NCBI RefSeq assembly: GCF_039822205.1
Contig: NZ_JBAGBW010000011.1
Location: forward strand, 1-64,000
Direction of reading: 5' to 3'
Source of the DNA: Thermodesulfobium sp. 4217-1
GTDB taxonomy: Bacteria > Thermodesulfobiota > Thermodesulfobiia > Thermodesulfobiales > Thermodesulfobiaceae
DNA length: 64,000 bases
Numbering within the stretch: position 1 is the stretch's first letter; the number at the start of each line of letters is the position of its first letter. The position numbers were made by a program, and so were the translations under genes. The notes under the pieces are model-generated. The model was not told the DNA's origin and made no database searches. It saw nothing but the letters and a program-made list of their open reading frames with translations. This document shows positions 1-64,000 of this stretch, piece by piece.

Positions 1-1353
1 TTCTGTATTGTTTGCCTGTTCTTCTGCTCCCTTTGCAATTGCCTGAGTGGTGCTTGAGAAGGTATTTACTTTATTAGAGAGTGTCTGAGCTATCTTTGAT
101 ATCTCCTCTGCTCCATGTGCTGTATTCGAAGCTGCCTGTGAGACTTCTCCTGATGAATGAGACAATATGGTTGCGTTTTCTTTTACCTTTTCAGATGCAT
201 TTTGTAGATCTGATACAAGACCCTTTAAGCTCTGTATTACAGACCTTGTGTTCTCTGCCATCTTCTTAGTGCTACTTGAAAGAATCCCCAACTCACCAAA
301 ATAATCTGTATTTATGTCTACGTTTAAGTCTCCTTCTGAAATCTTCTTGTTTACTTCCACTATCTCTGAAAGAGGCTTTGTAATGCTTCTTGATATGAAC
401 TTAAATATTATGAAGGATATTATAGAGATTATTATGATAGCTAAAAATATTATTGTGAGAAGGCTATACAATCCTGAGTAGAAATCAGTTGATGTGACTG
501 GAATTAGCAATACCCATCCAGTAGAGGGAATTCTGTCCCAGGCCATTATCTTTTCCTGTCCGAGAAAACTATAGGTGCCAAATCCTGTAGGTTCACTTAC
601 TACCCTCTTGCCAAGCTCAGCAAGGGATGGTGTAATAGTAGAGCTAACTTTTGTAATGTTTTCTTTCATAACCATCTCTTTTTTTGGTGGCATTACTATA
701 TATAGGCCTGTTTTGTCGAGCAAAACTCCATATCCTGATTTGCCAAACTTTATATTTGATACCAGATCTTCTACAGTACTGAGCCTTATATCCTCACCAA
801 TTAACCCTATTGGAGTGCCCGATGCATTTAGAATTGGAACCACAATGCTAAAAATTTTGCTCTGGTCGAGTCTATTTATGTATATAGTCGTGATGAATAC
901 TTTGCCAGTAGACATTACTGCCTTGAAGTAAGGCCTGTCTGATACGTTTATGTTCGGAATAATACCAGAATTTGCAACCACTTCACCTTTTTCATTCGCA
1001 TAAAAAGTGTCGTTTGCCTCTGGGAAAGACCCAAAGGTAGTTTTTAGGAATTCAAAAACTTTATTTTTGTCACCACTTTGTAGTGCAGGATCTTTAGCTA
1101 AATCTGTCAATGCTCCAATTTTATTCTCTATAAAGGTGTTAATGCCGTTGCTTGCGGTCTTTGCGGTCTCTTGCATAGCTGCAGTTGTTTGATCTTTTAT
1201 GCTTTGTTTTATTACGAAATTTGAAACGAGCATAATAGAGACACCTAAGATTACTATTATCAGTATCATGCTAAAAGAAAGCCTTGAATTAATGGTGTTC
1301 CAGAGGCTGAAACCCCTTGTTTTGCTTGCGGTTTTTTCTTGTTCTGAGCTCAT
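1..1353 (-). CDS. Methyl-accepting chemotaxis protein (3' end beyond window)
   Basis: Membrane chemoreceptor that passes ligand occupancy to CheA/CheW. The 451 codons visible start at an ATG (1353-1351) preceded by an AGGAGGA ribosome site. A short cytoplasmic tail is followed by a membrane segment at about residues 27-47, then a periplasmic sensor of roughly 240 residues with the look of a double-Cache domain (it contains RPYFK and a later FGKSGYG-type strand). A second membrane segment lies near residue 290-312, followed by a HAMP domain (ITKPLSEI, then SEGDLNVD). The start of the coiled-coil signalling domain follows, with repeated Ala/Ser/Thr and EISKIAQT-type heptads. The frame is still open at base 1, so the conserved tip and any C-terminal tail lie outside. 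The ligand is unknown. Confidence 0.93.
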   Translation of the reverse strand, partial: MSSEQEKTASKTRGFSLWNTINSRLSFSMILIIVILGVSIMLVSNFVIKQSIKDQTTAAMQETAKTASNGINTFIENKIGALTDLAKDPALQSGDKNKVFEFLKTTFGSFPEANDTFYANEKGEVVANSGIIPNINVSDRPYFKAVMSTGKVFITTIYINRLDQSKIFSIVVPILNASGTPIGLIGEDIRLSTVEDLVSNIKFGKSGYGVLLDKTGLYIVMPPKKEMVMKENITKVSSTITPSLAELGKRVVSEPTGFGTYSFLGQEKIMAWDRIPSTGWVLLIPVTSTDFYSGLYSLLTIIFLAIIIISIISFIIFKFISRSITKPLSEIVEVNKKISEGDLNVDINTDYFGELGILSSSTKKMAENTRSVIQSLKGLVSDLQNASEKVKENATILSHSSGEVSQAASNTAHGAEEISKIAQTLSNKVNTFSSTTQAIAKGAEEQANNTE

Positions 1354-1746
1354 TTTATCCTCCTTTGGACTTTTGTAAATTAAAACGCTCATCTAAAAGG
1401 CTAAAACCAAAAAGTACATATACATAATAATACAAATTATTGTATTATTACAAATTTTTGTATTATGTATATATTTTTAAAAATGACCAAATAATTTGTT
1501 CTTAATCTCATTGAAGCATTATAAATGTCACTTGTTGTATGTCAATAAAAATTTTTCTTATAATTTATTTTTCTATAAATTATATATATTGTATTCTCTT
1601 TTGTATAAAAGGTGTAAAGTCAAAAGCTATGAAATATAGTTTTTAAGAGTATTGTAGGCTATACTTAGTAATATTTGAAAAGTTTTATATAATGAGTTAA
1701 AATTATATCAGATATAAATTATTTATATATTTATAGATTGGGGCTA
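1354..1746. other. AT-rich intergenic region with inverted repeats
   Basis: About 390 bases separate the chemoreceptor from the divergent pseudouridine synthase gene. The sequence is extremely AT-rich and has no credible open frame. The only clear structure is a cluster of TTGTATTAT-like motifs and their complements at 1420-1470, annotated separately. Promoters for both divergent genes must lie here, but no -35/-10 pair stands out from the AT background. Confidence 0.6.
1420..1470. promoter_or_regulatory. Nested inverted repeats upstream of the chemoreceptor gene
   Basis: AATACAA-ATTA-TTGTATT (1429-1446) is a perfect 7-bp-arm inverted repeat. It overlaps TTGTA-TTAT-TACAA (1440-1453), and a further TTGTATTAT follows at 1459-1466. 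The whole is enclosed by ATACATAAT (1420-1428) and ATTATGTAT (1462-1470). The array sits 67-117 bases upstream of the chemoreceptor start. Overlapping operator-like half-sites are the simplest reading; an AT-rich hairpin in DNA or RNA is the alternative. No regulator is assigned. Confidence 0.4.
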
Positions 1747-2499
1747 ATGACAATTAATAATTTAATGCGTATAAATAGATTTTTGAGTTTTTCGGGCATC
1801 ACTTCCAGAAGGAAGGCAGAGGCTCTTATTTTGTCTGGAAGGGTAGAGGTGAACGGAAGCGTTGTTGTAGACCTATCACATAGAATTGATCCACAAAATG
1901 ATATCGTAAAAATAGATGGAAAGCTAATAGCAGTTAAAGAAAATATGCATTACTTGCTTTTCTACAAACCAAGATGGGTTTTGACGGCTCTTGGAAAAGA
2001 TCCAAGTGGTTTAGATACTCTGGATAAGTATTTCAAAGATTTTAGCGTGAGGCTATTTCCCGCTGGCAGGTTAGACTTTGATTCAGAGGGGCTAATTCTG
2101 ATGACAGACGACGGCGAATTTGCACACAAAATACACCATCCATCTTTTAAGGTTGTCAAAAAATATCAAATTTTGGTTACCCCGGTGTTTGACATATCTC
2201 TTAAAGAGAAGGTGCTTTCAGGATGCAGTCTGGCAGGCAAATTTGTTAAACCTGACAGCTTTAAGGTTCTTAAAGATTTACCCGATTCGTCCTGGCTTGA
2301 AATAGGTTTTCATGAGGGTATGAAGCATTTGGTGAAAGAATATCTCAAAAAAATGGGCTACAGCGTCAAGAGGTTAATTAGGGTTGCTATTGGGGACCTT
2401 AGATTTGGTGGAACTTCAGGCTCATATAAGTGGTTAACTGATGAAGAGGTAAATAATTTCAAAAGAAAATATTTTGGTGATAAAAATGGAAAATCTTAA
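1747..2499 (+). CDS. rRNA pseudouridine synthase, RsuA/RluB/RluE/RluF family
   Basis: Converts a specific rRNA uridine to pseudouridine. An N-terminal S4 RNA-binding domain (RINRFLSFSGITSRRKAE) is followed by the catalytic domain. The family motif GRLDFDSEGLILMTDDG carries the catalytic aspartate, Asp110 counted from base 1747. The total of about 250 residues is normal for RluB-type enzymes. The start is uncertain: ATG 1747 has a GGGG three bases upstream, TTG 1738 is nine bases earlier, and ATG 1765 gives the usual family N-terminus beginning at the S4 domain. The target base (16S or 23S) cannot be told from sequence alone. The 3' end overlaps the TusA-like gene by 14 bases. Confidence 0.9.
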   Translation: MTINNLMRINRFLSFSGITSRRKAEALILSGRVEVNGSVVVDLSHRIDPQNDIVKIDGKLIAVKENMHYLLFYKPRWVLTALGKDPSGLDTLDKYFKDFSVRLFPAGRLDFDSEGLILMTDDGEFAHKIHHPSFKVVKKYQILVTPVFDISLKEKVLSGCSLAGKFVKPDSFKVLKDLPDSSWLEIGFHEGMKHLVKEYLKKMGYSVKRLIRVAIGDLRFGGTSGSYKWLTDEEVNNFKRKYFGDKNGKS

Positions 2500-2767
2500 A
2501 TTTTTAAATCCACTAAAGGTCAATAAAACTATTGATATAGTTTATCTTATGTGTCCTATGCACATTGTCTCAATTAAAAAGGCATTAAAAGAGTTAAAAG
2601 ATGGAGAAATTCTTGAGGTGTTGAGCGACTTTTCTCATGCGCTTGAAGACATCCCAAATTGGTGTAAGATGTCGGGTCATGAATTTCTGGGGATTATCGA
2701 AGGGGATGACTATTTGAAATTCTACATTAAGAAATGTCAGGAAGAAATACCCAATGGTTTATCTTGA
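2486..2767 (+). CDS. TusA/SirA-like sulfur-carrier family protein
   Basis: A 93-residue protein with the TusA fold signature: a Cys-Pro motif at the start of the first helix (Cys23-Pro24-Met-His26), then KKALKELKDGEILEVLSD, a DIP motif with a second cysteine (Cys60), and a final hydrophobic strand. In classical TusA the motif is CPxP; here the last proline is histidine. TusA-type proteins carry persulfide sulfur from cysteine desulfurases to thiolation or molybdenum-enzyme maturation. The ATG at 2486 has GGTGA five bases upstream; a TTG at 2474 is possible but less likely. The gene overlaps its neighbours by 14 bases on each side, including the NifS-like gene downstream, so the two products probably act together. 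Confidence 0.8.
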   Translation: MENLKFLNPLKVNKTIDIVYLMCPMHIVSIKKALKELKDGEILEVLSDFSHALEDIPNWCKMSGHEFLGIIEGDDYLKFYIKKCQEEIPNGLS

Positions 2768-3878
2768 TTACTACTCTACTTCTCCATTGGAAGAAAAAGT
2801 TTTCGAGGCAATGTGCCCATTTTTGAAGGAGAGATTCTACAATCCCCTTTCTAAAAACAAAATGGGAGTCTTAATAAAGGAAGAGATTGAAGTTGCCAGG
2901 TCAAAAGTAGCTAATCTTATAAATGCAAATAATGATGAAATTATATTTACGTCATCTGGCACAGAGTCAAACAACGCTATTATTAAAGGTCTTTCTTTCG
3001 CTTATAAGAAAAATGGTAAACACATAATTACTTCAAAATCAGAACACCATTCAGTGTTAAACCCATTGAGGAGTTTGGAAAGAATTGGTTTTTATGTTAC
3101 ATTTTTATCGCCTGATAAATATGGTGAAATCAAGCCATCCTATGTCGAGAGCGCTCTAAGAGAAGATACCATGCTTGTTTCGATTAACTTTGGTTCTGTT
3201 GACGTGGGCACTATAAACAATATAAAAGAAATCTCAAAAATTTTGAGAAGTAAAGATGTACTGTTTCACATTGACGCTGTTGCGGCAGTTGGAAATATTC
3301 ACGTGGACGTAAAAGAATTGGGGGTAGATTCTCTTTCTTTTAGCTCGCACATTTTTGGTGGGCCAAAAGGAGTAGGCGGTTTCTATCTTAAAGATGGGCT
3401 AAGATTTATGCCACTGATCTATGGTGGTCCTCAAGAGTTTGGCAAGAGGGCTGGTACAGAAAATGTGGCAGGGATAGTGGGCACAGGCGTGGCTGCCGAA
3501 TTGGCAATGCTAAATCTTGATAATAGAATTAAAAAAAGAAATAAAGCAATAGATGAGATTAAAAATATATTTTCTTTTGATGGGATAGAGATGGTTGGCA
3601 AAGATCTTGAAAGGCTGCCAGGGCATCTTTCTTTTATAATAGATGGGATAAAAAGCGAAAGTATGATTGCCTATCTTGAAGAAAATGACATATACGTTTC
3701 AAGCGGTTCACCATGTGTTTCTTATGCATTGAAGGCTTCGCCAGTTCTTATTAGTATGGGTTATTCTTTTGAACAGGCATCAAGCGTGATAACTCTTTCT
3801 ACCAGCCACAAAACCACAGAAGATGAAATAGGATTTTTCCTTGATATTTTTGGTAAAGCTCTTGCGAAGTTAAGGTAG
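2754..3878 (+). CDS. NifS/IscS-like protein lacking the PLP-binding lysine
   Basis: A 374-residue class V aminotransferase-fold protein, clearly of the cysteine desulfurase family: TSSGTESNN, SEHHSVL (His98), HIDAVAAVG (Asp174), GGPKGVG, and SSGSPC with the persulfide cysteine at Cys321. The position that binds PLP in active enzymes (SxHK) reads Ser-Ser-His199-Ile200, encoded CAC ATT. Other cofactor and substrate contacts also differ: NNEIG is SVDVG (148-152), the DAxQ glutamine is Ala177, and the IRxSLG arginine region is ITLSTS. Length and frame are intact, so it looks like a maintained pseudoenzyme that may keep a persulfide-handling cysteine. Activity as a desulfurase is doubtful. It ends five bases from the convergent Rrf2 gene. 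Confidence 0.85.
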   Translation: MVYLDYYSTSPLEEKVFEAMCPFLKERFYNPLSKNKMGVLIKEEIEVARSKVANLINANNDEIIFTSSGTESNNAIIKGLSFAYKKNGKHIITSKSEHHSVLNPLRSLERIGFYVTFLSPDKYGEIKPSYVESALREDTMLVSINFGSVDVGTINNIKEISKILRSKDVLFHIDAVAAVGNIHVDVKELGVDSLSFSSHIFGGPKGVGGFYLKDGLRFMPLIYGGPQEFGKRAGTENVAGIVGTGVAAELAMLNLDNRIKKRNKAIDEIKNIFSFDGIEMVGKDLERLPGHLSFIIDGIKSESMIAYLEENDIYVSSGSPCVSYALKASPVLISMGYSFEQASSVITLSTSHKTTEDEIGFFLDIFGKALAKLR

Positions 3879-3882
3879 GAGG

Positions 3883-4308
3883 TTATTTACAGAGCTTCTT
3901 ACAATTTTTTTTTACAAGGTCGTTAAGGGTTAACTTTTCCAAAAAAGAATTTACCTGATTTCCAATCTTCTGCCAAAGTGCCCTGGTAAGGCAATCTTCA
4001 GCTCTGTGACACTTCCCTGGATCTGCAGAACACTCTGTAATCAGCACAGGACCCTCAAGTATTTCTATGATATCCTTCAAGATAATCTTCTTCGGATCCT
4101 TATTTAGCTTGTATCCACCGCCAGGACCCTTAAAGCTCTCGACTATATCGTGATGCTTTAAGACATTTAGTACCTGCTCAAGGTAAGAGAGGGATATCTC
4201 CTGATCCTTAGCAAGCAAATGAGCTGGCACAGTATAGCCCTTTTTCGCCTGTGCAAGCTGGCATAAAGCTCTTAATCCATATCTTGTTTTAGTTGAAAGT
4301 TTAAACAT
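3883..4308 (-). CDS. Rrf2 family transcriptional regulator (IscR/CymR-like)
   Basis: A 141-residue winged-helix regulator. The N-terminal helix-turn-helix begins KLSTKTRYGLRAL, the wing has FKGPGGGYKL, and three cysteines (93, 100, 106) lie in the loop where IscR binds its Fe-S cluster. Rrf2 proteins sense Fe-S status, cysteine, nitric oxide or redox state and usually repress sulfur or Fe-S genes. It is convergent with the TusA/NifS-like pair, which suggests but does not prove a sulfur-related role. The ATG at 4308-4306 lies next to a short AT-rich leader containing a perfect inverted repeat (4339-4356). Confidence 0.9.
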   Translation of the reverse strand: MFKLSTKTRYGLRALCQLAQAKKGYTVPAHLLAKDQEISLSYLEQVLNVLKHHDIVESFKGPGGGYKLNKDPKKIILKDIIEILEGPVLITECSADPGKCHRAEDCLTRALWQKIGNQVNSFLEKLTLNDLVKKNCKKLCK

Positions 4309-4322
4309 GTAAATATAATATC

Positions 4323-4416
4323 ATATAAGTTTAATAATTTGTTAATTTTTTAACAACACAACCCATAAGAGATTCTTATCTATTAATTAGTAACTCTTTT
4401 TGTTAACTTGAATATC
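4323..4416. repeat. Left copy of 94-bp direct repeat flanking the IS element
   Basis: Bases 4323-4416 are identical to 6375-6468, with the sequences diverging at the next base on each side. The left copy holds the rrf2 upstream region and a 34-base remnant (4383-4416) of the 3' end of the murJ-like gene. This is what a long target-site duplication would leave. IS1634-family elements are known for long, variable-length duplications. Confidence 0.9.
4339..4356. promoter_or_regulatory. Inverted repeat upstream of rrf2, possible operator
   Basis: TTGTTAA-TTTT-TTAACAA is a perfect 7-bp-arm palindrome, 31-48 bases upstream of the rrf2 ATG on the minus strand. There a TTGTTA or TTAACA hexamer could serve as -35. 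An autoregulatory Rrf2 site is plausible. Because it lies inside the 94-bp repeat, a second copy exists at 6391-6408. No binding evidence exists. Confidence 0.4.
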
Positions 4417-4515
4417 CCTAGTTTTGCAGTAACCTTCTAAAATCTTTTTTGCATAAATCCCTAAACATAGCTGTTTACATGGATTATTTTTTGTCAAGTT
4501 TTATGATGTAAATAG

Positions 4516-4544
4516 TTGACAATCGTTAATAAATATGTTATAAT
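4516..4544 (+). promoter_or_regulatory. Sigma70-type promoter of the transposase gene
   Basis: TTGACA (4516-4521) and TATAAT (4539-4544) are both consensus and separated by 17 bp. An AAGGAGG ribosome site at 4554-4560 is placed 8 bases before the ATG. Such a perfect promoter is unusual for an insertion sequence, which normally limits its own transposase. Confidence 0.85.
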
Positions 4545-4568
4545 GCCTTTATAAAGGAGGTATTTATT

Positions 4569-6278
4569 ATGAATTTACAAGTAGGCAAGAGTAACGGACG
4601 CACTTATTTAACAATTGTTCAAGGATATAGAGACCCTGTTACAAAGAAAGTCAGACACAAAACTATTAAGTCTCTTGGTTATCTTGATGATCTTGCAAGG
4701 AAATATACTGACCCTATTGTTCATTTCAGAGGCGTAGTTGAAGAAATGAACAAGAAAATTGCTATAGAAAAACAACCTATTACTATTAACTTAAATCCAG
4801 AAGAGACCCTTGTTGAAAATCAAACGAATAGAAAAAATATAGGTTACGCTGCACTAAGCAAGCTCTATCATGAACTTGAATTGGATGTCTTCTTTTACAA
4901 TCATTCAAGAGCATTTAAAGCTGAATTTAATACAAATAACGTTATGAAGCTACTTATCTTTTCTAGAATACTTTCTCCTAACTCTAAGAAAAAGACTTAT
5001 GAGGACAAAGATTATTACTTTGAGAATACAGAGTTCTCATTAGATGATATTTACCGTTGTCTTACACAGATAGTTAACTTTAAAGACAGACTTAAACTGC
5101 ATTTACACAGGCAGATGAGAAGTAAGTTTGGTAGAACTACCGATCTAGTTTATTACGATGTTACCAACTACTACTTTGAAACTGATAGACAAGACGAGAT
5201 GAAGAGAAAGGGAGTATCAAAAGAACACAGACCAAATCCTATTGTACAGATGGGACTCCTTATGGACACAAAGGGTATTCCTATCTCATATGATCTATTT
5301 CCTGGTAACACAAATGATTGTGAAACTCTAATGCCAACCTTAGACAAGGTTAAAAGAGATTATGATGTTGGAAGAATTATTGTTGTTGCAAACAAAGGAA
5401 TTAATACAGCAGATAATATTGCGTTTAACCTTGCTAAGGGTGATGGATATGTCTATTCACAAACTGTAAGAGGGGCCAACAAAGAACTAAAAGACTATGT
5501 CTTAGATGAATCAGGTTACAGACATATTGGAGACAACTACAAAATAAAGTCTAGACTCTATCCTCGTGAAATAGCAGTAAGTAATTCTAAAGGAAGTAGA
5601 ACTAAGGTTAGAATTGATGAAAAACAGGTTATCTTTTACAGCGCTGATTATGACAGAAGAGCAAAGGCAGAAAGAGCTAGCGCTCTATCAAAGGCATTAG
5701 ATTTAGTTAATAATCCTTCAAGATACAACAGGGCCACATCTTATGGAGCAGCCAAATATGTTAAAAATCTTGTCTTTGATCCAAAAACAGGAGAGATACT
5801 AACTACAAAGCAAAAGCCTGTATTTGATGAGAATAAATTAAGAGAAGAAGAAAAGTTTGATGGATATTACGCTATTGTAACCAGTGAATGGAAGAAGAGC
5901 GATGATGAGATAATTGAAATCTATCGTGGACTTTGGAGGATTGAAGATGCATTTAAAGTAACTAAAAGCGACCTTGAAACAAGACCAGTATATCTTTCAA
6001 GAAATGATCATATAGAGGCTCATTTCCTTATATGCTTTACATCTCTTGTAATAGTCCGTCTATTAGCTCAATGCTTAGATAACAAGTACTCTATTCCAAA
6101 GATAGTAGAAAGTCTAAACAAATCATCTGGAACCCTTCTTGAAGAAAACTGGTATGTATTTGATTATGCCGATGAAGTAACAAAAGCAATAGCAGAAAAG
6201 CTTGGTATAGATCTAAGTCACAAGTATCTTAGATTGGGAGACATAAGAAAAATACTAGGAGCTACAAAAAAGTCCTGA
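4569..6278 (+). CDS. IS1634-family transposase, second catalytic Asp replaced by Asn
   Basis: A 569-residue DDE transposase of the IS4 superfamily. The start (GKSNGRTYLTIVQGYRDP) and the long insertion before the last catalytic region are typical of IS1634. The first catalytic aspartate is Asp197 in VYYDVTNYYF. The glutamate is Glu459 in the motif YRGLWRIEDAFK. The position expected for the second aspartate (VVAD-type strand) reads VVANKGINT, with Asn275 encoded AAC. If the alignment is right, this copy cannot catalyse transposition, though the frame is otherwise intact. Start and ribosome site are unambiguous. Confidence 0.92.
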   Translation: MNLQVGKSNGRTYLTIVQGYRDPVTKKVRHKTIKSLGYLDDLARKYTDPIVHFRGVVEEMNKKIAIEKQPITINLNPEETLVENQTNRKNIGYAALSKLYHELELDVFFYNHSRAFKAEFNTNNVMKLLIFSRILSPNSKKKTYEDKDYYFENTEFSLDDIYRCLTQIVNFKDRLKLHLHRQMRSKFGRTTDLVYYDVTNYYFETDRQDEMKRKGVSKEHRPNPIVQMGLLMDTKGIPISYDLFPGNTNDCETLMPTLDKVKRDYDVGRIIVVANKGINTADNIAFNLAKGDGYVYSQTVRGANKELKDYVLDESGYRHIGDNYKIKSRLYPREIAVSNSKGSRTKVRIDEKQVIFYSADYDRRAKAERASALSKALDLVNNPSRYNRATSYGAAKYVKNLVFDPKTGEILTTKQKPVFDENKLREEEKFDGYYAIVTSEWKKSDDEIIEIYRGLWRIEDAFKVTKSDLETRPVYLSRNDHIEAHFLICFTSLVIVRLLAQCLDNKYSIPKIVESLNKSSGTLLEENWYVFDYADEVTKAIAEKLGIDLSHKYLRLGDIRKILGATKKS

Positions 6279-6304
6279 ACATACAACAACTTTATGTAAA
6301 ACTA

Positions 6305-6350
6305 AAAAGCCCATAAAACCTTGATACAAAGGCATTTATGAGCTTTTTTT
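6305..6350 (+). terminator. Rho-independent terminator at the IS right end
   Basis: AAAGCCCATAAA pairs with TTTATGAGCTTT across a loop of about 17 bases, and the 3' arm runs into a T-tract. It lies just downstream of the transposase stop and inside the element. Confidence 0.7.
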
Positions 6351-6374
6351 ATTTTATTTGCTGCAAAAGTCAGG

Positions 6375-6468
6375 ATATAAGTTTAATAATTTGTTAATTT
6401 TTTAACAACACAACCCATAAGAGATTCTTATCTATTAATTAGTAACTCTTTTTGTTAACTTGAATATC
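6375..6468. repeat. Right copy of 94-bp direct repeat flanking the IS element
   Basis: Identical over 94 bases to 4323-4416. This copy contains the genuine last 34 bases of the murJ-like gene, including its stop (6435-6437 on the minus strand), and a duplicate of the rrf2 leader inverted repeat (6391-6408). Perfect identity indicates a fairly recent insertion. Confidence 0.9.
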
Positions 6469-7970
6469 TTATTAAAGAAGTATGAAGATTCTTCCCATTT
6501 TAAAATAAAGCTTAAAATAAAATAAAGTGCTATTGAAGACAGGGGAAAAACTATCTCAAGATATCCTCTTATGTGTGTGGTAAGTGAGAGCAAATAAAAT
6601 ATTGAACAGCACAAAATGGCAAAAAAACCTCTAATTAATATTCTTGAAAAAAAATTCTTTAGAGAAAACAATTCTTTCTTGTCAAGAATGTAAAGCTGCC
6701 ATATCGAGCTTATTAGTGTGCCCGCAATAGATCCTAAAGCTATCATTACTATGCCAAAGGATTTAACAAATAATATACAAATCAAAATATTGCACACTAT
6801 TCCAACTAATATTGACCAGAAGCTTTCCCAGGGTTTTTTAAGAGCTATAAAGGCTTGGTATGACATGCCAGTTATTCCAACTGTATACAGCATCAATATA
6901 TGGTAAGACAAAAACTGAGAAGTTATTATTGCTGCGCTGTTATTAAAAGCTCCATGTCTATAAGTAATTGATATTATTATGTAGCTAAAAAACATAGTGC
7001 TAAAGACAATTGGAGACATGAGATATATTATTGCGCTCATGCCGTTTGAAAAAGTTCTCTTGAACTCATTGATTTTATTTTCACTTGCGAATGATATAAG
7101 AGTTGGAAAGAGGGCGCTCATTATAGAAAATATTACAAGCCCTGCTGTCCCATATTCAAATCTTGCAGAATAATTGACAGCGCTTATTGCTCCGCTTGCA
7201 AGCCATGATGCTGCAGTAGTCGCTATAAAGAGATGAATTGGCCAAAGGTTTGTGCCTATTAAAGTGGGCAGCAATAAATTTAAAAGTCTTTTCTGTCCTA
7301 TATTAAAAAGTTTAAATTTTTGGAAGATGTTAATATGAATTTGTTTTTTTATCCAGATATAGAGTCCGATAATCTGCAATAAAGCCCAGATTACTTGTGA
7401 AAATATAAAAGCTTCTATGCCAAATGATTTTGTAAAAAATAACAGTGCGCCAACTGTAAAAATATTAAACAAAAAGGCAAAGAGCACCGGATAGAAAAAT
7501 TGATAGTAAGATTGGCATATTACTGTTAAAAACTGACCAATTCCTGCAAGCGTCGAATATGAAACGTTTAAGACTACTATGGATATGGCAAGCTTAGTGC
7601 CAATTAATTTGTCTTCACTTTGCCATACAAATATTATTACTGATGTTAATAAAAAAAGTATTAATGATTGGATTATTATCCACAAAAATGAATTAGCAAG
7701 AAATTCAATAGCGCTATCATTGTCTTTGGATTTCATATCCAAAAATACTGGCATAAAGGAGCCAGAATAGGTTTTTAATATTGACCATATAAGAGAATTC
7801 GAGAGATTGAAAGTAAAGAAGAAAAAGTCTGTGATATGACTAATTCCAAAAGAATAGGCAAACAGAAGCTCCCTTAAGAAGGCAAGAGGTTTTGAGAACA
7901 AGTTCACGCCAGTAAGTAGCAAGGATGCTGTAAATGGAGTTTGTTTGTCTATGTTTGATTTTATTTTCAT
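6435..7970 (-). CDS. MurJ/MviN-like flippase (MOP superfamily)
   Basis: A 511-residue polytopic membrane protein with about 12-14 hydrophobic segments. The N-terminus, with FLRELLFAYSFGISHITDFFF, matches the MurJ pattern of an arginine in the first helix and a conserved D-FF before the second helix. MurJ exports lipid II for peptidoglycan synthesis; related MOP proteins export O-antigen or capsule units. No cell-wall or polysaccharide genes adjoin it, so the exact substrate is open. Its last 34 bases are duplicated on the far side of the IS element. Confidence 0.75.
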   Translation of the reverse strand: MKIKSNIDKQTPFTASLLLTGVNLFSKPLAFLRELLFAYSFGISHITDFFFFTFNLSNSLIWSILKTYSGSFMPVFLDMKSKDNDSAIEFLANSFLWIIIQSLILFLLTSVIIFVWQSEDKLIGTKLAISIVVLNVSYSTLAGIGQFLTVICQSYYQFFYPVLFAFLFNIFTVGALLFFTKSFGIEAFIFSQVIWALLQIIGLYIWIKKQIHINIFQKFKLFNIGQKRLLNLLLPTLIGTNLWPIHLFIATTAASWLASGAISAVNYSARFEYGTAGLVIFSIMSALFPTLISFASENKINEFKRTFSNGMSAIIYLMSPIVFSTMFFSYIIISITYRHGAFNNSAAIITSQFLSYHILMLYTVGITGMSYQAFIALKKPWESFWSILVGIVCNILICILFVKSFGIVMIALGSIAGTLISSIWQLYILDKKELFSLKNFFSRILIRGFFAILCCSIFYLLSLTTHIRGYLEIVFPLSSIALYFILSFILKWEESSYFFNKIFKLTKRVTN

Positions 7971-8294
7971 ATTAAAAGTTAAATAATATAAAACTAAATA
8001 ACATTGAACGTGAAAAATTCTTCATTAATTTCGGCTTATTTAAAGCATGCGATCTATGTAATAGTTTTGAACAGTTTTTTAACATAAAAATAATATAAAA
8101 CATTTTATATAATCAGTAAAGATCTAATAGTTTTGTGTTAGTTTTTAGCAGGCTTGGTCTTTAAATTCGTTCTGAGTAATATCAAATTTTCTTAATAAAC
8201 TTAAGAGATTGAAATTGATTGGGAAAACTTATTTGTACTTTTTATTAGTGATATTGCATAACTTAGATAATTGTGTTATTCTTTTTAGAGATGT
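7971..8294. other. Intergenic region, no gene seen
   Basis: About 320 AT-rich bases lie between the divergent murJ-like gene and tRNA-Pro. No open frame with a ribosome site, no repeat and no stable hairpin is evident. It should contain promoters for both neighbours, but none is clear enough to mark. Confidence 0.5.
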
Positions 8295-8369
8295 CGGGGT
8301 GTAGCGCAGCGGGAGCGCACCTGCTTTGGGAGCAGGGGGTCAGAGGTTCAAATCCTCTCACCCCGACCA
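8295..8369 (+). tRNA. tRNA-Pro (UGG anticodon)
   Basis: 75 bases with a full cloverleaf. The acceptor stem pairs CGGGGTG (8295-8301) with CACCCCG (8359-8365), the anticodon loop TTTGGGA has TGG at 8327-8329, the T-loop is GGTTCAAATCC, and CCA is encoded at 8367-8369. Confidence 0.97.
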
Positions 8370-8422
8370 TTTTGATTTCTTAATTAAAGTAGAGAAATTG
8401 TATTAATTTTGGGGAGGCATTT

Positions 8423-8686
8423 ATGGCAGATATTAGGGTAAGCGCTAACTCAGCCGCAAAGTCAGTGGCAGGTGCCATTGCCGGAGCAATGAGGGAAAAG
8501 GGTAGAGTAGAGGTTCAGGCTATTGGTGCAGGTGCTGTTAATCAGGCTATTAAGGCAGTCATCATAGCACGAGGTTATCTTGCTCCAGGCGGGCTTGATA
8601 TTATTTGTATACCATCTTTTACCTATGTAACTGTGGATGAGGAAGAGAGGACTGCTATAAAGCTGATTGTTGAACCAAGGTATTAG
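8423..8686 (+). CDS. spoVS: Stage V sporulation protein S (SpoVS) family
   Basis: An 87-residue protein matching SpoVS along its length (IRVSANSAAKSVAGAIAG, then VEVQAIGAGAVNQAIKA and IVEPRY). SpoVS is a small Alba-fold-like protein needed late in Bacillus spore formation, but it is also common in non-sporulating thermophiles, where its role is unknown. A GGGGAGG ribosome site precedes the ATG. It begins a same-strand run of envelope genes (DUF4446, M23 peptidase, bactofilin), which hints at a cell-envelope or morphogenesis role here. Confidence 0.93.
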   Translation: MADIRVSANSAAKSVAGAIAGAMREKGRVEVQAIGAGAVNQAIKAVIIARGYLAPGGLDIICIPSFTYVTVDEEERTAIKLIVEPRY

Positions 8687-8714
8687 TATTGGAGTACGAA
8701 AGGGTGTGTAGGAA

Positions 8715-9194
8715 ATAGAGTTATCAGGCAATCAAATAATACTTATAGTTCTAAGTTTTGCAATATTTAACGTTGTTATAATCAGTGCAATGTTTATATT
8801 TATTAAAAGATCTTTTTCTGAGTTTGCCGCCTTTAGTCCGGCGGGAAGAACGCTGATACAAAATCGAATTAAAGAACTTGAGGGTAAACTGGAGGTCGTT
8901 GAAAACAACTCTAAACTCCTATCGAGCGATATAGAAAAGATATTTGTAAAATTAAGCAATACCTTTCAGTCTTATGGAATTGTTAGGTATGATGCTTTTG
9001 ACAATATTAGCGGTATGTATTCTTTTTCTTATGCCCTTTTAAACGCAAATAAAAACGGTATCATAGTGACCTCTTTGATGAGTAGAGACTTTACCAGAGT
9101 TTATACAAAAGAAGTGTCAAACGGTTCGGTAAATCTGGAGATGTCTCCAGAAGAGAGAAAAGCCCTGGAGATTGCTATAAGTAAAATTAGCTAA
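8715..9194 (+). CDS. DUF4446 family membrane-anchored protein, probable ATA start
   Basis: The DUF4446 signature is clear: GIVRYDAFDNISGMYSFSYALL, then GIIVTSLMSRDFTRVY. The first ATG (8790) falls inside a hydrophobic stretch. Upstream in frame, codons from 8715 encode ELSGNQIILIVLSFAIF and on into the ATG region: a complete N-terminal membrane helix followed by basic residues (IKRS), as expected for the family. No ATG, GTG, TTG or CTG occurs between the in-frame stop (8709-8711) and 8790. An ATA codon at 8715 has AAAGGGTG eight bases upstream and is the likely start, giving 159 residues. If only standard starts are allowed, the gene is 8790-9194. A coiled coil follows the helix. Confidence 0.7.
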   Translation: MELSGNQIILIVLSFAIFNVVIISAMFIFIKRSFSEFAAFSPAGRTLIQNRIKELEGKLEVVENNSKLLSSDIEKIFVKLSNTFQSYGIVRYDAFDNISGMYSFSYALLNANKNGIIVTSLMSRDFTRVYTKEVSNGSVNLEMSPEERKALEIAISKIS

Positions 9195-9207
9195 GTTTTG
9201 AGGTGCT

Positions 9208-10152
9208 ATGCCAAAAAGATTGAACGATGAAATTACCTTTATGATATTGCCTCATTCAGGTCACACTCCATTCTCCTTTAAAATGAGTTGGGGGGTTTTG
9301 GTTTTTTGTCTTACTATCTTATTTTTTGGCGCACTTTTCGTAATTGGGACCTTCTTCTTCGCTCTAAGTGTAAACTCAAAATTATCAGATTATCAAATCG
9401 TAAAATCTCAAAATGCAAGGCAAGTTGAAGAGATAAGACAGTTAAAGATTGAATCAGAATCTCTGAAGAAGGATCTTAAGCGTCTTAGCGATGAAGAAAG
9501 AGAATTAAGATCAAATTTAGGCATATCTGAGCCCTCTGACTCTACTTCCAAAGCTAAATCTGATAAATCATCTTCTATAGAGGGAATAACTCCAATTGGC
9601 TCAGAAGATATGGGAAATTTATTTGGCGTCACTATGGATCCAAGGCTTGCAAATATAAAAAACGATCTTTCCATTGTTAGGACTCAACTGTCTTCTAGAG
9701 AAAGAAGTTTTCTACAAATATCTCAGATAGCAAAGAGAAAGATTAACGAATATGCTTCATTTCCTACAGGTTTTCCTGCTGATGGTGTAATTACTTCTTA
9801 CTTTGGATATAGGCCTGCTTTTGGAGATTTCCATCCAGGAATTGACGTGGCTACTGGTTATGGATCCCCGATTTATGCTACAGGCGATGGAGTGGTTGTT
9901 TTTGCTGGGTGGTATCTATCTGGTTACGGCATGACAGTAATAATTGATCACGGCAATGGCTATGAAACGATTTACGCTCATGATAGTGCTTTCGCAGTTA
10001 AAGTCGGTCAGAGGGTTAGGAGAGGCGAGGTAATTGCATATATAGGCTTGACAGGTTTTACAACTGGACCGCATGTTCACTATGAGGTCCACCATTATGG
10101 CAGGGTAATAAATCCAATGTCAGTAATTGGAGCAAATCCTGCAGAGCTTTGA
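9208..10152 (+). CDS. M23 family peptidoglycan endopeptidase, membrane anchored
   Basis: A 314-residue protein with an uncleaved N-terminal membrane helix (about residues 23-52), a coiled coil (about 60-110), a Ser/Lys-rich linker and a C-terminal LytM/M23 domain. The zinc ligands are present: His209 and Asp213 in FHPGIDVA, and HVH at 289-291. It probably cuts peptide crosslinks in the wall from the periplasmic face of the inner membrane. Its stop overlaps the leader of the bactofilin gene; M23 peptidase next to bactofilin is a recurrent pairing in which the bactofilin scaffold positions the peptidase. Confidence 0.93.
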   Translation: MPKRLNDEITFMILPHSGHTPFSFKMSWGVLVFCLTILFFGALFVIGTFFFALSVNSKLSDYQIVKSQNARQVEEIRQLKIESESLKKDLKRLSDEERELRSNLGISEPSDSTSKAKSDKSSSIEGITPIGSEDMGNLFGVTMDPRLANIKNDLSIVRTQLSSRERSFLQISQIAKRKINEYASFPTGFPADGVITSYFGYRPAFGDFHPGIDVATGYGSPIYATGDGVVVFAGWYLSGYGMTVIIDHGNGYETIYAHDSAFAVKVGQRVRRGEVIAYIGLTGFTTGPHVHYEVHHYGRVINPMSVIGANPAEL

Positions 10153-10163
10153 GGGAGGAAGAA

Positions 10164-10520
10164 ATGATGTTATTTAAAGTTAAAAGAGGCAGCAGCCCAG
10201 TAAGCCCGGATACCATTCTAAGTCATAAAAATGAATTTTCTGGGACTCTGAAGGGTGAGGGAAATGTAAGGATAGATTCGCCCTTTGAAGGGGAGATTGC
10301 CATTGACGGAGAGCTATTCGTGGGACAGGATGGAAGAGTAAACGCTAATGTCAAGGCTAAAAAGGTGTCTGTTTTTGGTGAAATTAGAGGAAATATAGAG
10401 GCCACCGAAGGACTTGTGATACATAACAGCGGAAAAGTGTTTGGGGATGTAAAGGTCGGCATTCTATTTGTGGACGAGGGAGCGGTACTTGAAGGCAAAA
10501 GCGAGATGCTAAGGTCCTGA
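10164..10520 (+). CDS. Bactofilin
   Basis: About 118 residues that form a small right-handed beta-helix of the bactofilin (DUF583) family, seen in the regular hydrophobic repeats from residue 25 on (FSGTLKGEGNVRIDSPFEGE through VFGDVKVG). Bactofilins polymerise without nucleotide into membrane-associated filaments that shape cells or anchor enzymes. A GGGAGGA ribosome site at 10153-10159 serves ATG 10164 or 10167. Tight coupling to the M23 peptidase upstream suggests a shared role in wall remodelling. Its TGA overlaps the proposed CTG start of rsmI. Confidence 0.9.
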   Translation: MMLFKVKRGSSPVSPDTILSHKNEFSGTLKGEGNVRIDSPFEGEIAIDGELFVGQDGRVNANVKAKKVSVFGEIRGNIEATEGLVIHNSGKVFGDVKVGILFVDEGAVLEGKSEMLRS

Positions 10521-11338
10521 AAGGCAAGCTATATTTAATTGGCACCCCGATAGGGAATCTCAAAGACATTACTTTTCGGGCAGTTGAGGTTCTAAGTCTT
10601 GTAGATTCTATATTTTGCGAAGATACAAGGGTAAGTTCTAAGCTCTTTAGTCACTACAACATTAAGAAACCCCTTTTTTCATTTAATTCTCATAATTTTT
10701 TAAAACAATCTGAATTTGTTTTAAAAAAACTTGAAAGTGGATCGGTAGGCTTGGTTACCGATGCTGGCATGCCTGGTATTTCTGATCCAGGGTCTTTTTT
10801 AGTTAATTTGGTCAGAGAAAATAATTATGATGTAGTTGTGATACCTGGACCAAGCTCGCTGACAGCTTCGATTGCTCTATCTGGTTTCAAGCCGAATTCA
10901 TGGCTTTTCGCAGGATTTTTTCCAAAGGATACATCTAAGAGAAAAGAAGTAATTAAGGCTTATATGGATTCCAAAGGACACCTTATCTTCTTTGAATCAG
11001 CCAAGAGGTTGTACGAGACGCTCTTATGGATTAAAGCGAATTTTGAGATTAACCCAAAGGTCTGTGTTTTAAGGGAAATAACAAAAATTTATGAAGAAGT
11101 AAATTGTTTTGAGCTCTTTTCTGTAGAGGAAAAAGCTGACTTATCTTCTGTTAAAGGGGAGATTGTGGTGGCTCTTGAGTCAATCGACTTGGCTGAGGAC
11201 AACGAGAGATTTTATGAATTAGCTGCTGACTTAATAAAGCTTGGTGTCGAACCATCGAATCTCTCAAAGCTTTTTGCAAAACACATAGGAATAAACAAAA
11301 ACTGGCTTTATAAAAAGCTTTTGCAGGATAAGCGGTAG
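10517..11338 (+). CDS. rsmI: 16S rRNA 2'-O-methyltransferase RsmI, probable CTG start
   Basis: RsmI methylates the 2'-OH of C1402 in 16S rRNA with SAM. The conserved family N-terminus (KGKLYLIGTPIGNLKDITFRA) is encoded in frame immediately after a CTG at 10517, whose bases overlap the bactofilin stop as CTGA. No ATG, GTG or TTG lies between the upstream in-frame stop and this point. The first standard start, GTG at 10751, would delete 78 residues, including the SAM-site strand and CEDTR motif. With the CTG start the protein is 273 residues, normal for RsmI, and contains VTDAGMPGISDPG. CTG initiation by translational coupling is therefore proposed. Confidence 0.85.
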   Translation: MKGKLYLIGTPIGNLKDITFRAVEVLSLVDSIFCEDTRVSSKLFSHYNIKKPLFSFNSHNFLKQSEFVLKKLESGSVGLVTDAGMPGISDPGSFLVNLVRENNYDVVVIPGPSSLTASIALSGFKPNSWLFAGFFPKDTSKRKEVIKAYMDSKGHLIFFESAKRLYETLLWIKANFEINPKVCVLREITKIYEEVNCFELFSVEEKADLSSVKGEIVVALESIDLAEDNERFYELAADLIKLGVEPSNLSKLFAKHIGINKNWLYKKLLQDKR

Positions 11339-11385
11339 TTGAATAAAGACTTTTTCGTTCTGTTGCGACAGGCTTTATTAAATAT

Positions 11386-11748
11386 ATGAATCGTAGGGGA
11401 GGTAACGAGAGTGAGATCTTGATTACCACAGAGCTTGATCCTCAGGGTTTTTTGATTAAAGAGAGGTTTGGCATTGTGTTTGGTGTCTCTGTTTTTTCCA
11501 GAAATATCTTGGGAAACTTTTTTGGCAGCATTCGAGCAATATTTGGCGGTGAACAGAGTGGCTATGCCAAGATGATTATGAAAAATAGAGATAATGCTAT
11601 TGAGAAGCTGATTGAAAATGCCAGAAATGTTGGAGCAAATGCTGTAATAGGCGTAAGATTTGATTCTAATGAATTTGATTCTGGAAAAGGCCAATCTATG
11701 AACGAAGTTGTAGTTTATGGTAGCGCAGTAAGGTTGGAGAGGAAATAA
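11386..11748 (+). CDS. YbjQ/UPF0145 family protein
   Basis: A 120-residue protein of the YbjQ (DUF74) family: ITTELDPQGF, GVVFG-like FGIVFGVSVFSRN, a central helix (AKMIMKNRDNAIEKLIENA) and GANAVIGVRFD. The fold forms a pentameric ring; function is unknown, with a suggested link to metal binding. The ATG at 11386 has no good ribosome site, while GGGGAGG lies 9-15 bases inside the frame, so the true start may be a later TTG (11419). Confidence 0.85.
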   Translation: MNRRGGNESEILITTELDPQGFLIKERFGIVFGVSVFSRNILGNFFGSIRAIFGGEQSGYAKMIMKNRDNAIEKLIENARNVGANAVIGVRFDSNEFDSGKGQSMNEVVVYGSAVRLERK

Positions 11749-11848
11749 AATTTATAGGATTAATTTTAGCTAATTTTTTCTGTAGGCAGAGTGATATCGC
11801 AAAACTAACAATAGGTTATAATATTTATATAATTTTTAGGAGGGCTAT

Positions 11849-13375
11849 ATGGCAAAATCTTTCTATATCACTACACCTATATATTATGTAAATGATAAAC
11901 CACACATAGGTCATGCTTATACGACTGTGGCATGCGATGTTCTTGCGAGGTTTAGAAGGCTCCAGGGTAAAGAAGTTTTCTTTCTTACAGGAACTGATGA
12001 ACATGGCAAGAAGATTCAAAAGGCAGCAGAAAAAAATGCTTCAGATTCAAAATCATATGTAGATTATTATGCAGGAATTTTTCAGGATGCGTGGTCTGCT
12101 CTTGACATATCCAATGACGACTTTATAAGGACTACTCAAGAGAGACATTATAAGGCAGTAGCTAAATTTTGGCAGATTGTTAATAATAATGGCGATATAT
12201 ACAAGGGGAAATATTCTGGTTGGTATTGCGTGCCATGCGAAACCTTTTTCTCAGACGATCAGCTTATAGATGGAAAGTGTCCAGATTGTGGGAGAGAAGT
12301 GGAGTGGATGGAAGAAGAATCTTATTTCTTCAAACTTTCAAAATATACTCAGCCTCTTTTAGATCTTTATAACGACAAGAAAAATTTTGTAATGCCTGAT
12401 TTTAGAAGAAATGAAGTCATTCAATTCGTTAGTCAAGGGCTCAAAGATCTTTCTATATCGAGGAGCAAGTTTTCCTGGGGGATAAAGGTTCCTGATGATC
12501 CAGGTCATGTTATATATGTTTGGTTTGATGCGCTGTTGAATTATCTTACGGCTGCTGGGTTTGCTGAGGATGAAGAGAGATTTAGAAGCATTTGGCCTGC
12601 AGACGTTCATGTTGTAGGCAAAGAAATTGTGCGTTTTCATGCAATAATTTGGCCTGCTATGCTAATGAGCGCAAAGCTTCCTTTGCCAAAAATGGTTTTT
12701 GGACATGGTTGGTGGACGATGGAAGGCGAGAAGATGTCAAAATCCAAGGGAAACGTAGTGGATATTTGGGCATTATCGAAAGAGGTTGGGGTGGATCCAA
12801 TGAGGTATTTTTTGATGAAGGCTGTTCCGTTTGGACAAGATGGAGACTTCTCTCATAAAGGTCTAAAAGATATCTTAAATGCAGATCTTGCAAATGATTT
12901 TGGCAATCTTCTGAATAGAACTGCTTCCATGCTTGAAAATTATAACGATAGCTCATTGAGCGATGCAGATAAGTATTTTGATAAAGAGAGCTATATAAAA
13001 TTAAGAAACATCTTTGAGGGCATGAAGGAAAGAATTGAAAAGCATTATGACAACCTGTCGTTTAGCTTTGTTCTCGAAGAAATAATGATATTAGTTAAGG
13101 GCGCAAATAAATTTTTAGATGAGACTTCTCCCTGGAGATCCTTTAAAGAAAGGGGCTTTGACCTCGAAGTTGCAAGCACCTTTTATCATGTATTTGAGGT
13201 GATAAGACTTGCTGCAATAGCCCTTTATCCATTTATGCCCACAATTTCGGGAGATGTCTTGAAAAGACTTTCTGTGGACAAGGAGGCAGATTGGTCTGAT
13301 TTTAATTGGGGCCTATTGCCTATGCCTTGTAAGATTGAAAAAGGCGAGCCTATTTTTAAGAGGCTTGACTCATAA
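11849..13375 (+). CDS. metG: Methionyl-tRNA synthetase
   Basis: A 508-residue class I synthetase that charges tRNA-Met. The HIGH motif (His19-Ile-Gly-His22), a four-cysteine zinc knuckle (from Cys127, CVPC and CPDC), and KMSKS (295-299) are all present. It ends shortly after the anticodon-binding helices, so the C-terminal EMAP/Trbp111-like dimerisation domain of E. coli MetG is absent; such short forms are common. GGAGGG precedes the ATG. The stop TAA shares its last base with the tatD ATG (TAATG), indicating coupled translation, a frequent metG-tatD pairing. Confidence 0.98.
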   Translation: MAKSFYITTPIYYVNDKPHIGHAYTTVACDVLARFRRLQGKEVFFLTGTDEHGKKIQKAAEKNASDSKSYVDYYAGIFQDAWSALDISNDDFIRTTQERHYKAVAKFWQIVNNNGDIYKGKYSGWYCVPCETFFSDDQLIDGKCPDCGREVEWMEEESYFFKLSKYTQPLLDLYNDKKNFVMPDFRRNEVIQFVSQGLKDLSISRSKFSWGIKVPDDPGHVIYVWFDALLNYLTAAGFAEDEERFRSIWPADVHVVGKEIVRFHAIIWPAMLMSAKLPLPKMVFGHGWWTMEGEKMSKSKGNVVDIWALSKEVGVDPMRYFLMKAVPFGQDGDFSHKGLKDILNADLANDFGNLLNRTASMLENYNDSSLSDADKYFDKESYIKLRNIFEGMKERIEKHYDNLSFSFVLEEIMILVKGANKFLDETSPWRSFKERGFDLEVASTFYHVFEVIRLAAIALYPFMPTISGDVLKRLSVDKEADWSDFNWGLLPMPCKIEKGEPIFKRLDS

Positions 13376-14160
13376 TGTTTTTTGACAGCCACTTACACCT
13401 GGAAAACGAATCGTTTGAACCTGACAGGGAAGAGATTATAAAAAGGGCTTTTGACGAAGGCATTGATCTTATGATCAACGTGGGCTCAGATCTTGAGACA
13501 TCCGTTAAATCAGTTGAATTGTCAAGTGAATATAATGGCAAGATATTTGCTGTAGTGGGATATCATCCGCATGAGGCTAAATTTTTTAGTGAGGGTTCTT
13601 ACAAGGCGATAAAAGATTTAACCTCTTTGAAAAACGTTTTGGCTATTGGTGAAATAGGTTTGGACTATCATTACGATTACTCTCCAAGGGACGTTCAGAT
13701 GAATTGCTTTAGAAAACAGCTAATGCTAGCAGGGGAAGTGGGGCTTCCGGTTGTAATTCACATGAGAGAGGCCACCAAGGATACTATTGCTATATTGGAA
13801 GAAACTAACGCTCAAGCTATAGGTGGGGTCTTCCATTGTTTTTCTGGCTCTGTTGATACCATGAAGAAATTGGTATCTATGAATTTTTTTATATCATTTG
13901 CAGGGCCGATAACCTTTTCCAATTCTCACAAGTTAAGAGATGTGGTTTTAGAAACTCCGATTGATAGGATTTTATCAGAAACCGACTCGCCATTTCTTGC
14001 TCCTGTCCCATATAGAGGGAAGAGAAATGAGCCTTCCAATGTAAAGGAGGTTATCAAAACTGTTTCTTTAATAAAAAAAATTGAGATTGCTGATTTGGAG
14101 AAGATGTTATATAAAAATTTACTAAACGCATTTCCAAAATTAAAACTATTTAAAAATTAA
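13375..14160 (+). CDS. TatD family metal-dependent DNase
   Basis: A 261-residue TIM-barrel hydrolase. The first metal motif is DSHLHL (His6, His8), with EIGLDYHYD, then VIHMREA, FHCFSG and the terminal ETDSPFLAPVPYRG. TatD-type enzymes have 3'-5' exonuclease or D-aminoacyl-tRNA deacylase-like activities; the physiological substrate is unsettled. Translation is coupled to metG. Confidence 0.95.
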   Translation: MFFDSHLHLENESFEPDREEIIKRAFDEGIDLMINVGSDLETSVKSVELSSEYNGKIFAVVGYHPHEAKFFSEGSYKAIKDLTSLKNVLAIGEIGLDYHYDYSPRDVQMNCFRKQLMLAGEVGLPVVIHMREATKDTIAILEETNAQAIGGVFHCFSGSVDTMKKLVSMNFFISFAGPITFSNSHKLRDVVLETPIDRILSETDSPFLAPVPYRGKRNEPSNVKEVIKTVSLIKKIEIADLEKMLYKNLLNAFPKLKLFKN

Positions 14161-14249
14161 CTGATGGATTGTTGTATTAAAGCACATTTCATTATTTTTT
14201 AGTTTAATACTGTCACTAATTTTTTCAACTTTAAATGGAGGTGTTTAAC

Positions 14250-15044
14250 TTGAGACCAGCTTATGTTTCTGGATATTTTTACCCGCTAAGAGAGGCAGAT
14301 CTTTTGAAATTTATGTCTGAAGTAATTTCTGACAATCCAAAAAAAAATGTAAAAGGCGTTGTGGTTCCTCACGCTGGTTATAACTTCTCTGGTAGTATTG
14401 CTGGCAAGGTTTATTCTTCAATTGAGTGTCCTGATACCTTTGTGCTTATAGGTCCAAAGCATTCCATGGAATCAGATGGTATATTTTTATCTCAGACTTC
14501 ATGGGCTACGCCTCTTGGAGAGGTTATGCCAGATAGAGATTTGGGGGAGTCTTTGCTTCATCATTGTGAGTTTATTCATCTTAACGAGAGAATTCATGCG
14601 AATGAACACTCTCTTGAGGTTCAAGTTCCCTTTATTAAATATGTTTGTCCCAATGCGAAAATTTTGCCAATTGCTGTTTCTACTACATCGGAGGGCATTC
14701 TTTCTGCTACAGGTAGATGTATTGCAAACGTGATCAAACAATCTAATAAATCAGTCGTTGTGGTTATGAGCAGCGATCTAAATCACCATGAACCACAGGA
14801 GATAACCTTGAACAAGGATGAAAAGGTAATTAAAAATCTGACATCATTGGACCCAACAGGCTTACTCAAGACTGTTTATGAAGAAGACGTTTCTATGTGC
14901 GGAGCATGGTCTTGCTTTCTTGGGTTGACGATATTGAAGGAATTGGGAGCTGACAAGGCAGAACTTCTTGAGCACAGGACTTCTGGTGATGTGAATATGG
15001 ACTACACTCAAGTGGTAGGCTATACGGGAATCTTATTTGAATGA
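14250..15044 (+). CDS. MEMO1-family protein (AmmeMemoRadiSam component B)
   Basis: About 264 residues matching the Memo family: AGYF/SGYFYP at the N-terminus, VVPHAGYNFSGSIAG, GPKH, NEHSLEVQVPFI, and SSDLNHHEP. It shares a fold with class III extradiol dioxygenases and conserves the histidines, including the HAGY histidine. In many prokaryotes Memo, an AMMECR1 protein and a radical SAM enzyme form a three-part system; only Memo is present here. GGAGGTG (14237-14243) sits six bases before TTG 14250, preferred over the ATG 15 bases upstream that lies within that ribosome site. Confidence 0.92.
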   Translation: MRPAYVSGYFYPLREADLLKFMSEVISDNPKKNVKGVVVPHAGYNFSGSIAGKVYSSIECPDTFVLIGPKHSMESDGIFLSQTSWATPLGEVMPDRDLGESLLHHCEFIHLNERIHANEHSLEVQVPFIKYVCPNAKILPIAVSTTSEGILSATGRCIANVIKQSNKSVVVVMSSDLNHHEPQEITLNKDEKVIKNLTSLDPTGLLKTVYEEDVSMCGAWSCFLGLTILKELGADKAELLEHRTSGDVNMDYTQVVGYTGILFE

Positions 15045-15053
15045 TTGGTTAGA

Positions 15054-15392
15054 ATGCAGAACAAAAAAAGCATAAAAGATAGGCCTTGTATTGCAATAAC
15101 AACTGTTCCGGAAGAGCATGCCGTTTTTCTGGCAAAAAAGCTGGTTGAGACAAGGGTTGCGGCTTGTGTGAACATCTGTAAAAATGTAAAATCCATCTAT
15201 ATGTGGGAAGGGGAATTAAAAGAAGATACTGAGAATATCTTGATTGCCAAAAGCTTTTTGTCTTTAAAAGAAAAGTTAAAATCCTTGGTGCTCGAAAATC
15301 ATCCGTATGATACGCCTGAATTAATTTTCTTAAAAATTGAAGATATTGAGGCAGAATATTTATACTGGATGAAAGAGGTTTTGATGGCTTAA
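15054..15392 (+). CDS. cutA: CutA1 family divalent-cation tolerance protein
   Basis: About 112 residues with the CutA1 pattern: CIAITTVPEEHAVFLAKKL, RVAACVNI, the SIYMWEGEL strand, and HPYDTPELI. CutA1 forms very stable ferredoxin-fold trimers; it was linked to copper tolerance, but the real function is unclear. The ATG at 15054 is chosen over a TTG at 15045 directly after the previous stop. TAATG overlap joins it to mlaE. Confidence 0.93.
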   Translation: MQNKKSIKDRPCIAITTVPEEHAVFLAKKLVETRVAACVNICKNVKSIYMWEGELKEDTENILIAKSFLSLKEKLKSLVLENHPYDTPELIFLKIEDIEAEYLYWMKEVLMA

Positions 15393-16144
15393 TGAGATAT
15401 TTTGGTGAATTTTTTTCTGATGTAGGGCAGCTTTCATACCTCTTTTTTAGATCGCTGATAGCTGTTTTAACTGCTAAGTTTAGATTTTTTCTTTTTCTCG
15501 ATCAATGCTTTATGATAGGCGTAGAATCGGTACCAATAGTATTTATTACCTCTCTTTTTGTTGGTATGGTATTTGCTATTCAGACCGCTAGGGAGTTTGT
15601 GTTCTATGGGGCTGGTTCAGTAGTTGGCGGCGTAGTAGGCATTGCAATAATAAGAGAGTTAGGTCCCATGATCACTGCTGTAGTTGTAGCAGGTAGAGTG
15701 GGCTCTGCTATGGCTGCTGAAATCGGGACTATGCAAGTTACTGAGCAGGTAGATGCACTATCATCAATGTCGGTTGATCCGATATTTTATCTGGTAGCAC
15801 CAAGAGTTTTTGCTTGTATGCTGATGCTTCCGCTTTTAACTGTTATAGCCAATTTAGCGGGTGTCATAGGTGGTTATTTCGTGGCTATTTACTATGGAGG
15901 GGTTGTCCCATCATCCTTCACAGAATCATTAAAGATATTGGTTAAGGTTTGGGATATTGAGGCAAGCCTCGTAAAGGCCATGATTTTTGGATGTGCGATA
16001 TCCCTTGTGGGCACTTTTGCAGGATTGAGGACAAAGGCAGGGGCGAGAGGAGTTGGGAATTCTACCATGCTATCGGTTGTGGTATCTTTAATCCTAATTT
16101 TTGTTTTTAACTACTTTCTCTCAATGGTAATGTTTTCCAGATGA
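15392..16144 (+). CDS. mlaE: MlaE-family ABC permease (MCE lipid transport)
   Basis: A 250-residue permease with five or six membrane spans and family hallmarks: FITSLFVGMVFAIQTA, IIRELGPMITAVVVAGRVGSAMAAEIGTM, EQVDAL and the SVDPIFYLVAPRV loop. It forms the inner-membrane core of the Mla/Mce complex moving phospholipid between inner and outer membranes, implying a diderm envelope. The next gene starts in an ATGA overlap. Confidence 0.96.
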   Translation: MRYFGEFFSDVGQLSYLFFRSLIAVLTAKFRFFLFLDQCFMIGVESVPIVFITSLFVGMVFAIQTAREFVFYGAGSVVGGVVGIAIIRELGPMITAVVVAGRVGSAMAAEIGTMQVTEQVDALSSMSVDPIFYLVAPRVFACMLMLPLLTVIANLAGVIGGYFVAIYYGGVVPSSFTESLKILVKVWDIEASLVKAMIFGCAISLVGTFAGLRTKAGARGVGNSTMLSVVVSLILIFVFNYFLSMVMFSR

Positions 16145-16893
16145 TAAACTTTTCTAACGTTTCAAAGAGTTTTGGGGACAGATCGGTCCTTGAAGATATA
16201 AGCTTTTTTATACCAGATGATAAGATAACCATAATTATGGGGCCTTCTGGTTGTGGAAAGAGCACCATCCTAAGAATGATGATCGGTTTGATGAAGCCAG
16301 ATTGTGGCAAGATAGAGATTATGGGGAAGGATATTACAAAGATTTCAAACAAAGAAGTCTTTGAATTAAGGAAAAATATGGGGATGGTATTTCAAGCAGG
16401 GGCTCTTTTTGACTCCCTAAAAGTAATTGATAACGTGTCATTTTTTCTTAAAGAGCACAAGCTAAAGTCAAGAGAAGAGATACGTTCCCTTTCAATAGAG
16501 GCTCTGAAATTTGTAGGATTAGAGGATAGTGCGAATTTGTATCCATCAGAGCTTTCTGGTGGCATGCAAAGGAGGGTGGCCATTGCAAGGACTATAGTAT
16601 ATAAGCCAAAGATTGTTTTGTTCGATGAACCGACTACCGGTCTCGATCCTCATACAAGTAGGGTTATAGAGGACCTAATTAGAAATCTTAGGGAACAAAC
16701 GGGCGCCTTGATTCTGATTGTGAGCCATGTTTTTCAAACTGCATTTAGGCTGGGCGAGAGCATCATTTATGTGGATAATGGTAAAATATTATTCGAAGGA
16801 GAGCCCAAGGATTTTGTAGAAATTGACAACCCCTTTGTGAAAACATTTCTTGGTCCAGAGGGCAAAAATATATTTTTCAATTATAATATTTAG
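16141..16893 (+). CDS. mlaF: MlaF-family ABC ATPase
   Basis: A 250-residue ATPase. Walker A is GPSGCGKST, the Q-loop lies in GMVFQAGALFDSLKV (typical for MlaF), the signature is LSGGMQRRVAIART, Walker B is IVLFDEPTTGLDP and the switch histidine is in VSHV. It powers the MlaE permease encoded immediately upstream. Confidence 0.97.
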   Translation: MINFSNVSKSFGDRSVLEDISFFIPDDKITIIMGPSGCGKSTILRMMIGLMKPDCGKIEIMGKDITKISNKEVFELRKNMGMVFQAGALFDSLKVIDNVSFFLKEHKLKSREEIRSLSIEALKFVGLEDSANLYPSELSGGMQRRVAIARTIVYKPKIVLFDEPTTGLDPHTSRVIEDLIRNLREQTGALILIVSHVFQTAFRLGESIIYVDNGKILFEGEPKDFVEIDNPFVKTFLGPEGKNIFFNYNI

Positions 16894-16924
16894 AAAATAG
16901 CTATAAAATCGAAAGGGGATAGAT

Positions 16925-18193
16925 TTGGAAAAAGGTAGAGCCATAAAAGTTGGAATATTTGTAATTGTTAGCTTAATTTTACTTGCGGGCTCTGTTTTGT
17001 GGTTCCAAAGTGACTTCCTAAAGCCGATGTATAATATAACTGCATACTTTCCCGATGTAAGTGGTCTGGCAGCCGATGCCCCTGTTTATTATATGGGGGT
17101 TAAAGTCGGAAGAATTAAGCAAATTACACCGACCCTTGATAAAGGCGTAGAAACAGTAATCATGATAAATAAGAGCGTTCTTATACCTAAGGGATCATAC
17201 TTTTCAATTGGAACTTATGGCTTAGTAGGCGACAAATTTATTAGCATAACTCCTCCCAGGGTTTTGACTAAAGAATATCTCTCTAATGGTTCGACAGTCA
17301 TAGGAATTTCACCGCCTTCGTATGGGCAGATACTTGATGAGACGAGCTTGTTATTGGTTCGAGTCAGCGACCTTACAAAAGACCTTCATGATACGCTTCT
17401 AAACCCAGAATCAAGGGAGTCTATAAAGAAAACACTCTTTCTGGCTGCCTCTATTGCGACCAATATAGACAGGTTTACCAGTGTATTGAGCTCGCTTGCT
17501 TATAAAAATCAATCGGACGTAAGCCAAACAGTTAGTAACCTTAAGGGTTTTTCTGAAAGCCTTTTGGAGATATCAAGGAATATCGATAAGGGAGTATCCG
17601 ATCCAGAGCTTCTGCCTTCGATAAAAAGTGCCTTGCTAAATATTAATAACGCTTCAAAAAATGTTTCAAATTTAGCTGCCAACCTTAATGATATTGTAAA
17701 AGACAATAAAACCAAAGAGGAGATAAAACAGACTATTTCCAACGCTCATGAAATTACCGAGAGGTCAAAAAAAGTTTTAGACTATCTTGCAAATACTAAA
17801 ATAACTCCTCAGGTTAGAGTCTTTAGCGGTCCAAAAGATGAAAGAGAGGGAGCATTTTTCGTGGATATATCTCCTCCGGGAGATAGATTTTACAGATTTG
17901 GAGTCAGAGACTCTGGCGGAAAGACCAAGGTCGATGCTCAGGCGGGCCAAAGGATAAACGATAACCTGGATGTCCGAATGGGATATATGAATTCTCATTT
18001 GGGAGCTGGAGTAGATGTCCATTATGACAAATTTGGCCTTGAGACAGAAGTATACGATCCAAAGCGCACTACTCTTGATAGTATTTTGTCATATTCTGTT
18101 ACTAAGGATGTCGATCTTTTGATGTATTTAAAAGATCTCACGAGGAGCGATAGAGAAGTCCTTGGCGGCGTAAGATATAAATTTGATAACTAA
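16925..18193 (+). CDS. MlaD/MCE-domain protein with a beta-rich C-terminal extension
   Basis: A 422-residue periplasmic partner of MlaEF. A single N-terminal membrane anchor (about residues 8-27) precedes one MCE domain (about 38-118; FPDVSGLAADAPVYYMGVKVGRI, then YGLVGDKFISI). A long helical, heptad-rich stretch (about 140-285) would form the tubular coiled coil seen in longer MCE proteins. The last 130 residues are different: alternating hydrophobic strands with aromatic ends (VRMGYMNSHLGAGVDVHYD, VLGGVRYKFDN) resembling outer-membrane beta-strands. The start is TTG 16925 after GAAAGGGGAT. Confidence 0.88.
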   Translation: MEKGRAIKVGIFVIVSLILLAGSVLWFQSDFLKPMYNITAYFPDVSGLAADAPVYYMGVKVGRIKQITPTLDKGVETVIMINKSVLIPKGSYFSIGTYGLVGDKFISITPPRVLTKEYLSNGSTVIGISPPSYGQILDETSLLLVRVSDLTKDLHDTLLNPESRESIKKTLFLAASIATNIDRFTSVLSSLAYKNQSDVSQTVSNLKGFSESLLEISRNIDKGVSDPELLPSIKSALLNINNASKNVSNLAANLNDIVKDNKTKEEIKQTISNAHEITERSKKVLDYLANTKITPQVRVFSGPKDEREGAFFVDISPPGDRFYRFGVRDSGGKTKVDAQAGQRINDNLDVRMGYMNSHLGAGVDVHYDKFGLETEVYDPKRTTLDSILSYSVTKDVDLLMYLKDLTRSDREVLGGVRYKFDN

Positions 18194-18239
18194 TGTATGA
18201 ATAGGCTTACCATATAAATTTTAGGCAGGGAGGCACAAT

Positions 18240-19391
18240 GTGGCTTTTTTACTGGTAGTTTTAGATGGCAGCGCAGAAAATCCATTGAAAGAACTCAACG
18301 ACAGAACACCCCTTGATGTTGCAAAGACTCCAAATTTAGATAAGATTGCAAAAATGAGCAGGATTTTTAGATCTAATTTCGTGCCAGATAGTCTTCCTTG
18401 CGGTTCTGAAGTAGCTAATATGGCTATATTGGGATATGATCCTATTGAGTTTTATACAGGGAGAGGATCTTTGGAGGCTGCAAGCTTGGGGTTGAAAATT
18501 GAAGAGGGTATGGCTGCTTTTAGATTGAACCTGGTCTTTGCTTCTGATGGCGTTATGTTAGATCACTCTGCTGGGCATATAAAGACAGAAGATTCAAGAG
18601 AACTGATTATCGAAACAAGAGAAAAGATTTTAGATGGAATTGATGCGAAAATTTATCCTGGGGTTAGTTATAGACATATTCTTGTAGGAGATGAAGGTTG
18701 GTTAGGCGCAAAATTGACTCCACCTCACGACATATTGGGGTTGAAATTCGCAGATTATCTGCCCGATTTTCCTGACTTAAAAAAATTAATTGAAAATTCT
18801 ATAAAAGTTTTCTCAGATTATAAAATTGCTCGTCCCGATTTAAAAGTGAGTATGGTTTGGCCCTGGGGTGGTGGCAGGGTTGTAAAATTACCACAACTGA
18901 AAGATAAATTCGGATTTAATGGGGCCGTTATAAGTGCTGTAGATCTGATAAATGGTTTGGGCATATTGTCTGGTATGGACTTAATTAGCGTAGATAACGT
19001 TACAGGCTTTATCGATAGTAATTTTGCAGGTAAGGCTATTGGCGCAGTACAGGCTTCAAAGGAACACAATTTTGTTATGGTTCATATTGAGGCTCCCGAT
19101 GAGTGCGCTCATAGAGGCGATCCATTTCTTAAGATTTCTGCTCTTGAGAAGATAGATAAAGATTTCTTTTCTATAATTTTAGAAAACATATCGTCATTTG
19201 AGAAAATCTTAGTTGTTTCAGACCATCTTACCTCATGTGAAATAAAAACTCATAAGCATGGAGACGTGCCAGCTCTTTTCTACGACCGCTCTTATATCGG
19301 TTCTTTAAGCGATCTTAGATATACTGAGGCGTCTTCGATAAATTCAAAGTTTATTGTTGGTCACAAACTAATAGAAGAGCTAAGCTCTTAA
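18240..19391 (+). CDS. ApgM-like phosphoglycerate mutase or proposed homoserine kinase
   Basis: A 383-residue member of the alkaline-phosphatase superfamily, archaeal apgM type (LLVVLDGSAENP, the GSEVANMAILGYDP serine region, HIEAPDECAHRGD, SDHLTS, THKHGDVPA). The family includes cofactor-independent phosphoglycerate mutase. A subset found in threonine gene clusters has been proposed to be a homoserine kinase. Here it directly precedes thrB and lysC, which supports a link to threonine synthesis, yet a normal GHMP homoserine kinase is next door. The GTG start at 18240 follows GGGAGG. Confidence 0.85.
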   Translation: MAFLLVVLDGSAENPLKELNDRTPLDVAKTPNLDKIAKMSRIFRSNFVPDSLPCGSEVANMAILGYDPIEFYTGRGSLEAASLGLKIEEGMAAFRLNLVFASDGVMLDHSAGHIKTEDSRELIIETREKILDGIDAKIYPGVSYRHILVGDEGWLGAKLTPPHDILGLKFADYLPDFPDLKKLIENSIKVFSDYKIARPDLKVSMVWPWGGGRVVKLPQLKDKFGFNGAVISAVDLINGLGILSGMDLISVDNVTGFIDSNFAGKAIGAVQASKEHNFVMVHIEAPDECAHRGDPFLKISALEKIDKDFFSIILENISSFEKILVVSDHLTSCEIKTHKHGDVPALFYDRSYIGSLSDLRYTEASSINSKFIVGHKLIEELSS

Positions 19392-19410
19392 TTATTATTC
19401 GCATAATATT

Positions 19411-20274
19411 ATGGAAAAATTTTACGAATTAATTCCTTGTAGCACTTCAAATTTAGGCGCAGGATATGACGTTTTTGGTTTGTCTCTTGATCTGTTTTTA
19501 GAAATTGAGGCAAAATTTGGACAAAGATGTGTCACAAATCTACCCAGGCAACTTGAAAATTCACTTCTAAATATTGAATCAAGGCTTCACGAAGTGCTTG
19601 CTATAGACAAGCCAAAAAATCTTACATGGAGCCTGAATAGCAAGATTCCAATAGGCAAGGGGCTTGGTTCGAGTGCCTCCTTGATAGTAGGCTTATTGAA
19701 GATAATTTCATCTGCTCATTCTATCAAGTTAAGCGATCAGGAGCTTATTTCTCTGGCATCTTCAGTAGAGGGGCACCCTGATAATGTTTCACCTACCATA
19801 TTGGGAGGTCTGACTATATCATTTACTGACTCTGATGGTAGTTTTAAGGCCATAAGAACTTCTATAAAAGAGTTTCCAAAAACCATTGTCTTTGTGCCTG
19901 ATTTTTCACTGCAAACAAAAAAGGCTAGACAGGTAGTTCCAATGGAAGTTAATATTTCAGACGCAATAAAAAATATTTCTCAGACAAATCTCATTTTGGA
20001 ATCTCTATATAGTAAGAGATATGATATTATGCATTATGCTATATATGATAGATTGCACGAGAATTTTCGTGCAAAGTTGATTCCAGGATATTTAGAGGTT
20101 AAGGATAGGATTATGCGTGATGGTGCATATTTTGCCTCTTTATCAGGCGCAGGCCCTTCTATATTTTCTTTTGTTCCGGATAGCTTTGATCCAGAAGGCG
20201 CTGTTTCTAAATGGAAAGAATTTGATGTAAATGCAAAATATTATATATTAAATGTGTACCTAAATAATAAATAA
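19411..20274 (+). CDS. thrB: Homoserine kinase (GHMP family)
   Basis: A 287-residue kinase that phosphorylates homoserine for threonine synthesis. The start has the substrate-loop pattern STSNLGAGYDVFGLSLD, the ATP motif PIGKGLGSSAS is at residues 80-90, EGHPDNVSP follows, and SLSGAGPSIF forms the third GHMP motif. It sits 19 bases after the apgM-like gene and just upstream of aspartokinase, so carbon flow from aspartate to threonine is grouped here. Confidence 0.94.
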   Translation: MEKFYELIPCSTSNLGAGYDVFGLSLDLFLEIEAKFGQRCVTNLPRQLENSLLNIESRLHEVLAIDKPKNLTWSLNSKIPIGKGLGSSASLIVGLLKIISSAHSIKLSDQELISLASSVEGHPDNVSPTILGGLTISFTDSDGSFKAIRTSIKEFPKTIVFVPDFSLQTKKARQVVPMEVNISDAIKNISQTNLILESLYSKRYDIMHYAIYDRLHENFRAKLIPGYLEVKDRIMRDGAYFASLSGAGPSIFSFVPDSFDPEGAVSKWKEFDVNAKYYILNVYLNNK

Positions 20275-20320
20275 TTTGTTGTTATAATATATTATTTTAT
20301 TTTTGGAGGTGGACACCCCA

Positions 20321-21553
20321 TTGTTGGTTGTAAAAAAATTCGGAGGCACTTCTGTTGGCAGTCCCGATAGGGTAAAACACGTTGCAAATCTGATCAGTAG
20401 GGCCGTAAAGAGCGGCGATAGGGTAGCGGTAGTAGTTTCTGCTATGGGTGATTCCACTGATCATCTTGTATCTCTTGCAGACAAGATTACAAAGAACCCG
20501 TCACCAAGAGAATTGGACGTTTTGCTCTCTACTGGAGAGCAGGTTTCTATTGCTATAATGGTTATGGCACTTAACGAGATAGGCATAGATGCTGTATCTT
20601 TTACTGGTTGGCAGGCAAATATAAAGACAACTTGTTTGCATGAAAAAGCGAGGATTTTATCTATTGATCCAGAGTTGTTGGAACAAGTCTTGGATGAAGG
20701 GAAAGTGCCTGTAATTGCAGGTTTTCAAGGAGTTGCTGATGACAATTCTATAACTACTCTTGGAAGAGGCGGTTCCGATACAACTGCGGTGGCTATCGCT
20801 GCAGCGATAAAAGCAGATTTGTGTGAAATATATACCGATGTAAAGGGAGTTTATACCACAGATCCCAGGGTTGTAGAAGATGCCAGACAGATAATGACAG
20901 TTACTTATGATGAGATGATGGAGCTTGCTCTCTTAGGCGCAAAGGTTCTGCACCCTCGGTCAGTCGAGCTTGCTAAACACTATGGCGTTGTTTTAAGGGT
21001 TCTTTCAAGCTTTTATGATTGTCCTGGTACAGACGTTAGGGAGGTTGTTGAAATGGAAAATAGAAATGTTGTTACAGGGATTGCTTTTGATGAGGATGTC
21101 GCAAAGGTGGGGATAATTAAAGTTCCAGATAGACCTGGGATTGCATATAAAATCTTTGGCACCCTTTCTGAAGAAAATATAAATGTAGATGTTATAGTCC
21201 AGTCAATTTCACCCGATACAAATTTTACCGAAATGGCATTTACCCTATCTCTGAAAGATTTGCCTAAGGCTCTAAGCATCTTGAAAGTTGTTTCTGAAGA
21301 AATAGGTGCTCAGGGTATTATTTATGACGATAAAGTTGCAAAGGTTTCTGTGGTTGGTGCAGGTATGGGGGATAGGCCTGGAGTGGCAGCTACAATGTTC
21401 AAGGCTTTGTCAGAAGTAGACATCAACCTTCAGATGGTTTCTACATCTGAGATAAAGGTGTCTTGTATAATTGCAAGGGAAGATGTAAAAAAGGCAGTTC
21501 GATCCATTCACAAGGCTTTTAGTCTTGAAAAGGAGGGTTACTCTTGTGGTTAG
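20321..21553 (+). CDS. lysC: Aspartate kinase
   Basis: A 410-residue aspartokinase catalysing the first step to lysine, threonine and methionine. The kinase domain opens with VVKKFGGTSVG and contains LLSTGEQVS, TLGRGGSDTTAVA and YTDVKGVYTTDPR. Two C-terminal ACT domains (about residues 265-410) indicate feedback control by lysine and/or threonine. TTG 20321 is preferred: GGAGGTGG ends eight bases upstream, whereas the earlier TTG at 20303 lies in that ribosome site. It overlaps the next gene by eight bases. Confidence 0.96.
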   Translation: MLVVKKFGGTSVGSPDRVKHVANLISRAVKSGDRVAVVVSAMGDSTDHLVSLADKITKNPSPRELDVLLSTGEQVSIAIMVMALNEIGIDAVSFTGWQANIKTTCLHEKARILSIDPELLEQVLDEGKVPVIAGFQGVADDNSITTLGRGGSDTTAVAIAAAIKADLCEIYTDVKGVYTTDPRVVEDARQIMTVTYDEMMELALLGAKVLHPRSVELAKHYGVVLRVLSSFYDCPGTDVREVVEMENRNVVTGIAFDEDVAKVGIIKVPDRPGIAYKIFGTLSEENINVDVIVQSISPDTNFTEMAFTLSLKDLPKALSILKVVSEEIGAQGIIYDDKVAKVSVVGAGMGDRPGVAATMFKALSEVDINLQMVSTSEIKVSCIIAREDVKKAVRSIHKAFSLEKEGYSCG

Positions 21554-22700
21554 AACTATAGACGAGATCAATGAAAAGATAGAAAGAGACGAGGTGGTGG
21601 TTCTAACAGCGAAAGAAGCTTATGACCTGGTTAAGGAAGAAGGCGTCAAAAAGGCTGCTTCCAAGGTAGATGTGGTAACTACTGGCACCTTCGGTGCTAT
21701 GTGTTCTTCGGGTGTTTTTTTGAACTTTGGCCACACCGAACCCCCCTTGAAGATGGATACAGTGATGTTAAACTCAGTGCCTGCGTATGGTTATATCGCA
21801 GCAGTTGATGCGTATCTTGGCGCTACAGCAAGGTCTTCAGAAAATTTCGAGTATGGCGGTGCACACGTAATTGAAGATCTTTTGTCAGGAAAGAGAGTAA
21901 GGCTGGAGGCTACAGGTACAGGGACAGACTGTTATCCTAAAAAGGACATTGATACAAAGATAACTCTTGACCAGATAAATGAAGCAATAATGTTTAATCC
22001 AAGAAATTGCTATCAAAATTATGCTGCGGCAACTAACTCTTCTGATACGAGACTTTATACCTATATGGGCGCGCTTTTGCCTAAATATGGAAATGTCAAT
22101 TATGCCACATGTGGCTTGTGGTCTCCTATGCTCAAAGATCCAGAGTACAGAACAATTGGTATAGGCACAAGGATATTTTTTGGTGGATCAATAGGCTATG
22201 TGGCATGGCATGGTACTCAACACAATTCATCAAAACCAAGAGATGAAAATAATCTGCCTATTGGACCTGCGGGAACGCTTGCGCTAATCGGAGATTTAAA
22301 ATCAATGAACAAAAGATACGTTCGCGGCGCATATTTTGAGGGTTATGGAATATCATTGATGATGGGTATAGGCATACCTATACCTGTAATAGACGAAGAC
22401 ATGATGCACCAATTGTCTCTTGGAAATGAAGACATAAAGACAGTAGTAGTTGACTACTCTGTTGCATCACGTTCAAGGCCGATTGTTAGGGAGGTAAATT
22501 ATCAGGAACTAAGAAGCGGTTTTATTGAGATCCATGGCAAAAAAGTTCCCACAGGCTCCACTTCTTCATGGGCATTAGCTAAGGAAATTGCTACTAATCT
22601 GAAAGAAATGATAGTAGAGAAAAAGTTTTTGTTAAGCGAACCGGTAGAGCTTCTTCCGAAAGATAAAATTGTCAGGCCATTGGAGGTAAGGAGAAGATGA
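21546..22700 (+). CDS. Homocysteine synthesis protein, DUF39 family (HcyS-A/MA1821 type)
   Basis: A 384-residue DUF39 protein. Family landmarks are TGTFGAMCSSGVFLNFGHTEPP (Cys53), the GAHVIEDLLSG and TGTGTDCYPKKD segments, and IGIGTRIFFGGSIGYVAWHGT. In Methanosarcina this protein and a ferredoxin-like partner make homocysteine from aspartate semialdehyde and sulfide, bypassing O-acylhomoserine. Its location between aspartokinase and that partner fits the pathway. GTG 21546 is the chosen start, eight bases after AGGAGGG. Confidence 0.93.
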   Translation: MVRTIDEINEKIERDEVVVLTAKEAYDLVKEEGVKKAASKVDVVTTGTFGAMCSSGVFLNFGHTEPPLKMDTVMLNSVPAYGYIAAVDAYLGATARSSENFEYGGAHVIEDLLSGKRVRLEATGTGTDCYPKKDIDTKITLDQINEAIMFNPRNCYQNYAAATNSSDTRLYTYMGALLPKYGNVNYATCGLWSPMLKDPEYRTIGIGTRIFFGGSIGYVAWHGTQHNSSKPRDENNLPIGPAGTLALIGDLKSMNKRYVRGAYFEGYGISLMMGIGIPIPVIDEDMMHQLSLGNEDIKTVVVDYSVASRSRPIVREVNYQELRSGFIEIHGKKVPTGSTSSWALAKEIATNLKEMIVEKKFLLSEPVELLPKDKIVRPLEVRRR

Positions 22701-23113
22701 GTACACAAATAATTAAGAAAAAATTAATTTTAAGTTTCTCTCCTGAACTGGCTGAACTTCCAATTACATACCACCTTGTAAAAGATTTCGATCTGATTGT
22801 CAATATTATTAGAGCCCAGATATCTCCAGAAAAAGAAGGCAGATTGATGATAGAGCTCGAAGGTGAAAAGGGCAGACTTGAAAGAGGCATTAGTTATCTG
22901 CAAAACAATAAGATTAGGGTTGACTCTCTTGAGAAAGAACTGTTTCACGATAAAGATCTCTGTGTTAATTGTGGTCTGTGCGTAGGCGTTTGTGCCAGCA
23001 GGGCGCTTGTTCTTGACGAGAATGATGAGCTAAAATTTATAAAAGAAAATTGTGTGATGTGCGGGATATGTGTTAAGGTTTGCCCAAGGAGGGCATTCGA
23101 GATAGAATTATAA
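22697..23113 (+). CDS. NIL-domain ferredoxin, homocysteine synthesis partner (HcyS-B/MA1822 type)
   Basis: A 138-residue protein. Residues 1-75 form an NIL domain, as found at the C-terminus of methionine ABC ATPases, and the remainder holds two 4Fe-4S motifs (Cys89, 92, 95, 99 and Cys119, 122, 125, 129). It probably supplies electrons for the reductive sulfur insertion done by the DUF39 protein upstream, with which it shares an ATGA overlap. The pair fits an anaerobic sulfide-using organism. Confidence 0.93.
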   Translation: MSTQIIKKKLILSFSPELAELPITYHLVKDFDLIVNIIRAQISPEKEGRLMIELEGEKGRLERGISYLQNNKIRVDSLEKELFHDKDLCVNCGLCVGVCASRALVLDENDELKFIKENCVMCGICVKVCPRRAFEIEL

Positions 23114-23137
23114 TCTTTGTGAAGTTCACTTGCTTCT

Positions 23138-23166
23138 TTGTAAAATTTGATAATTTTTGTTATAAT
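23138..23166 (+). promoter_or_regulatory. Promoter of tRNA-Gln
   Basis: TTGTAA (23138-23143) and consensus TATAAT (23161-23166) are separated by 17 bp. The tRNA begins 16 bases after the -10 box, consistent with a short 5' leader removed by RNase P. Confidence 0.7.
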
Positions 23167-23181
23167 TTAGTACTTGAAAAT

Positions 23182-23256
23182 TGGGGAGTAGCCAAGCGGT
23201 AAGGCACTGGCCTTTGGAGCCAGCATTCGGTGGTTCGAATCCACCCTCCCCAGCCA
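23182..23256 (+). tRNA. tRNA-Gln (UUG anticodon)
   Basis: 75 bases. The acceptor TGGGGAG pairs with CTCCCCA, the D-arm is GCCAAGCGGTAAGGC, the anticodon loop CTTTGGA gives TTG, the T-loop is GGTTCGAATCC and CCA is encoded at 23254-23256. Confidence 0.96.
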
Positions 23257-23309
23257 ACTTAACGTTCATAAAGATTGTAAAATTAGATAACTTATCTAAA
23301 GGGGGAAAA

Positions 23310-24239
23310 ATGATTTACACGATAACTCTGAATCCAGCCTTAGATAGACAGATGTGGATAGAAGACATTAAATATGACGAATCAAACAGGATTACCCGAG
23401 AAGCTACCTATGCAGGCGGGAAAGGAATAGACGTTTCAAGGGTCCTTGCTAACTTTGGATCTGATAACGTTGCACTGGGATTTGTAGGAGGATTTCCAGG
23501 AGAAGAGCTTGAGGGCAGATTGCTAAACGATGGCGTAAGGTGCAATTTTACTTATATTTCTACAAATACCAGAACAAATATCATTTTAAATGACGAAAAG
23601 ACGCAATCTCAGACTCTTTTTACTGCAATGGGACCTGAAATTCAACCACACGATCTGATGAGGCTCATAAAACAAATCCAGTCATTGTCAAGTCCTGAAT
23701 ACGTTATTATCAGTGGGAGCCTGCCCATAGGAGTTCAGCCTGCCTTTTATAATAAACTTATTGATATATCTAAAGAAATTGGTGCTACGGTTGTTTTTGA
23801 CACCGACGGCAAGGCTATGAGAGTGGGCCTCTCGAGCAAGCCGCATATAATAAAGCCAAATATTCATGAATTGGAGAGATTGGTAGATAAAAAGCTTAAG
23901 GACATAAAGGATATTGCTGAAGAGGCAAGGACAATTTGTAAAAAAGGTATTAATATAGTTTTGGTTTCAATGGGTGCAAAGGGAATGCTCTGTGTGAGCT
24001 CAAAAGAAGAATATTGGGCCTCTCCTCCTCCCATTGATGTGAAAAACACCATTGGTGCCGGGGACTCTTCTGTTGCGGGCTTTGTTCTGGCATTGAAGGA
24101 AGGTAGGAGCTTGAAAGATGCTCTTGCTTTTGCCGTCGCAGCTGGGACTGCTACTACTACGAGACCAGGCACTGCTGTTTGTTTGCCAGAAGATGTGGAG
24201 GGCATTTTCCCAAAGGTAGTATTTAAGGATGTTGTGTAA
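23310..24239 (+). CDS. pfkB: 1-phosphofructokinase-type PfkB sugar kinase
   Basis: A 309-residue PfkB-family kinase (ITLNPALDRQMWI, the GGKGIDVSRVLANFG motif, NTIGAGDSS with catalytic Asp252). It most resembles FruK/LacC/PfkB enzymes that phosphorylate fructose-1-phosphate, tagatose-6-phosphate or fructose-6-phosphate. No sugar PTS genes adjoin, so a glycolytic role on fructose-6-phosphate is as likely as a fructose pathway. An ATG at 23310 follows GGGGG. The frame is open further upstream through the tRNA but is not coding there. Confidence 0.88.
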   Translation: MIYTITLNPALDRQMWIEDIKYDESNRITREATYAGGKGIDVSRVLANFGSDNVALGFVGGFPGEELEGRLLNDGVRCNFTYISTNTRTNIILNDEKTQSQTLFTAMGPEIQPHDLMRLIKQIQSLSSPEYVIISGSLPIGVQPAFYNKLIDISKEIGATVVFDTDGKAMRVGLSSKPHIIKPNIHELERLVDKKLKDIKDIAEEARTICKKGINIVLVSMGAKGMLCVSSKEEYWASPPPIDVKNTIGAGDSSVAGFVLALKEGRSLKDALAFAVAAGTATTTRPGTAVCLPEDVEGIFPKVVFKDVV

Positions 24240-24288
24240 CTATTTATAAATAATTTTTTATCAATTTTGTTGTGTTAAAATATCTTTT

Positions 24289-24382
24289 GGGAGAGTATGT
24301 GTCCTGGTGGATGCCGTGGCCTTCAAAGCCATTGTGGGGTCTAAAAACCCCTGGTGGGTTCAATTCCCTCACTCTCCCGCCA
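24289..24382 (+). tRNA. selC: tRNA-Sec (UCA anticodon)
   Basis: 94 bases with features special to selenocysteine tRNA. The acceptor stem has eight pairs, GGGAGAGT (24289-24296) with ACTCTCCC (24371-24378). The anticodon is TCA (24323-24325) in the loop CTTCAAA, there is a long variable arm (GGGGTCTAAAAACCCC), and CCA is encoded. selB follows after 21 bases. Together they show UGA is decoded as selenocysteine in this organism. Confidence 0.97.
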
Positions 24383-24403
24383 AAATTTTACTGCGAGTGG
24401 TGA

Positions 24404-26284
24404 ATGCGAGATTTTATATTAGGAACTGCTGGACATATAGATCACGGTAAAACTGAATTGATTGCTAGGCTTACTGGCAGAAGAACAGAGCGCTTTCCTG
24501 AAGAGAAAAGTCGAGGCATGACTATTGACATCGGTTTTTCCAGCTTAAAGCTGCCCTCGGGAAAGATATTGGGTATTGTGGACGTTCCGGGACACGAAAG
24601 GTTTGTTGAAAACATGCTTGTTGGCTCTGCCGGTGTCGATCTTGCTCTTCTGGTAGTATCAGCCGATGAGGGGATAAAAGAGCAGACAAGAGAACACTTT
24701 GAGATACTTAGACTTTTAGAAATTAAAGACGGTCTGGTTGTTATTACGAAGAAAGATTTAGTTGAAGACGATTTGTTGGAATATCTGAAAGAAGAGATAA
24801 AAGACTTTGTCAAGGGGAGCTTTTTAGAAAATAAGCCTATAATTTGTGTTTCTTCAATAAATGGCGAGGGGTTCAATGAAATAATAGATGTTTTAAACGA
24901 TGAGGTAGAGAAGCTTTATTCAAAGCGCTATGACGATGACAAGAAACCTTTCAGACTCTTTATCGATAGAAAGTTCAAGATAAAGGGCTTTGGTCTTGTG
25001 CTTACGGGCACTGTGTATTCTGGAAAGGTTAGAGTTGGCGACACTCTTGAAATACTGCCATTTAAGGATGCTGTTAGGGTAAAAAATCTTGAGAGCCACT
25101 TTTCCAAAGTTCAAGAAGGGCATACAGGCATGAGGTTGGCTGTAAATGTTAATACTGCCCTGGATGAAAATTTTATAATGAGAGGCAGAGTGCTTGTTGA
25201 GAAAAACTATTATTTAGAATCCACAAAACTTGTGGGTTCTTTAAACGTTTTAAGCTCTTATGGATCTTTAAAGAACAACAAGAGAGCACATCTTTATATA
25301 GGATCGTCATCAAGCGTGTGCAGAATATCTTTTAATGAAGATGCGTCTGATGATAAAAATTCATACATTATAAAGATTGCTTGCCAGACTCCAATCTGTG
25401 CTGTCAGAGGCGATAAATTTATTTTAAGAGATCCTTCGGTAAAAAAGACGCTTGGTGGAGGCACTATACTAGACACCGAGCCTGCCAAATTAAGAGATCT
25501 GTCAACTTACCTAAGAGATAAATCGACTATTGATAATGGAGATCTGAAGTCTAATATTGCCCAGATTATAGAAAGAAAGGGTATTATAGAACTCTCTGAC
25601 ATATCTAAGAAAACAAGCTATAACGCTGACTATATTAAAGAATCTGTTACTAATGGAAATTTTAATATATTTGAGAATGAAGGGAAAATGTATTTTTTTA
25701 GTTCTGATTATCAGAAAGTCTTATTTGGAAAATTGGAAAACATTATTTTAGACATAGAGTCCAAAAATCCATATCAAACTCAGATTCCTAAGGAAGAGAT
25801 ATTGAAAAAATTAGACTCTCCGATTTCTCAGAACATTATAGACATGTTTGCCAGGCAAAAAGGATATTTAGACGATAAGACGTTTTTGCTGAAAGAAAGG
25901 GTTTCTGACAAGGTTTTGTCTTTGGTTGACAAAGTTGAAGAAGAAATTAAAAATTTGGGTTTTTCTGTTCTTCCAATTGACGAGATAAGTTTAAAATATA
26001 AAGATAAAAAAGCTTTTAACAATGCTATAGCATCTTTAAAAAGATCTCAGAAAGTCATACAGGTGTCTATCTCTCCAGAGATATATATACACTTCTCAAG
26101 TTTGGAAATTCTAACCAACTTATTAAGAGATTTTTTTGAAAGCAAGAGCGATCTTAGTGTTTTGGAATTTAAGGATCTCACGAAAACTACAAGAAAATTT
26201 TCTATTCCCCTTTTGGAATTTTGTGACAAACAATTTCTTACAAAAAGAGTGGGAAATATTAGACAGAATGGGAAAAAATTATAA
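24404..26284 (+). CDS. selB: Selenocysteine-specific elongation factor SelB
   Basis: A 626-residue GTPase that brings Sec-tRNA to UGA codons with a downstream SECIS hairpin. The G-motifs are GHIDHGKT (10-17), DVPGHE and TKKD; EF-Tu-like domains II and III follow, and then about 250 residues of winged-helix repeats that bind SECIS RNA. It starts a tight run selB-tatC-mobA/fdhD-tatA, with tatC beginning at the next base after its stop. Confidence 0.97.
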   Translation: MRDFILGTAGHIDHGKTELIARLTGRRTERFPEEKSRGMTIDIGFSSLKLPSGKILGIVDVPGHERFVENMLVGSAGVDLALLVVSADEGIKEQTREHFEILRLLEIKDGLVVITKKDLVEDDLLEYLKEEIKDFVKGSFLENKPIICVSSINGEGFNEIIDVLNDEVEKLYSKRYDDDKKPFRLFIDRKFKIKGFGLVLTGTVYSGKVRVGDTLEILPFKDAVRVKNLESHFSKVQEGHTGMRLAVNVNTALDENFIMRGRVLVEKNYYLESTKLVGSLNVLSSYGSLKNNKRAHLYIGSSSSVCRISFNEDASDDKNSYIIKIACQTPICAVRGDKFILRDPSVKKTLGGGTILDTEPAKLRDLSTYLRDKSTIDNGDLKSNIAQIIERKGIIELSDISKKTSYNADYIKESVTNGNFNIFENEGKMYFFSSDYQKVLFGKLENIILDIESKNPYQTQIPKEEILKKLDSPISQNIIDMFARQKGYLDDKTFLLKERVSDKVLSLVDKVEEEIKNLGFSVLPIDEISLKYKDKKAFNNAIASLKRSQKVIQVSISPEIYIHFSSLEILTNLLRDFFESKSDLSVLEFKDLTKTTRKFSIPLLEFCDKQFLTKRVGNIRQNGKKL

Positions 26285-27004
26285 GTGTTAAATGGTTTAG
26301 ACTTAGATTTTGAAAGACTTCACAAGTCTTTATGGATTATCTTAAAGCGCTTTAGAAATTTGATTTTTATATCAGTATTTCTTGTATCTGTTGGCGCTAT
26401 AGCAACATATTTTTTTATACCTGATTTAATGGAATATATTTCAAAGCCAGTTGGAAAACTTATATTTCTCACACCTATAGAGGCATTTATGACTCAAATG
26501 AAAATTTGCTTGATAGGAGGAATATATTTGGCATGGCCATATATTATCTTTTATTTCGCAAAAAATTTTATATTGCCCACAAAGGTTATTTCAAAAAAAA
26601 CGATGTGGATTGGAATATTGTCTGCGGTTTTACTTTTCTATTCAGGCTCAATGTTTGCATTTTTGGTAATCTTTCCAATCGGAATTAGGTTTTTGCTTAG
26701 CTTTGGATCCCCTGAAATTGAGCCCCTATTTTCTATTGGAAAATATGTTTCATTTGTATCTATGTTTGTATTTTCTTTTGGGCTACTTTTTGAAATGCCA
26801 GTCGTGCTCTTGGTTCTTGTTAGGCTGGGCATAATAAATTCCAAACAACTTGCTTCGCAAAGAAAGAAGGCAATACTTGGCTTTTTCATACTCGCAATGC
26901 TTGTGAGTCCAAGCACCGATGTCTTTACTCAGTGCACTATGGCGCTTCCTTTGGTAGTACTTTATGAAATCAGTATATGGATAGCAAGATTTTGGAAAAG
27001 ATAG
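26285..27004 (+). CDS. tatC: Twin-arginine translocase subunit TatC
   Basis: A 239-residue membrane protein with six predicted spans. The N-terminal cytoplasmic region (LDFERLHKSLWIILKRFR) is a diverged version of the usual HLEELR segment. The conserved FxTPIEAF appears as FLTPIEAFMTQMKI, and later AMLVSPSTDVFTQ matches the P-S-D motif near the last helices. TatC recognises twin-arginine signals on folded, cofactor-containing proteins such as formate dehydrogenase. The GTG start at 26285 abuts the selB stop; 28 bases overlap the next gene. Confidence 0.92.
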   Translation: MLNGLDLDFERLHKSLWIILKRFRNLIFISVFLVSVGAIATYFFIPDLMEYISKPVGKLIFLTPIEAFMTQMKICLIGGIYLAWPYIIFYFAKNFILPTKVISKKTMWIGILSAVLLFYSGSMFAFLVIFPIGIRFLLSFGSPEIEPLFSIGKYVSFVSMFVFSFGLLFEMPVVLLVLVRLGIINSKQLASQRKKAILGFFILAMLVSPSTDVFTQCTMALPLVVLYEISIWIARFWKR

Positions 27005-28353
27005 ATTTTTCTATAGCTATTTTATCTGGCGGCCAAAGTTCTCGAATGGGCCAGGATAAGTCGCTTATAGAACTAAATGGGAAAACAATGATTGAAAGAA
27101 TACTTGAGGAGTTTAAAGATGTCTCTAACGATATCTTTCTTATCACCAATACAGAAGAGATCTATTCTTTTTTAGACTTTCAAAAGTTTCCTGATATATA
27201 TAAAAATTTTGGTCCACTAGCAGGAATTCACAGCGCCCTCAAACATGCAAAAAATCAAAAAGTTCTTGTTTTAAGCTGTGATATGCCATTTGTAAGCAAA
27301 GAGTTTGCTTTGTACTTACTTGGTAAATCAAATGGATTTGATGTTACAGTACCTATTTATAGGGAGTCTTACGAGCCATTGTTTGCTATCTATGATAAAA
27401 AAATTGTCGACGTTATAGAAAGGTATCTAAGAGAAAATGAGAGAAAAATAATATCTTTTTATCCTGACGTGAAGGTGAAAAAAATAGAAGAAGATGAGAT
27501 ATCAGATTTTTTTGATACTGCACTTTTGTTTTTTAATGTAAATACGCCTTCTGATCTCGAATATGCAAAACAGATACTTAATTTGCACTTGAATATATCT
27601 CCACTGGAGAGAATTAGCGTGATTAACTACAAGGAAGGCTTGGTAGAAAAGTCAAGGATATTTGTTCCGTGCGAAGAAGAGGTAAACATATACGTCAACA
27701 ATAATTTTTTTGTATCGTCAAGACTGTCTCCTACCCATTTAACTGAATATATAAAGGGTTTTTTGTTTAGTGAGGGGTTGGTGGCGTCAAAAGACGACAT
27801 AAAAAGTATAAACATTAAAAACAAAGATATATTTGTTGAGCTTGCCTACCCCTTTAAGAAGCAAGATATGGTTCTTACATCGGGTTGTTTTGGTGGAAAA
27901 TCTTTCAGAAAGATGAAGAAGCAGAATTTGCCTGTCGTAAAAAGTGAGCTTAAGGTTGGTTTGGATGTTATCTTTAAAAGGTTGAGAGATTTTTTACACA
28001 CGAACAACCTTTATAGAATAAGTGGAGGTATACACGCTGCTGCGCTTTCCACAAAGGAATCTTTGCTGTTTCTTTGTGAAGATATTGGGAGGCACAACGC
28101 TGTTGATAAGGCTATTGGTTGGGCTTTGGAAAGAGATATTTCTGATGCATTTCTTTTTGTCACTGGTAGGGTTTCTTCTGAAATGGCAATGAAGGCTATA
28201 TATTTTGGCATTCCTATTATCGTTTCTATGACTGCTGCATCGAATGTGGCAGTAGATTTTTGTGACTTTTCTAATGTTACTCTAATTGGTTATGCTAAAA
28301 TGAATAGTTGCAAGATATATTCGAGTCAAGAGAGAATTATGGAGGTGTTTTAA
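26977..28353 (+). CDS. MobA-FdhD fusion for molybdenum/tungsten formate dehydrogenase maturation
   Basis: A 458-residue protein with two complete domains. Residues about 11-200 are MobA (molybdenum cofactor guanylyltransferase): AILSGGQSSRMGQDKSL, GPLAGIHSAL, and LVLSCDMPFV. Residues about 208-458 are FdhD, the sulfurtransferase that carries sulfur from cysteine desulfurase to the molybdenum cofactor of formate dehydrogenase: EYIKGFLFSEGL, TSGCFGGKS (Cys304), GGIHAAAL, EDIGRHNAVDKA and TGRVSSEM. FdhD is known to bind bis-MGD, the product of MobA, so the fusion would channel cofactor. An internal start for FdhD alone is not evident. The start may instead be TTG 26992. Confidence 0.95.
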   Translation: MDSKILEKIDFSIAILSGGQSSRMGQDKSLIELNGKTMIERILEEFKDVSNDIFLITNTEEIYSFLDFQKFPDIYKNFGPLAGIHSALKHAKNQKVLVLSCDMPFVSKEFALYLLGKSNGFDVTVPIYRESYEPLFAIYDKKIVDVIERYLRENERKIISFYPDVKVKKIEEDEISDFFDTALLFFNVNTPSDLEYAKQILNLHLNISPLERISVINYKEGLVEKSRIFVPCEEEVNIYVNNNFFVSSRLSPTHLTEYIKGFLFSEGLVASKDDIKSINIKNKDIFVELAYPFKKQDMVLTSGCFGGKSFRKMKKQNLPVVKSELKVGLDVIFKRLRDFLHTNNLYRISGGIHAAALSTKESLLFLCEDIGRHNAVDKAIGWALERDISDAFLFVTGRVSSEMAMKAIYFGIPIIVSMTAASNVAVDFCDFSNVTLIGYAKMNSCKIYSSQERIMEVF

Positions 28354-28563
28354 ATGATTGGTACCCAGGAGCTAGTTATTGTTTTGGTTATAGCGTTAAT
28401 CTTGTTTGGGCCAAGTAGGTTGCCAGAATTGGGAAATTCGGTGGGCAAGGCTATAAAGTCTTTTAAGCAGGGCATGGATGAGGTTACAGAGGAGCCAAAA
28501 AAGGAAGAAAAGAAGGAAGCAACAGAAATTAGTGCAAAGACTGAGGATACCGAAAAGAAGTAG
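28354..28563 (+). CDS. tatA: Twin-arginine translocase subunit TatA/TatE
   Basis: A 69-residue protein with a short N-terminal membrane helix (about residues 5-20), the hinge FGPSRLPELG, an amphipathic helix (GNSVGKAIKSFKQGM) and a Lys/Glu-rich tail. It forms the translocation pore with TatC. GGAGGTG precedes the ATG, which directly follows the mobA/fdhD stop. Confidence 0.95.
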   Translation: MIGTQELVIVLVIALILFGPSRLPELGNSVGKAIKSFKQGMDEVTEEPKKEEKKEATEISAKTEDTEKK

Positions 28564-28570
28564 ATAACCT

Positions 28571-29893
28571 TTAGTGTAGTCTTAAGATAAAGTTTATTAT
28601 AAAGGCTATGGCAATTATCAGTGAAATCAAATTTATATCTTTAAATTTCCCAGTTAAGGCTTTTATAGATACATAGGATATAAATCCCGCTGCGATACCG
28701 TTTGCGATTGAAAAGGAAAGCGGCATAAGGATGATAGTCATAAAAGCAGGGAAGCTTTCGGTCAAATCGGAAAAATCTATCCTGTGAATTTCTGAAAACA
28801 TTAGCGTGCCCACCATTATTAGTGCTGGAGATGTGGCAATTGCGGGCACTATTCCTATAAGCGGAGTGAAGATGGTGGCAAGTCCAAAGCACAACGCAAC
28901 AACTAATGCAGTAAGACCTGTTCTGCCGCCCTCTGCTATGCCAGCCGCGCTCTCTATGTAAGAAGTAACAGTAGACGTGCCAAGCAGAGCACTTATCATC
29001 GTTCCTGCTGAGTCTGAGACAAGGGCCTTATTTAGATTTGGTATGTTTCCATCTTTATCAATTATCTTGCCCTTTGTGGTAAGCCCTATTAGTGTGCCCA
29101 TGTTGTCAAAGAGCTCTACTATTGAAAATGTAAATATAATTCCTATTATTCCGTAGTGAATTGCTCCAAGTAAATCCATTTTCAGGAAGGTATCTGATAT
29201 ATTCGGAATTGAAAAAGAAATCAGGTCGTTCATAGAAGTTGGCGCTTTTGTGATACCAAATATCATTGAAAGAATGGTCGTCAGAAGAATGCCAATTAAA
29301 ATTGCACCCTTTGTCCCCCTGCTCATAAGCGCTGCAGTAACTATGAGTCCGAATGAAGCTATGAGAACTCCAGGAGACACGAGATGTCCAAAAGATACCA
29401 AAGTGTCTTTGTTTTCTACTATTATGCCTGCATTTTTGAAGCCTATGAGCGCGATAAAGAGTCCTATACCTACTGCTATAGAGGTTCTAAGCACTGCTGG
29501 AATGCCCATAAATATTGCTTTTCTGATGTTTGTGACGCTTAATATGAAGAAAAATATTCCAGATATGAAGACAGCTCCCAGTGCGGTCTCCCAGGAAAGT
29601 CCCATCCCAATAACTACCGTATAGGTGAAAAAGGCGTTCAATCCCATTCCTGGCGCTACCGCAATTGGTAGATTTGCCCATAGCCCCATCAATATAGTTG
29701 CAATTATTGTAGAATAGATGGTAGCACCTATCGCAGCTTCTTTTGGTATTCCTGCCTGTGAAAGAATAGACGGGTTGACAAAGATAATGTACGAAAGGGT
29801 AACAAAAGTAGTAAAGCCAGCAATAATCTCAGTTCTAACGTTTGTTTTTCTTGAGCTCAGATGAAATACTTTTTCAAAGAGATTTGATATCAA
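28571..29893 (-). CDS. NCS2 family purine permease (AzgA/PbuG type)
   Basis: A 440-residue transporter with about 13 membrane spans, of the guanine/hypoxanthine subgroup. Landmarks: TEIIAGFTTFVTLSYIIFVNP near the N-terminus, the APGMGLNAFFTY signature, VELFDNMGTL, and the GTSTVTSYIESAAGI loop. It imports purine bases by proton symport. It is convergent with tatA (7 bases apart). No purine riboswitch was recognised in its leader. Confidence 0.93.
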   Translation of the reverse strand: MISNLFEKVFHLSSRKTNVRTEIIAGFTTFVTLSYIIFVNPSILSQAGIPKEAAIGATIYSTIIATILMGLWANLPIAVAPGMGLNAFFTYTVVIGMGLSWETALGAVFISGIFFFILSVTNIRKAIFMGIPAVLRTSIAVGIGLFIALIGFKNAGIIVENKDTLVSFGHLVSPGVLIASFGLIVTAALMSRGTKGAILIGILLTTILSMIFGITKAPTSMNDLISFSIPNISDTFLKMDLLGAIHYGIIGIIFTFSIVELFDNMGTLIGLTTKGKIIDKDGNIPNLNKALVSDSAGTMISALLGTSTVTSYIESAAGIAEGGRTGLTALVVALCFGLATIFTPLIGIVPAIATSPALIMVGTLMFSEIHRIDFSDLTESFPAFMTIILMPLSFSIANGIAAGFISYVSIKALTGKFKDINLISLIIAIAFIINFILRLH

Positions 29894-30138
29894 TTTCCAC
29901 CTCGAAATAAAAGTTTAATTTATATATTTTACATCTTTAAATAATATTAACATAGAATATAATTTATCTTCTTCTTTGAGAGTTTTTTTATCTTCACATT
30001 TAATGAGGAATTATTCTGAGGAGGTATGTAGAAAAAACTATCTTTAAGATGTTTTGTATTTTATCTTTTTGTAGAAATAATTGCTTAAGTGAATTACAAT
30101 GTTAGTTTGGTATTTTTATAAATAATTTGGAGGTAAAT

Positions 30139-31932
30139 TTGTTAAGAAGCGATGTAAGAAATGTTGCAATAATTGCACACGTTGATCACGGTAAAACTAC
30201 CTTGGTCGATGCAATGTTAAAGCAAAGCGGAGTTTTCAGAGCCAATGAAGTTGTTGGCGAGAGGATTATGGACTCAAACGATCTGGAAAGGGAAAGAGGC
30301 ATAACAATATTGTCCAAAAATACTTCTATCTTTTATAAAGATGTGAAGATAAATATTGTAGATACTCCAGGACATGCTGATTTTGGCGCAGAAGTTGAGA
30401 GAATTTTAAACATGGTTGACGGGGTTCTATTGCTTGTTGACGCGTTTGAAGGACCTATGCCGCAAACAAAATACGTTCTGAGAAAAGCCCTTGAACAAAA
30501 TCTTAAACCTATAGTCGTTATAAACAAGATTGATAGACCCGATCAAAGGGTTGATGAGGTCTTAGATGAGGTTTTAGAGCTATTTATCGAGTTGGATGCT
30601 CCTGATGCCTTGCTGGATTTTCCTGTTATTTATACCTCTGCAAAACAAGGCATTGCAAAGTCATCAATGGAGGAAGAGAGTTCAAACCTTATCCCCCTAT
30701 TTGATGCGTTAATTGAGCAAATACCAATGCCAAAAGGCGATCTGGACGCACCCTTTCAAATTTTGGTTACCACACTTGATCACGATGAATATATTGGCAG
30801 AATTGCTATTGGCAGGGTAATGAGAGGCAAGATTCTAAATAAGCAAAACGTTTTGGTATTAAATGGCTATGAAGAAAGAAAGGCTAAGATTAGCAAGCTC
30901 TTTACTTATGAGGGTTTAAAGAGAATAGAGATTCAAGAGGTGACCTGTGGCGATATAATAGCGATTTGTGGAATTGAAGATATAAAGATAGGTGAAACTA
31001 TAGCGGATCCAGATGAGCCAGAGGTGCTTCCTGGCATTTATATTGATGAGCCAACCGTCTCCATGATATTTTCGGTAAACAATAGCCCTTTTGCTGGACA
31101 AGAAGGTAGTTTTGTAACATCAAGGCATTTAAACGAAAGATTATTTAAAGAACTTCAAACCAACCTCAGTTTAAGGGTAAATCAAACAGGATCTACTGAC
31201 TCATTCGATGTTTGCGGAAGAGGAGAACTTCACCTCTCTATTTTGATTGAAACTATGAGAAGAGAAGGTTATGAGTTTCAGGTTGAGAGGCCAAAGGTAA
31301 TCAACAAAGTAATTAACGGCGAAAAATGTGAGCCGATGGAGTTCTTGACTATCGACGTACCAAAAGAGCATATGGGCACTGTTATGGATATATTGGGAAG
31401 AAGAAAAGCAGAATTAACAAACATGTTAGAACTAGCAGGCTATATTAGGCTCGAATTTATTGTGCCAGCAAGGGGGCTTATAGGTTTTAGATCTACCTTT
31501 CTAACCAGCACAAAGGGGACTGGAATTATGCACCATGTTTTTCACGGCTACGCTCCATACAAGGGGGATGTTCCGCAAAGACAAAATGGTGTAATGGTTT
31601 CAATGGAAACAGGGCAGGTCACTTCTTATGCCCTTTCAAATCTTGAAGACAGAGGGATATTGTTTGTAATTCCTGGCACAGATGTTTATAAGGGTATGGT
31701 CATAGGTGAAAATGCTAAGGAAGTGGATCTGTGGGTTAACCCATGTAAGAAAAAACACCTTACAAATATTCGTTCGGCTACGAGTGATGAGGCCATCAGG
31801 CTCGATACTCCGAGAATTTTTAGCCTTGAGCAGGCATTGGAGTATATCAATGATGACGAATTGGTTGAAATTACCCCAAAAAGTATTAGGTTAAGGAAGA
31901 AGGCTCTTAATAGAAATCCAAGAATGAATTAA
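30139..31932 (+). CDS. typA: Ribosome-binding GTPase TypA/BipA
   Basis: A 597-residue translational GTPase related to EF-G, involved in 50S subunit assembly and stress growth. The G-motifs are AHVDHGKTT (13-21), the switch I region [22 protein letters not shown] and NKIDR; the C-terminal domain has the TypA-specific [23 protein letters not shown] 30139 lies four bases after GGAGGT, so it is preferred over the in-frame TTG at 30127 within the ribosome site. Confidence 0.97.
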
Positions 31933-31956
31933 TTTATCGAGTTTAGGAGAGATAAA

Positions 31957-33015
31957 ATGAAACCCTGGATAGAGGTTGATCTGGATGCAATTTTATCAAA
32001 TTATAAATTAATTAAAGAACATGTAAAAAAAGATTTGATACCAGTCATAAAGAGCAATGCTTATGGTATGGGTTTGATTCCTGTTGCAAATGCTCTGAAA
32101 GATGTAACAGATCTTATTGCTATTGGAGATATTGAAGAGGCTCAGACCCTTAGGCTATCGGGATTTAATGGAGCGCTACTCTTAATCGTGCCAATTCTCT
32201 CAAGAGAAGAGGCTGAGTTTTGCGTTCATTATAATGTCTGCGCAGCTTTAGATTCCTTTGATATGGCATCAATTTTATCGGATGCTGCAAAAAGAAGTTC
32301 TAAAATTATTGATGTCCATATCAAAGTTGATATCGGTATGCACAGATTTGGTGTTAAACCAGAAGATTTAGATGGCTTTATAGATGAAATAAAATATTTA
32401 CCGAATATAAGAGTAAAGGGGATGTTTTCTCATTTTCCGCTTGGGGCATCTCACATTACCGAAGAGCAATTTAAGACGTTTGCTTCTCTGTCTTCAAAAC
32501 ATAAAGATCTGATGATTCATCTGCCAAACTCCCAAAATACTGTGGAAAATTTTGACTTATTAAGATTTATACCAAGATGTGGTCTCTTGATTTATGGAGC
32601 TATGCCATCTGAGGTTGAAAGTATTAAATTACAAAATGTTATTAAGCTAAAGGCTAATGTTGTAAAAATTCAACATATTTCTGAGGGGCAGAGTTGGTCT
32701 TATGGATATTCATACACTGCACAAAGGGACTCTAAAATTGCAGTTATATCTATTGGATATTCTGATGGGTTGAAGAGATCTCTTTCGAATAGGTGGAACG
32801 TAAAGGTGAGAGGCAATATTTGTCCATTGAGAGGTACTATTAATATGAATTTTTCTTTTATCGACATTACGGGATTTGATAATGTGCGAGTGGGGGATGA
32901 GGCCATTTTAATAGATGAAGATTTGCGGGTTGAAGATATGGCAAAAATAGTAGATACTGTGCCGCATGAGATTCTGGTATCTTTAAGAGAAAGCATAAAA
33001 AGAGTTTACATTTAG
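31957..33015 (+). CDS. alr: Alanine racemase
   Basis: A 352-residue PLP enzyme making D-alanine for peptidoglycan. The PLP lysine is Lys32 (VIKSNAYGMG) and the second catalytic base is Tyr268 (SIGYSDG). The fold is an N-terminal TIM barrel and C-terminal beta domain. AGGAGA precedes the ATG, and a strong terminator follows at 33102-33142. Confidence 0.96.
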   Translation: MKPWIEVDLDAILSNYKLIKEHVKKDLIPVIKSNAYGMGLIPVANALKDVTDLIAIGDIEEAQTLRLSGFNGALLLIVPILSREEAEFCVHYNVCAALDSFDMASILSDAAKRSSKIIDVHIKVDIGMHRFGVKPEDLDGFIDEIKYLPNIRVKGMFSHFPLGASHITEEQFKTFASLSSKHKDLMIHLPNSQNTVENFDLLRFIPRCGLLIYGAMPSEVESIKLQNVIKLKANVVKIQHISEGQSWSYGYSYTAQRDSKIAVISIGYSDGLKRSLSNRWNVKVRGNICPLRGTINMNFSFIDITGFDNVRVGDEAILIDEDLRVEDMAKIVDTVPHEILVSLRESIKRVYI

Positions 33016-33101
33016 ATATAAAATTTACTTATCGATTTGTTACTTGTATTAAAATTAACATCTATGTAAGTTTTTAGGTTCACTACCAAATGTTTTCTTA
33101 T

Positions 33102-33142
33102 GCCATTTTTTAAATTCATGAATTTAAAAAATGGCTTTTTTT
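33102..33142. terminator. Perfect 34-bp palindromic terminator after alr
   Basis: Bases 33102-33135 form an uninterrupted palindrome from GCCATTTTTTAAATTC to its complement, centred on AATTCATGAATT and followed by seven Ts. A- and T-runs on both sides could allow termination in either direction. Confidence 0.85.
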
Positions 33143-33304
33143 ATAGTAAGTAACAAATCTTTCTTGTCTAATTGTCAAATATATTATTTTACAAATCTTT
33201 TTTAATCTAATTCTAATGTATAAACACACTTTATTTGAAATGATTGACATAATTGGAATATAGCTATAAAATTTCAATAATTTATTGAGGAAGGGGTGTA
33301 TTAT

Positions 33305-34453
33305 ATGAAACGTTATGGGGTTTATGCTTTGCTTTTTGTTCTGTTTGCTTTTGGTGCATTTTTTGTTGCTGGATGTTCAGGTCAGAATAAGCCAGCTGGC
33401 GAGTCAAACGTTATCAAAATTGGTTTTGCTGCTCCTCTTAGTGGTTCTCAAGCTGAGATGGGTACCTATCTTAAAAATGGCGCGATTATGGCTATTGATA
33501 AGATAAACGCAAAAGGCGGAATCAATGGCAAAAAACTTGAACTTGTCACAATGGATGATAAGGCCGATCCCAAAGAGGCCGTCTCTGTTGCTCAGAAGTT
33601 TGCTGCAGATCCTTCAATAGTAGCAGTTATTGGTCACCTTAATTCTGGTGCATCTATCCCTGCTTCTGCTATCTATCATCAAGCGGGTCTTGTAATGGTT
33701 TCACCATCTTCGACAAACCCGAAACTTACCGAACAGGGTTTCAACAACGTATTTAGGGTTTGTACTACTGACGCTATGCAGGGTCCTTTTGCTGCAAAAT
33801 ACCTCAAGGATAATTTGAAAAAAGAAACTGTTGTAGTCCTTGATGACAAGACTGCGTATGGTCAGGGTCTTGCAGATGAGTTTGCAAAGGCATTTCAGGC
33901 TGATGGCGGAAAGATCCTGATGAGAGAGGGAATAAATCAGGGGGACAAAGACTTTACCGCTCTCTTGACAAAGATAAAGTCCCTAAATCCACAGGCTATA
34001 TATTTTGGCGGAATGTATCCTGAAGCCGGACAGATGGTAAAACAGATGAAGGCGTTAGGAATGAACAAGATTGACTTTCTAAGCGGTGACGGTGTAGAAG
34101 ATCCTGCATTCACAAAGATTGCCGGCGCTGATGCAAACGGTACTTATGCAAGCAACGTTGGTCCTGCAATTGAAAAGATTCCTGGGGCTAAGGCCTTTAT
34201 TGATGAATACACAAAGAAGTTTGGAACAGCACCTGGTCCATATGCGCTCTTTGGCTATGATGCGGCTCTTGCGGTAATTACAGCTCTTGAAAAGGCTCCA
34301 AAGCCAGATAGGGCAGATGTATTGAAGGTTATGCCAACTGTTAGCTTTGAAGGCATGCTTGGAAAGACATCTTTTGATAGTAAGGGCGACACAACAAATA
34401 AAGTTCTTACTATGTTCGAAGTTAAAAACGATCAATGGCAACCTGTTGATTAG
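33305..34453 (+). CDS. Branched-chain amino-acid-type ABC substrate-binding lipoprotein
   Basis: A 382-residue periplasmic binding protein of the LivJ/LivK (Peripla_BP_6) type. The signal peptide ends in a lipobox (FVAGC, Cys24), so it is membrane-anchored. The mature part opens IKIGFAAPLSGSQAEMG and has two Rossmann-like lobes (GGINGKKLELVTMDDKADP, VVVLDDKTAYGQGLAD, MYPEAGQM). No permease or ATPase genes lie nearby, so it must serve a transporter encoded elsewhere or a sensor. It has its own AGGAAGGGG site and terminator, so is likely a single-gene transcript. Confidence 0.93.
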   Translation: MKRYGVYALLFVLFAFGAFFVAGCSGQNKPAGESNVIKIGFAAPLSGSQAEMGTYLKNGAIMAIDKINAKGGINGKKLELVTMDDKADPKEAVSVAQKFAADPSIVAVIGHLNSGASIPASAIYHQAGLVMVSPSSTNPKLTEQGFNNVFRVCTTDAMQGPFAAKYLKDNLKKETVVVLDDKTAYGQGLADEFAKAFQADGGKILMREGINQGDKDFTALLTKIKSLNPQAIYFGGMYPEAGQMVKQMKALGMNKIDFLSGDGVEDPAFTKIAGADANGTYASNVGPAIEKIPGAKAFIDEYTKKFGTAPGPYALFGYDAALAVITALEKAPKPDRADVLKVMPTVSFEGMLGKTSFDSKGDTTNKVLTMFEVKNDQWQPVD

Positions 34454-34473
34454 ACGATTTAATTAATATTTTA

Positions 34474-34508
34474 AAAGATGGCGAGAATCTCGCCATCTTT
34501 TTTTTTGG
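34474..34508 (+). terminator. Rho-independent terminator after the binding-protein gene
   Basis: AAAGATGGCGAGA (34474-34486) pairs perfectly with TCTCGCCATCTTT (34488-34500), followed by more Ts. It has a GC-rich core, unlike the AT-rich surroundings. Confidence 0.92.
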
Positions 34509-34556
34509 TCAAAAAATAGTTAGAATGATTAAAACTATGTATTGTAGGTGGAGCAA

Positions 34557-35783
34557 TTGATTAGAATAGACATAAACAGGCTCAGTGACGGTCAAAAATT
34601 GAACTCTCCTGTGCTCGATTCAAGGGGTAGACTGCTTATAGGCGAGGGTATACCATTGAATTCTCAAATGGTCAAGCACCTCAAGGAGTTGGGATTGCAG
34701 TTCATCCCCATTGAGGTATCTGGATATGAAGATATAAACCAGCTCGAAGTGATCTCAAGAAAAGTTGAAATGTTCATGAAAAAAGAAGCTAACGAGATAT
34801 TCAAAGCTGCCAGAAAAACGGCCATTATAAACCCTGAAAGAATTATAAATGCTGTTGATTATGTAATGAACGATATGCTTGCAAAGGGCAAGACGGGAAT
34901 AGTGGTTGACGATCTTAGAACTAATAAGGACTTTATATTTGATCATCTTACAAGGGTGTGCATATATTCAGGCATACTTGGCACCGCTCTGGGGTTAAAC
35001 GATTTAAGACTTAGAACGCTGATGATCACCGCCTATTTGCACGATGTGGGCTTGGCATTGATAGACGACGATGGTGTACTTAGTGGAAGCTATATTACCG
35101 ATACGCCAAGTTACAAGATTAAAGAGCACCCAAAGCTTGGGAGAGATCTGTGCACTAGAGCTGGATTTCCTTCTATAATAAGTCAGTCTCTATATCAACA
35201 TCATGAAAGAATTGATGGAAAGGGTTATCCAAGAGGCTTGCTTGAAAAGGACATAACATTGTACGCAAAGATAATTTCTGTTGTGAACGTTTATGATGCG
35301 CTTACATCACCTTTACCAAAAAGAAAACCCTACTTGCCAAATGAGGCTTTAGAGTTTATTATGGCTTTGAGTAACAGCGCCTTCGATAAAGACATTCTAA
35401 AAGTCTTTTTGAAAAAGGTAGTTCCATATCCACCTGGTACCCTTGTTCTGCTATCTGATAACCAGATCTGTGTGATAAAGGATTGTAATAACGACCTTCC
35501 TCTAAGGCCAATTTTAAAGACTTATGCCTATCTTGATGGTGGACAGGTGAAATATATTGACAACCCATCGACTGTAGATCTTAAAAATAATTTGAATCTA
35601 ACTATTGTTGGGCAGGTGGACAGCGCCGGCAAGATCATCGATTACGAGACCTCATCTATTTCAAGCAATTTAGAAAATATTGACGATGAAGAATTAAAAA
35701 ATGATATTACTAAGAAAATTTCAAATAAAAAGATTGTAAGGTTTAAGAGGAGCGTAAAATTAATTGATAAAAGTAAGCCTTGA
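34557..35783 (+). CDS. HD-GYP domain protein, probable c-di-GMP phosphodiesterase
   Basis: 408 residues. The N-terminal module (GQKLNSPVLDSRGRLLIGEGIPL, about 1-70) is the small domain often placed before HD-GYP. The HD-GYP core has AYLHDVG, then EHPKLGRD, QHHERIDGKGYPRGL and VYDALTS. The C-terminal part (PPGTLVLLSDNQICVI) is a beta-rich tail. Such proteins hydrolyse c-di-GMP or cGAMP with a two- or three-iron centre. The TTG at 34557 is preferred over GTG 34548 because the paralogue downstream starts at the equivalent position and AGGTGGAG lies just before it. The genes overlap by 20 bases. Confidence 0.9.
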   Translation: MIRIDINRLSDGQKLNSPVLDSRGRLLIGEGIPLNSQMVKHLKELGLQFIPIEVSGYEDINQLEVISRKVEMFMKKEANEIFKAARKTAIINPERIINAVDYVMNDMLAKGKTGIVVDDLRTNKDFIFDHLTRVCIYSGILGTALGLNDLRLRTLMITAYLHDVGLALIDDDGVLSGSYITDTPSYKIKEHPKLGRDLCTRAGFPSIISQSLYQHHERIDGKGYPRGLLEKDITLYAKIISVVNVYDALTSPLPKRKPYLPNEALEFIMALSNSAFDKDILKVFLKKVVPYPPGTLVLLSDNQICVIKDCNNDLPLRPILKTYAYLDGGQVKYIDNPSTVDLKNNLNLTIVGQVDSAGKIIDYETSSISSNLENIDDEELKNDITKKISNKKIVRFKRSVKLIDKSKP

Positions 35784-36864
35784 TGAAATAGTTTCTGGAA
35801 ACGAGCTTCAATTTCCTATTTTTGATGGCTTTGGCAGACTGCTTATTGGCAAAGGCGTTGCTATTACTGATAGCATGTTGGATAGGCTGAAAAAATTGGG
35901 CGTCAGAAAAGTCCCAATTGAAGAAGAGGGATATGAGGATATCGAAGAGGTTGACTTAGTCGATCAGAAAAGTGTAATTGAGGCTAACAAAGCCCTAAGA
36001 GATGTTAGTAACGATATAAAGAAAAACAAGATTGCAGATCCAGAAATAATTATGGATGCAGCCGATAAGCTTATTTCAGAGATTTTGAACAAACCAAAGC
36101 TTTCAATAGCTGTAAATGATGTAAGGATATATAGAGATTATTTATTGAGTCATATGACCAGAACTGCAATATTTAGCGCAATACTGGGCACATCTCTTGG
36201 CTACAACGATTATAAATTAAAAACTTTAATGCTTTCTTCATATCTCCATGATATTGGCCTTTTGCTTCTGGAATACCAAGATGAAAACAAGATAGTTTCT
36301 TTTGAGGAACACCCACAATACAAAGATCATCCTACCATTGGAAGAGATGTTGTAAGAAGGTTAGGTTTCTCCTCTGTGGTTGCAAATGCTATTGTGCAGC
36401 ATCATGAAAGGCTTGATGGAACTGGCTTTCCTAACTCAACCAAGATAATAAATGATTATGCCCAAATAATAAGCATAATAAGCTTTTTTGACTCATTAAC
36501 TCAGCCATTTGTTGGTGAAGGTTACTCTCCAAGTGAAGCTTTAGAATTAATTATGGGCAATTCGGGTATAATGTTTGATCAAGATATTGTTAAGATTTTT
36601 GTGAAAAAAGTAATGCCTTATCCACCAGGTACGTTAGTTTTATTGTCTAATGACATTATTTGTGTAGTAAAGGATGTCAACCCAAGTTTTGTGCTGAGAC
36701 CTACGGTAAAAACCTATGGCATCTTTGAAAACAATGAAATTGAAAGATTTGAATTAGATCAGATAATAGAGATAGATCTCGTAAAGGAACTTTCTCTAAC
36801 AATCGTGGGTCAGGTTAACTCTAAAGGTGTACTTAAAAGGTTTACTAATCCCGAATCTTTGTAG
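35764..36864 (+). CDS. HD-GYP paralogue with GFP in place of GYP
   Basis: 366 residues with the same three-part architecture as its upstream neighbour and similarity over the whole length (GNELQFPIFDGFGRLLIGKGVAI; SSYLHDIG; EHPQYKDHPTIGRD; QHHERLDGTGFP; PPGTLVLLSNDIICVV), so the pair arose by tandem duplication. HD residues are kept, but the GYP triplet is GFP, and the segment after it is shortened relative to the first copy. Specificity or activity may have shifted. It overlaps the first gene by 20 bases with a TTG start, so the two are co-translated. Confidence 0.9.
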   Translation: MIKVSLDEIVSGNELQFPIFDGFGRLLIGKGVAITDSMLDRLKKLGVRKVPIEEEGYEDIEEVDLVDQKSVIEANKALRDVSNDIKKNKIADPEIIMDAADKLISEILNKPKLSIAVNDVRIYRDYLLSHMTRTAIFSAILGTSLGYNDYKLKTLMLSSYLHDIGLLLLEYQDENKIVSFEEHPQYKDHPTIGRDVVRRLGFSSVVANAIVQHHERLDGTGFPNSTKIINDYAQIISIISFFDSLTQPFVGEGYSPSEALELIMGNSGIMFDQDIVKIFVKKVMPYPPGTLVLLSNDIICVVKDVNPSFVLRPTVKTYGIFENNEIERFELDQIIEIDLVKELSLTIVGQVNSKGVLKRFTNPESL

Positions 36865-36951
36865 ATCTCTTTTTCTTTTAAAAAAATGATATAATTCACT
36901 ATATATAAAATATACTTATGAGTTATAAAATTTCTATATAAGGTGATAAAT

Positions 36952-38343
36952 TTGTCATATAACAAAAAAATATTTCCTGTGATAATGTGTGCTGGAATTG
37001 GGAAGAGAATGAAATCCAGCTTCCCGAAGGTTATGCATAGCCTATTGGATAAGCCTATGCTGTGGTGGACTGTAAGGTCTTTTAGAGATATATTGAAAAA
37101 TAAACCCATAGCCATAGTTGGCAAAAATAAAGATGTTATTGCAAAATATTTTAACGATACAGATATGGATTTCGTGGTTCAAGATAAACCCCTTGGCACT
37201 GCCCACGCGCTTCTTTGTGCGTATGAAAGTTTAAGAAATATTTCTGATCAGGACTTTTTTCTTGTTATGCCAGGCGATATGCCATTGATAAAACAAGAAA
37301 CCATAGATAATTTAGTAAAGATGTCTGAATCAGATAATGATATTGTTTTTATCACCTGCAAGGTTGATAATCCATCTGGATATGGCAGGATCATAAGAGA
37401 TAGCTTTGGCAAGTTTGTAAGAATTGTTGAAGAGAAAGACGCATCGAATGAAGAGCAAGACATAAAAGAGATTAATGTCGGCATATATATTATTAGAACA
37501 GCATTGCTTAAACTTCTTTACAACATTAAAAATTCAAATGCCCAGGGCGAGTATTATCTTACAGATTTGTTAGAAATTGCCCTTAAAGGAGGATACAAGC
37601 TTGATACATTAGAAACCCTGGATCAAAAAGAGATTTTAGGAGTGAATTCTCAACGCGATCTATTAGCAGCTCAGGCTGAAGCAAAAAATTCTATAATTCA
37701 ATTTCACCTGGAAAATGGAGTTCAAATATTCGATATTTCTTCAACATGGATTGGACCAGAAGTTTCAATAAGCTCTGGCGCAAAAATCATGCCCGGTTCA
37801 ATAATATATGGGAAGAGTGAAATTGGCTCTTCATCGATAGGTCCATTTTCTAATGTAGAGAACTCAAATATTGGAGATAATTCTAATGTGCTATACAGCA
37901 TTATAAAAAATTCTACAATAGGAAACAATGTAAGTATTGGTCCTTTTTCTCATATTAGAGAAAAAACTCTTGTAAAGGACAATATTAGAATTGGGAATTT
38001 TGTCGAACTTAAAAATACAGAAATAGAAAACAATTCAAAAGCGTCTCATCTTTCATATCTTGGGGATACTTCGGTAGGCTCAAATGTAAATATAGGGGCT
38101 GGAACAATAACCTGCAACTATGATGGCTTTGAAAAATATAAAACTACTATTGAGGATAACGTCTTTGTTGGCAGCGATTCAATTTTGGTAGCGCCGGTAA
38201 AACTTTCAAAGGGTTCTATGATTGCAGCTGGCTCTGTTATAACGAGGGATGTTCCCGAAGACTCATTGGGCATTGGCAGATCCTCACAGGTGAATAAAGA
38301 CGGATGGGTAAAGCGCTTCAAGAGCACAAAACTGAAAAAATGA
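36952..38343 (+). CDS. glmU: Bifunctional GlcNAc-1-P uridylyltransferase / GlcN-1-P acetyltransferase GlmU
   Basis: 463 residues making UDP-GlcNAc. The N-terminal uridylyltransferase has VIMCAGIGKRMKSSFPKVMH (usual LAAGxGTRM slightly changed), PLGTAHAL, and VMPGDMPLI. From about residue 245, hexapeptide repeats build the left-handed beta-helix acetyltransferase, with GAGTITCNYDG and the final VNKDGWVKR. TTG 36952 follows AAGGTGA with five bases between. prs lies downstream, a common glmU-prs arrangement. Confidence 0.96.
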   Translation: MSYNKKIFPVIMCAGIGKRMKSSFPKVMHSLLDKPMLWWTVRSFRDILKNKPIAIVGKNKDVIAKYFNDTDMDFVVQDKPLGTAHALLCAYESLRNISDQDFFLVMPGDMPLIKQETIDNLVKMSESDNDIVFITCKVDNPSGYGRIIRDSFGKFVRIVEEKDASNEEQDIKEINVGIYIIRTALLKLLYNIKNSNAQGEYYLTDLLEIALKGGYKLDTLETLDQKEILGVNSQRDLLAAQAEAKNSIIQFHLENGVQIFDISSTWIGPEVSISSGAKIMPGSIIYGKSEIGSSSIGPFSNVENSNIGDNSNVLYSIIKNSTIGNNVSIGPFSHIREKTLVKDNIRIGNFVELKNTEIENNSKASHLSYLGDTSVGSNVNIGAGTITCNYDGFEKYKTTIEDNVFVGSDSILVAPVKLSKGSMIAAGSVITRDVPEDSLGIGRSSQVNKDGWVKRFKSTKLKK

Positions 38344-38398
38344 AAAAATTAATTATACATAAAACTTTTGATTTGGCAAAAGGAAGGAGTAAGCTTTA

Positions 38399-39343
38399 GT
38401 GGACAATTCTTCATATTCGATTTTTTCAGGCTCATCAAATGTAGCCCTGAGTAAAGAGGTTTCAAGTTTTTTGGGAAGAAATCTGGGATCTGTTAATATA
38501 ACCAGGTTTAGTGACGGTGAAATCTATGTTAGGGTGGAAGAGTCAGTTAGAGGCAAGGATATATTTTTAATCCAGTCAACCTCTAGCCCCGTAAACGAAA
38601 GACTTATGGAGCTTCTGATAATGGTAGATGCGTTTAAAAGGGCTTCTGTATCATCTATAAATGTTATTATCCCGTATTTTTGCTATGCAAGACAGGACAG
38701 GAAGGTTAGGGGTAGGGAACCAATTTCTGCGAAACTTGTGGCCAATCTTATCGAACGTGCAGGCGTAGATAGAGTTATAGGCATAGATTTTCATACTGGC
38801 CAAATTCAAGGCTTTTTTGATATATTAGTTGACCATCTCACTGCCATACCAGTATTCGATGCTTATCTTAAGGCAAATCTTGGAGTAGAAAATCTTGTAA
38901 TTGTTTCACCCGATATAGGCGGTGTGGCAAGGGCAAGACTTTTGGCAGAGAGAATGGGTGTCCCCCTTGCAGTGGTGGACAAAAGGAGACCTTTGCCAAA
39001 TCAGGCGGAGGCAGTTAACATAATTGGCGATGTAGTTGGAAAAAGATGCGTAGTAATTGACGATATAATTGATACTGGCGGAACGATGGTTGAGGCTGCT
39101 CACATATTGAAAAAAAATGGCGTAAAAGAAGTATTAGGCGTTGCGACCCATGGCATCTTGTCTGGGCCTGCCATAGAAAGACTTACAAAGTCTGACTTCT
39201 CTCACTTTATAGTTACAAATACAATCTATCATCCTGAAGATTTTTATGGCCCAAAGATCAAGGTCATATCTGTTGCAAGGTTAATAGCAGAATCCATTAA
39301 GAGAATCGCTTTGTCGGAGTCTGTAAGCGAACTTTTTAGATAG
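38399..39343 (+). CDS. prs: Ribose-phosphate pyrophosphokinase
   Basis: A 314-residue PRPP synthetase. FSDGEIYVRVEESVRGKD, PYFCYARQDRKVRGREPISAK, GIDFHTGQIQGFF and the PRPP loop VVIDDIIDTGGTM are all intact. GTG 38399 follows AAGGAAGGAG. The product feeds purine, pyrimidine, histidine and NAD synthesis. Confidence 0.97.
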   Translation: MDNSSYSIFSGSSNVALSKEVSSFLGRNLGSVNITRFSDGEIYVRVEESVRGKDIFLIQSTSSPVNERLMELLIMVDAFKRASVSSINVIIPYFCYARQDRKVRGREPISAKLVANLIERAGVDRVIGIDFHTGQIQGFFDILVDHLTAIPVFDAYLKANLGVENLVIVSPDIGGVARARLLAERMGVPLAVVDKRRPLPNQAEAVNIIGDVVGKRCVVIDDIIDTGGTMVEAAHILKKNGVKEVLGVATHGILSGPAIERLTKSDFSHFIVTNTIYHPEDFYGPKIKVISVARLIAESIKRIALSESVSELFR

Positions 39344-39420
39344 CGAACTTTGTTATTCAGATAGGATTTGATTAGGAAATATAAGCTTTTTTAGATAATA
39401 ATAGTTAAAAGGAGGATGCC

Positions 39421-40338
39421 TTGTATTTAAGACAATTCAAGGTCTTTTTGGTGGCAGCTGAGAGAGAGAGCTTCACTCAGGCTGCAAAAGAACTTTACTT
39501 GACACAACCGGCGGTTTCTTTTCAGATTCAAGCGCTCGAAGATTTTTTTGGAGCTAAGTTATTTAAGAGGACAGGGAGAAAGGTAGAGCTCACTGATGCT
39601 GGGGATACCCTTCTGCCCTATGCAAAAAAGATAATTGATGCTATGGATGAATCGAAAAAAGCTATAGAGCAAGTTGGTGCAGCAAAAACTGGCAAATTAG
39701 TTGTAGGAGCCAGCACGACAATAGGCATATATATCTTGCCCCCTCTTATAGCAATATACCGATCTAAATATCCTCAAACTATAATTTCTATTAGGGTTGA
39801 AAATACTGAGGGTATAGAAGAAGCCCTATTAAGAAAAGATATAGATTTTGGCTTAATAGAAGGATTTGTCAAAAGCTCCTACGTTAAGAGGGAAAAATTT
39901 AGAGATGATGAGCTTGTTTTAATCGTTCCTGCTCATCACCCTTGGTCTGACGTTATCGAATTATCAGATCTTATGATAGAGCCTCTTATTTTGAGAGAAG
40001 AGGGGTCGGGGACCAGGATGGTTTTGGAGGGTGCACTGATGGAAAAAAGTCTTTCAGTTTCCGATCTGAATATAAATATGGTACTGGGTAACACAGAAGC
40101 TATAAAGCATGCAGTTGCTGCTGGGCTTGGGGTTTCTTTTGTTTCAAAGTGTACTATTGGCAAAGAACTTGCGCTGGGTCTTTTAAGGATTGTAAAGGTC
40201 AGGGGTTTTAACTTTATGCGAGAACTTTTCATTATAAGAAGAGAGAATGAGGACCTGTCTCCGTATGCTGAAAGAATTTTAAGATTTTTAAATAAACCTA
40301 CGCCTATTGATAAGACCTTTCCCTCTGTAGAAAAATAG
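39421..40338 (+). CDS. LysR family transcriptional regulator
   Basis: A 305-residue LysR regulator. The winged helix-turn-helix (YLRQFKVFLVAAERESFTQAAKELYLTQPAVSFQI) is at residues 1-60 and a type 2 periplasmic-binding-like effector domain follows (LVVGASTTIGIYILPPLI, EGSGTRM). LysR members of this CysB/CbbR-like subgroup control sulfur, carbon or selenium metabolism in anaerobes; no target is evident because it lies in line with prs and dnaX rather than divergent from a gene. TTG start after AGGAGG. Confidence 0.92.
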   Translation: MYLRQFKVFLVAAERESFTQAAKELYLTQPAVSFQIQALEDFFGAKLFKRTGRKVELTDAGDTLLPYAKKIIDAMDESKKAIEQVGAAKTGKLVVGASTTIGIYILPPLIAIYRSKYPQTIISIRVENTEGIEEALLRKDIDFGLIEGFVKSSYVKREKFRDDELVLIVPAHHPWSDVIELSDLMIEPLILREEGSGTRMVLEGALMEKSLSVSDLNINMVLGNTEAIKHAVAAGLGVSFVSKCTIGKELALGLLRIVKVRGFNFMRELFIIRRENEDLSPYAERILRFLNKPTPIDKTFPSVEK

Positions 40339-40340
40339 TT

Positions 40341-41927
40341 ATGGAAGTATTGTATAGAAAATACAGACCAGTTACCTTTGACGATATGATAGGTCAGGAC
40401 GTCCCAAAAACGGTCCTTGAGAATGCCTCTAAACTAAGCGATCCTCCTCATGCATACCTTTTTGCTGGCATGAGAGGTACGGGAAAAACCACAGCAGCAA
40501 GAATATTTGCAAAGGCTCTTAACTGTACTTCAGAGGGCAAAAAACCCTGTCTTAATTGTGAATCGTGCAAGAGCTTTGCCGAAGGATCTCTTGATTACGT
40601 CGAGATGGACGCTGCAACTCATAGCAGTGTAGATGATGCAAGGTCATTAAGAGAGATGGCTTTAATCTCGCCTATGGCATCAAAATACAGAATATTTGTA
40701 ATAGATGAGGTTCATCGTTTGAGTGCCTCTGCTTTTGATGCTCTTCTAAAGATAATTGAGGAACCGCCTCCATTTTCAATATTTATATTTGCCACAACTG
40801 AGCCGCATAAGGTTCCGAAAACTATTCTTTCCAGGGTGCTTAGGTTGGATTTTTCTCCTGTGAACCCTGAGATCCTTGCAACATATCTTGACAATATAGC
40901 CAAGCGTGAAGGATATAAATTGGAAAGAGGCTTATTTTTGTCTATTGCAAGGAGGGCAGAGGGCTCTGTAAGGGATTCTCTCTCCTTTTTACAGCAGATT
41001 TTTATGTTATTTGAAGGAAAAAGTTTATCAACTAAAGATATATACTCTGTTTTGGGGCTGCCAGATGAAGAGGTTATTTCAAATATGATGAAATTTCTCT
41101 ATGAAGGCGACCTTTCAAGGCTGATTAATCTTATGGATTTTCTAAGGACCTCTTCTTTAAGCCCATTTGCTATTATTGATTCATGGATATATTTTGTATT
41201 ATCAAGAATCGCACTAGATCAGAGACCCTTTGCCTTTATCGATAGGCTTATCGAGGTTAAAAATGATCTAAAATATGATCCTAACCCATTTATGAGATTT
41301 GAAATGGAAGTTTATGCTGTTTTTTCTATTTTAAATGCAAATAAAGAAATTGTTGTTGAAAAAACTCCTGAAATAAAAGACAATCCGAAAAAAATACATA
41401 GTGAAAAAAAGCTTACTAAGACTGTAGAGACTAAAGCCGAACCTACGGTTAACAAAGAACCTATTGTTACAGAAGAACCTGTTGATAATAAAGAATCTAC
41501 TACTGCTGAAAAGGCTGCGGTTACCGAAGAATCTGAAGTTAATAAGAATAACGTGAAAAAAGCTGATTTAAGTATCGAAAAAATTAATGATGCATATTCC
41601 AAAGTTCTTGATGAGCTAAAAAATAACAATCAAACAATGGTGCACGCAAAATATATTGCTGCTAAGCCTATCAGATTTGAGGACAATAAAGTTGTTTTTG
41701 GCTTTTCAAAGAAGGAATCAAAATGGCACAAGGAGCAATTTGATTCTAATGTCAAAGATAGAGAAATGGTAAGGAGCATGCTTTCTAAGGAATTGGGAGT
41801 TGATGTTCAACTTTTAAGCGAATTTATAGAAAAAGAAACAAAAAAGGAGCCGAAAGCAACTTCATCTGGGATAACGTTCCCTGATCTTTTACAACATTTT
41901 AATGCAAAAGAAATAAAGATCGACTAA
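40341..41927 (+). CDS. dnaX: DNA polymerase III gamma/tau subunit
   Basis: A 528-residue clamp-loader ATPase. The Walker A is GMRGTGKTT (about 44-52), the zinc module has Cys-rich CTSEGKKPCLNCESC, Walker B reads FVIDEVHRLS, and sensor motifs follow (ILSRVLRLDF). An acidic/Lys low-complexity linker (about 345-415) joins the ATPase part to a C-terminal tau-type domain. An A-AAA-AAG heptamer at 41405-41411 is positioned to make a shorter gamma form. The next genes, ybaB and recR, form the usual dnaX-ybaB-recR set. Confidence 0.95.
   Translation: MEVLYRKYRPVTFDDMIGQDVPKTVLENASKLSDPPHAYLFAGMRGTGKTTAARIFAKALNCTSEGKKPCLNCESCKSFAEGSLDYVEMDAATHSSVDDARSLREMALISPMASKYRIFVIDEVHRLSASAFDALLKIIEEPPPFSIFIFATTEPHKVPKTILSRVLRLDFSPVNPEILATYLDNIAKREGYKLERGLFLSIARRAEGSVRDSLSFLQQIFMLFEGKSLSTKDIYSVLGLPDEEVISNMMKFLYEGDLSRLINLMDFLRTSSLSPFAIIDSWIYFVLSRIALDQRPFAFIDRLIEVKNDLKYDPNPFMRFEMEVYAVFSILNANKEIVVEKTPEIKDNPKKIHSEKKLTKTVETKAEPTVNKEPIVTEEPVDNKESTTAEKAAVTEESEVNKNNVKKADLSIEKINDAYSKVLDELKNNNQTMVHAKYIAAKPIRFEDNKVVFGFSKKESKWHKEQFDSNVKDREMVRSMLSKELGVDVQLLSEFIEKETKKEPKATSSGITFPDLLQHFNAKEIKID
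41405..41419 (+). other. Candidate programmed -1 frameshift site in dnaX
   Basis: The zero-frame codons GAA AAA AAG contain the heptamer A-AAA-AAG, the one used in E. coli dnaX. After a -1 slip the ribosome reads GCT TAC TAA, stopping at 41417-41419. The product would be about 359 residues: the ATPase and collar domains without the tau-specific C-terminus, exactly the expected gamma form. No strong upstream Shine-Dalgarno-like stimulator is seen and only a weak AACC-TAC-GGTT hairpin lies downstream. Slippage by RNA polymerase on the seven As is an alternative. Confidence 0.6.
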
Positions 41928-41978
41928 ACTGAAATTTTCTAAATATTTTTAATAAATAATTTAAGGAGGGCACATATT

Positions 41979-42257
41979 ATGATGCCAGGAATGAAAAAAG
42001 CTCAACAGATGTTAGAAAAGTTTCAAACAGAACTTGCTGCTTTAGAAGTTGAGTCAAAATCCGGTGGAGATCTCGTTAAAGTAGTTGCTACAGGCGATCA
42101 AAAGATAAAGTCTATAACCCTTGATCCCGCTCTTAAGGAAGAGGATATGGAAACAATAGCCGATCTTGTAATGGTGGCCGTAAACAATGCTCTTGATGAA
42201 GTGAAGACTGTTGGAATGAAAAAGATGCAAGGAATGGGGCTTCCCGGATTGTTTTAA
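41979..42257 (+). CDS. YbaB/EbfC nucleoid-associated protein
   Basis: A 92-residue DNA-binding protein of the YbaB family: an N-terminal helix (MKKAQQMLEKFQTELAALEVE), the central strands VVATGDQKIKSITLDPAL, and a C-terminal helix ending KMQGMGLPGLF. It probably binds DNA as a dimer. Its TAA overlaps the recR ATG (TAATG). Confidence 0.94.
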   Translation: MMPGMKKAQQMLEKFQTELAALEVESKSGGDLVKVVATGDQKIKSITLDPALKEEDMETIADLVMVAVNNALDEVKTVGMKKMQGMGLPGLF

Positions 42258-42868
42258 TGAAATACCCCAAATCTTTAAGCGATTTGTCTCATGAGCTTTC
42301 CCTTCTTCCCGGAATTGGGCCAAGACTCGCTTTAAGGTTGTCTTTTTTTATTTCACAAAGGGATAATAAAGAGAATCTTGCACTTATTGATGCTTTGCAC
42401 AATCTAAAGCATATAAAAAGATGCTCTCAGTGCAATGCCCTTACTGAGCGCGATCCTTGTGATATATGTTCGGATCCCTCAAGAGACGATGAAATTTTGT
42501 GTATTGTATCAGATGTTAGAGACCTTTGGAAGATTGAGTCATCCAAGTCCTATAACGGTAGATATTTTGTCCTAAACAGTTTGATTATACCTTTAGAGGG
42601 CATAGACCCTGAGAGGGCTGGCATGACCAGTCTTTTCAGCTTAATAGTGGAAAAAAGACCTAAAGAAGTTATTATAGCTTTTGATTTCAGCCTTGAGGGG
42701 CAAACTACAGCACTCTATATTCAGGAGAGTCTCTCTAGTCGGCAAGAGCAGTTAGGTTACTTGCCCCAATTAACGCGCCTTGCAGTAGGTCTCTCTATGG
42801 GTGACAACATAGATAATACAGATGAGTTCACTATTGGGCAGGCAATATTACATAGGCAAAAGATATAA
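42257..42868 (+). CDS. recR: Recombination protein RecR
   Basis: A 203-residue RecFOR-pathway protein. The helix-hairpin-helix LSLLPGIGPRLALRLSFF, the four-cysteine zinc module (CSQCNALTERDPCDIC), and the Toprim domain (LCIVSDVRDLWKIE, then the EVIIAFDFSLEGQTTA acidic motif) are present. It helps load RecA on gapped DNA. Coupled to ybaB. Confidence 0.96.
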   Translation: MKYPKSLSDLSHELSLLPGIGPRLALRLSFFISQRDNKENLALIDALHNLKHIKRCSQCNALTERDPCDICSDPSRDDEILCIVSDVRDLWKIESSKSYNGRYFVLNSLIIPLEGIDPERAGMTSLFSLIVEKRPKEVIIAFDFSLEGQTTALYIQESLSSRQEQLGYLPQLTRLAVGLSMGDNIDNTDEFTIGQAILHRQKI

Positions 42869-42965
42869 TATTTATGGAGTTAAAAAGATATTATGGTTTT
42901 AAAACAAAACATCTTTATTAATTCTTTATTATGCAAGACTAAATTGTTTAGAATTTATTTTTCGT

Positions 42966-44102
42966 ATGTTTAAGATTATTAGCGAAACTTATAACGATTA
43001 TCTCCTATCATCAGGAGATAATCTTATTCTTGTGCCTCAGGAAAATGTTGGTAAGATAATTTTTCTAAAAGATCACATAGATCATATTGAGTGTATCAGA
43101 AACTTTAAAAAACACATTTTTTCTAAAGAGGATTTTATAGAATATATAGTTTTCTTAAACGATGGGACATCGTTTAGAGCTATCTCTGATGAAAAAATAT
43201 TCCTAAAAATTCACCATCTGGCAAAGTATACAAAGTGTGAAAACACAGAAAATCAGATTGATAAAAACATATTTATAAAAAATTATTTAAAGCTATTTGC
43301 ACCTAAGATCCCCATTGTAATCCTAATCTTGTCGATTGTTTTTGCGATCTTTGTGTTCGCAACTAAGTTTTATAATGGCCCGGGTAAAATTTTTTCTGGT
43401 GAACCCAAAATTGACATTATTTATCCTCAGGGAGATTCAATAAAAGTCCAAAATATTGAAAATGGTCTTTATCTTGAAGTGCAATCTTCCGGGTTTGAGC
43501 CAAAGAAAATTGAAGTTCTGGTAAACGGCAGCGTTATTTACCAAAAGCAAAATGCAAAGGACATTTACTACCAGTGGTTTCCCCCAAATCCAGGCATATA
43601 TAAGGTTGTAGCAAAATCTCAAAATGAAGGAAAAGATGTGCTTTCCAAAACTTTGACAGTCTATGTTGAGGCTCATGAGAATGAAAGCGCCAGACAAGGT
43701 ACTCTGGTATCTTCTTCAAAGGCGACTGGTACAAAAGTTGCAATTGGCAATCCCACTACTATGTATTCAGATCCCAATGAATCTAAGATTATTGGCACAA
43801 TAGAAAATGGTTCAAAAATTGATATCGTGGAAAAGGCTGCAACTGACAACTCAAAGCTCTACAGCTTAAATGAGGATCTTGACCTGTACACCGATGGCTC
43901 TTTCATAAAATTTCAAAAGGGTGACTTGTTTAGGCTTTATGACGCATCAGGAGACGTCCTTACTCTGATGTATAGAAAGGGCGATTCAATAGGATTGGTG
44001 AGGCTCCAAAACTCATATTTGGACAAAGTTAATAGTGAAGAATGGTATAAGGTGGTCTATAATGGCAAAGAAGGTTGGATAAGTTCATTTTTTACGAGGT
44101 GA
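42966..44102 (+). CDS. Single-pass membrane protein with extracytoplasmic Ig-like and SH3-like domains
   Basis: 378 residues, not a recognised family. Residues about 1-100 are cytoplasmic. One membrane span lies at about 117-138 (IPIVILILSIVFAIFVF). Next comes a beta-sandwich-like region (about 150-235; IEVLVNGSVIYQ and PGIYKVVAKSQ resemble Ig/Big domains). A C-terminal SH3b-like domain follows, beginning at IGTIENGSKIDIVEK and ending EEWYKVVYNGKEGWISSFFTR. About 60 residues are inserted within the SH3-like fold. The layout recalls RodZ-like or wall-binding proteins, but without a helix-turn-helix. Lies just before the glycosyltransferase, four bases apart. Confidence 0.7.
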   Translation: MFKIISETYNDYLLSSGDNLILVPQENVGKIIFLKDHIDHIECIRNFKKHIFSKEDFIEYIVFLNDGTSFRAISDEKIFLKIHHLAKYTKCENTENQIDKNIFIKNYLKLFAPKIPIVILILSIVFAIFVFATKFYNGPGKIFSGEPKIDIIYPQGDSIKVQNIENGLYLEVQSSGFEPKKIEVLVNGSVIYQKQNAKDIYYQWFPPNPGIYKVVAKSQNEGKDVLSKTLTVYVEAHENESARQGTLVSSSKATGTKVAIGNPTTMYSDPNESKIIGTIENGSKIDIVEKAATDNSKLYSLNEDLDLYTDGSFIKFQKGDLFRLYDASGDVLTLMYRKGDSIGLVRLQNSYLDKVNSEEWYKVVYNGKEGWISSFFTR

Positions 44103-44106
44103 TAAT

Positions 44107-45114
44107 ATGAGGATTGCTATGATTTCACCCATAGCATGGAGGACACCTCCAAGACACTATGGTCCCTGGGAGCAAATCGCTTCACTGATAACTGAAGGTC
44201 TTGTAAAGGAAGGTTTGGAAGTAACACTATTTGCTACAGCAGACTCTATTACATCTGCTGAGTTGATTTCAGTTGCGCCAATGGGTTACGAGGAAGATAA
44301 AAACGCCGACCCTAAGGTTATGGAATATTTACATATTTCGAATATTTTTGAATTGGCAGATAGGTTTGATATAATTCACAATCAATTTGACTTTATGCCT
44401 CTTTGTTTCTCAAGGCTTATAAAAACTCCAATGATAACTACAATACATGGATTTTCTTCTCCCAAAATATTGCCAATATATAAAAAATATAATAAACACG
44501 TAAGGTATGTATCTATTTCAGATTCTGATAGGAACCCTGATCTTGATTATATTGCCACCGTATATCACGGAATAGATATTAAAAAATTCCCATTTAACCC
44601 TAATCCAAAAGATTATCTTCTCTTTTTTGGCAGAATGCACCCCGATAAGGGTGCTCACGATGCAATCAAGATAGCAAAGGCAACTGGTATGAAACTCTAC
44701 TTAGCAGGCCCAATACAGGATAGGGTTTACTTTGAAGATATGGTAGAGCCTTACTTGTGTGAAAAAATAAAATATTTGGGCAGCGTAGGCCCAGATAAAA
44801 GAGGAGAATTGCTATCTAATGCAATTGCCTTGCTTCATCCAATATATTTTGATGAGCCATTTGGCTTAAGCGTAGTAGAGTCTCTTGCATGCGGAACACC
44901 TGTTTTGGCTTACAACAGAGGAAGTATGAGTGAAATAGTCGCAAAATCAGTTGGCATACTGGTTAACTCCTTTGAAGAAGCAGTTGAAAAATTGCCCTCG
45001 ATATACAACGTTAAGAGGATTGATTGCAGAAAGTATGTCGAAGAAAGGTTTACATCCCAAAGGATGGTATCTGATTATATAAAAGTTTATAAAATGATAC
45101 TGAATAATTTATAA
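44107..45114 (+). CDS. Family 4 glycosyltransferase
   Basis: A 335-residue GT-B enzyme. The N-terminal acceptor loop reads PRHYGPWEQIASLITEGL, the linker has FFGRMHPDKGAHDAI, and the nucleotide-sugar motif E-x7-E is EPFGLSVVESLACGTPV. It is retaining and most likely uses a nucleotide-activated hexose; the short size resembles GT4 enzymes that make small glycosides. It is directly followed by a GH130 phosphorylase-family gene (13 bases), a pairing repeated in reverse order at 50950-54191. Confidence 0.9.
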   Translation: MRIAMISPIAWRTPPRHYGPWEQIASLITEGLVKEGLEVTLFATADSITSAELISVAPMGYEEDKNADPKVMEYLHISNIFELADRFDIIHNQFDFMPLCFSRLIKTPMITTIHGFSSPKILPIYKKYNKHVRYVSISDSDRNPDLDYIATVYHGIDIKKFPFNPNPKDYLLFFGRMHPDKGAHDAIKIAKATGMKLYLAGPIQDRVYFEDMVEPYLCEKIKYLGSVGPDKRGELLSNAIALLHPIYFDEPFGLSVVESLACGTPVLAYNRGSMSEIVAKSVGILVNSFEEAVEKLPSIYNVKRIDCRKYVEERFTSQRMVSDYIKVYKMILNNL

Positions 45115-45127
45115 GGGAGGGTTAACG

Positions 45128-46078
45128 ATGAATTTGGATCTATATAGAGGCAGCGGTGTAGTAAAAAGATACATATATAATCCAATTCTCACAAAAGATG
45201 ATATTCCTTATCAGGTTTCCTCAGTTTATAATCCGGCTATTGCTATGTATCAGGATAAATATGTATTGATATTTAGATCGGCAAGGCTCAATGGGAGATC
45301 TATTTTAGGCAAAGCTATTTCTACAGACGGTCTAAATTTTGACGTTGATGAAGAGCCATTTATGCTTCCCGAAGGCGATGGATATTTTGGCAGGTATGAG
45401 AGTGCTGGCATAGAGGATCCAAGGATAACTAAAATTGGCGATGAATATTTCATTACATATAGTGCATATTCCGAATATGGTGTAAGAATTGGTTTGGCAA
45501 AGACAGTTGATTTCAAGAAGGTTGAAAGAATTGCTCTAATTACAAGCGCTGATCACAGGAATATAGTAATTTTTCCAGAAAAATTCGGTTCTGACTATGT
45601 TCGGCTTGATAGGCCTCACTCCGATATAATCCCCTGGTCTATCTGGGTGTCGTACTCAAATGATCTGGTGCATTGGGGGAGATCAGATATATTGATAAAA
45701 CCAAAATCTTATCATTGGGACGAGCTAAAGGTTGGGCCAGGCTCTCCACCTATCAAAACTAAAGAGGGATGGCTTAGCATTACTCATGGCGTTTATACGA
45801 CCATGAGCGGCTCTGTGTATAGGCTGGGAGTAGCCTTGCACGATCTAAATGACCCTTCTAAAATTATAGGCATATCTGACGAGTGGATTCTCGAACCAGA
45901 AGACGATTGGGAAAGGGTTGGATATGTTCCCAATGTGGTATTTTGTGCTGCTGCACTGAAAGAGGGCGACTTCATTAGGCTTTGGTGGGGTGGCGCTGAC
46001 AGCGTAGTTTGTACAGGGATTGCAAGGGTAGAGGATCTTGTGGGAAAATGTTTAAAAAATAGCAGAAAGGCACTGTGA
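45128..46078 (+). CDS. GH130 family protein (beta-mannoside phosphorylase-like), copy 1
   Basis: A 316-residue five-bladed beta-propeller of family GH130. The general-acid aspartate lies in the family motif GIEDPRI, RLDRPHSD supplies phosphate/substrate contacts, and GPGSPPIKTKEGWL with HGV follows. Characterised GH130 members phosphorolyse beta-1,4- or beta-1,2-linked mannosides to mannose-1-phosphate or, reversed, build them. Cytoplasmic: no signal peptide. A GGGAGGG site lies before the ATG. Paired with the GT4 gene upstream. Confidence 0.9.
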   Translation: MNLDLYRGSGVVKRYIYNPILTKDDIPYQVSSVYNPAIAMYQDKYVLIFRSARLNGRSILGKAISTDGLNFDVDEEPFMLPEGDGYFGRYESAGIEDPRITKIGDEYFITYSAYSEYGVRIGLAKTVDFKKVERIALITSADHRNIVIFPEKFGSDYVRLDRPHSDIIPWSIWVSYSNDLVHWGRSDILIKPKSYHWDELKVGPGSPPIKTKEGWLSITHGVYTTMSGSVYRLGVALHDLNDPSKIIGISDEWILEPEDDWERVGYVPNVVFCAAALKEGDFIRLWWGGADSVVCTGIARVEDLVGKCLKNSRKAL

Positions 46079-46085
46079 AGAGGGT

Positions 46086-47120
46086 TTATAGACCCTTATC
46101 GCTTATGAAATTGTAAAAGGCATCCCTCTCGGAGCTTTCAAATCCAGCAGATCTTATAAGGCTCTCAAGCTCTTCTGTACTCTGAGGTCTATGAATTTTC
46201 TCTATTGCTGATGCTACCACGTTTTCTTCAAGCATCACAGAGCCCATATCATTTGCACCACAGAGAAGTGCCACTGGTGCTACATCCTTTCCTACTGTGA
46301 GCCAGGATGCGCCTATATTGGGTATGTTGTCAAAAAATATCCTTGATAGGGCAACTGTTTTTAAATAATCTATTTTATTTTCCCAAATTTTATTGCTTTT
46401 TGATTTGAATATCCATGGAATAAAGGCTATAAAACCGCCTGTTTCGTCTTGCAGGTCTCTTACCTTTTTAAAGTGTTCCAACCTATCGTCAATTGTTTCT
46501 CCAAAACCTATTACCATAGTAGCTGTGCTCATCAAGCCTGAATAGTGTGCAATTCTGTGAATATGTATCCATGTGGCGGATGAGATCTTTTTTGGGCTAA
46601 TGGATTCTCTAATTTTATCTACCAATATTTCTGCTCCTGCTCCAGGAAGCCCCTGCAAACCCGCCTCTTTTAATATTTCTATTACTTCCTTATAAGAGAT
46701 TCTCTCAATTTTTGAAAAGTGATCTATCTCTGCAGCAGATAACGAATGGAGCACTATTTTAGGATATTTTTCTTTAATATGCTTAAATATTTCTTCTATA
46801 TCTTTAAGTCTAAACTCTGGATCGAGACCGCCCTGTAGCATAATTTGCGTTGCTTTGAGCGCTACTGCCTCATCTACTCGCTTATATATTTCTTCCTTAG
46901 ATAGCCTAATGGGGTTTTTGCTTTCTACTGGCACACTGAAATAACAAAATTTACAATTGGACGTGCAAACGTTACTGTAATTTATGTTTCTATCTATGAT
47001 ATAGGTTACCTTTTTGAGTCCAAATTCTGCCCTTGTTTGATCGGCCAACTTTGCAAGTTCAAATAATGGCAAGTCAAAAAGTTTCTTTGCTTCATTTATA
47101 TTTACTCTCTTTTTTATCAT
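46086..47120 (-). CDS. mqnC: Cyclic dehypoxanthinyl futalosine synthase MqnC
   Basis: A 344-residue radical SAM enzyme of the futalosine menaquinone pathway that cyclises dehypoxanthine futalosine. The cluster motif CTSNCKFCYF binds 4Fe-4S; IMLQGGLDP, LPGAGAEILVD and TWIHIHRIAHYSG are family landmarks. ATG 47120 follows AGAGGTG; an in-frame TTG lies 21 bases upstream. Last gene of the tetR-mqnDEAC set. Confidence 0.95.
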   Translation of the reverse strand: MIKKRVNINEAKKLFDLPLFELAKLADQTRAEFGLKKVTYIIDRNINYSNVCTSNCKFCYFSVPVESKNPIRLSKEEIYKRVDEAVALKATQIMLQGGLDPEFRLKDIEEIFKHIKEKYPKIVLHSLSAAEIDHFSKIERISYKEVIEILKEAGLQGLPGAGAEILVDKIRESISPKKISSATWIHIHRIAHYSGLMSTATMVIGFGETIDDRLEHFKKVRDLQDETGGFIAFIPWIFKSKSNKIWENKIDYLKTVALSRIFFDNIPNIGASWLTVGKDVAPVALLCGANDMGSVMLEENVVASAIEKIHRPQSTEELESLIRSAGFESSERDAFYNFISDKGL

Positions 47121-47216
47121 AAACACCTCTTGAAAATACAAAATTATTTAAGTGCCTTATTGTAACAAATAATCTGTTAAGAGTTTATTAGACACGCAGC
47201 GTTTCAATAATTAAAT

Positions 47217-47951
47217 TTAGTTTTTTATTAACCTTTCAAGTTCAAATAATCCTTTTAAATCGTCTGTGTCAAGGATATATGACATATTTGTGTAGTATTC
47301 TTTAGAAGAAGTGTTTTTATAATTCCAGTTCAAATTATTATTTTCATCCTCAGCATATCTTACTGCCAGCGAATAGGTCCTTATGAAATCCAATAACAGA
47401 TCGTTTTTGATATCCTTTCTTGCTGCGAGCAGAGAAAAAACAGTTGGCAAATTTGTGTGTTTTTTCCATAGCTCAGATACGTCATAAACAAATCTGTCGC
47501 TTTTTTTCTCCATAAAACTTAAGGCTTCATCTCCTATAATTATTTCTGCAGAGAAATTGTTTTCACCTTTTGAGAATATCGGCTCGATGTTATAAAATTT
47601 TCTAATGATGCACATTACTATATTATTAATAGTGTTTGAGGTATTTGATAATCTAATTATTTTTTTGTCAAGCTTCTCTATTGGTTCATTTGAAACGAGA
47701 AATGTGCTCAATACTGGCCCATAGCATGACAGCCCGAAGGGCAAAATTGGCCTTAACAAATCCTGATTTTTAATCCATGTCGCGGAAGAAATGGTTGCAA
47801 CATCAAGCTCATTTTTTACCAGCATATCGTTTAACGTGGCTGGATCTGACAGGAAAAGCTTGTATCCAATTTTTTCAAAACCAAGCCTAATTGGTAAAAA
47901 ATTATGAAATTTAATTAAACCAAACCTTAAAAGTTCATTATTATTTGCCAT
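47217..47951 (-). CDS. mqnA: Chorismate dehydratase MqnA
   Basis: About 244 residues with a type 2 periplasmic-binding fold. It converts chorismate to 3-enolpyruvylbenzoate, the entry to the futalosine pathway. The start FGLIKFHNFLPIRLGF, the SSATWIKN serine segment, GEEA-like IIGDEAL and YDVSELWKKHTNLPTVF match the family. ATG 47951 is preferred, six bases after GGGAG; ATG 47963 overlaps that site. It lies between mqnE and mqnC. Confidence 0.92.
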   Translation of the reverse strand: MANNNELLRFGLIKFHNFLPIRLGFEKIGYKLFLSDPATLNDMLVKNELDVATISSATWIKNQDLLRPILPFGLSCYGPVLSTFLVSNEPIEKLDKKIIRLSNTSNTINNIVMCIIRKFYNIEPIFSKGENNFSAEIIIGDEALSFMEKKSDRFVYDVSELWKKHTNLPTVFSLLAARKDIKNDLLLDFIRTYSLAVRYAEDENNNLNWNYKNTSSKEYYTNMSYILDTDDLKGLFELERLIKN

Positions 47952-47991
47952 TATGTCTCCCATTTATTTTTTCCTGATATCGTAAGATAAT

Positions 47992-48999
47992 TTATTGCAT
48001 TTTTTCGTAGAGAGAATTTCTTTCGTATGGCACTAAGCCAATATCATTGATCATTTTTTTTAGACTTTCATCTGAAAGCCCGCCTGGCTCTGGCGAGCCG
48101 CCTTCGTGCATAATCTTTTCGTCTACCAGAGTCCCTTCAAGGTCGTCTGCCCCAGCCCAAAGGGCCATAAGCGAGCAGTCTTGTCCTATGGAGGGCCAAT
48201 ATGCCTTTATGTGTGGGATAGATAGAACCAAACGAGATATTGCGATGGTTTGAAGAGTTTTAATGCTCGTTGCTGGGCTCAGATGTTGAAATTTGGTATT
48301 TAAAGGTTGAAATTTTAACGGGATGAATGCCTGGAATCCAGCAGTTTTTTGTTGTAAGTTTTCTATCAAGTTAAGGTGATCTAATATGTCGTCAAATGTC
48401 TCAAAGTGACCATATAGCATTGTGGCGTTTGACTTTAGACCGAGCTTGTGGGCGGCTTCATGAATTTTTAGCCACATTTCAGGAGATGTCTTCTTTGTAA
48501 GGAGCTTTGTTCTCATATCGTTTTTTAATATTTCGGCTCCGCCACCAGTGAGAGATACGCTCCCGTGCTTTAATAGATCTTCAATTATTTCTTCAATCGA
48601 CATATCCTCTTCTTTTGCATAAAATTCAATTTCAACTGCTGTTAGAGATTTTATTGTAACGTGAGGCAATGTCTTTTTAATAGAATCCAAAATTTGAAGG
48701 ACCTCGCTCCATTTTAGATCTGGATTTAGGCCAGAAGTAATGTGAACTTCGCTTAGCCATTGTAGATTTGCGAGTTTTGAGGCAACGAGTTCGGGGGTAA
48801 GTTTATAGACATCCAAGTCATTTTTGTTCCTTGCAAATGGACAAAACCCACATTTTTCAACGCAAATGTTGGTAAGATTTAAATGAATATTTTTTGCAAA
48901 GAAAACGTTTTTGCCAAACAAGGAAGACTTCTTTTTGTTTGCCTCGTTGAAAAGGTCTATCGGCTTGTTTAGAAGTTCTTTTATTGCTGAACTATTCAT
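47992..48999 (-). CDS. mqnE: Aminofutalosine synthase MqnE
   Basis: A 335-residue radical SAM enzyme that joins 3-enolpyruvylbenzoate to SAM-derived adenosine, giving aminofutalosine. CVEKCGFCPF is the cluster motif; VHITSGLNPDLKW, LTGGGAEIL, and the C-terminal GGSPEPGGLS are typical. It overlaps mqnD by eight bases. Its presence with mqnC shows the aminofutalosine variant; the step of MqnB/MTAN is not encoded here. Confidence 0.95.
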   Translation of the reverse strand: MNSSAIKELLNKPIDLFNEANKKKSSLFGKNVFFAKNIHLNLTNICVEKCGFCPFARNKNDLDVYKLTPELVASKLANLQWLSEVHITSGLNPDLKWSEVLQILDSIKKTLPHVTIKSLTAVEIEFYAKEEDMSIEEIIEDLLKHGSVSLTGGGAEILKNDMRTKLLTKKTSPEMWLKIHEAAHKLGLKSNATMLYGHFETFDDILDHLNLIENLQQKTAGFQAFIPLKFQPLNTKFQHLSPATSIKTLQTIAISRLVLSIPHIKAYWPSIGQDCSLMALWAGADDLEGTLVDEKIMHEGGSPEPGGLSDESLKKMINDIGLVPYERNSLYEKMQ

Positions 49000-49816
49000 T
49001 TAATATGTCCTCTGGTATGTTCGGGATAGATGGAATTAGAGATTTTTCATATGCAAGTTTGTACAGTACATTTAAAGATTTATATAAGCTCTCCTGAAAT
49101 TTTATCGTAAAGTCATTGACATACATGTTTACGAATTTTTCACCCATTTCAAGATCTAAGTCTCTGCCGTACTTCATAGCGTGACCAAGAGCTTCGTCAA
49201 GATTTGATTTGCCCCATTTGATAGATTCTCTTAATAGATTATTTATTTCGCGGCTCTCTTTTTTCAAACTTTTGTGAAGTATGTTTCCACCTAAAGGAAG
49301 GGGCAAGCTGTGTTTTTCATACCACCACTCTCCAAGGTCTACCACCTTTTCTAAGCCCATATTTTTGTAAGAGAGCTGCCCCTCGTGAATTAGCAATCCT
49401 GCATCCACCTCTGAATTCATAACTTTTTCCATTATCTGATCAAAAGGAACGAATACCTCTTTGTGATTTTGTGAATATATGCGAAAGACTAAGGTCGCTG
49501 TGGTTAGCTCTCCAGGGAGAGCAATTACCTTGTTCTCAAGAGTTGATAAGGGCTTTTTGGAAATGAGTATTGGACCGTATTTGTCTCCTACACTCGAACC
49601 CACGCTCATAAGATCATATTTGTCCGTAACGTATGGCAGAGCATGATAAGAGATTGCACTAATGTGATACTTGCCATTTTTTGCCTCTTTGTTTAGGGTT
49701 TCTATGTCTGACAGGGTTTCTTCCAATTCATAATTTGACGAAATTTTCCCATGAGTCCATGCATAAAACATAAATGCATCATCTGGGTCTGGGCTGTGCG
49801 CAACTGTTAATTTCAT
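48992..49816 (-). CDS. mqnD: 1,4-dihydroxy-6-naphthoate synthase MqnD
   Basis: A 274-residue periplasmic-binding-fold enzyme making 1,4-dihydroxy-6-naphthoate. VAHSPDPDDAFMFYAW at the N-terminus is diagnostic, followed by ISAISYHALPYV, GSSVGDKYGPILIS and LIHEGQLSY. A TCCTCC-complement ribosome site (AGGAGGAT) precedes the ATG. It is 23 bases downstream of tetR. Confidence 0.96.
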   Translation of the reverse strand: MKLTVAHSPDPDDAFMFYAWTHGKISSNYELEETLSDIETLNKEAKNGKYHISAISYHALPYVTDKYDLMSVGSSVGDKYGPILISKKPLSTLENKVIALPGELTTATLVFRIYSQNHKEVFVPFDQIMEKVMNSEVDAGLLIHEGQLSYKNMGLEKVVDLGEWWYEKHSLPLPLGGNILHKSLKKESREINNLLRESIKWGKSNLDEALGHAMKYGRDLDLEMGEKFVNMYVNDFTIKFQESLYKSLNVLYKLAYEKSLIPSIPNIPEDILNE

Positions 49817-49839
49817 TTTTATCCTCCTAATAATTTTAA

Positions 49840-50406
49840 TTAATTATCTTTTGCCAATTTTAACAACTTATTAATAAGTTCATCTGAGAGCTCTGTAAGA
49901 GGCTTGTCATTTACGATTGAATCGATGACAAATTCTATTATTGAACCAACAAGAATAGTTATGACAATGTATCTTTCACTTTCCTCCATCTCTCTTTTGG
50001 AAAGCATGTTGTCGAACAGTTTCTCTAATTTTTTTCTAAGGGAAAATCTTTGTTCTTCAAATTGCGGTCCAAGACTAATGGTTTCAATAAAAACGAATTT
50101 TGTTAGTTCACGATATTTTTCGAGTATTCTAAATCCTTCTCTGAGTGAAGATTTAAATATTTCTTCGAAGGATCCTCCTTTGCATTTGTTTTCTATTTTT
50201 TTAATAAGTTGATCGCTGAGTTCTTCTACCAATTTTATTACCAGATCTCTTTTGCCAGGGAAGTGAAAGTAAAAGGCTCCTTTAGATGTGTTTGCGTTTT
50301 CGACTATTTCGTCAACGTTGGTAGAGTGATATCCTTTGTTTGAAAAGAGTGATAGGGCGCTTTTCAATATCTTATTTTTTGTATTGGAAGATTTTCTTGT
50401 CTTCAT
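49840..50406 (-). CDS. TetR/AcrR family regulator at the head of the mqn operon
   Basis: A 188-residue TetR-type repressor: the helix-turn-helix ILKSALSLFSNKGYHSTNVDEIVENANTSKGAFYFHFPGKRDLV is at residues about 13-58, and the rest is an all-helical ligand domain. mqnD follows after 23 bases on the same strand, so the regulator and menaquinone genes are probably one transcript. A 14-bp inverted repeat lies 35-48 bases upstream, consistent with autoregulation. The effector is unknown. Confidence 0.92.
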   Translation of the reverse strand: MKTRKSSNTKNKILKSALSLFSNKGYHSTNVDEIVENANTSKGAFYFHFPGKRDLVIKLVEELSDQLIKKIENKCKGGSFEEIFKSSLREGFRILEKYRELTKFVFIETISLGPQFEEQRFSLRKKLEKLFDNMLSKREMEESERYIVITILVGSIIEFVIDSIVNDKPLTELSDELINKLLKLAKDN

Positions 50407-50440
50407 ATTAGTATGATAACAATATATTTATTATTTGTAA

Positions 50441-50454
50441 ACCGACTGGTCGGT
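50441..50454. promoter_or_regulatory. Probable TetR operator upstream of tetR-mqnDEAC
   Basis: ACCGAC-TG-GTCGGT is a perfect inverted repeat with six-base arms in an otherwise AT-rich spacer between the DUF488 gene and tetR. Its GC-rich, compact form resembles sites bound by TetR-family proteins of the ACCGACxxGTCGGT kind. If it acts here it would control tetR and, by read-through, menaquinone synthesis. Confidence 0.65.
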
Positions 50455-50504
50455 CTGTATAATTCGCAAATAAAAGCTTTAAATATAGATTTTTTAAGTT
50501 TATT

Positions 50505-50849
50505 TCAAGAATTAACTTTCAGATATTCTAAGAGAGCTGCTGCATTATTGAGGGGGCTTTTTGAAGAATATACAAGAGTTAAGTTAGATTCTTTTTCAAG
50601 TTCCCTAATTTTTTCTATAATCTCTTCTTTTTCTTGTAATTCAGTGAAATATTTACTTTTGAATTCTTCCCACTTTTTTGGATCGTGCGAATACCATTTT
50701 CTAAGATCGTTTGCTGGGGCAATTTCTTTTAGCCATAAATCTATTGATGCCTTTTCTTTTGAAACAGCCCTTGGCCAAAATCTATCAACAAGTATTCTAA
50801 ATCCATCACTTTCTGAATGTCCTTCATAAACATTTTTAATTTTTATCAT
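50505..50849 (-). CDS. DUF488 family protein
   Basis: 114 residues matching small DUF488 proteins (YeaO type): IKIKNVYEG, FRILVDRFWPRAVSKEKASIDLWLKEIAP, the LRKWYSHDPKKW segment, and LTLVYSSKSPLNNA. Function is unknown; members have been linked loosely to stress. ATG 50849 follows GGGGAGT. Its stop is about 50 bases upstream of the tetR operator. Confidence 0.9.
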   Translation of the reverse strand: MIKIKNVYEGHSESDGFRILVDRFWPRAVSKEKASIDLWLKEIAPANDLRKWYSHDPKKWEEFKSKYFTELQEKEEIIEKIRELEKESNLTLVYSSKSPLNNAAALLEYLKVNS

Positions 50850-50949
50850 TTTTATACTCCCCAACTGTTTGTTGAAAATATGAACTCTTAACCCTATATA
50901 TGATAGAATTAATTAATTTTATAATATTTAAACAAAGATGGGGTGAATT

Positions 50950-51903
50950 ATGGGTACTCATGCTCTTTTTAAAAGATACGAAGGTAATCCTATTATCACT
51001 GCTGAAGACGTGACTTGTGAGGCACATACTGTTTTTAATCCAGCTGCTACAAAATTTGAAAACAAGGTTCTCCTTGTTCTTAGGGTAGAGGAACAAAGAG
51101 GTTTCTCATATCTTATAAGAGCTTTTAGCGATGACGGCATTAACAATTGGAAAATTGACAATAAACCCTTTATGATCCACGAACCTCAGATGGGAGAACA
51201 ATTGTGGGGCTTAGAAGATCCACGGATAACCTATATGGAGGAATTTGATCAACATTATCTTACTTATGTCTCTTTTGCTCCGGGAGGTCCTCAACTTTCT
51301 CTTGTTACTACAAGGGATTTTGAAAGGGTATGCAGGCATGGGAACCTTTTCTATCCAGACAACAAAGATGGTGCCTTTTATCCAAAAAGATTTAATGGCA
51401 GATGGGCTCTAATTCATAGACCTTATGCGAGGGGAAGGGCTGAAATATGGCTTTCTTTTACGCCTGATTTAAAACACTATGGCGATCATACCTGTATAAT
51501 ACCCGTTCGTGAGGGTTGGTGGGACTGCACAAGGGTTGGTATGGGGCCTCCGCCAATTGAAACTCCTGAAGGATGGTTGCTTATATATCATGGTGTAAGG
51601 ACTACTGCCTCTGGCTCTCTTTATAGGGTAGGAATGGCCTTATTTGATCTTGACGATCCTACCAAACTTATCTATAGGACGAATAGGTGGGTGCTTGCTC
51701 CCGAGACTCCATACGAGCTTATCGGAGATGTTCCTGGCGTTTGTTTCCCATGCGGGGCTATTTGCAACGAAAATACCAGAGAGATAATGCTTTATTATGG
51801 AGGAGCTGATACGACAACCTGTGTAGCCTTTTCTACCATTGACGATATACTGGATTTCATTAAAGAGGATCAAAGAATAGGAAGGACCTTTTACTCGTTA
51901 TGA
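50950..51903 (+). CDS. GH130 family protein (beta-mannoside phosphorylase-like), copy 2
   Basis: A 317-residue GH130 beta-propeller, related to but well diverged from the copy at 45128. It starts RYEGNPIIT, has the catalytic region GLEDPRITYM, IHRPYARG, GMGPPPIETPEGWLLIYHGV and YYGGADTTTC. No signal peptide. It overlaps the next gene (large GT4) by four bases, ATGA, so the two products are made together: the mirror order of the upstream GT4-GH130 pair. Confidence 0.92.
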   Translation: MGTHALFKRYEGNPIITAEDVTCEAHTVFNPAATKFENKVLLVLRVEEQRGFSYLIRAFSDDGINNWKIDNKPFMIHEPQMGEQLWGLEDPRITYMEEFDQHYLTYVSFAPGGPQLSLVTTRDFERVCRHGNLFYPDNKDGAFYPKRFNGRWALIHRPYARGRAEIWLSFTPDLKHYGDHTCIIPVREGWWDCTRVGMGPPPIETPEGWLLIYHGVRTTASGSLYRVGMALFDLDDPTKLIYRTNRWVLAPETPYELIGDVPGVCFPCGAICNENTREIMLYYGGADTTTCVAFSTIDDILDFIKEDQRIGRTFYSL

Positions 51904-54191
51904 GAGGTACTGTGAAAGGGATAACTCCAGATTTTAATGTTGCATTTGTAGGCACTTACGTTCCAAGACTTTGCGGCATTGCTACATTTACAAATGATAT
52001 AGCTACTTCTGTTGCCAAATGGTATCCAGAAGACGCTTTCGAGAGTAGATCTGTCAGAGTAGTTGCTATGTCGAATGGCGCTTACTCTTATCCAAGAGAG
52101 GTTTTCTTCGACATTAGGGAAAAAATCAAGATTGATTACATAAAGGCTGCAGAGTTTATAAATATCTCAAACGTTAATGTGGTGAGCCTTCAACACGAAT
52201 TTGGTATATATGGCGGGGAACATGGATCTTATATCTTAGACTTTTTGAAGAACTTAAAAAAACCAGTTGTGACAACTCTGCACACTGTTTTAGAAGAACC
52301 TGTTGAAGATCAGAAAAGGGTTTTAGAAGAAATTTGCGACATTTCCTCGAGAATAATTGTTTGCGCTCAAAAAGCCCAAGAAATATTGGAAAAAGTTTAT
52401 AGGATCCCCTCTGAAAAGATATCTATGATTTATCATGGAGCTCCCGACCTTCCATTCATGGATCCATCATACTACAAGGATATGCTAAACCTGGAAGGCA
52501 AAACCGTTATATTGACCTTTGGACTCTTAGGTCCAAGCAAGGGTATCGAGTATGGAATAGAAGCTCTGAGTAAAGTTCACAATGACTATCCCAGTGCAGT
52601 CTATGTCGTTCTTGGGGCTACACACCCTGAAGTGAAAAGGCTCTACGGCGAAAGCTATCGAATTGGTTTACAAAAAATGGCTTATGATGAAGGGATCGCC
52701 GATAATGTAATCTTTATTGACAGATATGTATCTTTTGAGGAATTAATGAACTTTTTGATTATGGCAGATATATATCTTACTCCTTATTTATCTATAGAGC
52801 AGATAGTATCAGGAACCCTGACCTATGCTATAGCCGCTGGGAAGGCTATTATCTCAACTCCTTATTGGTATGCCCAAGAGATGCTTCAAGATGAAAGGGG
52901 CATTATGGTGCCATTCCGAGATAGCGAAGCCCTCTCTCAAGGCCTAAGGAGACTCTTAACCGATCTGCCCTATAGGAATAGGTTGAGGAAAAACGCTTAT
53001 GACTTTGGCAGGAAGATGATTTGGAAAAACGTTTCAAAGGGGTACATTGAACTTTTCGATGATGCAATTAAAACTTATTCAAAAGAGAAGAACTTTGTTT
53101 ATATTTCAAAGAAGAATATCATTGAAAAAGATGATATTCATTTAAAGCTACCTTCTGTTCACCTTTCTCACCTAAAACTTTTAACTGATGAAACCGGTAT
53201 AATGCAGCATGCACTTTACAATATGCCAAATAGAAATCACGGCTATTGCGTTGATGACAATGCCAGGGCATTTATGGCGCTTATTTTGTATTATGAACTC
53301 TTTAAAGATCAGAGCGTGCTCTATCTCTTATATAGATTCTTATCATTTATTCACAACGCATTTGACGAAAAAACGGGTAGATTTTTGAACTTTTTAACTT
53401 ATGACAGGACGTGGCTCGATGACTTTAGCGAAGATGCCCATGCAAGAACGCTTCTATCATTGGCTACAGCGATACAGTGGCCCGCGCTTCCGGAATTTAC
53501 CCCTATTTGTGCGACCATCTTCGAAAAAGGTATAAAGCTTGTAGGAGATTTTGCATCTACAAGAGGAATTAGCTTTTCTATCATTGCATGTGACAAGTTT
53601 GTTAGAACATACCCGGGAGCAAAGGAAATAAAGGATATAATGATAGATCTCTCTGAGAAATTAATGAACCTTTATAGAAATAATATTTCTGATGACTGGG
53701 TTTTTTCAGAAAATATATTGACTTATGATAACGCAAGACAGTCACAAGCCTTGATAAGAGCAGGCCAACAGCTTGGAAACGATGAGATGGTTGACCTGGG
53801 CATTAAGAGTTTAAGGTGGCTGATTGAAGTCCAGACGAATCCAGAAACACAATTTCTTAGCATTGTAGGAAACAGAGGGTGGTATGAAAGAGATGGTCAA
53901 AAGGCTCAATTTGACCAGCAGCCAATCGAGCTTTCTGGCATTTCGTGTGCCTGTGTCGATGCATATTTTCAAACTGGTGACAAATTTTTCTATGATACTG
54001 CAATGAAAGCTCTAAAATGGTTCTTGGGAGAAAATGATTCTTTTTGTCCAGTTGCAAGAGTTGGAACTGGCGGCTGCTATGATGGATTGGAGCCTCAGGG
54101 GGTTAACAAGAATATGGGAGCTGAATCAACAATATCTTATTTGATGACCTTGCTGCACGCATACAAACTAAGCTTTAGAAGAGGCGACTGA
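51900..54191 (+). CDS. GT4 glycosyltransferase fused to a helical (alpha/alpha barrel-like) domain
   Basis: 763 residues. The first 390 form a GT-B glycosyltransferase: GTYVPRLCGIATFTNDIA, LQHEFGIYGGEHG, FGLLGPSKGIEYGIEAL, and a donor region with SIEQIVSGTLTYAIAAGK. In place of the usual E-x7-E first glutamate context it reads LSIEQIVSGTL. Residues about 420-763 are a separate, mostly helical domain with repeated motifs (YCVDDNARAFMALILYYEL, SEDAHARTLLSLATAI, YDNARQSQALIRAGQQLG) like (alpha/alpha)6 glycosidases or epimerases. Both synthesis and trimming or binding of the glycan may thus lie on one chain, coupled to a GH130 gene. Confidence 0.85.
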   Translation: MRGTVKGITPDFNVAFVGTYVPRLCGIATFTNDIATSVAKWYPEDAFESRSVRVVAMSNGAYSYPREVFFDIREKIKIDYIKAAEFINISNVNVVSLQHEFGIYGGEHGSYILDFLKNLKKPVVTTLHTVLEEPVEDQKRVLEEICDISSRIIVCAQKAQEILEKVYRIPSEKISMIYHGAPDLPFMDPSYYKDMLNLEGKTVILTFGLLGPSKGIEYGIEALSKVHNDYPSAVYVVLGATHPEVKRLYGESYRIGLQKMAYDEGIADNVIFIDRYVSFEELMNFLIMADIYLTPYLSIEQIVSGTLTYAIAAGKAIISTPYWYAQEMLQDERGIMVPFRDSEALSQGLRRLLTDLPYRNRLRKNAYDFGRKMIWKNVSKGYIELFDDAIKTYSKEKNFVYISKKNIIEKDDIHLKLPSVHLSHLKLLTDETGIMQHALYNMPNRNHGYCVDDNARAFMALILYYELFKDQSVLYLLYRFLSFIHNAFDEKTGRFLNFLTYDRTWLDDFSEDAHARTLLSLATAIQWPALPEFTPICATIFEKGIKLVGDFASTRGISFSIIACDKFVRTYPGAKEIKDIMIDLSEKLMNLYRNNISDDWVFSENILTYDNARQSQALIRAGQQLGNDEMVDLGIKSLRWLIEVQTNPETQFLSIVGNRGWYERDGQKAQFDQQPIELSGISCACVDAYFQTGDKFFYDTAMKALKWFLGENDSFCPVARVGTGGCYDGLEPQGVNKNMGAESTISYLMTLLHAYKLSFRRGD

Positions 54192-54197
54192 TATTTT

Positions 54198-55025
54198 GTG
54201 AGTACTGATATAAAAAAATCTAATGATAATTCCATAATAAATTCTAAAAGTTTTTCTGTTCTTGCTTTTGATCTGGGAAACTCCAGGCTTAAGTGCTCAT
54301 ATTTTGAGGACTCCTGTATGAAGCATTATGGCGTTTTTAAATTGAATGAAATATTTTTCGAAGGCAGATTAAATTACTATGCTCTTGACAATTGGCTGGA
54401 GGAAAACAAGATTGATAGGGCGACAAGGTGTTTTATTTCTTCGGTAAACTTACTTCCCATAAAACATATAAAGTCATTTTTAGAATCCCGTTCATTCTCT
54501 ACGCAAATTATAGAGCCAAAAGACCTTGGATCGATAATAAGAATTGAATACGATATAAGCATGATTGGGGTTGATAGGTTACTGCACTCTATAGGAGCTT
54601 CGCTCTTTTATGAAGGCAGCGTATGCGTTGTGGACATGGGGACCGCCATTACAATAGATCTTGTAAAAAATAACGTATATAAGGGCGGTTATATTTTGCC
54701 TGGAGTTGAATCTATCTGTAAGTCGTTAACTTTTTCTCTGCCTCAACTGCCATTAGTTGATATCGACAAAAATCATGAGAACGTTCCTGCAAAAAACACC
54801 TTTGATGCGCTAAATAATGGCGTATTTTATTCTATAGCTTATGGATTACAGGGTATCGTAAGATCCTGGCAGGAAAAATTTGATGAGTTTACTGTTGTCT
54901 TGACAGGCGGAAGTGCGAGGCTCTTTGAGAGCGAATTATCATGGCCATATTTTCCTCATTTGACTCTTTGGGGAATTTATAAGTATGCTGAAGGTGGAGA
55001 TTTTTGTTTTGATAAACTGCATTAA
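54198..55025 (+). CDS. coaX: Type III pantothenate kinase
   Basis: A 275-residue kinase for the first step of CoA synthesis. The phosphate-1 motif AFDLGNSRLK, GVDRLLHSIGA, VDMGTAITIDLV, and GGYILPGVESICKSL all match CoaX. It uses ATP with a monovalent cation and is not inhibited by CoA. Start GTG 54198, six bases after the GT4 stop; an N-terminal extension of about 20 residues precedes the conserved domain, so a later start is possible. Confidence 0.93.
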   Translation: MSTDIKKSNDNSIINSKSFSVLAFDLGNSRLKCSYFEDSCMKHYGVFKLNEIFFEGRLNYYALDNWLEENKIDRATRCFISSVNLLPIKHIKSFLESRSFSTQIIEPKDLGSIIRIEYDISMIGVDRLLHSIGASLFYEGSVCVVDMGTAITIDLVKNNVYKGGYILPGVESICKSLTFSLPQLPLVDIDKNHENVPAKNTFDALNNGVFYSIAYGLQGIVRSWQEKFDEFTVVLTGGSARLFESELSWPYFPHLTLWGIYKYAEGGDFCFDKLH

Positions 55026-55132
55026 TGTTTTTTAGTTTTAGACATTTTTACTTTTTACTGTTGGTTAAAATTTCAAGATTTTTCTAAAAAGAAATTAAAT
55101 TTATTTAATAAAATTTTGAAAGGGATGGTAAT

Positions 55133-57190
55133 ATGGGGAAAACTATCAAAGCAATCAGTTTGGCCTCTCATGTTGGGGCAGGAAAAACATCATTAACTGA
55201 GGCACTTTTGTTTCATGCAAAGAAGATTTCAAGATTAGGATCTGTGGATTCAGGGAATACTATTACTGATTATGATGCTGAAGAAATAAGAAGAAAAATG
55301 ACTCTTGCTCTTTCCGTGGTGAGTTTTGAAGAAGAAAACACAAAATATAATATTATTGACACTCCGGGTTTTTTTGATTTTGAAAGCGATGTAATAGCAG
55401 CAGAAAGTGTTTCTGACGGTTTAGTCCTGGTGCTAAACGCTACGAGCGGCCTTGAGGTGGGAATTGAGAAGATCTTAAAAAGGTTAAAGATGAACCCAAA
55501 ACCCTTTATGGTAGTTGTGAACAAAATGGACAAAGATGGATCTGACTTTTTTAACGCTCTTGACGCTCTCAGATCGAAGTCTTTAGGTTTTAACATAGCT
55601 TGTATGTATCTGCCTTTTGGCAATGCGGGTGAATTTAAGGGAATGGTTCACGTAATGAGTAAGAAGAGCATCGTCTTTGATGGTGAATTCAAGTTTCACA
55701 TTGAAGATGCGTATCCAGAAGAGTTGGAATCGAAAATAGAAGAGGAACAAGAGAGATTAAAAGAGTCTGCAGCAGAAGGCGATGACGCTATATTAGAAAA
55801 ATATCTTGCAGGCGAAGCACTAAGCGAAGAAGAAATTGTTTCAAGTTTGAAAAATGCTGTAAAACAAGGAAAAACAGCTTTAGTATTGCCTATTTCTTCT
55901 GTTAAGGGTTATGGTATAGCGCAATTGGTCAGGGCATTTGGCTACTATTTTCCTGATTACAGTGAAAGGGAAAATCTGGAGCTCTATTCTGAGGATGGTG
56001 AAAAGACATTTCAGATTGGAGATGATTCTGAGCCAATAATACAAGTTTTCAAAACTGTTCTCGACCCATTTGTCGGGAAGCTTAGCTTCGCAAGAATATT
56101 AAATGGCTCATACAAAGCCGACCCAGTTTTGTACAACATAACAAAACAACAGGAAGAAAGGATAGCAGCAGTAAGCTTTCCTTTCGGAAAAGAACCAAGC
56201 ATCACCAAAGAAGCTGGCTGCGGTGATATAATAACCTTTTCAAAACTTCAAATTTCTACCACTAATGATACTCTTTCAAGATCAAAGATAAAATATGAAC
56301 CTAAAAAAATAGAATTTCCAAAACCATCTTTTTATATGGGAGTCTACCCTAAGGTAAAAGGTGATGAAGATAAATTGGGTTCTGCTATTATAAAGTTCAT
56401 CGAAGAAGACCCATCTATGTTCTATGGCAAGAGTCCAGAGACAGGTGAATTTTTGCTTGGTGGTTTAGGGGATATTCAGATGGACGTTCTCATGGAAAAA
56501 GTCAAAAGAAGGTTTAAAGCCGAGGGCAGCCTTGTAAAGCCAAGGGTTGCTTATAGAGAATCTATCAAGCTTTCTGTAGAGGCAGAGGGCAAGCACAAAA
56601 AACAAACTGGCGGTCATGGTCAATATGGTCATGTTGTAGTTAAATTCGACCCTATTGGATATGAGGAAGAATTTATATTTGAGAGTCAAATTGTTGGCGG
56701 GGTTGTTCCAAAGCAATATGTTCCTGCTGTAGAAAAGGGTTTGCGTGAAGTTTTAAATAGCGGACATCTGGCAGGATATCCTGTGGTGGGCCTCAAGGCA
56801 ACCTTGATAGACGGATCTTATCACGATGTAGACTCCAATGAGCTGTCCTTTAAGATGGCTGCGCACCTTGCATTTAAGAAGGCTATGGAAAAGGCAAGAC
56901 CAGTATTGCTCGAACCGATTAACTATATTGAAGTTACTGTTCCCAAGGATTTTACAGGCGATGTAATGGGAGACTTGAATTCCAAAAGAGGCAGGATTCA
57001 AGGAATGGACTCTATTAACGATTCCGAAACTCTTATAAAGGCTTACGTTCCTCAAAGTGAAATTGTTAGCTATGCTATGGATCTAAGGTCTATAACTCAG
57101 GGAAGAGGATCTTTTGTGACCAGGTTTGATCACTTTGAAGAAGCTCCTACAATTATAGCTGACAAGGTGATTAAGGAATCTAACGCCTAA
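55133..57190 (+). CDS. Elongation factor G-like translational GTPase
   Basis: A 685-residue EF-G paralogue of the EF-G-like (FusA2-type) group. The P-loop reads SHVGAGKTSLTEAL instead of AHIDAGKTT, DTPGFFDFESDV replaces DTPGHVDF, and NKMDKDGSDFF is as in this subgroup. Domains II-V follow (GGHGQYGHVVVKFDP, MGDLNSKRGRIQGM). The true fusA is usually with str operon genes, which are absent here. It may act in ribosome recycling or stress; the exact role is unsettled. Confidence 0.92.
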   Translation: MGKTIKAISLASHVGAGKTSLTEALLFHAKKISRLGSVDSGNTITDYDAEEIRRKMTLALSVVSFEEENTKYNIIDTPGFFDFESDVIAAESVSDGLVLVLNATSGLEVGIEKILKRLKMNPKPFMVVVNKMDKDGSDFFNALDALRSKSLGFNIACMYLPFGNAGEFKGMVHVMSKKSIVFDGEFKFHIEDAYPEELESKIEEEQERLKESAAEGDDAILEKYLAGEALSEEEIVSSLKNAVKQGKTALVLPISSVKGYGIAQLVRAFGYYFPDYSERENLELYSEDGEKTFQIGDDSEPIIQVFKTVLDPFVGKLSFARILNGSYKADPVLYNITKQQEERIAAVSFPFGKEPSITKEAGCGDIITFSKLQISTTNDTLSRSKIKYEPKKIEFPKPSFYMGVYPKVKGDEDKLGSAIIKFIEEDPSMFYGKSPETGEFLLGGLGDIQMDVLMEKVKRRFKAEGSLVKPRVAYRESIKLSVEAEGKHKKQTGGHGQYGHVVVKFDPIGYEEEFIFESQIVGGVVPKQYVPAVEKGLREVLNSGHLAGYPVVGLKATLIDGSYHDVDSNELSFKMAAHLAFKKAMEKARPVLLEPINYIEVTVPKDFTGDVMGDLNSKRGRIQGMDSINDSETLIKAYVPQSEIVSYAMDLRSITQGRGSFVTRFDHFEEAPTIIADKVIKESNA

Positions 57191-57244
57191 AAAATATTTA
57201 ATTTTGTGTGAGGGAGCTAAAATAAATAATAGAGAACTCAATTC

Positions 57245-59188
57245 ATGATAGAAAAAAATAACGATCAAAAAATTTATATTGATCAAAATATCTTTGGTAA
57301 TCTTGAGAACCTAAGGGATAAGGGTTCTGTGAGTTCTAGCTTCAACAATCTGGCTTTAGTCTTTGAAAGGCTTGAAAAAGAGAGTTCAAGATTAAAGATG
57401 ATGGAAATTCTTGCAGCATATTTTGAAACAATAGCTCCAGAAGATATCAAGATGGCTATTTACCTGTTGTCTGGAAGAACTGGCCCATCTTTTGATACTA
57501 TTGATTTTGGAATTGGTGAAAAATTTATTATCGAGTCCTTGTTAAGGATTTACGGTGGTTTCAAGGTTGAAATTGAGGATATGTATAGGGGCTTAGGGGA
57601 TCTTGGATTGGTGGCTAGTAAGGTTGTAAAGGAAAAAGTTAGTAGCTTAAGCCTTTACGAGGTGTTCTATTATCTTAGGGCTCTGGCTATTGTTTCAGGC
57701 CCAAATTCCCAGGACAAAAAGATAGAGCTCTTGACTGCTATTTTTGATAAGGCTACCCCTCTTGAAGCCCTTTATCTTGTTAGAATAATACTTGGCAGAC
57801 TTAGATTGGGCGCTCAGGACGCTACCGTGATTGAGGCCCTCTCTTTTGCCAAGGTTAGAAGCAAGGCCTTGAAACCAAAGATTGAGAAATGTTACAACCT
57901 CACTTCTGATCTTGGTTATGTGGCATACATATTTTTTGCCAGTGGAGAAAAGGCCCTTGATTCTATACACGCAATAGTTGCTAATCCTATTAGGATGGCT
58001 TTGGCAGAGAGAATGTCGAGCCCAGAAGAAGTATTCAATAAGCTGGGCAGATGTATCGTGGAGCCAAAATTTGATGGTTTCAGGTGTCAGGTACACAAAA
58101 TTGGCGACAAGGTTAAGATTTACTCAAGAAATCTTGAAGATAATACCAGGATGTTTCCTGAGATTGTAGAATCTGTTCTAAATTATTGTAATGCAAAGAA
58201 CTGTATTTTTGAAGGAGAGGCGATTAGTTTCGATCCAGTGACACTTCATTTTATGCCTTTCCAGGTAACTGTCCAAAGGAAAAGAAAGCACAATATTTTG
58301 AAAGTGGCTGCAAAATTTCCGCTAAGATTGGAAATATTCGATTTGCTTTATAAAGACGATGTCGATATTACATCGCATCCATTATTCGAAAGGAAAAGGA
58401 TCTTAAAGGATACGATAAATAAAAACGATACAATTGTAATATCTGACTCTTATGAAGTAGACAACCCTGAGATGCTAAAGAGCTTGTTTGACAAATATGT
58501 GGCAGATGGTATGGAAGGAATAATGATAAAAAGATTAGAGGGCGTATATCAGGCGGGCGCGAGAAATTTTAATTGGGTAAAGCTCAAGAGATCTATGAAG
58601 CAATCAATACTCTCTGACACCATAGACGCTGTTGTTATGGGATATTTTTATGGCAAAGGCCAAAGGAACAAGCTGGGCATAGGATCGCTGTTGATAGGCT
58701 TATACGATCCAGAAAAAGAATGCTTTGAAACAATAGCAAAGCTGGGATCAGGATTTACAGAAGAAGAATGGGTCGAACTTCTTGGAAATCTTGAAGAAAC
58801 AAAGACAAGTTCGATGCCTAAAAATTATTTTTCAGAGATAAATCCTGATTTCTGGGTAGAGCCAAAGATAGTGGTTGAGGTTGAGGCTGACGAAATCACC
58901 GTTAGCCCAGTGCATACCGTTGGGAGAAGAGAGTTTGATGAAAATTCTATAAAAGGCTTACCTGTTGGGAGTGGATTCGCACTAAGGTTTCCAAGAGCGA
59001 AGAAGATTAGGTATGATAAGAGCGTTTATGACTCTACCTCTCCGAACGAAATCTTTAAATTGTGGGAAATTTCTAAAAATAAAACAAGTTTTGACAAAGA
59101 TATTTCAGAAAATTCTGTGAATTTGGATATACAAAAGGGGGCAAATAAGCTTAAAATTAAAGGGAAAGATATAACTTTATTTGACTAA
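57245..59188 (+). CDS. ATP-dependent DNA ligase, archaeal/eukaryal ligase I type
   Basis: A 647-residue ligase. The N-terminal DNA-binding domain (to about residue 235; LGRLRLGAQDATVIEAL) is typical of archaeal ligases. Motif I is EPKFDGFR with nucleophile Lys275, and the nucleotidyltransferase motifs (IFEGEAISFD, DGMEGIMIKR, WVKLKRS) and OB-fold (LPVGSGFALRFPRAKKIRYDKS) follow. Bacteria normally rely on NAD-dependent LigA; this full-length archaeal form is a probable old acquisition. No Ku or LigD-type neighbours. Confidence 0.95.
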   Translation: MIEKNNDQKIYIDQNIFGNLENLRDKGSVSSSFNNLALVFERLEKESSRLKMMEILAAYFETIAPEDIKMAIYLLSGRTGPSFDTIDFGIGEKFIIESLLRIYGGFKVEIEDMYRGLGDLGLVASKVVKEKVSSLSLYEVFYYLRALAIVSGPNSQDKKIELLTAIFDKATPLEALYLVRIILGRLRLGAQDATVIEALSFAKVRSKALKPKIEKCYNLTSDLGYVAYIFFASGEKALDSIHAIVANPIRMALAERMSSPEEVFNKLGRCIVEPKFDGFRCQVHKIGDKVKIYSRNLEDNTRMFPEIVESVLNYCNAKNCIFEGEAISFDPVTLHFMPFQVTVQRKRKHNILKVAAKFPLRLEIFDLLYKDDVDITSHPLFERKRILKDTINKNDTIVISDSYEVDNPEMLKSLFDKYVADGMEGIMIKRLEGVYQAGARNFNWVKLKRSMKQSILSDTIDAVVMGYFYGKGQRNKLGIGSLLIGLYDPEKECFETIAKLGSGFTEEEWVELLGNLEETKTSSMPKNYFSEINPDFWVEPKIVVEVEADEITVSPVHTVGRREFDENSIKGLPVGSGFALRFPRAKKIRYDKSVYDSTSPNEIFKLWEISKNKTSFDKDISENSVNLDIQKGANKLKIKGKDITLFD

Positions 59189-59201
59189 GGAGGAATGAAC
59201 A

Positions 59202-60335
59202 ATGAATAACAAGAAAGTTATATTAATGTGCCCAGGTCCGTCTGAGGTTCATCCAGAGGTTCTTTTGGCTATGGCTAAGCCAATTATTAGCCATGTGGAT
59301 CCGAGTTTTTTTGTATTGCTCGATCAATTGCAGGGTCAGCTTAAGACTATATTTCAAACAGAAAATCCATGCATGCTTTTGCCTGGTACAGGGAGTTCTG
59401 GCATGGAGGCAGCCTTAATCAATTTTCTCGATCCTGGAGAAAAAGTCCTTGTAGGGGTAATTGGACATTTTGGAGATAGGATAAGAATTATTGCAGAGAG
59501 AATTGGTTGTGATGTGAAGGTGGTTAGCGCTCCTGATGGGAAGGCCCTTGATCCCAATGACGTGGAGATGGCCATAAAGGGGTTTTCGCCTAAAATTTTT
59601 GCATGCGTACATGCTGAAACATCTACAGGGGTGCTTCAGCCTCTTGAAGATATTATGAAAATATGTAAGAAATATGGCGTCTTGACACTGGTCGATACCG
59701 TTGCTTCTTTGGCAGGGGTAAACGTTTCTGTAGACGATTTGGGCATTGATATAGTTTATAGTGGTTCACAAAAGTGTCTGGGCTGCCCCCCGGGCGTGGC
59801 GCCTATTAGCTTCGGTCCAAAAGCAGAGGCAGTTTTGGACACTCTTAAACCAAGAAACTATTATCTTGACCTTAGACTCATAAAAAAGTATTGGCAAGAG
59901 AGGGTTTACCATCACACGCCGCCTGTAAGTCTTTTTTATGCTTGTAACAAGGGATTCGATCTTATCATTGAAGAGGGCCTGATAAGTAGATTCGAAAGAC
60001 ACAGAAAAATGGGTTTAGCTCTCCAAAAAGGGCTTGAGGCTATGGGATTCAAATTTGTTGCAGAGAGGAATATCCAAAATCCAGTGGTTACTGCTGTTTA
60101 CTTGCCAACAGAAATTGAGGATGTGAAACTGAGGAAAATACTTCTCGAGGAATTTGGCATAGAAATAGCTCTTGGAATTGCTCAGCTAAAGGGAAAGATT
60201 GCTAGGTTTGGCACTATGGCTGAGTCTGCGAGACCATATAATATTCTTTATCTTTTAAGTGCACTTGAAAATATTTTCAAACGTTATGGTATATTTAAAG
60301 AATCTGGTGTAGAAGTTGCATCAAGCATGCTTTAA
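59202..60335 (+). CDS. Class V aminotransferase (alanine/serine-glyoxylate type)
   Basis: A 377-residue PLP enzyme. It opens LMCPGPSEVHPEVL, has GTGSSGMEAAL, DTVASLAGV, and the PLP lysine Lys191 in SGSQKCLGCPPG. The C-terminal region (ALGIAQLKGKIARFGTM) agrees with alanine-glyoxylate or serine-glyoxylate aminotransferases (PucG-like), which interconvert glycine, alanine, serine and their keto acids. AGGAGG precedes the ATG. Unlike the NifS-like gene at 2754, the catalytic lysine is intact. Confidence 0.93.
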   Translation: MNNKKVILMCPGPSEVHPEVLLAMAKPIISHVDPSFFVLLDQLQGQLKTIFQTENPCMLLPGTGSSGMEAALINFLDPGEKVLVGVIGHFGDRIRIIAERIGCDVKVVSAPDGKALDPNDVEMAIKGFSPKIFACVHAETSTGVLQPLEDIMKICKKYGVLTLVDTVASLAGVNVSVDDLGIDIVYSGSQKCLGCPPGVAPISFGPKAEAVLDTLKPRNYYLDLRLIKKYWQERVYHHTPPVSLFYACNKGFDLIIEEGLISRFERHRKMGLALQKGLEAMGFKFVAERNIQNPVVTAVYLPTEIEDVKLRKILLEEFGIEIALGIAQLKGKIARFGTMAESARPYNILYLLSALENIFKRYGIFKESGVEVASSML

Positions 60336-60409
60336 ATATTTTTATTGGAGATCAAAAATTGTTTATGAAAAATTTCTTGCTTAGTTTTTAAGGACAGTGA
60401 ACAGATTTA

Positions 60410-63046
60410 TTGTTATTGATTGAAAAATTTAAGATGTTTTTGAACTATTTAAAGCACTTTTGGGCAGGGCTCAAGCTTTATAAAAAGATGAGCCTTGTTT
60501 TTGTTGCGATATCTTTTTTTATGATCTTCTTAAATATCGTCTTTATGGCATACGATCAAGCACTCGGATACAGAGAATTTATGGACACCAACTTTAACAG
60601 TGTTTTGGAGATTGAATCGAATTTTATAAATTCTAAAGTTTCAAACAATATCTTGCTTCCTATGAGCAATCTAAGCTTGAATTTGGGCAAGATGAATCTT
60701 GACAAGGGTTCCTATGATAGCCTGGAGCAATTTTTGACAAATAACCAGGCTTTTGATTCAATTTTGGTTTCAGACACAAAGGGAAATGTGGTTTTTGCTC
60801 TAAATAAAGAAAACGGAGTAATACTGCACCACGAGAATATTGCAGAGAGACCTTACTTCAAAAACGTTTCAGAAAAAAAATCATTCGTTATGTTTGGCCC
60901 TGTGCAATATGATTCTGAGAATATGGTTATCGCGGCATATCCGATATTTACACAAGGAGGCAATATTGAGGGCTTTATAATAACTGCTATATCCTTTAAA
61001 TGGTTTGATTATTTATCCGATGAAATAAACAAGGGCATTAGCGCGCCATTTAAGTTCTTTATTGTCTCAGGGGATAGGGATTCTATAAGCCTTAATCACC
61101 CTACCCAATTCAACTTTTCTGGAGAAAACTTCTTTGACAAAAAGTTTTTTAAAACCAAGATCGATGGCTCTCAATTTACAATGTTCTCAAGAGACATTGC
61201 ACACACTCCCTTTTTTATTATTGGCGGATATCCTGATTATGAAATAGCCGATAAAATCGAAAGGTTAATCTTGAATTCCCTGTTTCCTATGCTTATATTG
61301 CTCCTTTTGGCCGGATATTTTGGTTTGTTTGTAGGCAAATACTTATCGGCTTCATTGGAAAAATTGACAAGTGAGGCTGAAAGGATTTCAAAAAATCCAA
61401 TATCAGGCGAGGCTTTTACAATTTTTGAAGGCAGGGATGAGATTGCAAGGCTCTCTTTCTCGCTCCAGATTATGCTTGATGAATTTTATGCTACTCAACA
61501 GCAACTAAAAGCCACAGAGGAAGACAGTAGATTCGTAGCTCAAAACAACTCTGTTTTGATGAAGGTAGCATCTTATATCAATAGTTTTGATTCAAAGGAT
61601 GAGGTTACTGATAGGGCTATTAGCCAAATAAAAGAATTGACAGGGGCAAGCGTTGCAATGTTGTATCTATTGGACTCGTGCGGCCAAAATTTAGTGATAG
61701 ATAATTTGGTGGGAGATATTGATGACAATCTTTCTTCGATGCTCAATAGGCTGGAAATATTAAACTTTTGGGTTGGACAGGTATTTCTGGACAAAAAGGT
61801 TTCAGTTGTCTTTGATTTAAGAACCAATCCTGTATTGAAATACTCAGACGAGATACTAAAAAATGGCTATTACTCTGTAATTTGTTCTCCTTTAAATTCA
61901 AAAGAGATGCCTATTGGAGCTATCTTATTGTTGTTTAACAAGCCATTTGTATTTCAGTCTGAGCAAAGAGAATTCTTGATAAGGGTGTCTGATATGCTTT
62001 CTTTATATTTATCCAGGGTGGAAAGGGAAGAAAGGCTTGAAGACTCTACCGAAATGAATTTTTATTTTAGGGACATCTCAATAAAACTATCTGGAATGGA
62101 GACTATTGAGGATACAATTAATTTAGCGATTAACTTTCTTGTTGACAATTTGAGTTTTGTATCAGACGCAAGATGCGTTTATCTTAATGATGGAACGTCT
62201 TATAACGACTTATCAGAGTCTTGTATCTATTCTACGCCATTTGATAAATTTAAAATTTTACCTGTTAAAAAAATAAGTTGCCCAAACCTTCCATGTGATG
62301 CTGTAAAGATAGCAATAATGCCTTTAGCTCTATACTCAAAACCATTCGCCAACATTATTATTTATATAAGGCCTTTTGATATGAGGATAATACACTCTGA
62401 ATTCTTTATGAATTTAAATAATATGCTAAACCAGAAAATAGGAATTACTTATTCTATCCAACACTCAAAAGATCTTTATAAAGAAGCTCTTGAGAGCATT
62501 GCGCAATCATTAGACGCAAGAGATCCATTTTCTGCGAAACACTCAAAAAGAGTTAGCGCGTTTTCGGTGAAATTTGGGAAATATTTGAAGCTTGACAAAA
62601 AAGATATAGATGTCCTTGGTTTTGGCGCTCTTCTACACGATATCGGCAAGGTTGGAATCCCCGATAGCGTGCTCAAAAAACCAGGCAAACTAACCCAGAC
62701 AGAGTATATACTAATGCAATCGCATCCTATAGTCGGATATAATATATTAAAATCTATAAAAGAAGAGCTTATGCCGGGACTTTTAGAGATCATCTTGTAT
62801 CATCATGAAAGATATGATGGAAAAGGCTATCCATACGGTCTTAAGAGCGATGAAATTCCATTCCTTGCATCATTGGTTTCTATTGCTGATTCTTTTGAGG
62901 CTATGACTGCCGATAGGCCATACAGGAAAGGGATGAGCCAAGATGACGCGCTTGCTGAGATCAGCAGGTGTTCTGGTACTCAATTTGAACCCTATCTTGC
63001 ACAAAAATTTATTAAGATGATTTCTCAAAACGATGATGAGATCTGA
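60410..63046 (+). CDS. Membrane sensor with Cache, HAMP, GAF and HD-GYP domains
   Basis: 878 residues. A first membrane span (about 28-50) and second (about 285-308) bracket a periplasmic double-Cache sensor (AERPYFKNVSEKKSFVMFGPV). HAMP (about 308-358) and a short coiled coil lead to a GAF domain (about 380-535) and a second, poorer GAF-like region (about 550-690). The C-terminal HD-GYP domain is fully canonical: HSKRV, LLHDIGK with His743-Asp744, and HHERYDGKGYP (from 798). It should hydrolyse c-di-GMP in response to an external ligand. The TTG start at 60410 has only a weak AAGGA-type site about 20 bases away, so the exact start is uncertain. Confidence 0.92.
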   Translation: MLLIEKFKMFLNYLKHFWAGLKLYKKMSLVFVAISFFMIFLNIVFMAYDQALGYREFMDTNFNSVLEIESNFINSKVSNNILLPMSNLSLNLGKMNLDKGSYDSLEQFLTNNQAFDSILVSDTKGNVVFALNKENGVILHHENIAERPYFKNVSEKKSFVMFGPVQYDSENMVIAAYPIFTQGGNIEGFIITAISFKWFDYLSDEINKGISAPFKFFIVSGDRDSISLNHPTQFNFSGENFFDKKFFKTKIDGSQFTMFSRDIAHTPFFIIGGYPDYEIADKIERLILNSLFPMLILLLLAGYFGLFVGKYLSASLEKLTSEAERISKNPISGEAFTIFEGRDEIARLSFSLQIMLDEFYATQQQLKATEEDSRFVAQNNSVLMKVASYINSFDSKDEVTDRAISQIKELTGASVAMLYLLDSCGQNLVIDNLVGDIDDNLSSMLNRLEILNFWVGQVFLDKKVSVVFDLRTNPVLKYSDEILKNGYYSVICSPLNSKEMPIGAILLLFNKPFVFQSEQREFLIRVSDMLSLYLSRVEREERLEDSTEMNFYFRDISIKLSGMETIEDTINLAINFLVDNLSFVSDARCVYLNDGTSYNDLSESCIYSTPFDKFKILPVKKISCPNLPCDAVKIAIMPLALYSKPFANIIIYIRPFDMRIIHSEFFMNLNNMLNQKIGITYSIQHSKDLYKEALESIAQSLDARDPFSAKHSKRVSAFSVKFGKYLKLDKKDIDVLGFGALLHDIGKVGIPDSVLKKPGKLTQTEYILMQSHPIVGYNILKSIKEELMPGLLEIILYHHERYDGKGYPYGLKSDEIPFLASLVSIADSFEAMTADRPYRKGMSQDDALAEISRCSGTQFEPYLAQKFIKMISQNDDEI

Positions 63047-63105
63047 TACTAAACTCCGATTGTATTAACCTGTATTTTTGATATCAAATTTAAAAGGAGG
63101 GCAAT

Positions 63106-63549
63106 GTGACTTACGGTTTGTTTAAATTAACAAGAAAAAGTGTGATATTTACTTCTTGTCTTGCCTTTTTTCTTGGTATTTTACTTTTTTCTACGAATGC
63201 ATATGCCTTTAAAGTTGTCGATCAGGGAATATCTAAAATGGCTCCGAACAGTCAAGACTCAAACAACTTTGAGAAACTAACTGAGTTTCCACAAGACTGG
63301 CCTATTGTTTACTACTGGGTAAAATATACTGATGCATCTGTCGGAGATAAAATAGTGGCAAAATTTCAATATATAGATCAAGAGCCGACTACCTTTTCTG
63401 AAGTTTCTGACGTAGCAGATAAAGCTTCTGAGTTATTGATTGTTCACGCAGCCCTAAACCCAGGGAAAAGTTGGCCAAAAGGTAAGTATGAGGTTGTCCT
63501 GTTAGTAAACGATAAAGAATTATCTACACTTGAATATGAGGTGAAATGA
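63106..63549 (+). CDS. Small secreted protein of unknown function
   Basis: 147 residues. A Sec signal peptide (basic KLTRKS, hydrophobic core, cleavage after AYA near residue 35) leads to about 110 mature residues, probably a beta-sandwich (VYYWVKYTDASVGDKIVAKFQYID, then YEVVLLVNDKELSTLEYEV), resembling Ig-like or DUF2914-type domains. No cysteines in the mature part. GTG 63106 after AAAGGAGGG. It adjoins the YchF-like gene by one base, but a functional tie is not clear. Confidence 0.8.
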   Translation: MTYGLFKLTRKSVIFTSCLAFFLGILLFSTNAYAFKVVDQGISKMAPNSQDSNNFEKLTEFPQDWPIVYYWVKYTDASVGDKIVAKFQYIDQEPTTFSEVSDVADKASELLIVHAALNPGKSWPKGKYEVVLLVNDKELSTLEYEVK

Positions 63550-63550
63550 A

Positions 63551-64000
63551 TTGGTTGGAATAACTGCCTTTCCTTTTTCTGGTAAATCTACAGTAATAAA
63601 TCTTCTTCTAAAAAGAGGGAACAACTTAAAGTCTGAAAATGAGGGAAGGATAACTGTTCCTGATGAGAGGATTGAAATACTGAGTAAAATTTTCGAGCCA
63701 CTTAAAAAGACTCCTGCTTTTATATCCATAAAAGAGCTGTCCGCATTCGATATGAGAAAGAAAGTAGAATCCTCTCTAATAAATGACTTGAAAAATTCAG
63801 ATGTTATTTCCTTTGTAGCAAGGTCTTTTGACGTTTCGCTATATCCATATATACATCCTGATATCGATCCAAAGAGAGACATCAGAAAGTTTTTGGACGA
63901 ACTTATTATTGAGGATATTGCAATTGCTGAAAAAAGAATAAGAACTGGCACAAAAGGTCTGAAAAAAAGTAGTCAGGAAGAGAGAGAAATAGAAATATTA
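63551..64000 (+). CDS. YchF/Obg-like GTPase paralogue with eroded G-motifs (5' part)
   Basis: 150 codons from TTG 63551 (GAGGTG seven bases before) to the window end. The P-loop is GITAFPFSGKST, and RITVPDERIEILSKIFEPLKKTPAF followed by IHPDIDPKRDIRKFLDELIIEDIAIAEKRI tracks YchF closely. But the switch I stretch is shortened and the G3 region that normally reads VDIAGLVKGAS is replaced by SIKELSAFD, lacking the DxxG motif. YchF is a ribosome-associated ATPase; this may be a divergent paralogue with altered nucleotide use. The rest lies outside. Confidence 0.75.
   Translation, partial: MVGITAFPFSGKSTVINLLLKRGNNLKSENEGRITVPDERIEILSKIFEPLKKTPAFISIKELSAFDMRKKVESSLINDLKNSDVISFVARSFDVSLYPYIHPDIDPKRDIRKFLDELIIEDIAIAEKRIRTGTKGLKKSSQEEREIEIL

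Follow-up and report, generated by a model that had tools for sequence, protein, structure and literature searches.

The tusA-iscS* locus

The window, meaning the whole analyzed stretch of 64,000 nucleotides from Thermodesulfobium sp. 4217-1 (contig NZ_JBAGBW010000011.1, positions 1 to 64,000), carries near its beginning a run of overlapping genes on the forward strand. The run opens with an rluB/rsuA-like pseudouridine synthase gene (1738..2499, start possibly the ATG at 1747; Pfam PseudoU_synth_2 and S4). Its end overlaps by 14 bases a tusA-like gene (2486..2767, forward) that encodes a 93 amino acid protein, and the last 14 bases of tusA overlap in turn the gene called iscS* here (2754..3878, forward), which encodes a 374 amino acid homologue of IscS/NifS lacking the pyridoxal phosphate (PLP) lysine. 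The TusA (76 bits, cut-off 28.6) and Aminotran_5 (232 bits) Pfam matches of the two proteins are both far above cut-off, and IscS* scores 359.3 bits against the NCBIfam NifS model, under its cut-off of 530.75.

An Rrf2-family regulator gene (3883..4308, reverse strand; Pfam Rrf2, 129 bits) converges on iscS* and encodes three clustered cysteines (CSADPGKCHRAEDC). A terminator-like hairpin between the two genes (3875..3902, no strand assigned) is a consensus match only and is not above the shuffle mean. No Rfam element was found at the tusA-iscS* locus. Three further genomes of the genus carry the rluB-tusA-iscS*-rrf2 quartet as a group. Between rrf2 and murJ lies a DDE transposase gene (PF01609, 4569-6278), preceded by a perfect TTGACA-17-TATAAT at 4516-4544; since rrf2 adjoins murJ directly in a related genome (L034), the transposase is a recent insertion upstream of rrf2.

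Active site and predicted fold of IscS*

The PLP-lysine motif of IscS* reads SSHI (Ser-Ser-His199-Ile200), with the ATT codon of Ile200 at 3351..3353 (forward) in the position of E. coli K206. Ile200 is present in all four genomes of the genus, and the absence of the lysine, reported in the preliminary description, is therefore a shared trait. The other substitutions reported there also proved correct: SVDVG replaces NNEIG (SV for NN), DAVA replaces DAxQ with A177 at the glutamine position, and ITLST replaces IRxSLG with T347 at the arginine position. Across the genus, the residues equivalent to E. coli N155, Q183, and R354 are V, A, and T/A. The open reading frame 2754-3878 is full length, as had been stated, and it keeps the persulfide cysteine Cys321 (TGT, 3714..3716, forward; E. 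coli C328) within SSGSPC. Sequencing error is ruled out as the source of these changes because three further genomes of the genus carry identical ones.

Pfam, an AlphaFold model, and structure comparison agree that IscS* contains a fold type I, IscS-like chain. The model has a pLDDT of 84, with loop 322-325 below 50, and its closest solved structure is that of Archaeoglobus fulgidus IscS (4hvk), which is itself lysine-less. The predicted IscS fold is intact in this model.

In E. coli IscS, the K206A and Q183E variants have zero desulfurase activity (PMC9978102), which makes the loss of cysteine desulfuration a safe inference for lysine-less proteins of this kind. The altered residues argue strongly that IscS* would be unable to form a PLP Schiff base or to hold the cysteine substrate, and that it would release no sulfur from cysteine. 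No other lysine takes over the PLP role within the motif by alignment, and the lysine of GPKG occurs in active enzymes too. A loop lysine at E. coli position 334 is near-universal in the lysine-less clade, but it is judged an unlikely substitute because it lies on the mobile cysteine loop.

The genus keeps the residues that bind the PLP ring and phosphate (H104, D180, S203, H205, and T243) as well as T76, so weak PLP binding by IscS* may still occur. An alternative explanation builds on this and holds that IscS* still carries PLP or PMP, either with no covalent bond or by way of another lysine such as that at 334, and has a different, lyase-like activity. E. coli K206A, which retains part of its PLP (PMC9978102), agrees with such binding. 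However, S203 and H205 are mostly lost in clade members outside the genus, and both the holder of the substrate carboxylate (R354) and that of the PLP O3' (Q183) are gone, which makes this explanation very unlikely.

A family of lysine-less IscS proteins

Relatives of IscS* were taken as the best 80 from a GTDB-wide search ranked by similarity, which is not a census, and the PLP lysine is absent in all of them. The preliminary description had considered that His-Ile might be conserved in a clade; Ile is fixed in the genus and the lysine loss is clade-wide, but the wider clade mostly carries Gln at this position (approximately 59%), followed by Ser, Ala, Pro, Met, and others. The relatives span Nitrospirota, Desulfobacterota, Chloroflexota, Aminicenantes, Brocadiaceae, and more. 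No bacterial member retains K206; Ala replaces Q183 in 92-95% of the clade, and Val or Leu replaces R354 in 98%, with C328, H104, and D180 kept in 100%. In trees built with the active-site (trait) columns removed, the bacterial lysine-less sequences form one clade (SH-aLRT 98-99) with no lysine-bearing sequence inside. The genus was first placed with an Endomicrobia sequence and, after removal of long branches, within the clade that has TusA upstream (support 91). A single origin of lysine loss for A. fulgidus IscS and the bacterial clade has a tree support of 24. Lysine-less IscS is thus a large and conserved family in bacteria, of which IscS* is one representative. Two divergent lysine-less IscS-like proteins (L032, 1462-2679, with the motif SIER; L028, 1432-2640, with GANG) are possibly separate losses; one of their genes neighbors IscU, and the other is next to Rrf2 and to a gene for a 2-oxoacid oxidoreductase.

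The possibility that iscS* is simply decaying in this lineage was weighed against these data. The stem branch of the genus is long (1.16-1.26 changes per column), and both iscU and the C-terminal tail have been lost there. Nevertheless, iscS* is intact and collinear in four genomes, and its pairwise dN/dS is 0.048 against the nearest genome and 0.06-0.07 against two farther ones, although some synonymous distances approach saturation, which leaves the larger comparisons approximate. Comparable values (0.05-0.07) are obtained for the intact NifS of the genus, and tusA and rrf2 are constrained as strongly. The gene is under purifying selection, and decay has a close to negligible probability. 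A lone decayed copy among lysine-bearing homologues, named at the outset as a contrary finding, does not describe this gene, given its lysine-less relatives and low dN/dS.

A second, intact desulfurase, for which the preliminary description had advised a search, is present in the genome of the window: a NifS gene (G000:C23) that adjoins the only IscU gene. The same holds more widely, as an intact IscS of the NQKCR type (N155, Q183, K206, C328, R354) coexists with the lysine-less one in all 15 sampled lysine-less genomes. Within flanks of approximately 1.5 kb, IscU and TusA both accompany the lysine-less gene in 15 of 15 cases; the intact loci have TusA in none of 15 and IscU in 11. In two Chloroflexota contigs, L065 (2433-4030 and 4992-6570) and L101, the intact and lysine-less genes are a few kilobases apart, and in L065 IscU accompanies the intact copy.

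The TusA partner

The TusA-like protein carries its sulfur cysteine, Cys23, in CPMH rather than CPxP (residues 23-26, codons at 2552..2563, forward). The overlap of a CPMH-bearing partner with the desulfurase-like gene had been noted before; the present data add that CPMH is not a local oddity. In the loci of the best 80 relatives, a TusA located upstream of lysine-less IscS has CPxH in 37 of 37 cases, and one located downstream has CPxP in 31 of 31. The position of E. coli Asp45, a residue that bonds to the TusA cysteine (PMC2854127), is occupied by Phe in the window protein and by Tyr in all 28 aligned CPxH relatives. CPxH copies also share TDYDGALEDIPxW. The other two TusA-type proteins of the host genome have CPGP and CPKP. 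CPxH is a family feature of the TusA dedicated to lysine-less IscS.

Of the TusA-docking residues, IscS* keeps E49 and R55 and has Glu for D52. The two TusA positions whose arginines bind these acids stay basic in the genus (R27 is Lys, R31 is Lys or Arg), so the charge complementarity of the pair holds. Two other E. coli IscS residues that touch TusA, W45 and R237, are changed in IscS*. Overall, these residues suggest that the TusA contact is plausibly kept in the genus.

IscU docking and its loss in the genus

IscU is encoded in cis in 76 of the best 80 relatives and is missing from the genus itself (L044), from L070 and L086, and from L109, where the contig ends. For most of the clade, the lysine-less gene and iscU share an operon that often includes Rrf2 as well. 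Outside the genus, the lysine-less relatives keep E309-G310-E311 and S384-P385 in 100% of cases, positions that belong, in E. coli IscS, to the helices that bind IscU (Shi et al. 2010, PMC2854127). L070 and L086, which have neither IscU nor TusA within 5 kb, also keep the docking tail.

The genus differs at each of these points. EGE is changed to KSE or KSS, the residue before the persulfide cysteine is Pro (Ala327 in E. coli), and the chain ends early (last codons at 3867..3878, forward) at the equivalent of E. coli residue 381, so that the SP-containing IscU-docking helix is absent. No iscU gene was found near iscS* in the genus, and the paired misS-misU arrangement is absent. Judged by these residues, the IscU dock has been shed in this genus.

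These observations bear on a second alternative, in which IscS* acts as a scaffold of the A. fulgidus type, its cysteine ligating a cluster under construction on an IscU that the NifS-IscU locus would provide in trans, with TusA as an accessory. A. fulgidus IscS has Asp, Ala, and Leu at the K206, Q183, and R354 positions, and it is discussed in PMC7585200 as lacking desulfurase activity and as ligating the [2Fe-2S] cluster of IscU with its cysteine. It is also the nearest solved structure to IscS*, and most of the bacterial clade retains both the dock and the cis IscU. In the genus, however, the C-terminal helix and EGE are gone and a proline replaces A327 beside the cysteine. Deletion of residues 376-404 abolishes IscU binding by E. 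coli IscS, and A327V affects it (PMC2854127). Furthermore, the sole IscU of the genome adjoins the intact NifS, and no second IscU able to pair with IscS* was found there. Such a scaffold is therefore unlikely.

A proposed sulfur relay

In the bacterial clade, an operon of lysine-less IscS, CPxH TusA, and in most cases IscU exists in parallel with the normal IscS-IscU pair. The preferred reading, to which we assign a probability of about 0.5, is that non-catalytic IscS* serves in the genus as a TusA-dedicated persulfide dock or relay toward a different acceptor, and that the operon of the wider clade feeds IscU. IscS* retains the fold of IscS and its mobile cysteine loop but would perform no PLP chemistry on cysteine. 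Cys321 would receive from CPxH TusA a sulfane sulfur or persulfide that comes from elsewhere, and IscS* would pass it onward, to IscU for building clusters in the greater part of the clade and to an acceptor other than IscU in the genus.

The core of the preliminary description, a desulfurase-like protein unable to use cysteine that retains its sulfur cysteine beside a carrier, is well supported by the clade-wide change, the purifying selection, the intact paralogue, and the inactive E. coli variants. It missed the large lysine-less family, the usual presence of IscU, and the A. fulgidus precedent.

A regulatory role has also been considered, in which IscS* would hold on to TusA (or to its persulfide state) and signal sulfur status, with the adjacent Rrf2 regulator as a possible recipient. 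Rrf2 is encoded beside lysine-less IscS in 31 of the 80 relatives and in the genus, all Rrf2 copies examined have the three clustered cysteines, and Rrf2 genes near MIS genes have been noted (PMC9973013). However, Rrf2 near Fe-S genes is usually a mere transcriptional regulator, and nothing indicates direct contact, so a sensor function is quite unlikely. Regulation of the locus by its three-cysteine Rrf2 is likely.

The preliminary description had also suggested that sulfur could come directly from sulfide. The host genome contains dsrA well above cut-off, and the host is thus very probably a sulfate reducer living with sulfide. An HcyBio protein (PF01837), of a family that incorporates sulfur into homocysteine, is encoded at 21525-22700 of the window. 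Together, dsrA and HcyBio fit a sulfide-derived sulfur supply but do not demonstrate it. An HcyBio gene also occurs near the lysine-less iscS-iscU operon of L106 (5334-6581). Elsewhere in the window, a SelB elongation factor is encoded at 24404-26284, and the host probably makes selenoproteins; a run at 46086-49816 resembles the futalosine menaquinone pathway (radical-SAM and MqnA/MqnD-like genes), and an MqnD-like gene is found near the lysine-less iscS operon in eight Nitrospirota-type loci.

Sulfide has been argued to be the source of Fe-S sulfur for SMS and methanogens, and we know of no sulfur carrier for such a sulfide-derived supply. A conserved TusA coupled to a dead IscS, in genomes that also encode a live one, is a concrete candidate for a sulfur route in sulfidic anaerobes. 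The broader proposal, a widespread cysteine-independent entry of sulfur in anaerobes in which CPxH TusA loads the dead IscS, which serves IscU or another acceptor in parallel with the normal desulfurase, is tentative, with the odds somewhat against it. The genus represents a natural separation experiment, in which IscU docking was lost and TusA was kept. Many lysine-less IscS proteins probably also bear the annotation of cysteine desulfurase, and metabolic reconstructions that rely on it would be misled.

Comparison with known systems

Garcia et al. reportedly defined the MIS (MisSU) minimal system in 2022. In the open-access papers searched, a set without Garcia et al. 2022, no description was found of a TusA(CPxH)-coupled lysine-less bacterial clade or of a form that does not dock IscU. 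MIS is an IscS-IscU pair described with a cysteine desulfurase (PMC12442378), whereas IscS* is lysine-less and has no IscU in cis.

Lysine-less IscS itself is already known from A. fulgidus and Methanosarcina acetivorans (IscS1), the latter lacking the lysine as IscS* does (PMC7585200). The A. fulgidus protein (4eb5, 4eb7, 4hvk; D199K mutant 4r5f) resembles IscS* in the replaced lysine, Q183 changed to Ala, the loss of R354, and the retained cysteine. They differ at position 354, where the genus has Thr or Ala, A. fulgidus has the hydrophobic Leu, and the other clade members have Val or Leu. In addition, the A. fulgidus protein retains the IscU dock and tail and operates together with IscU, whereas IscS* lacks the dock and is paired with TusA.

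The E. coli IscS-TusA (3lvj) and IscS-IscU (3lvl) complexes share with the window pair the fold, the cysteine loop, the partner proteins, and some docking residues. E. coli pairs a catalytic IscS with TusA (CPEP) as an acceptor; in the window, IscS* is predicted to be inactive, and TusA has CPMH and Phe in place of Asp45. Against the open-access papers searched, the coupling to CPxH TusA and the dock-less form of the genus appear to be new.
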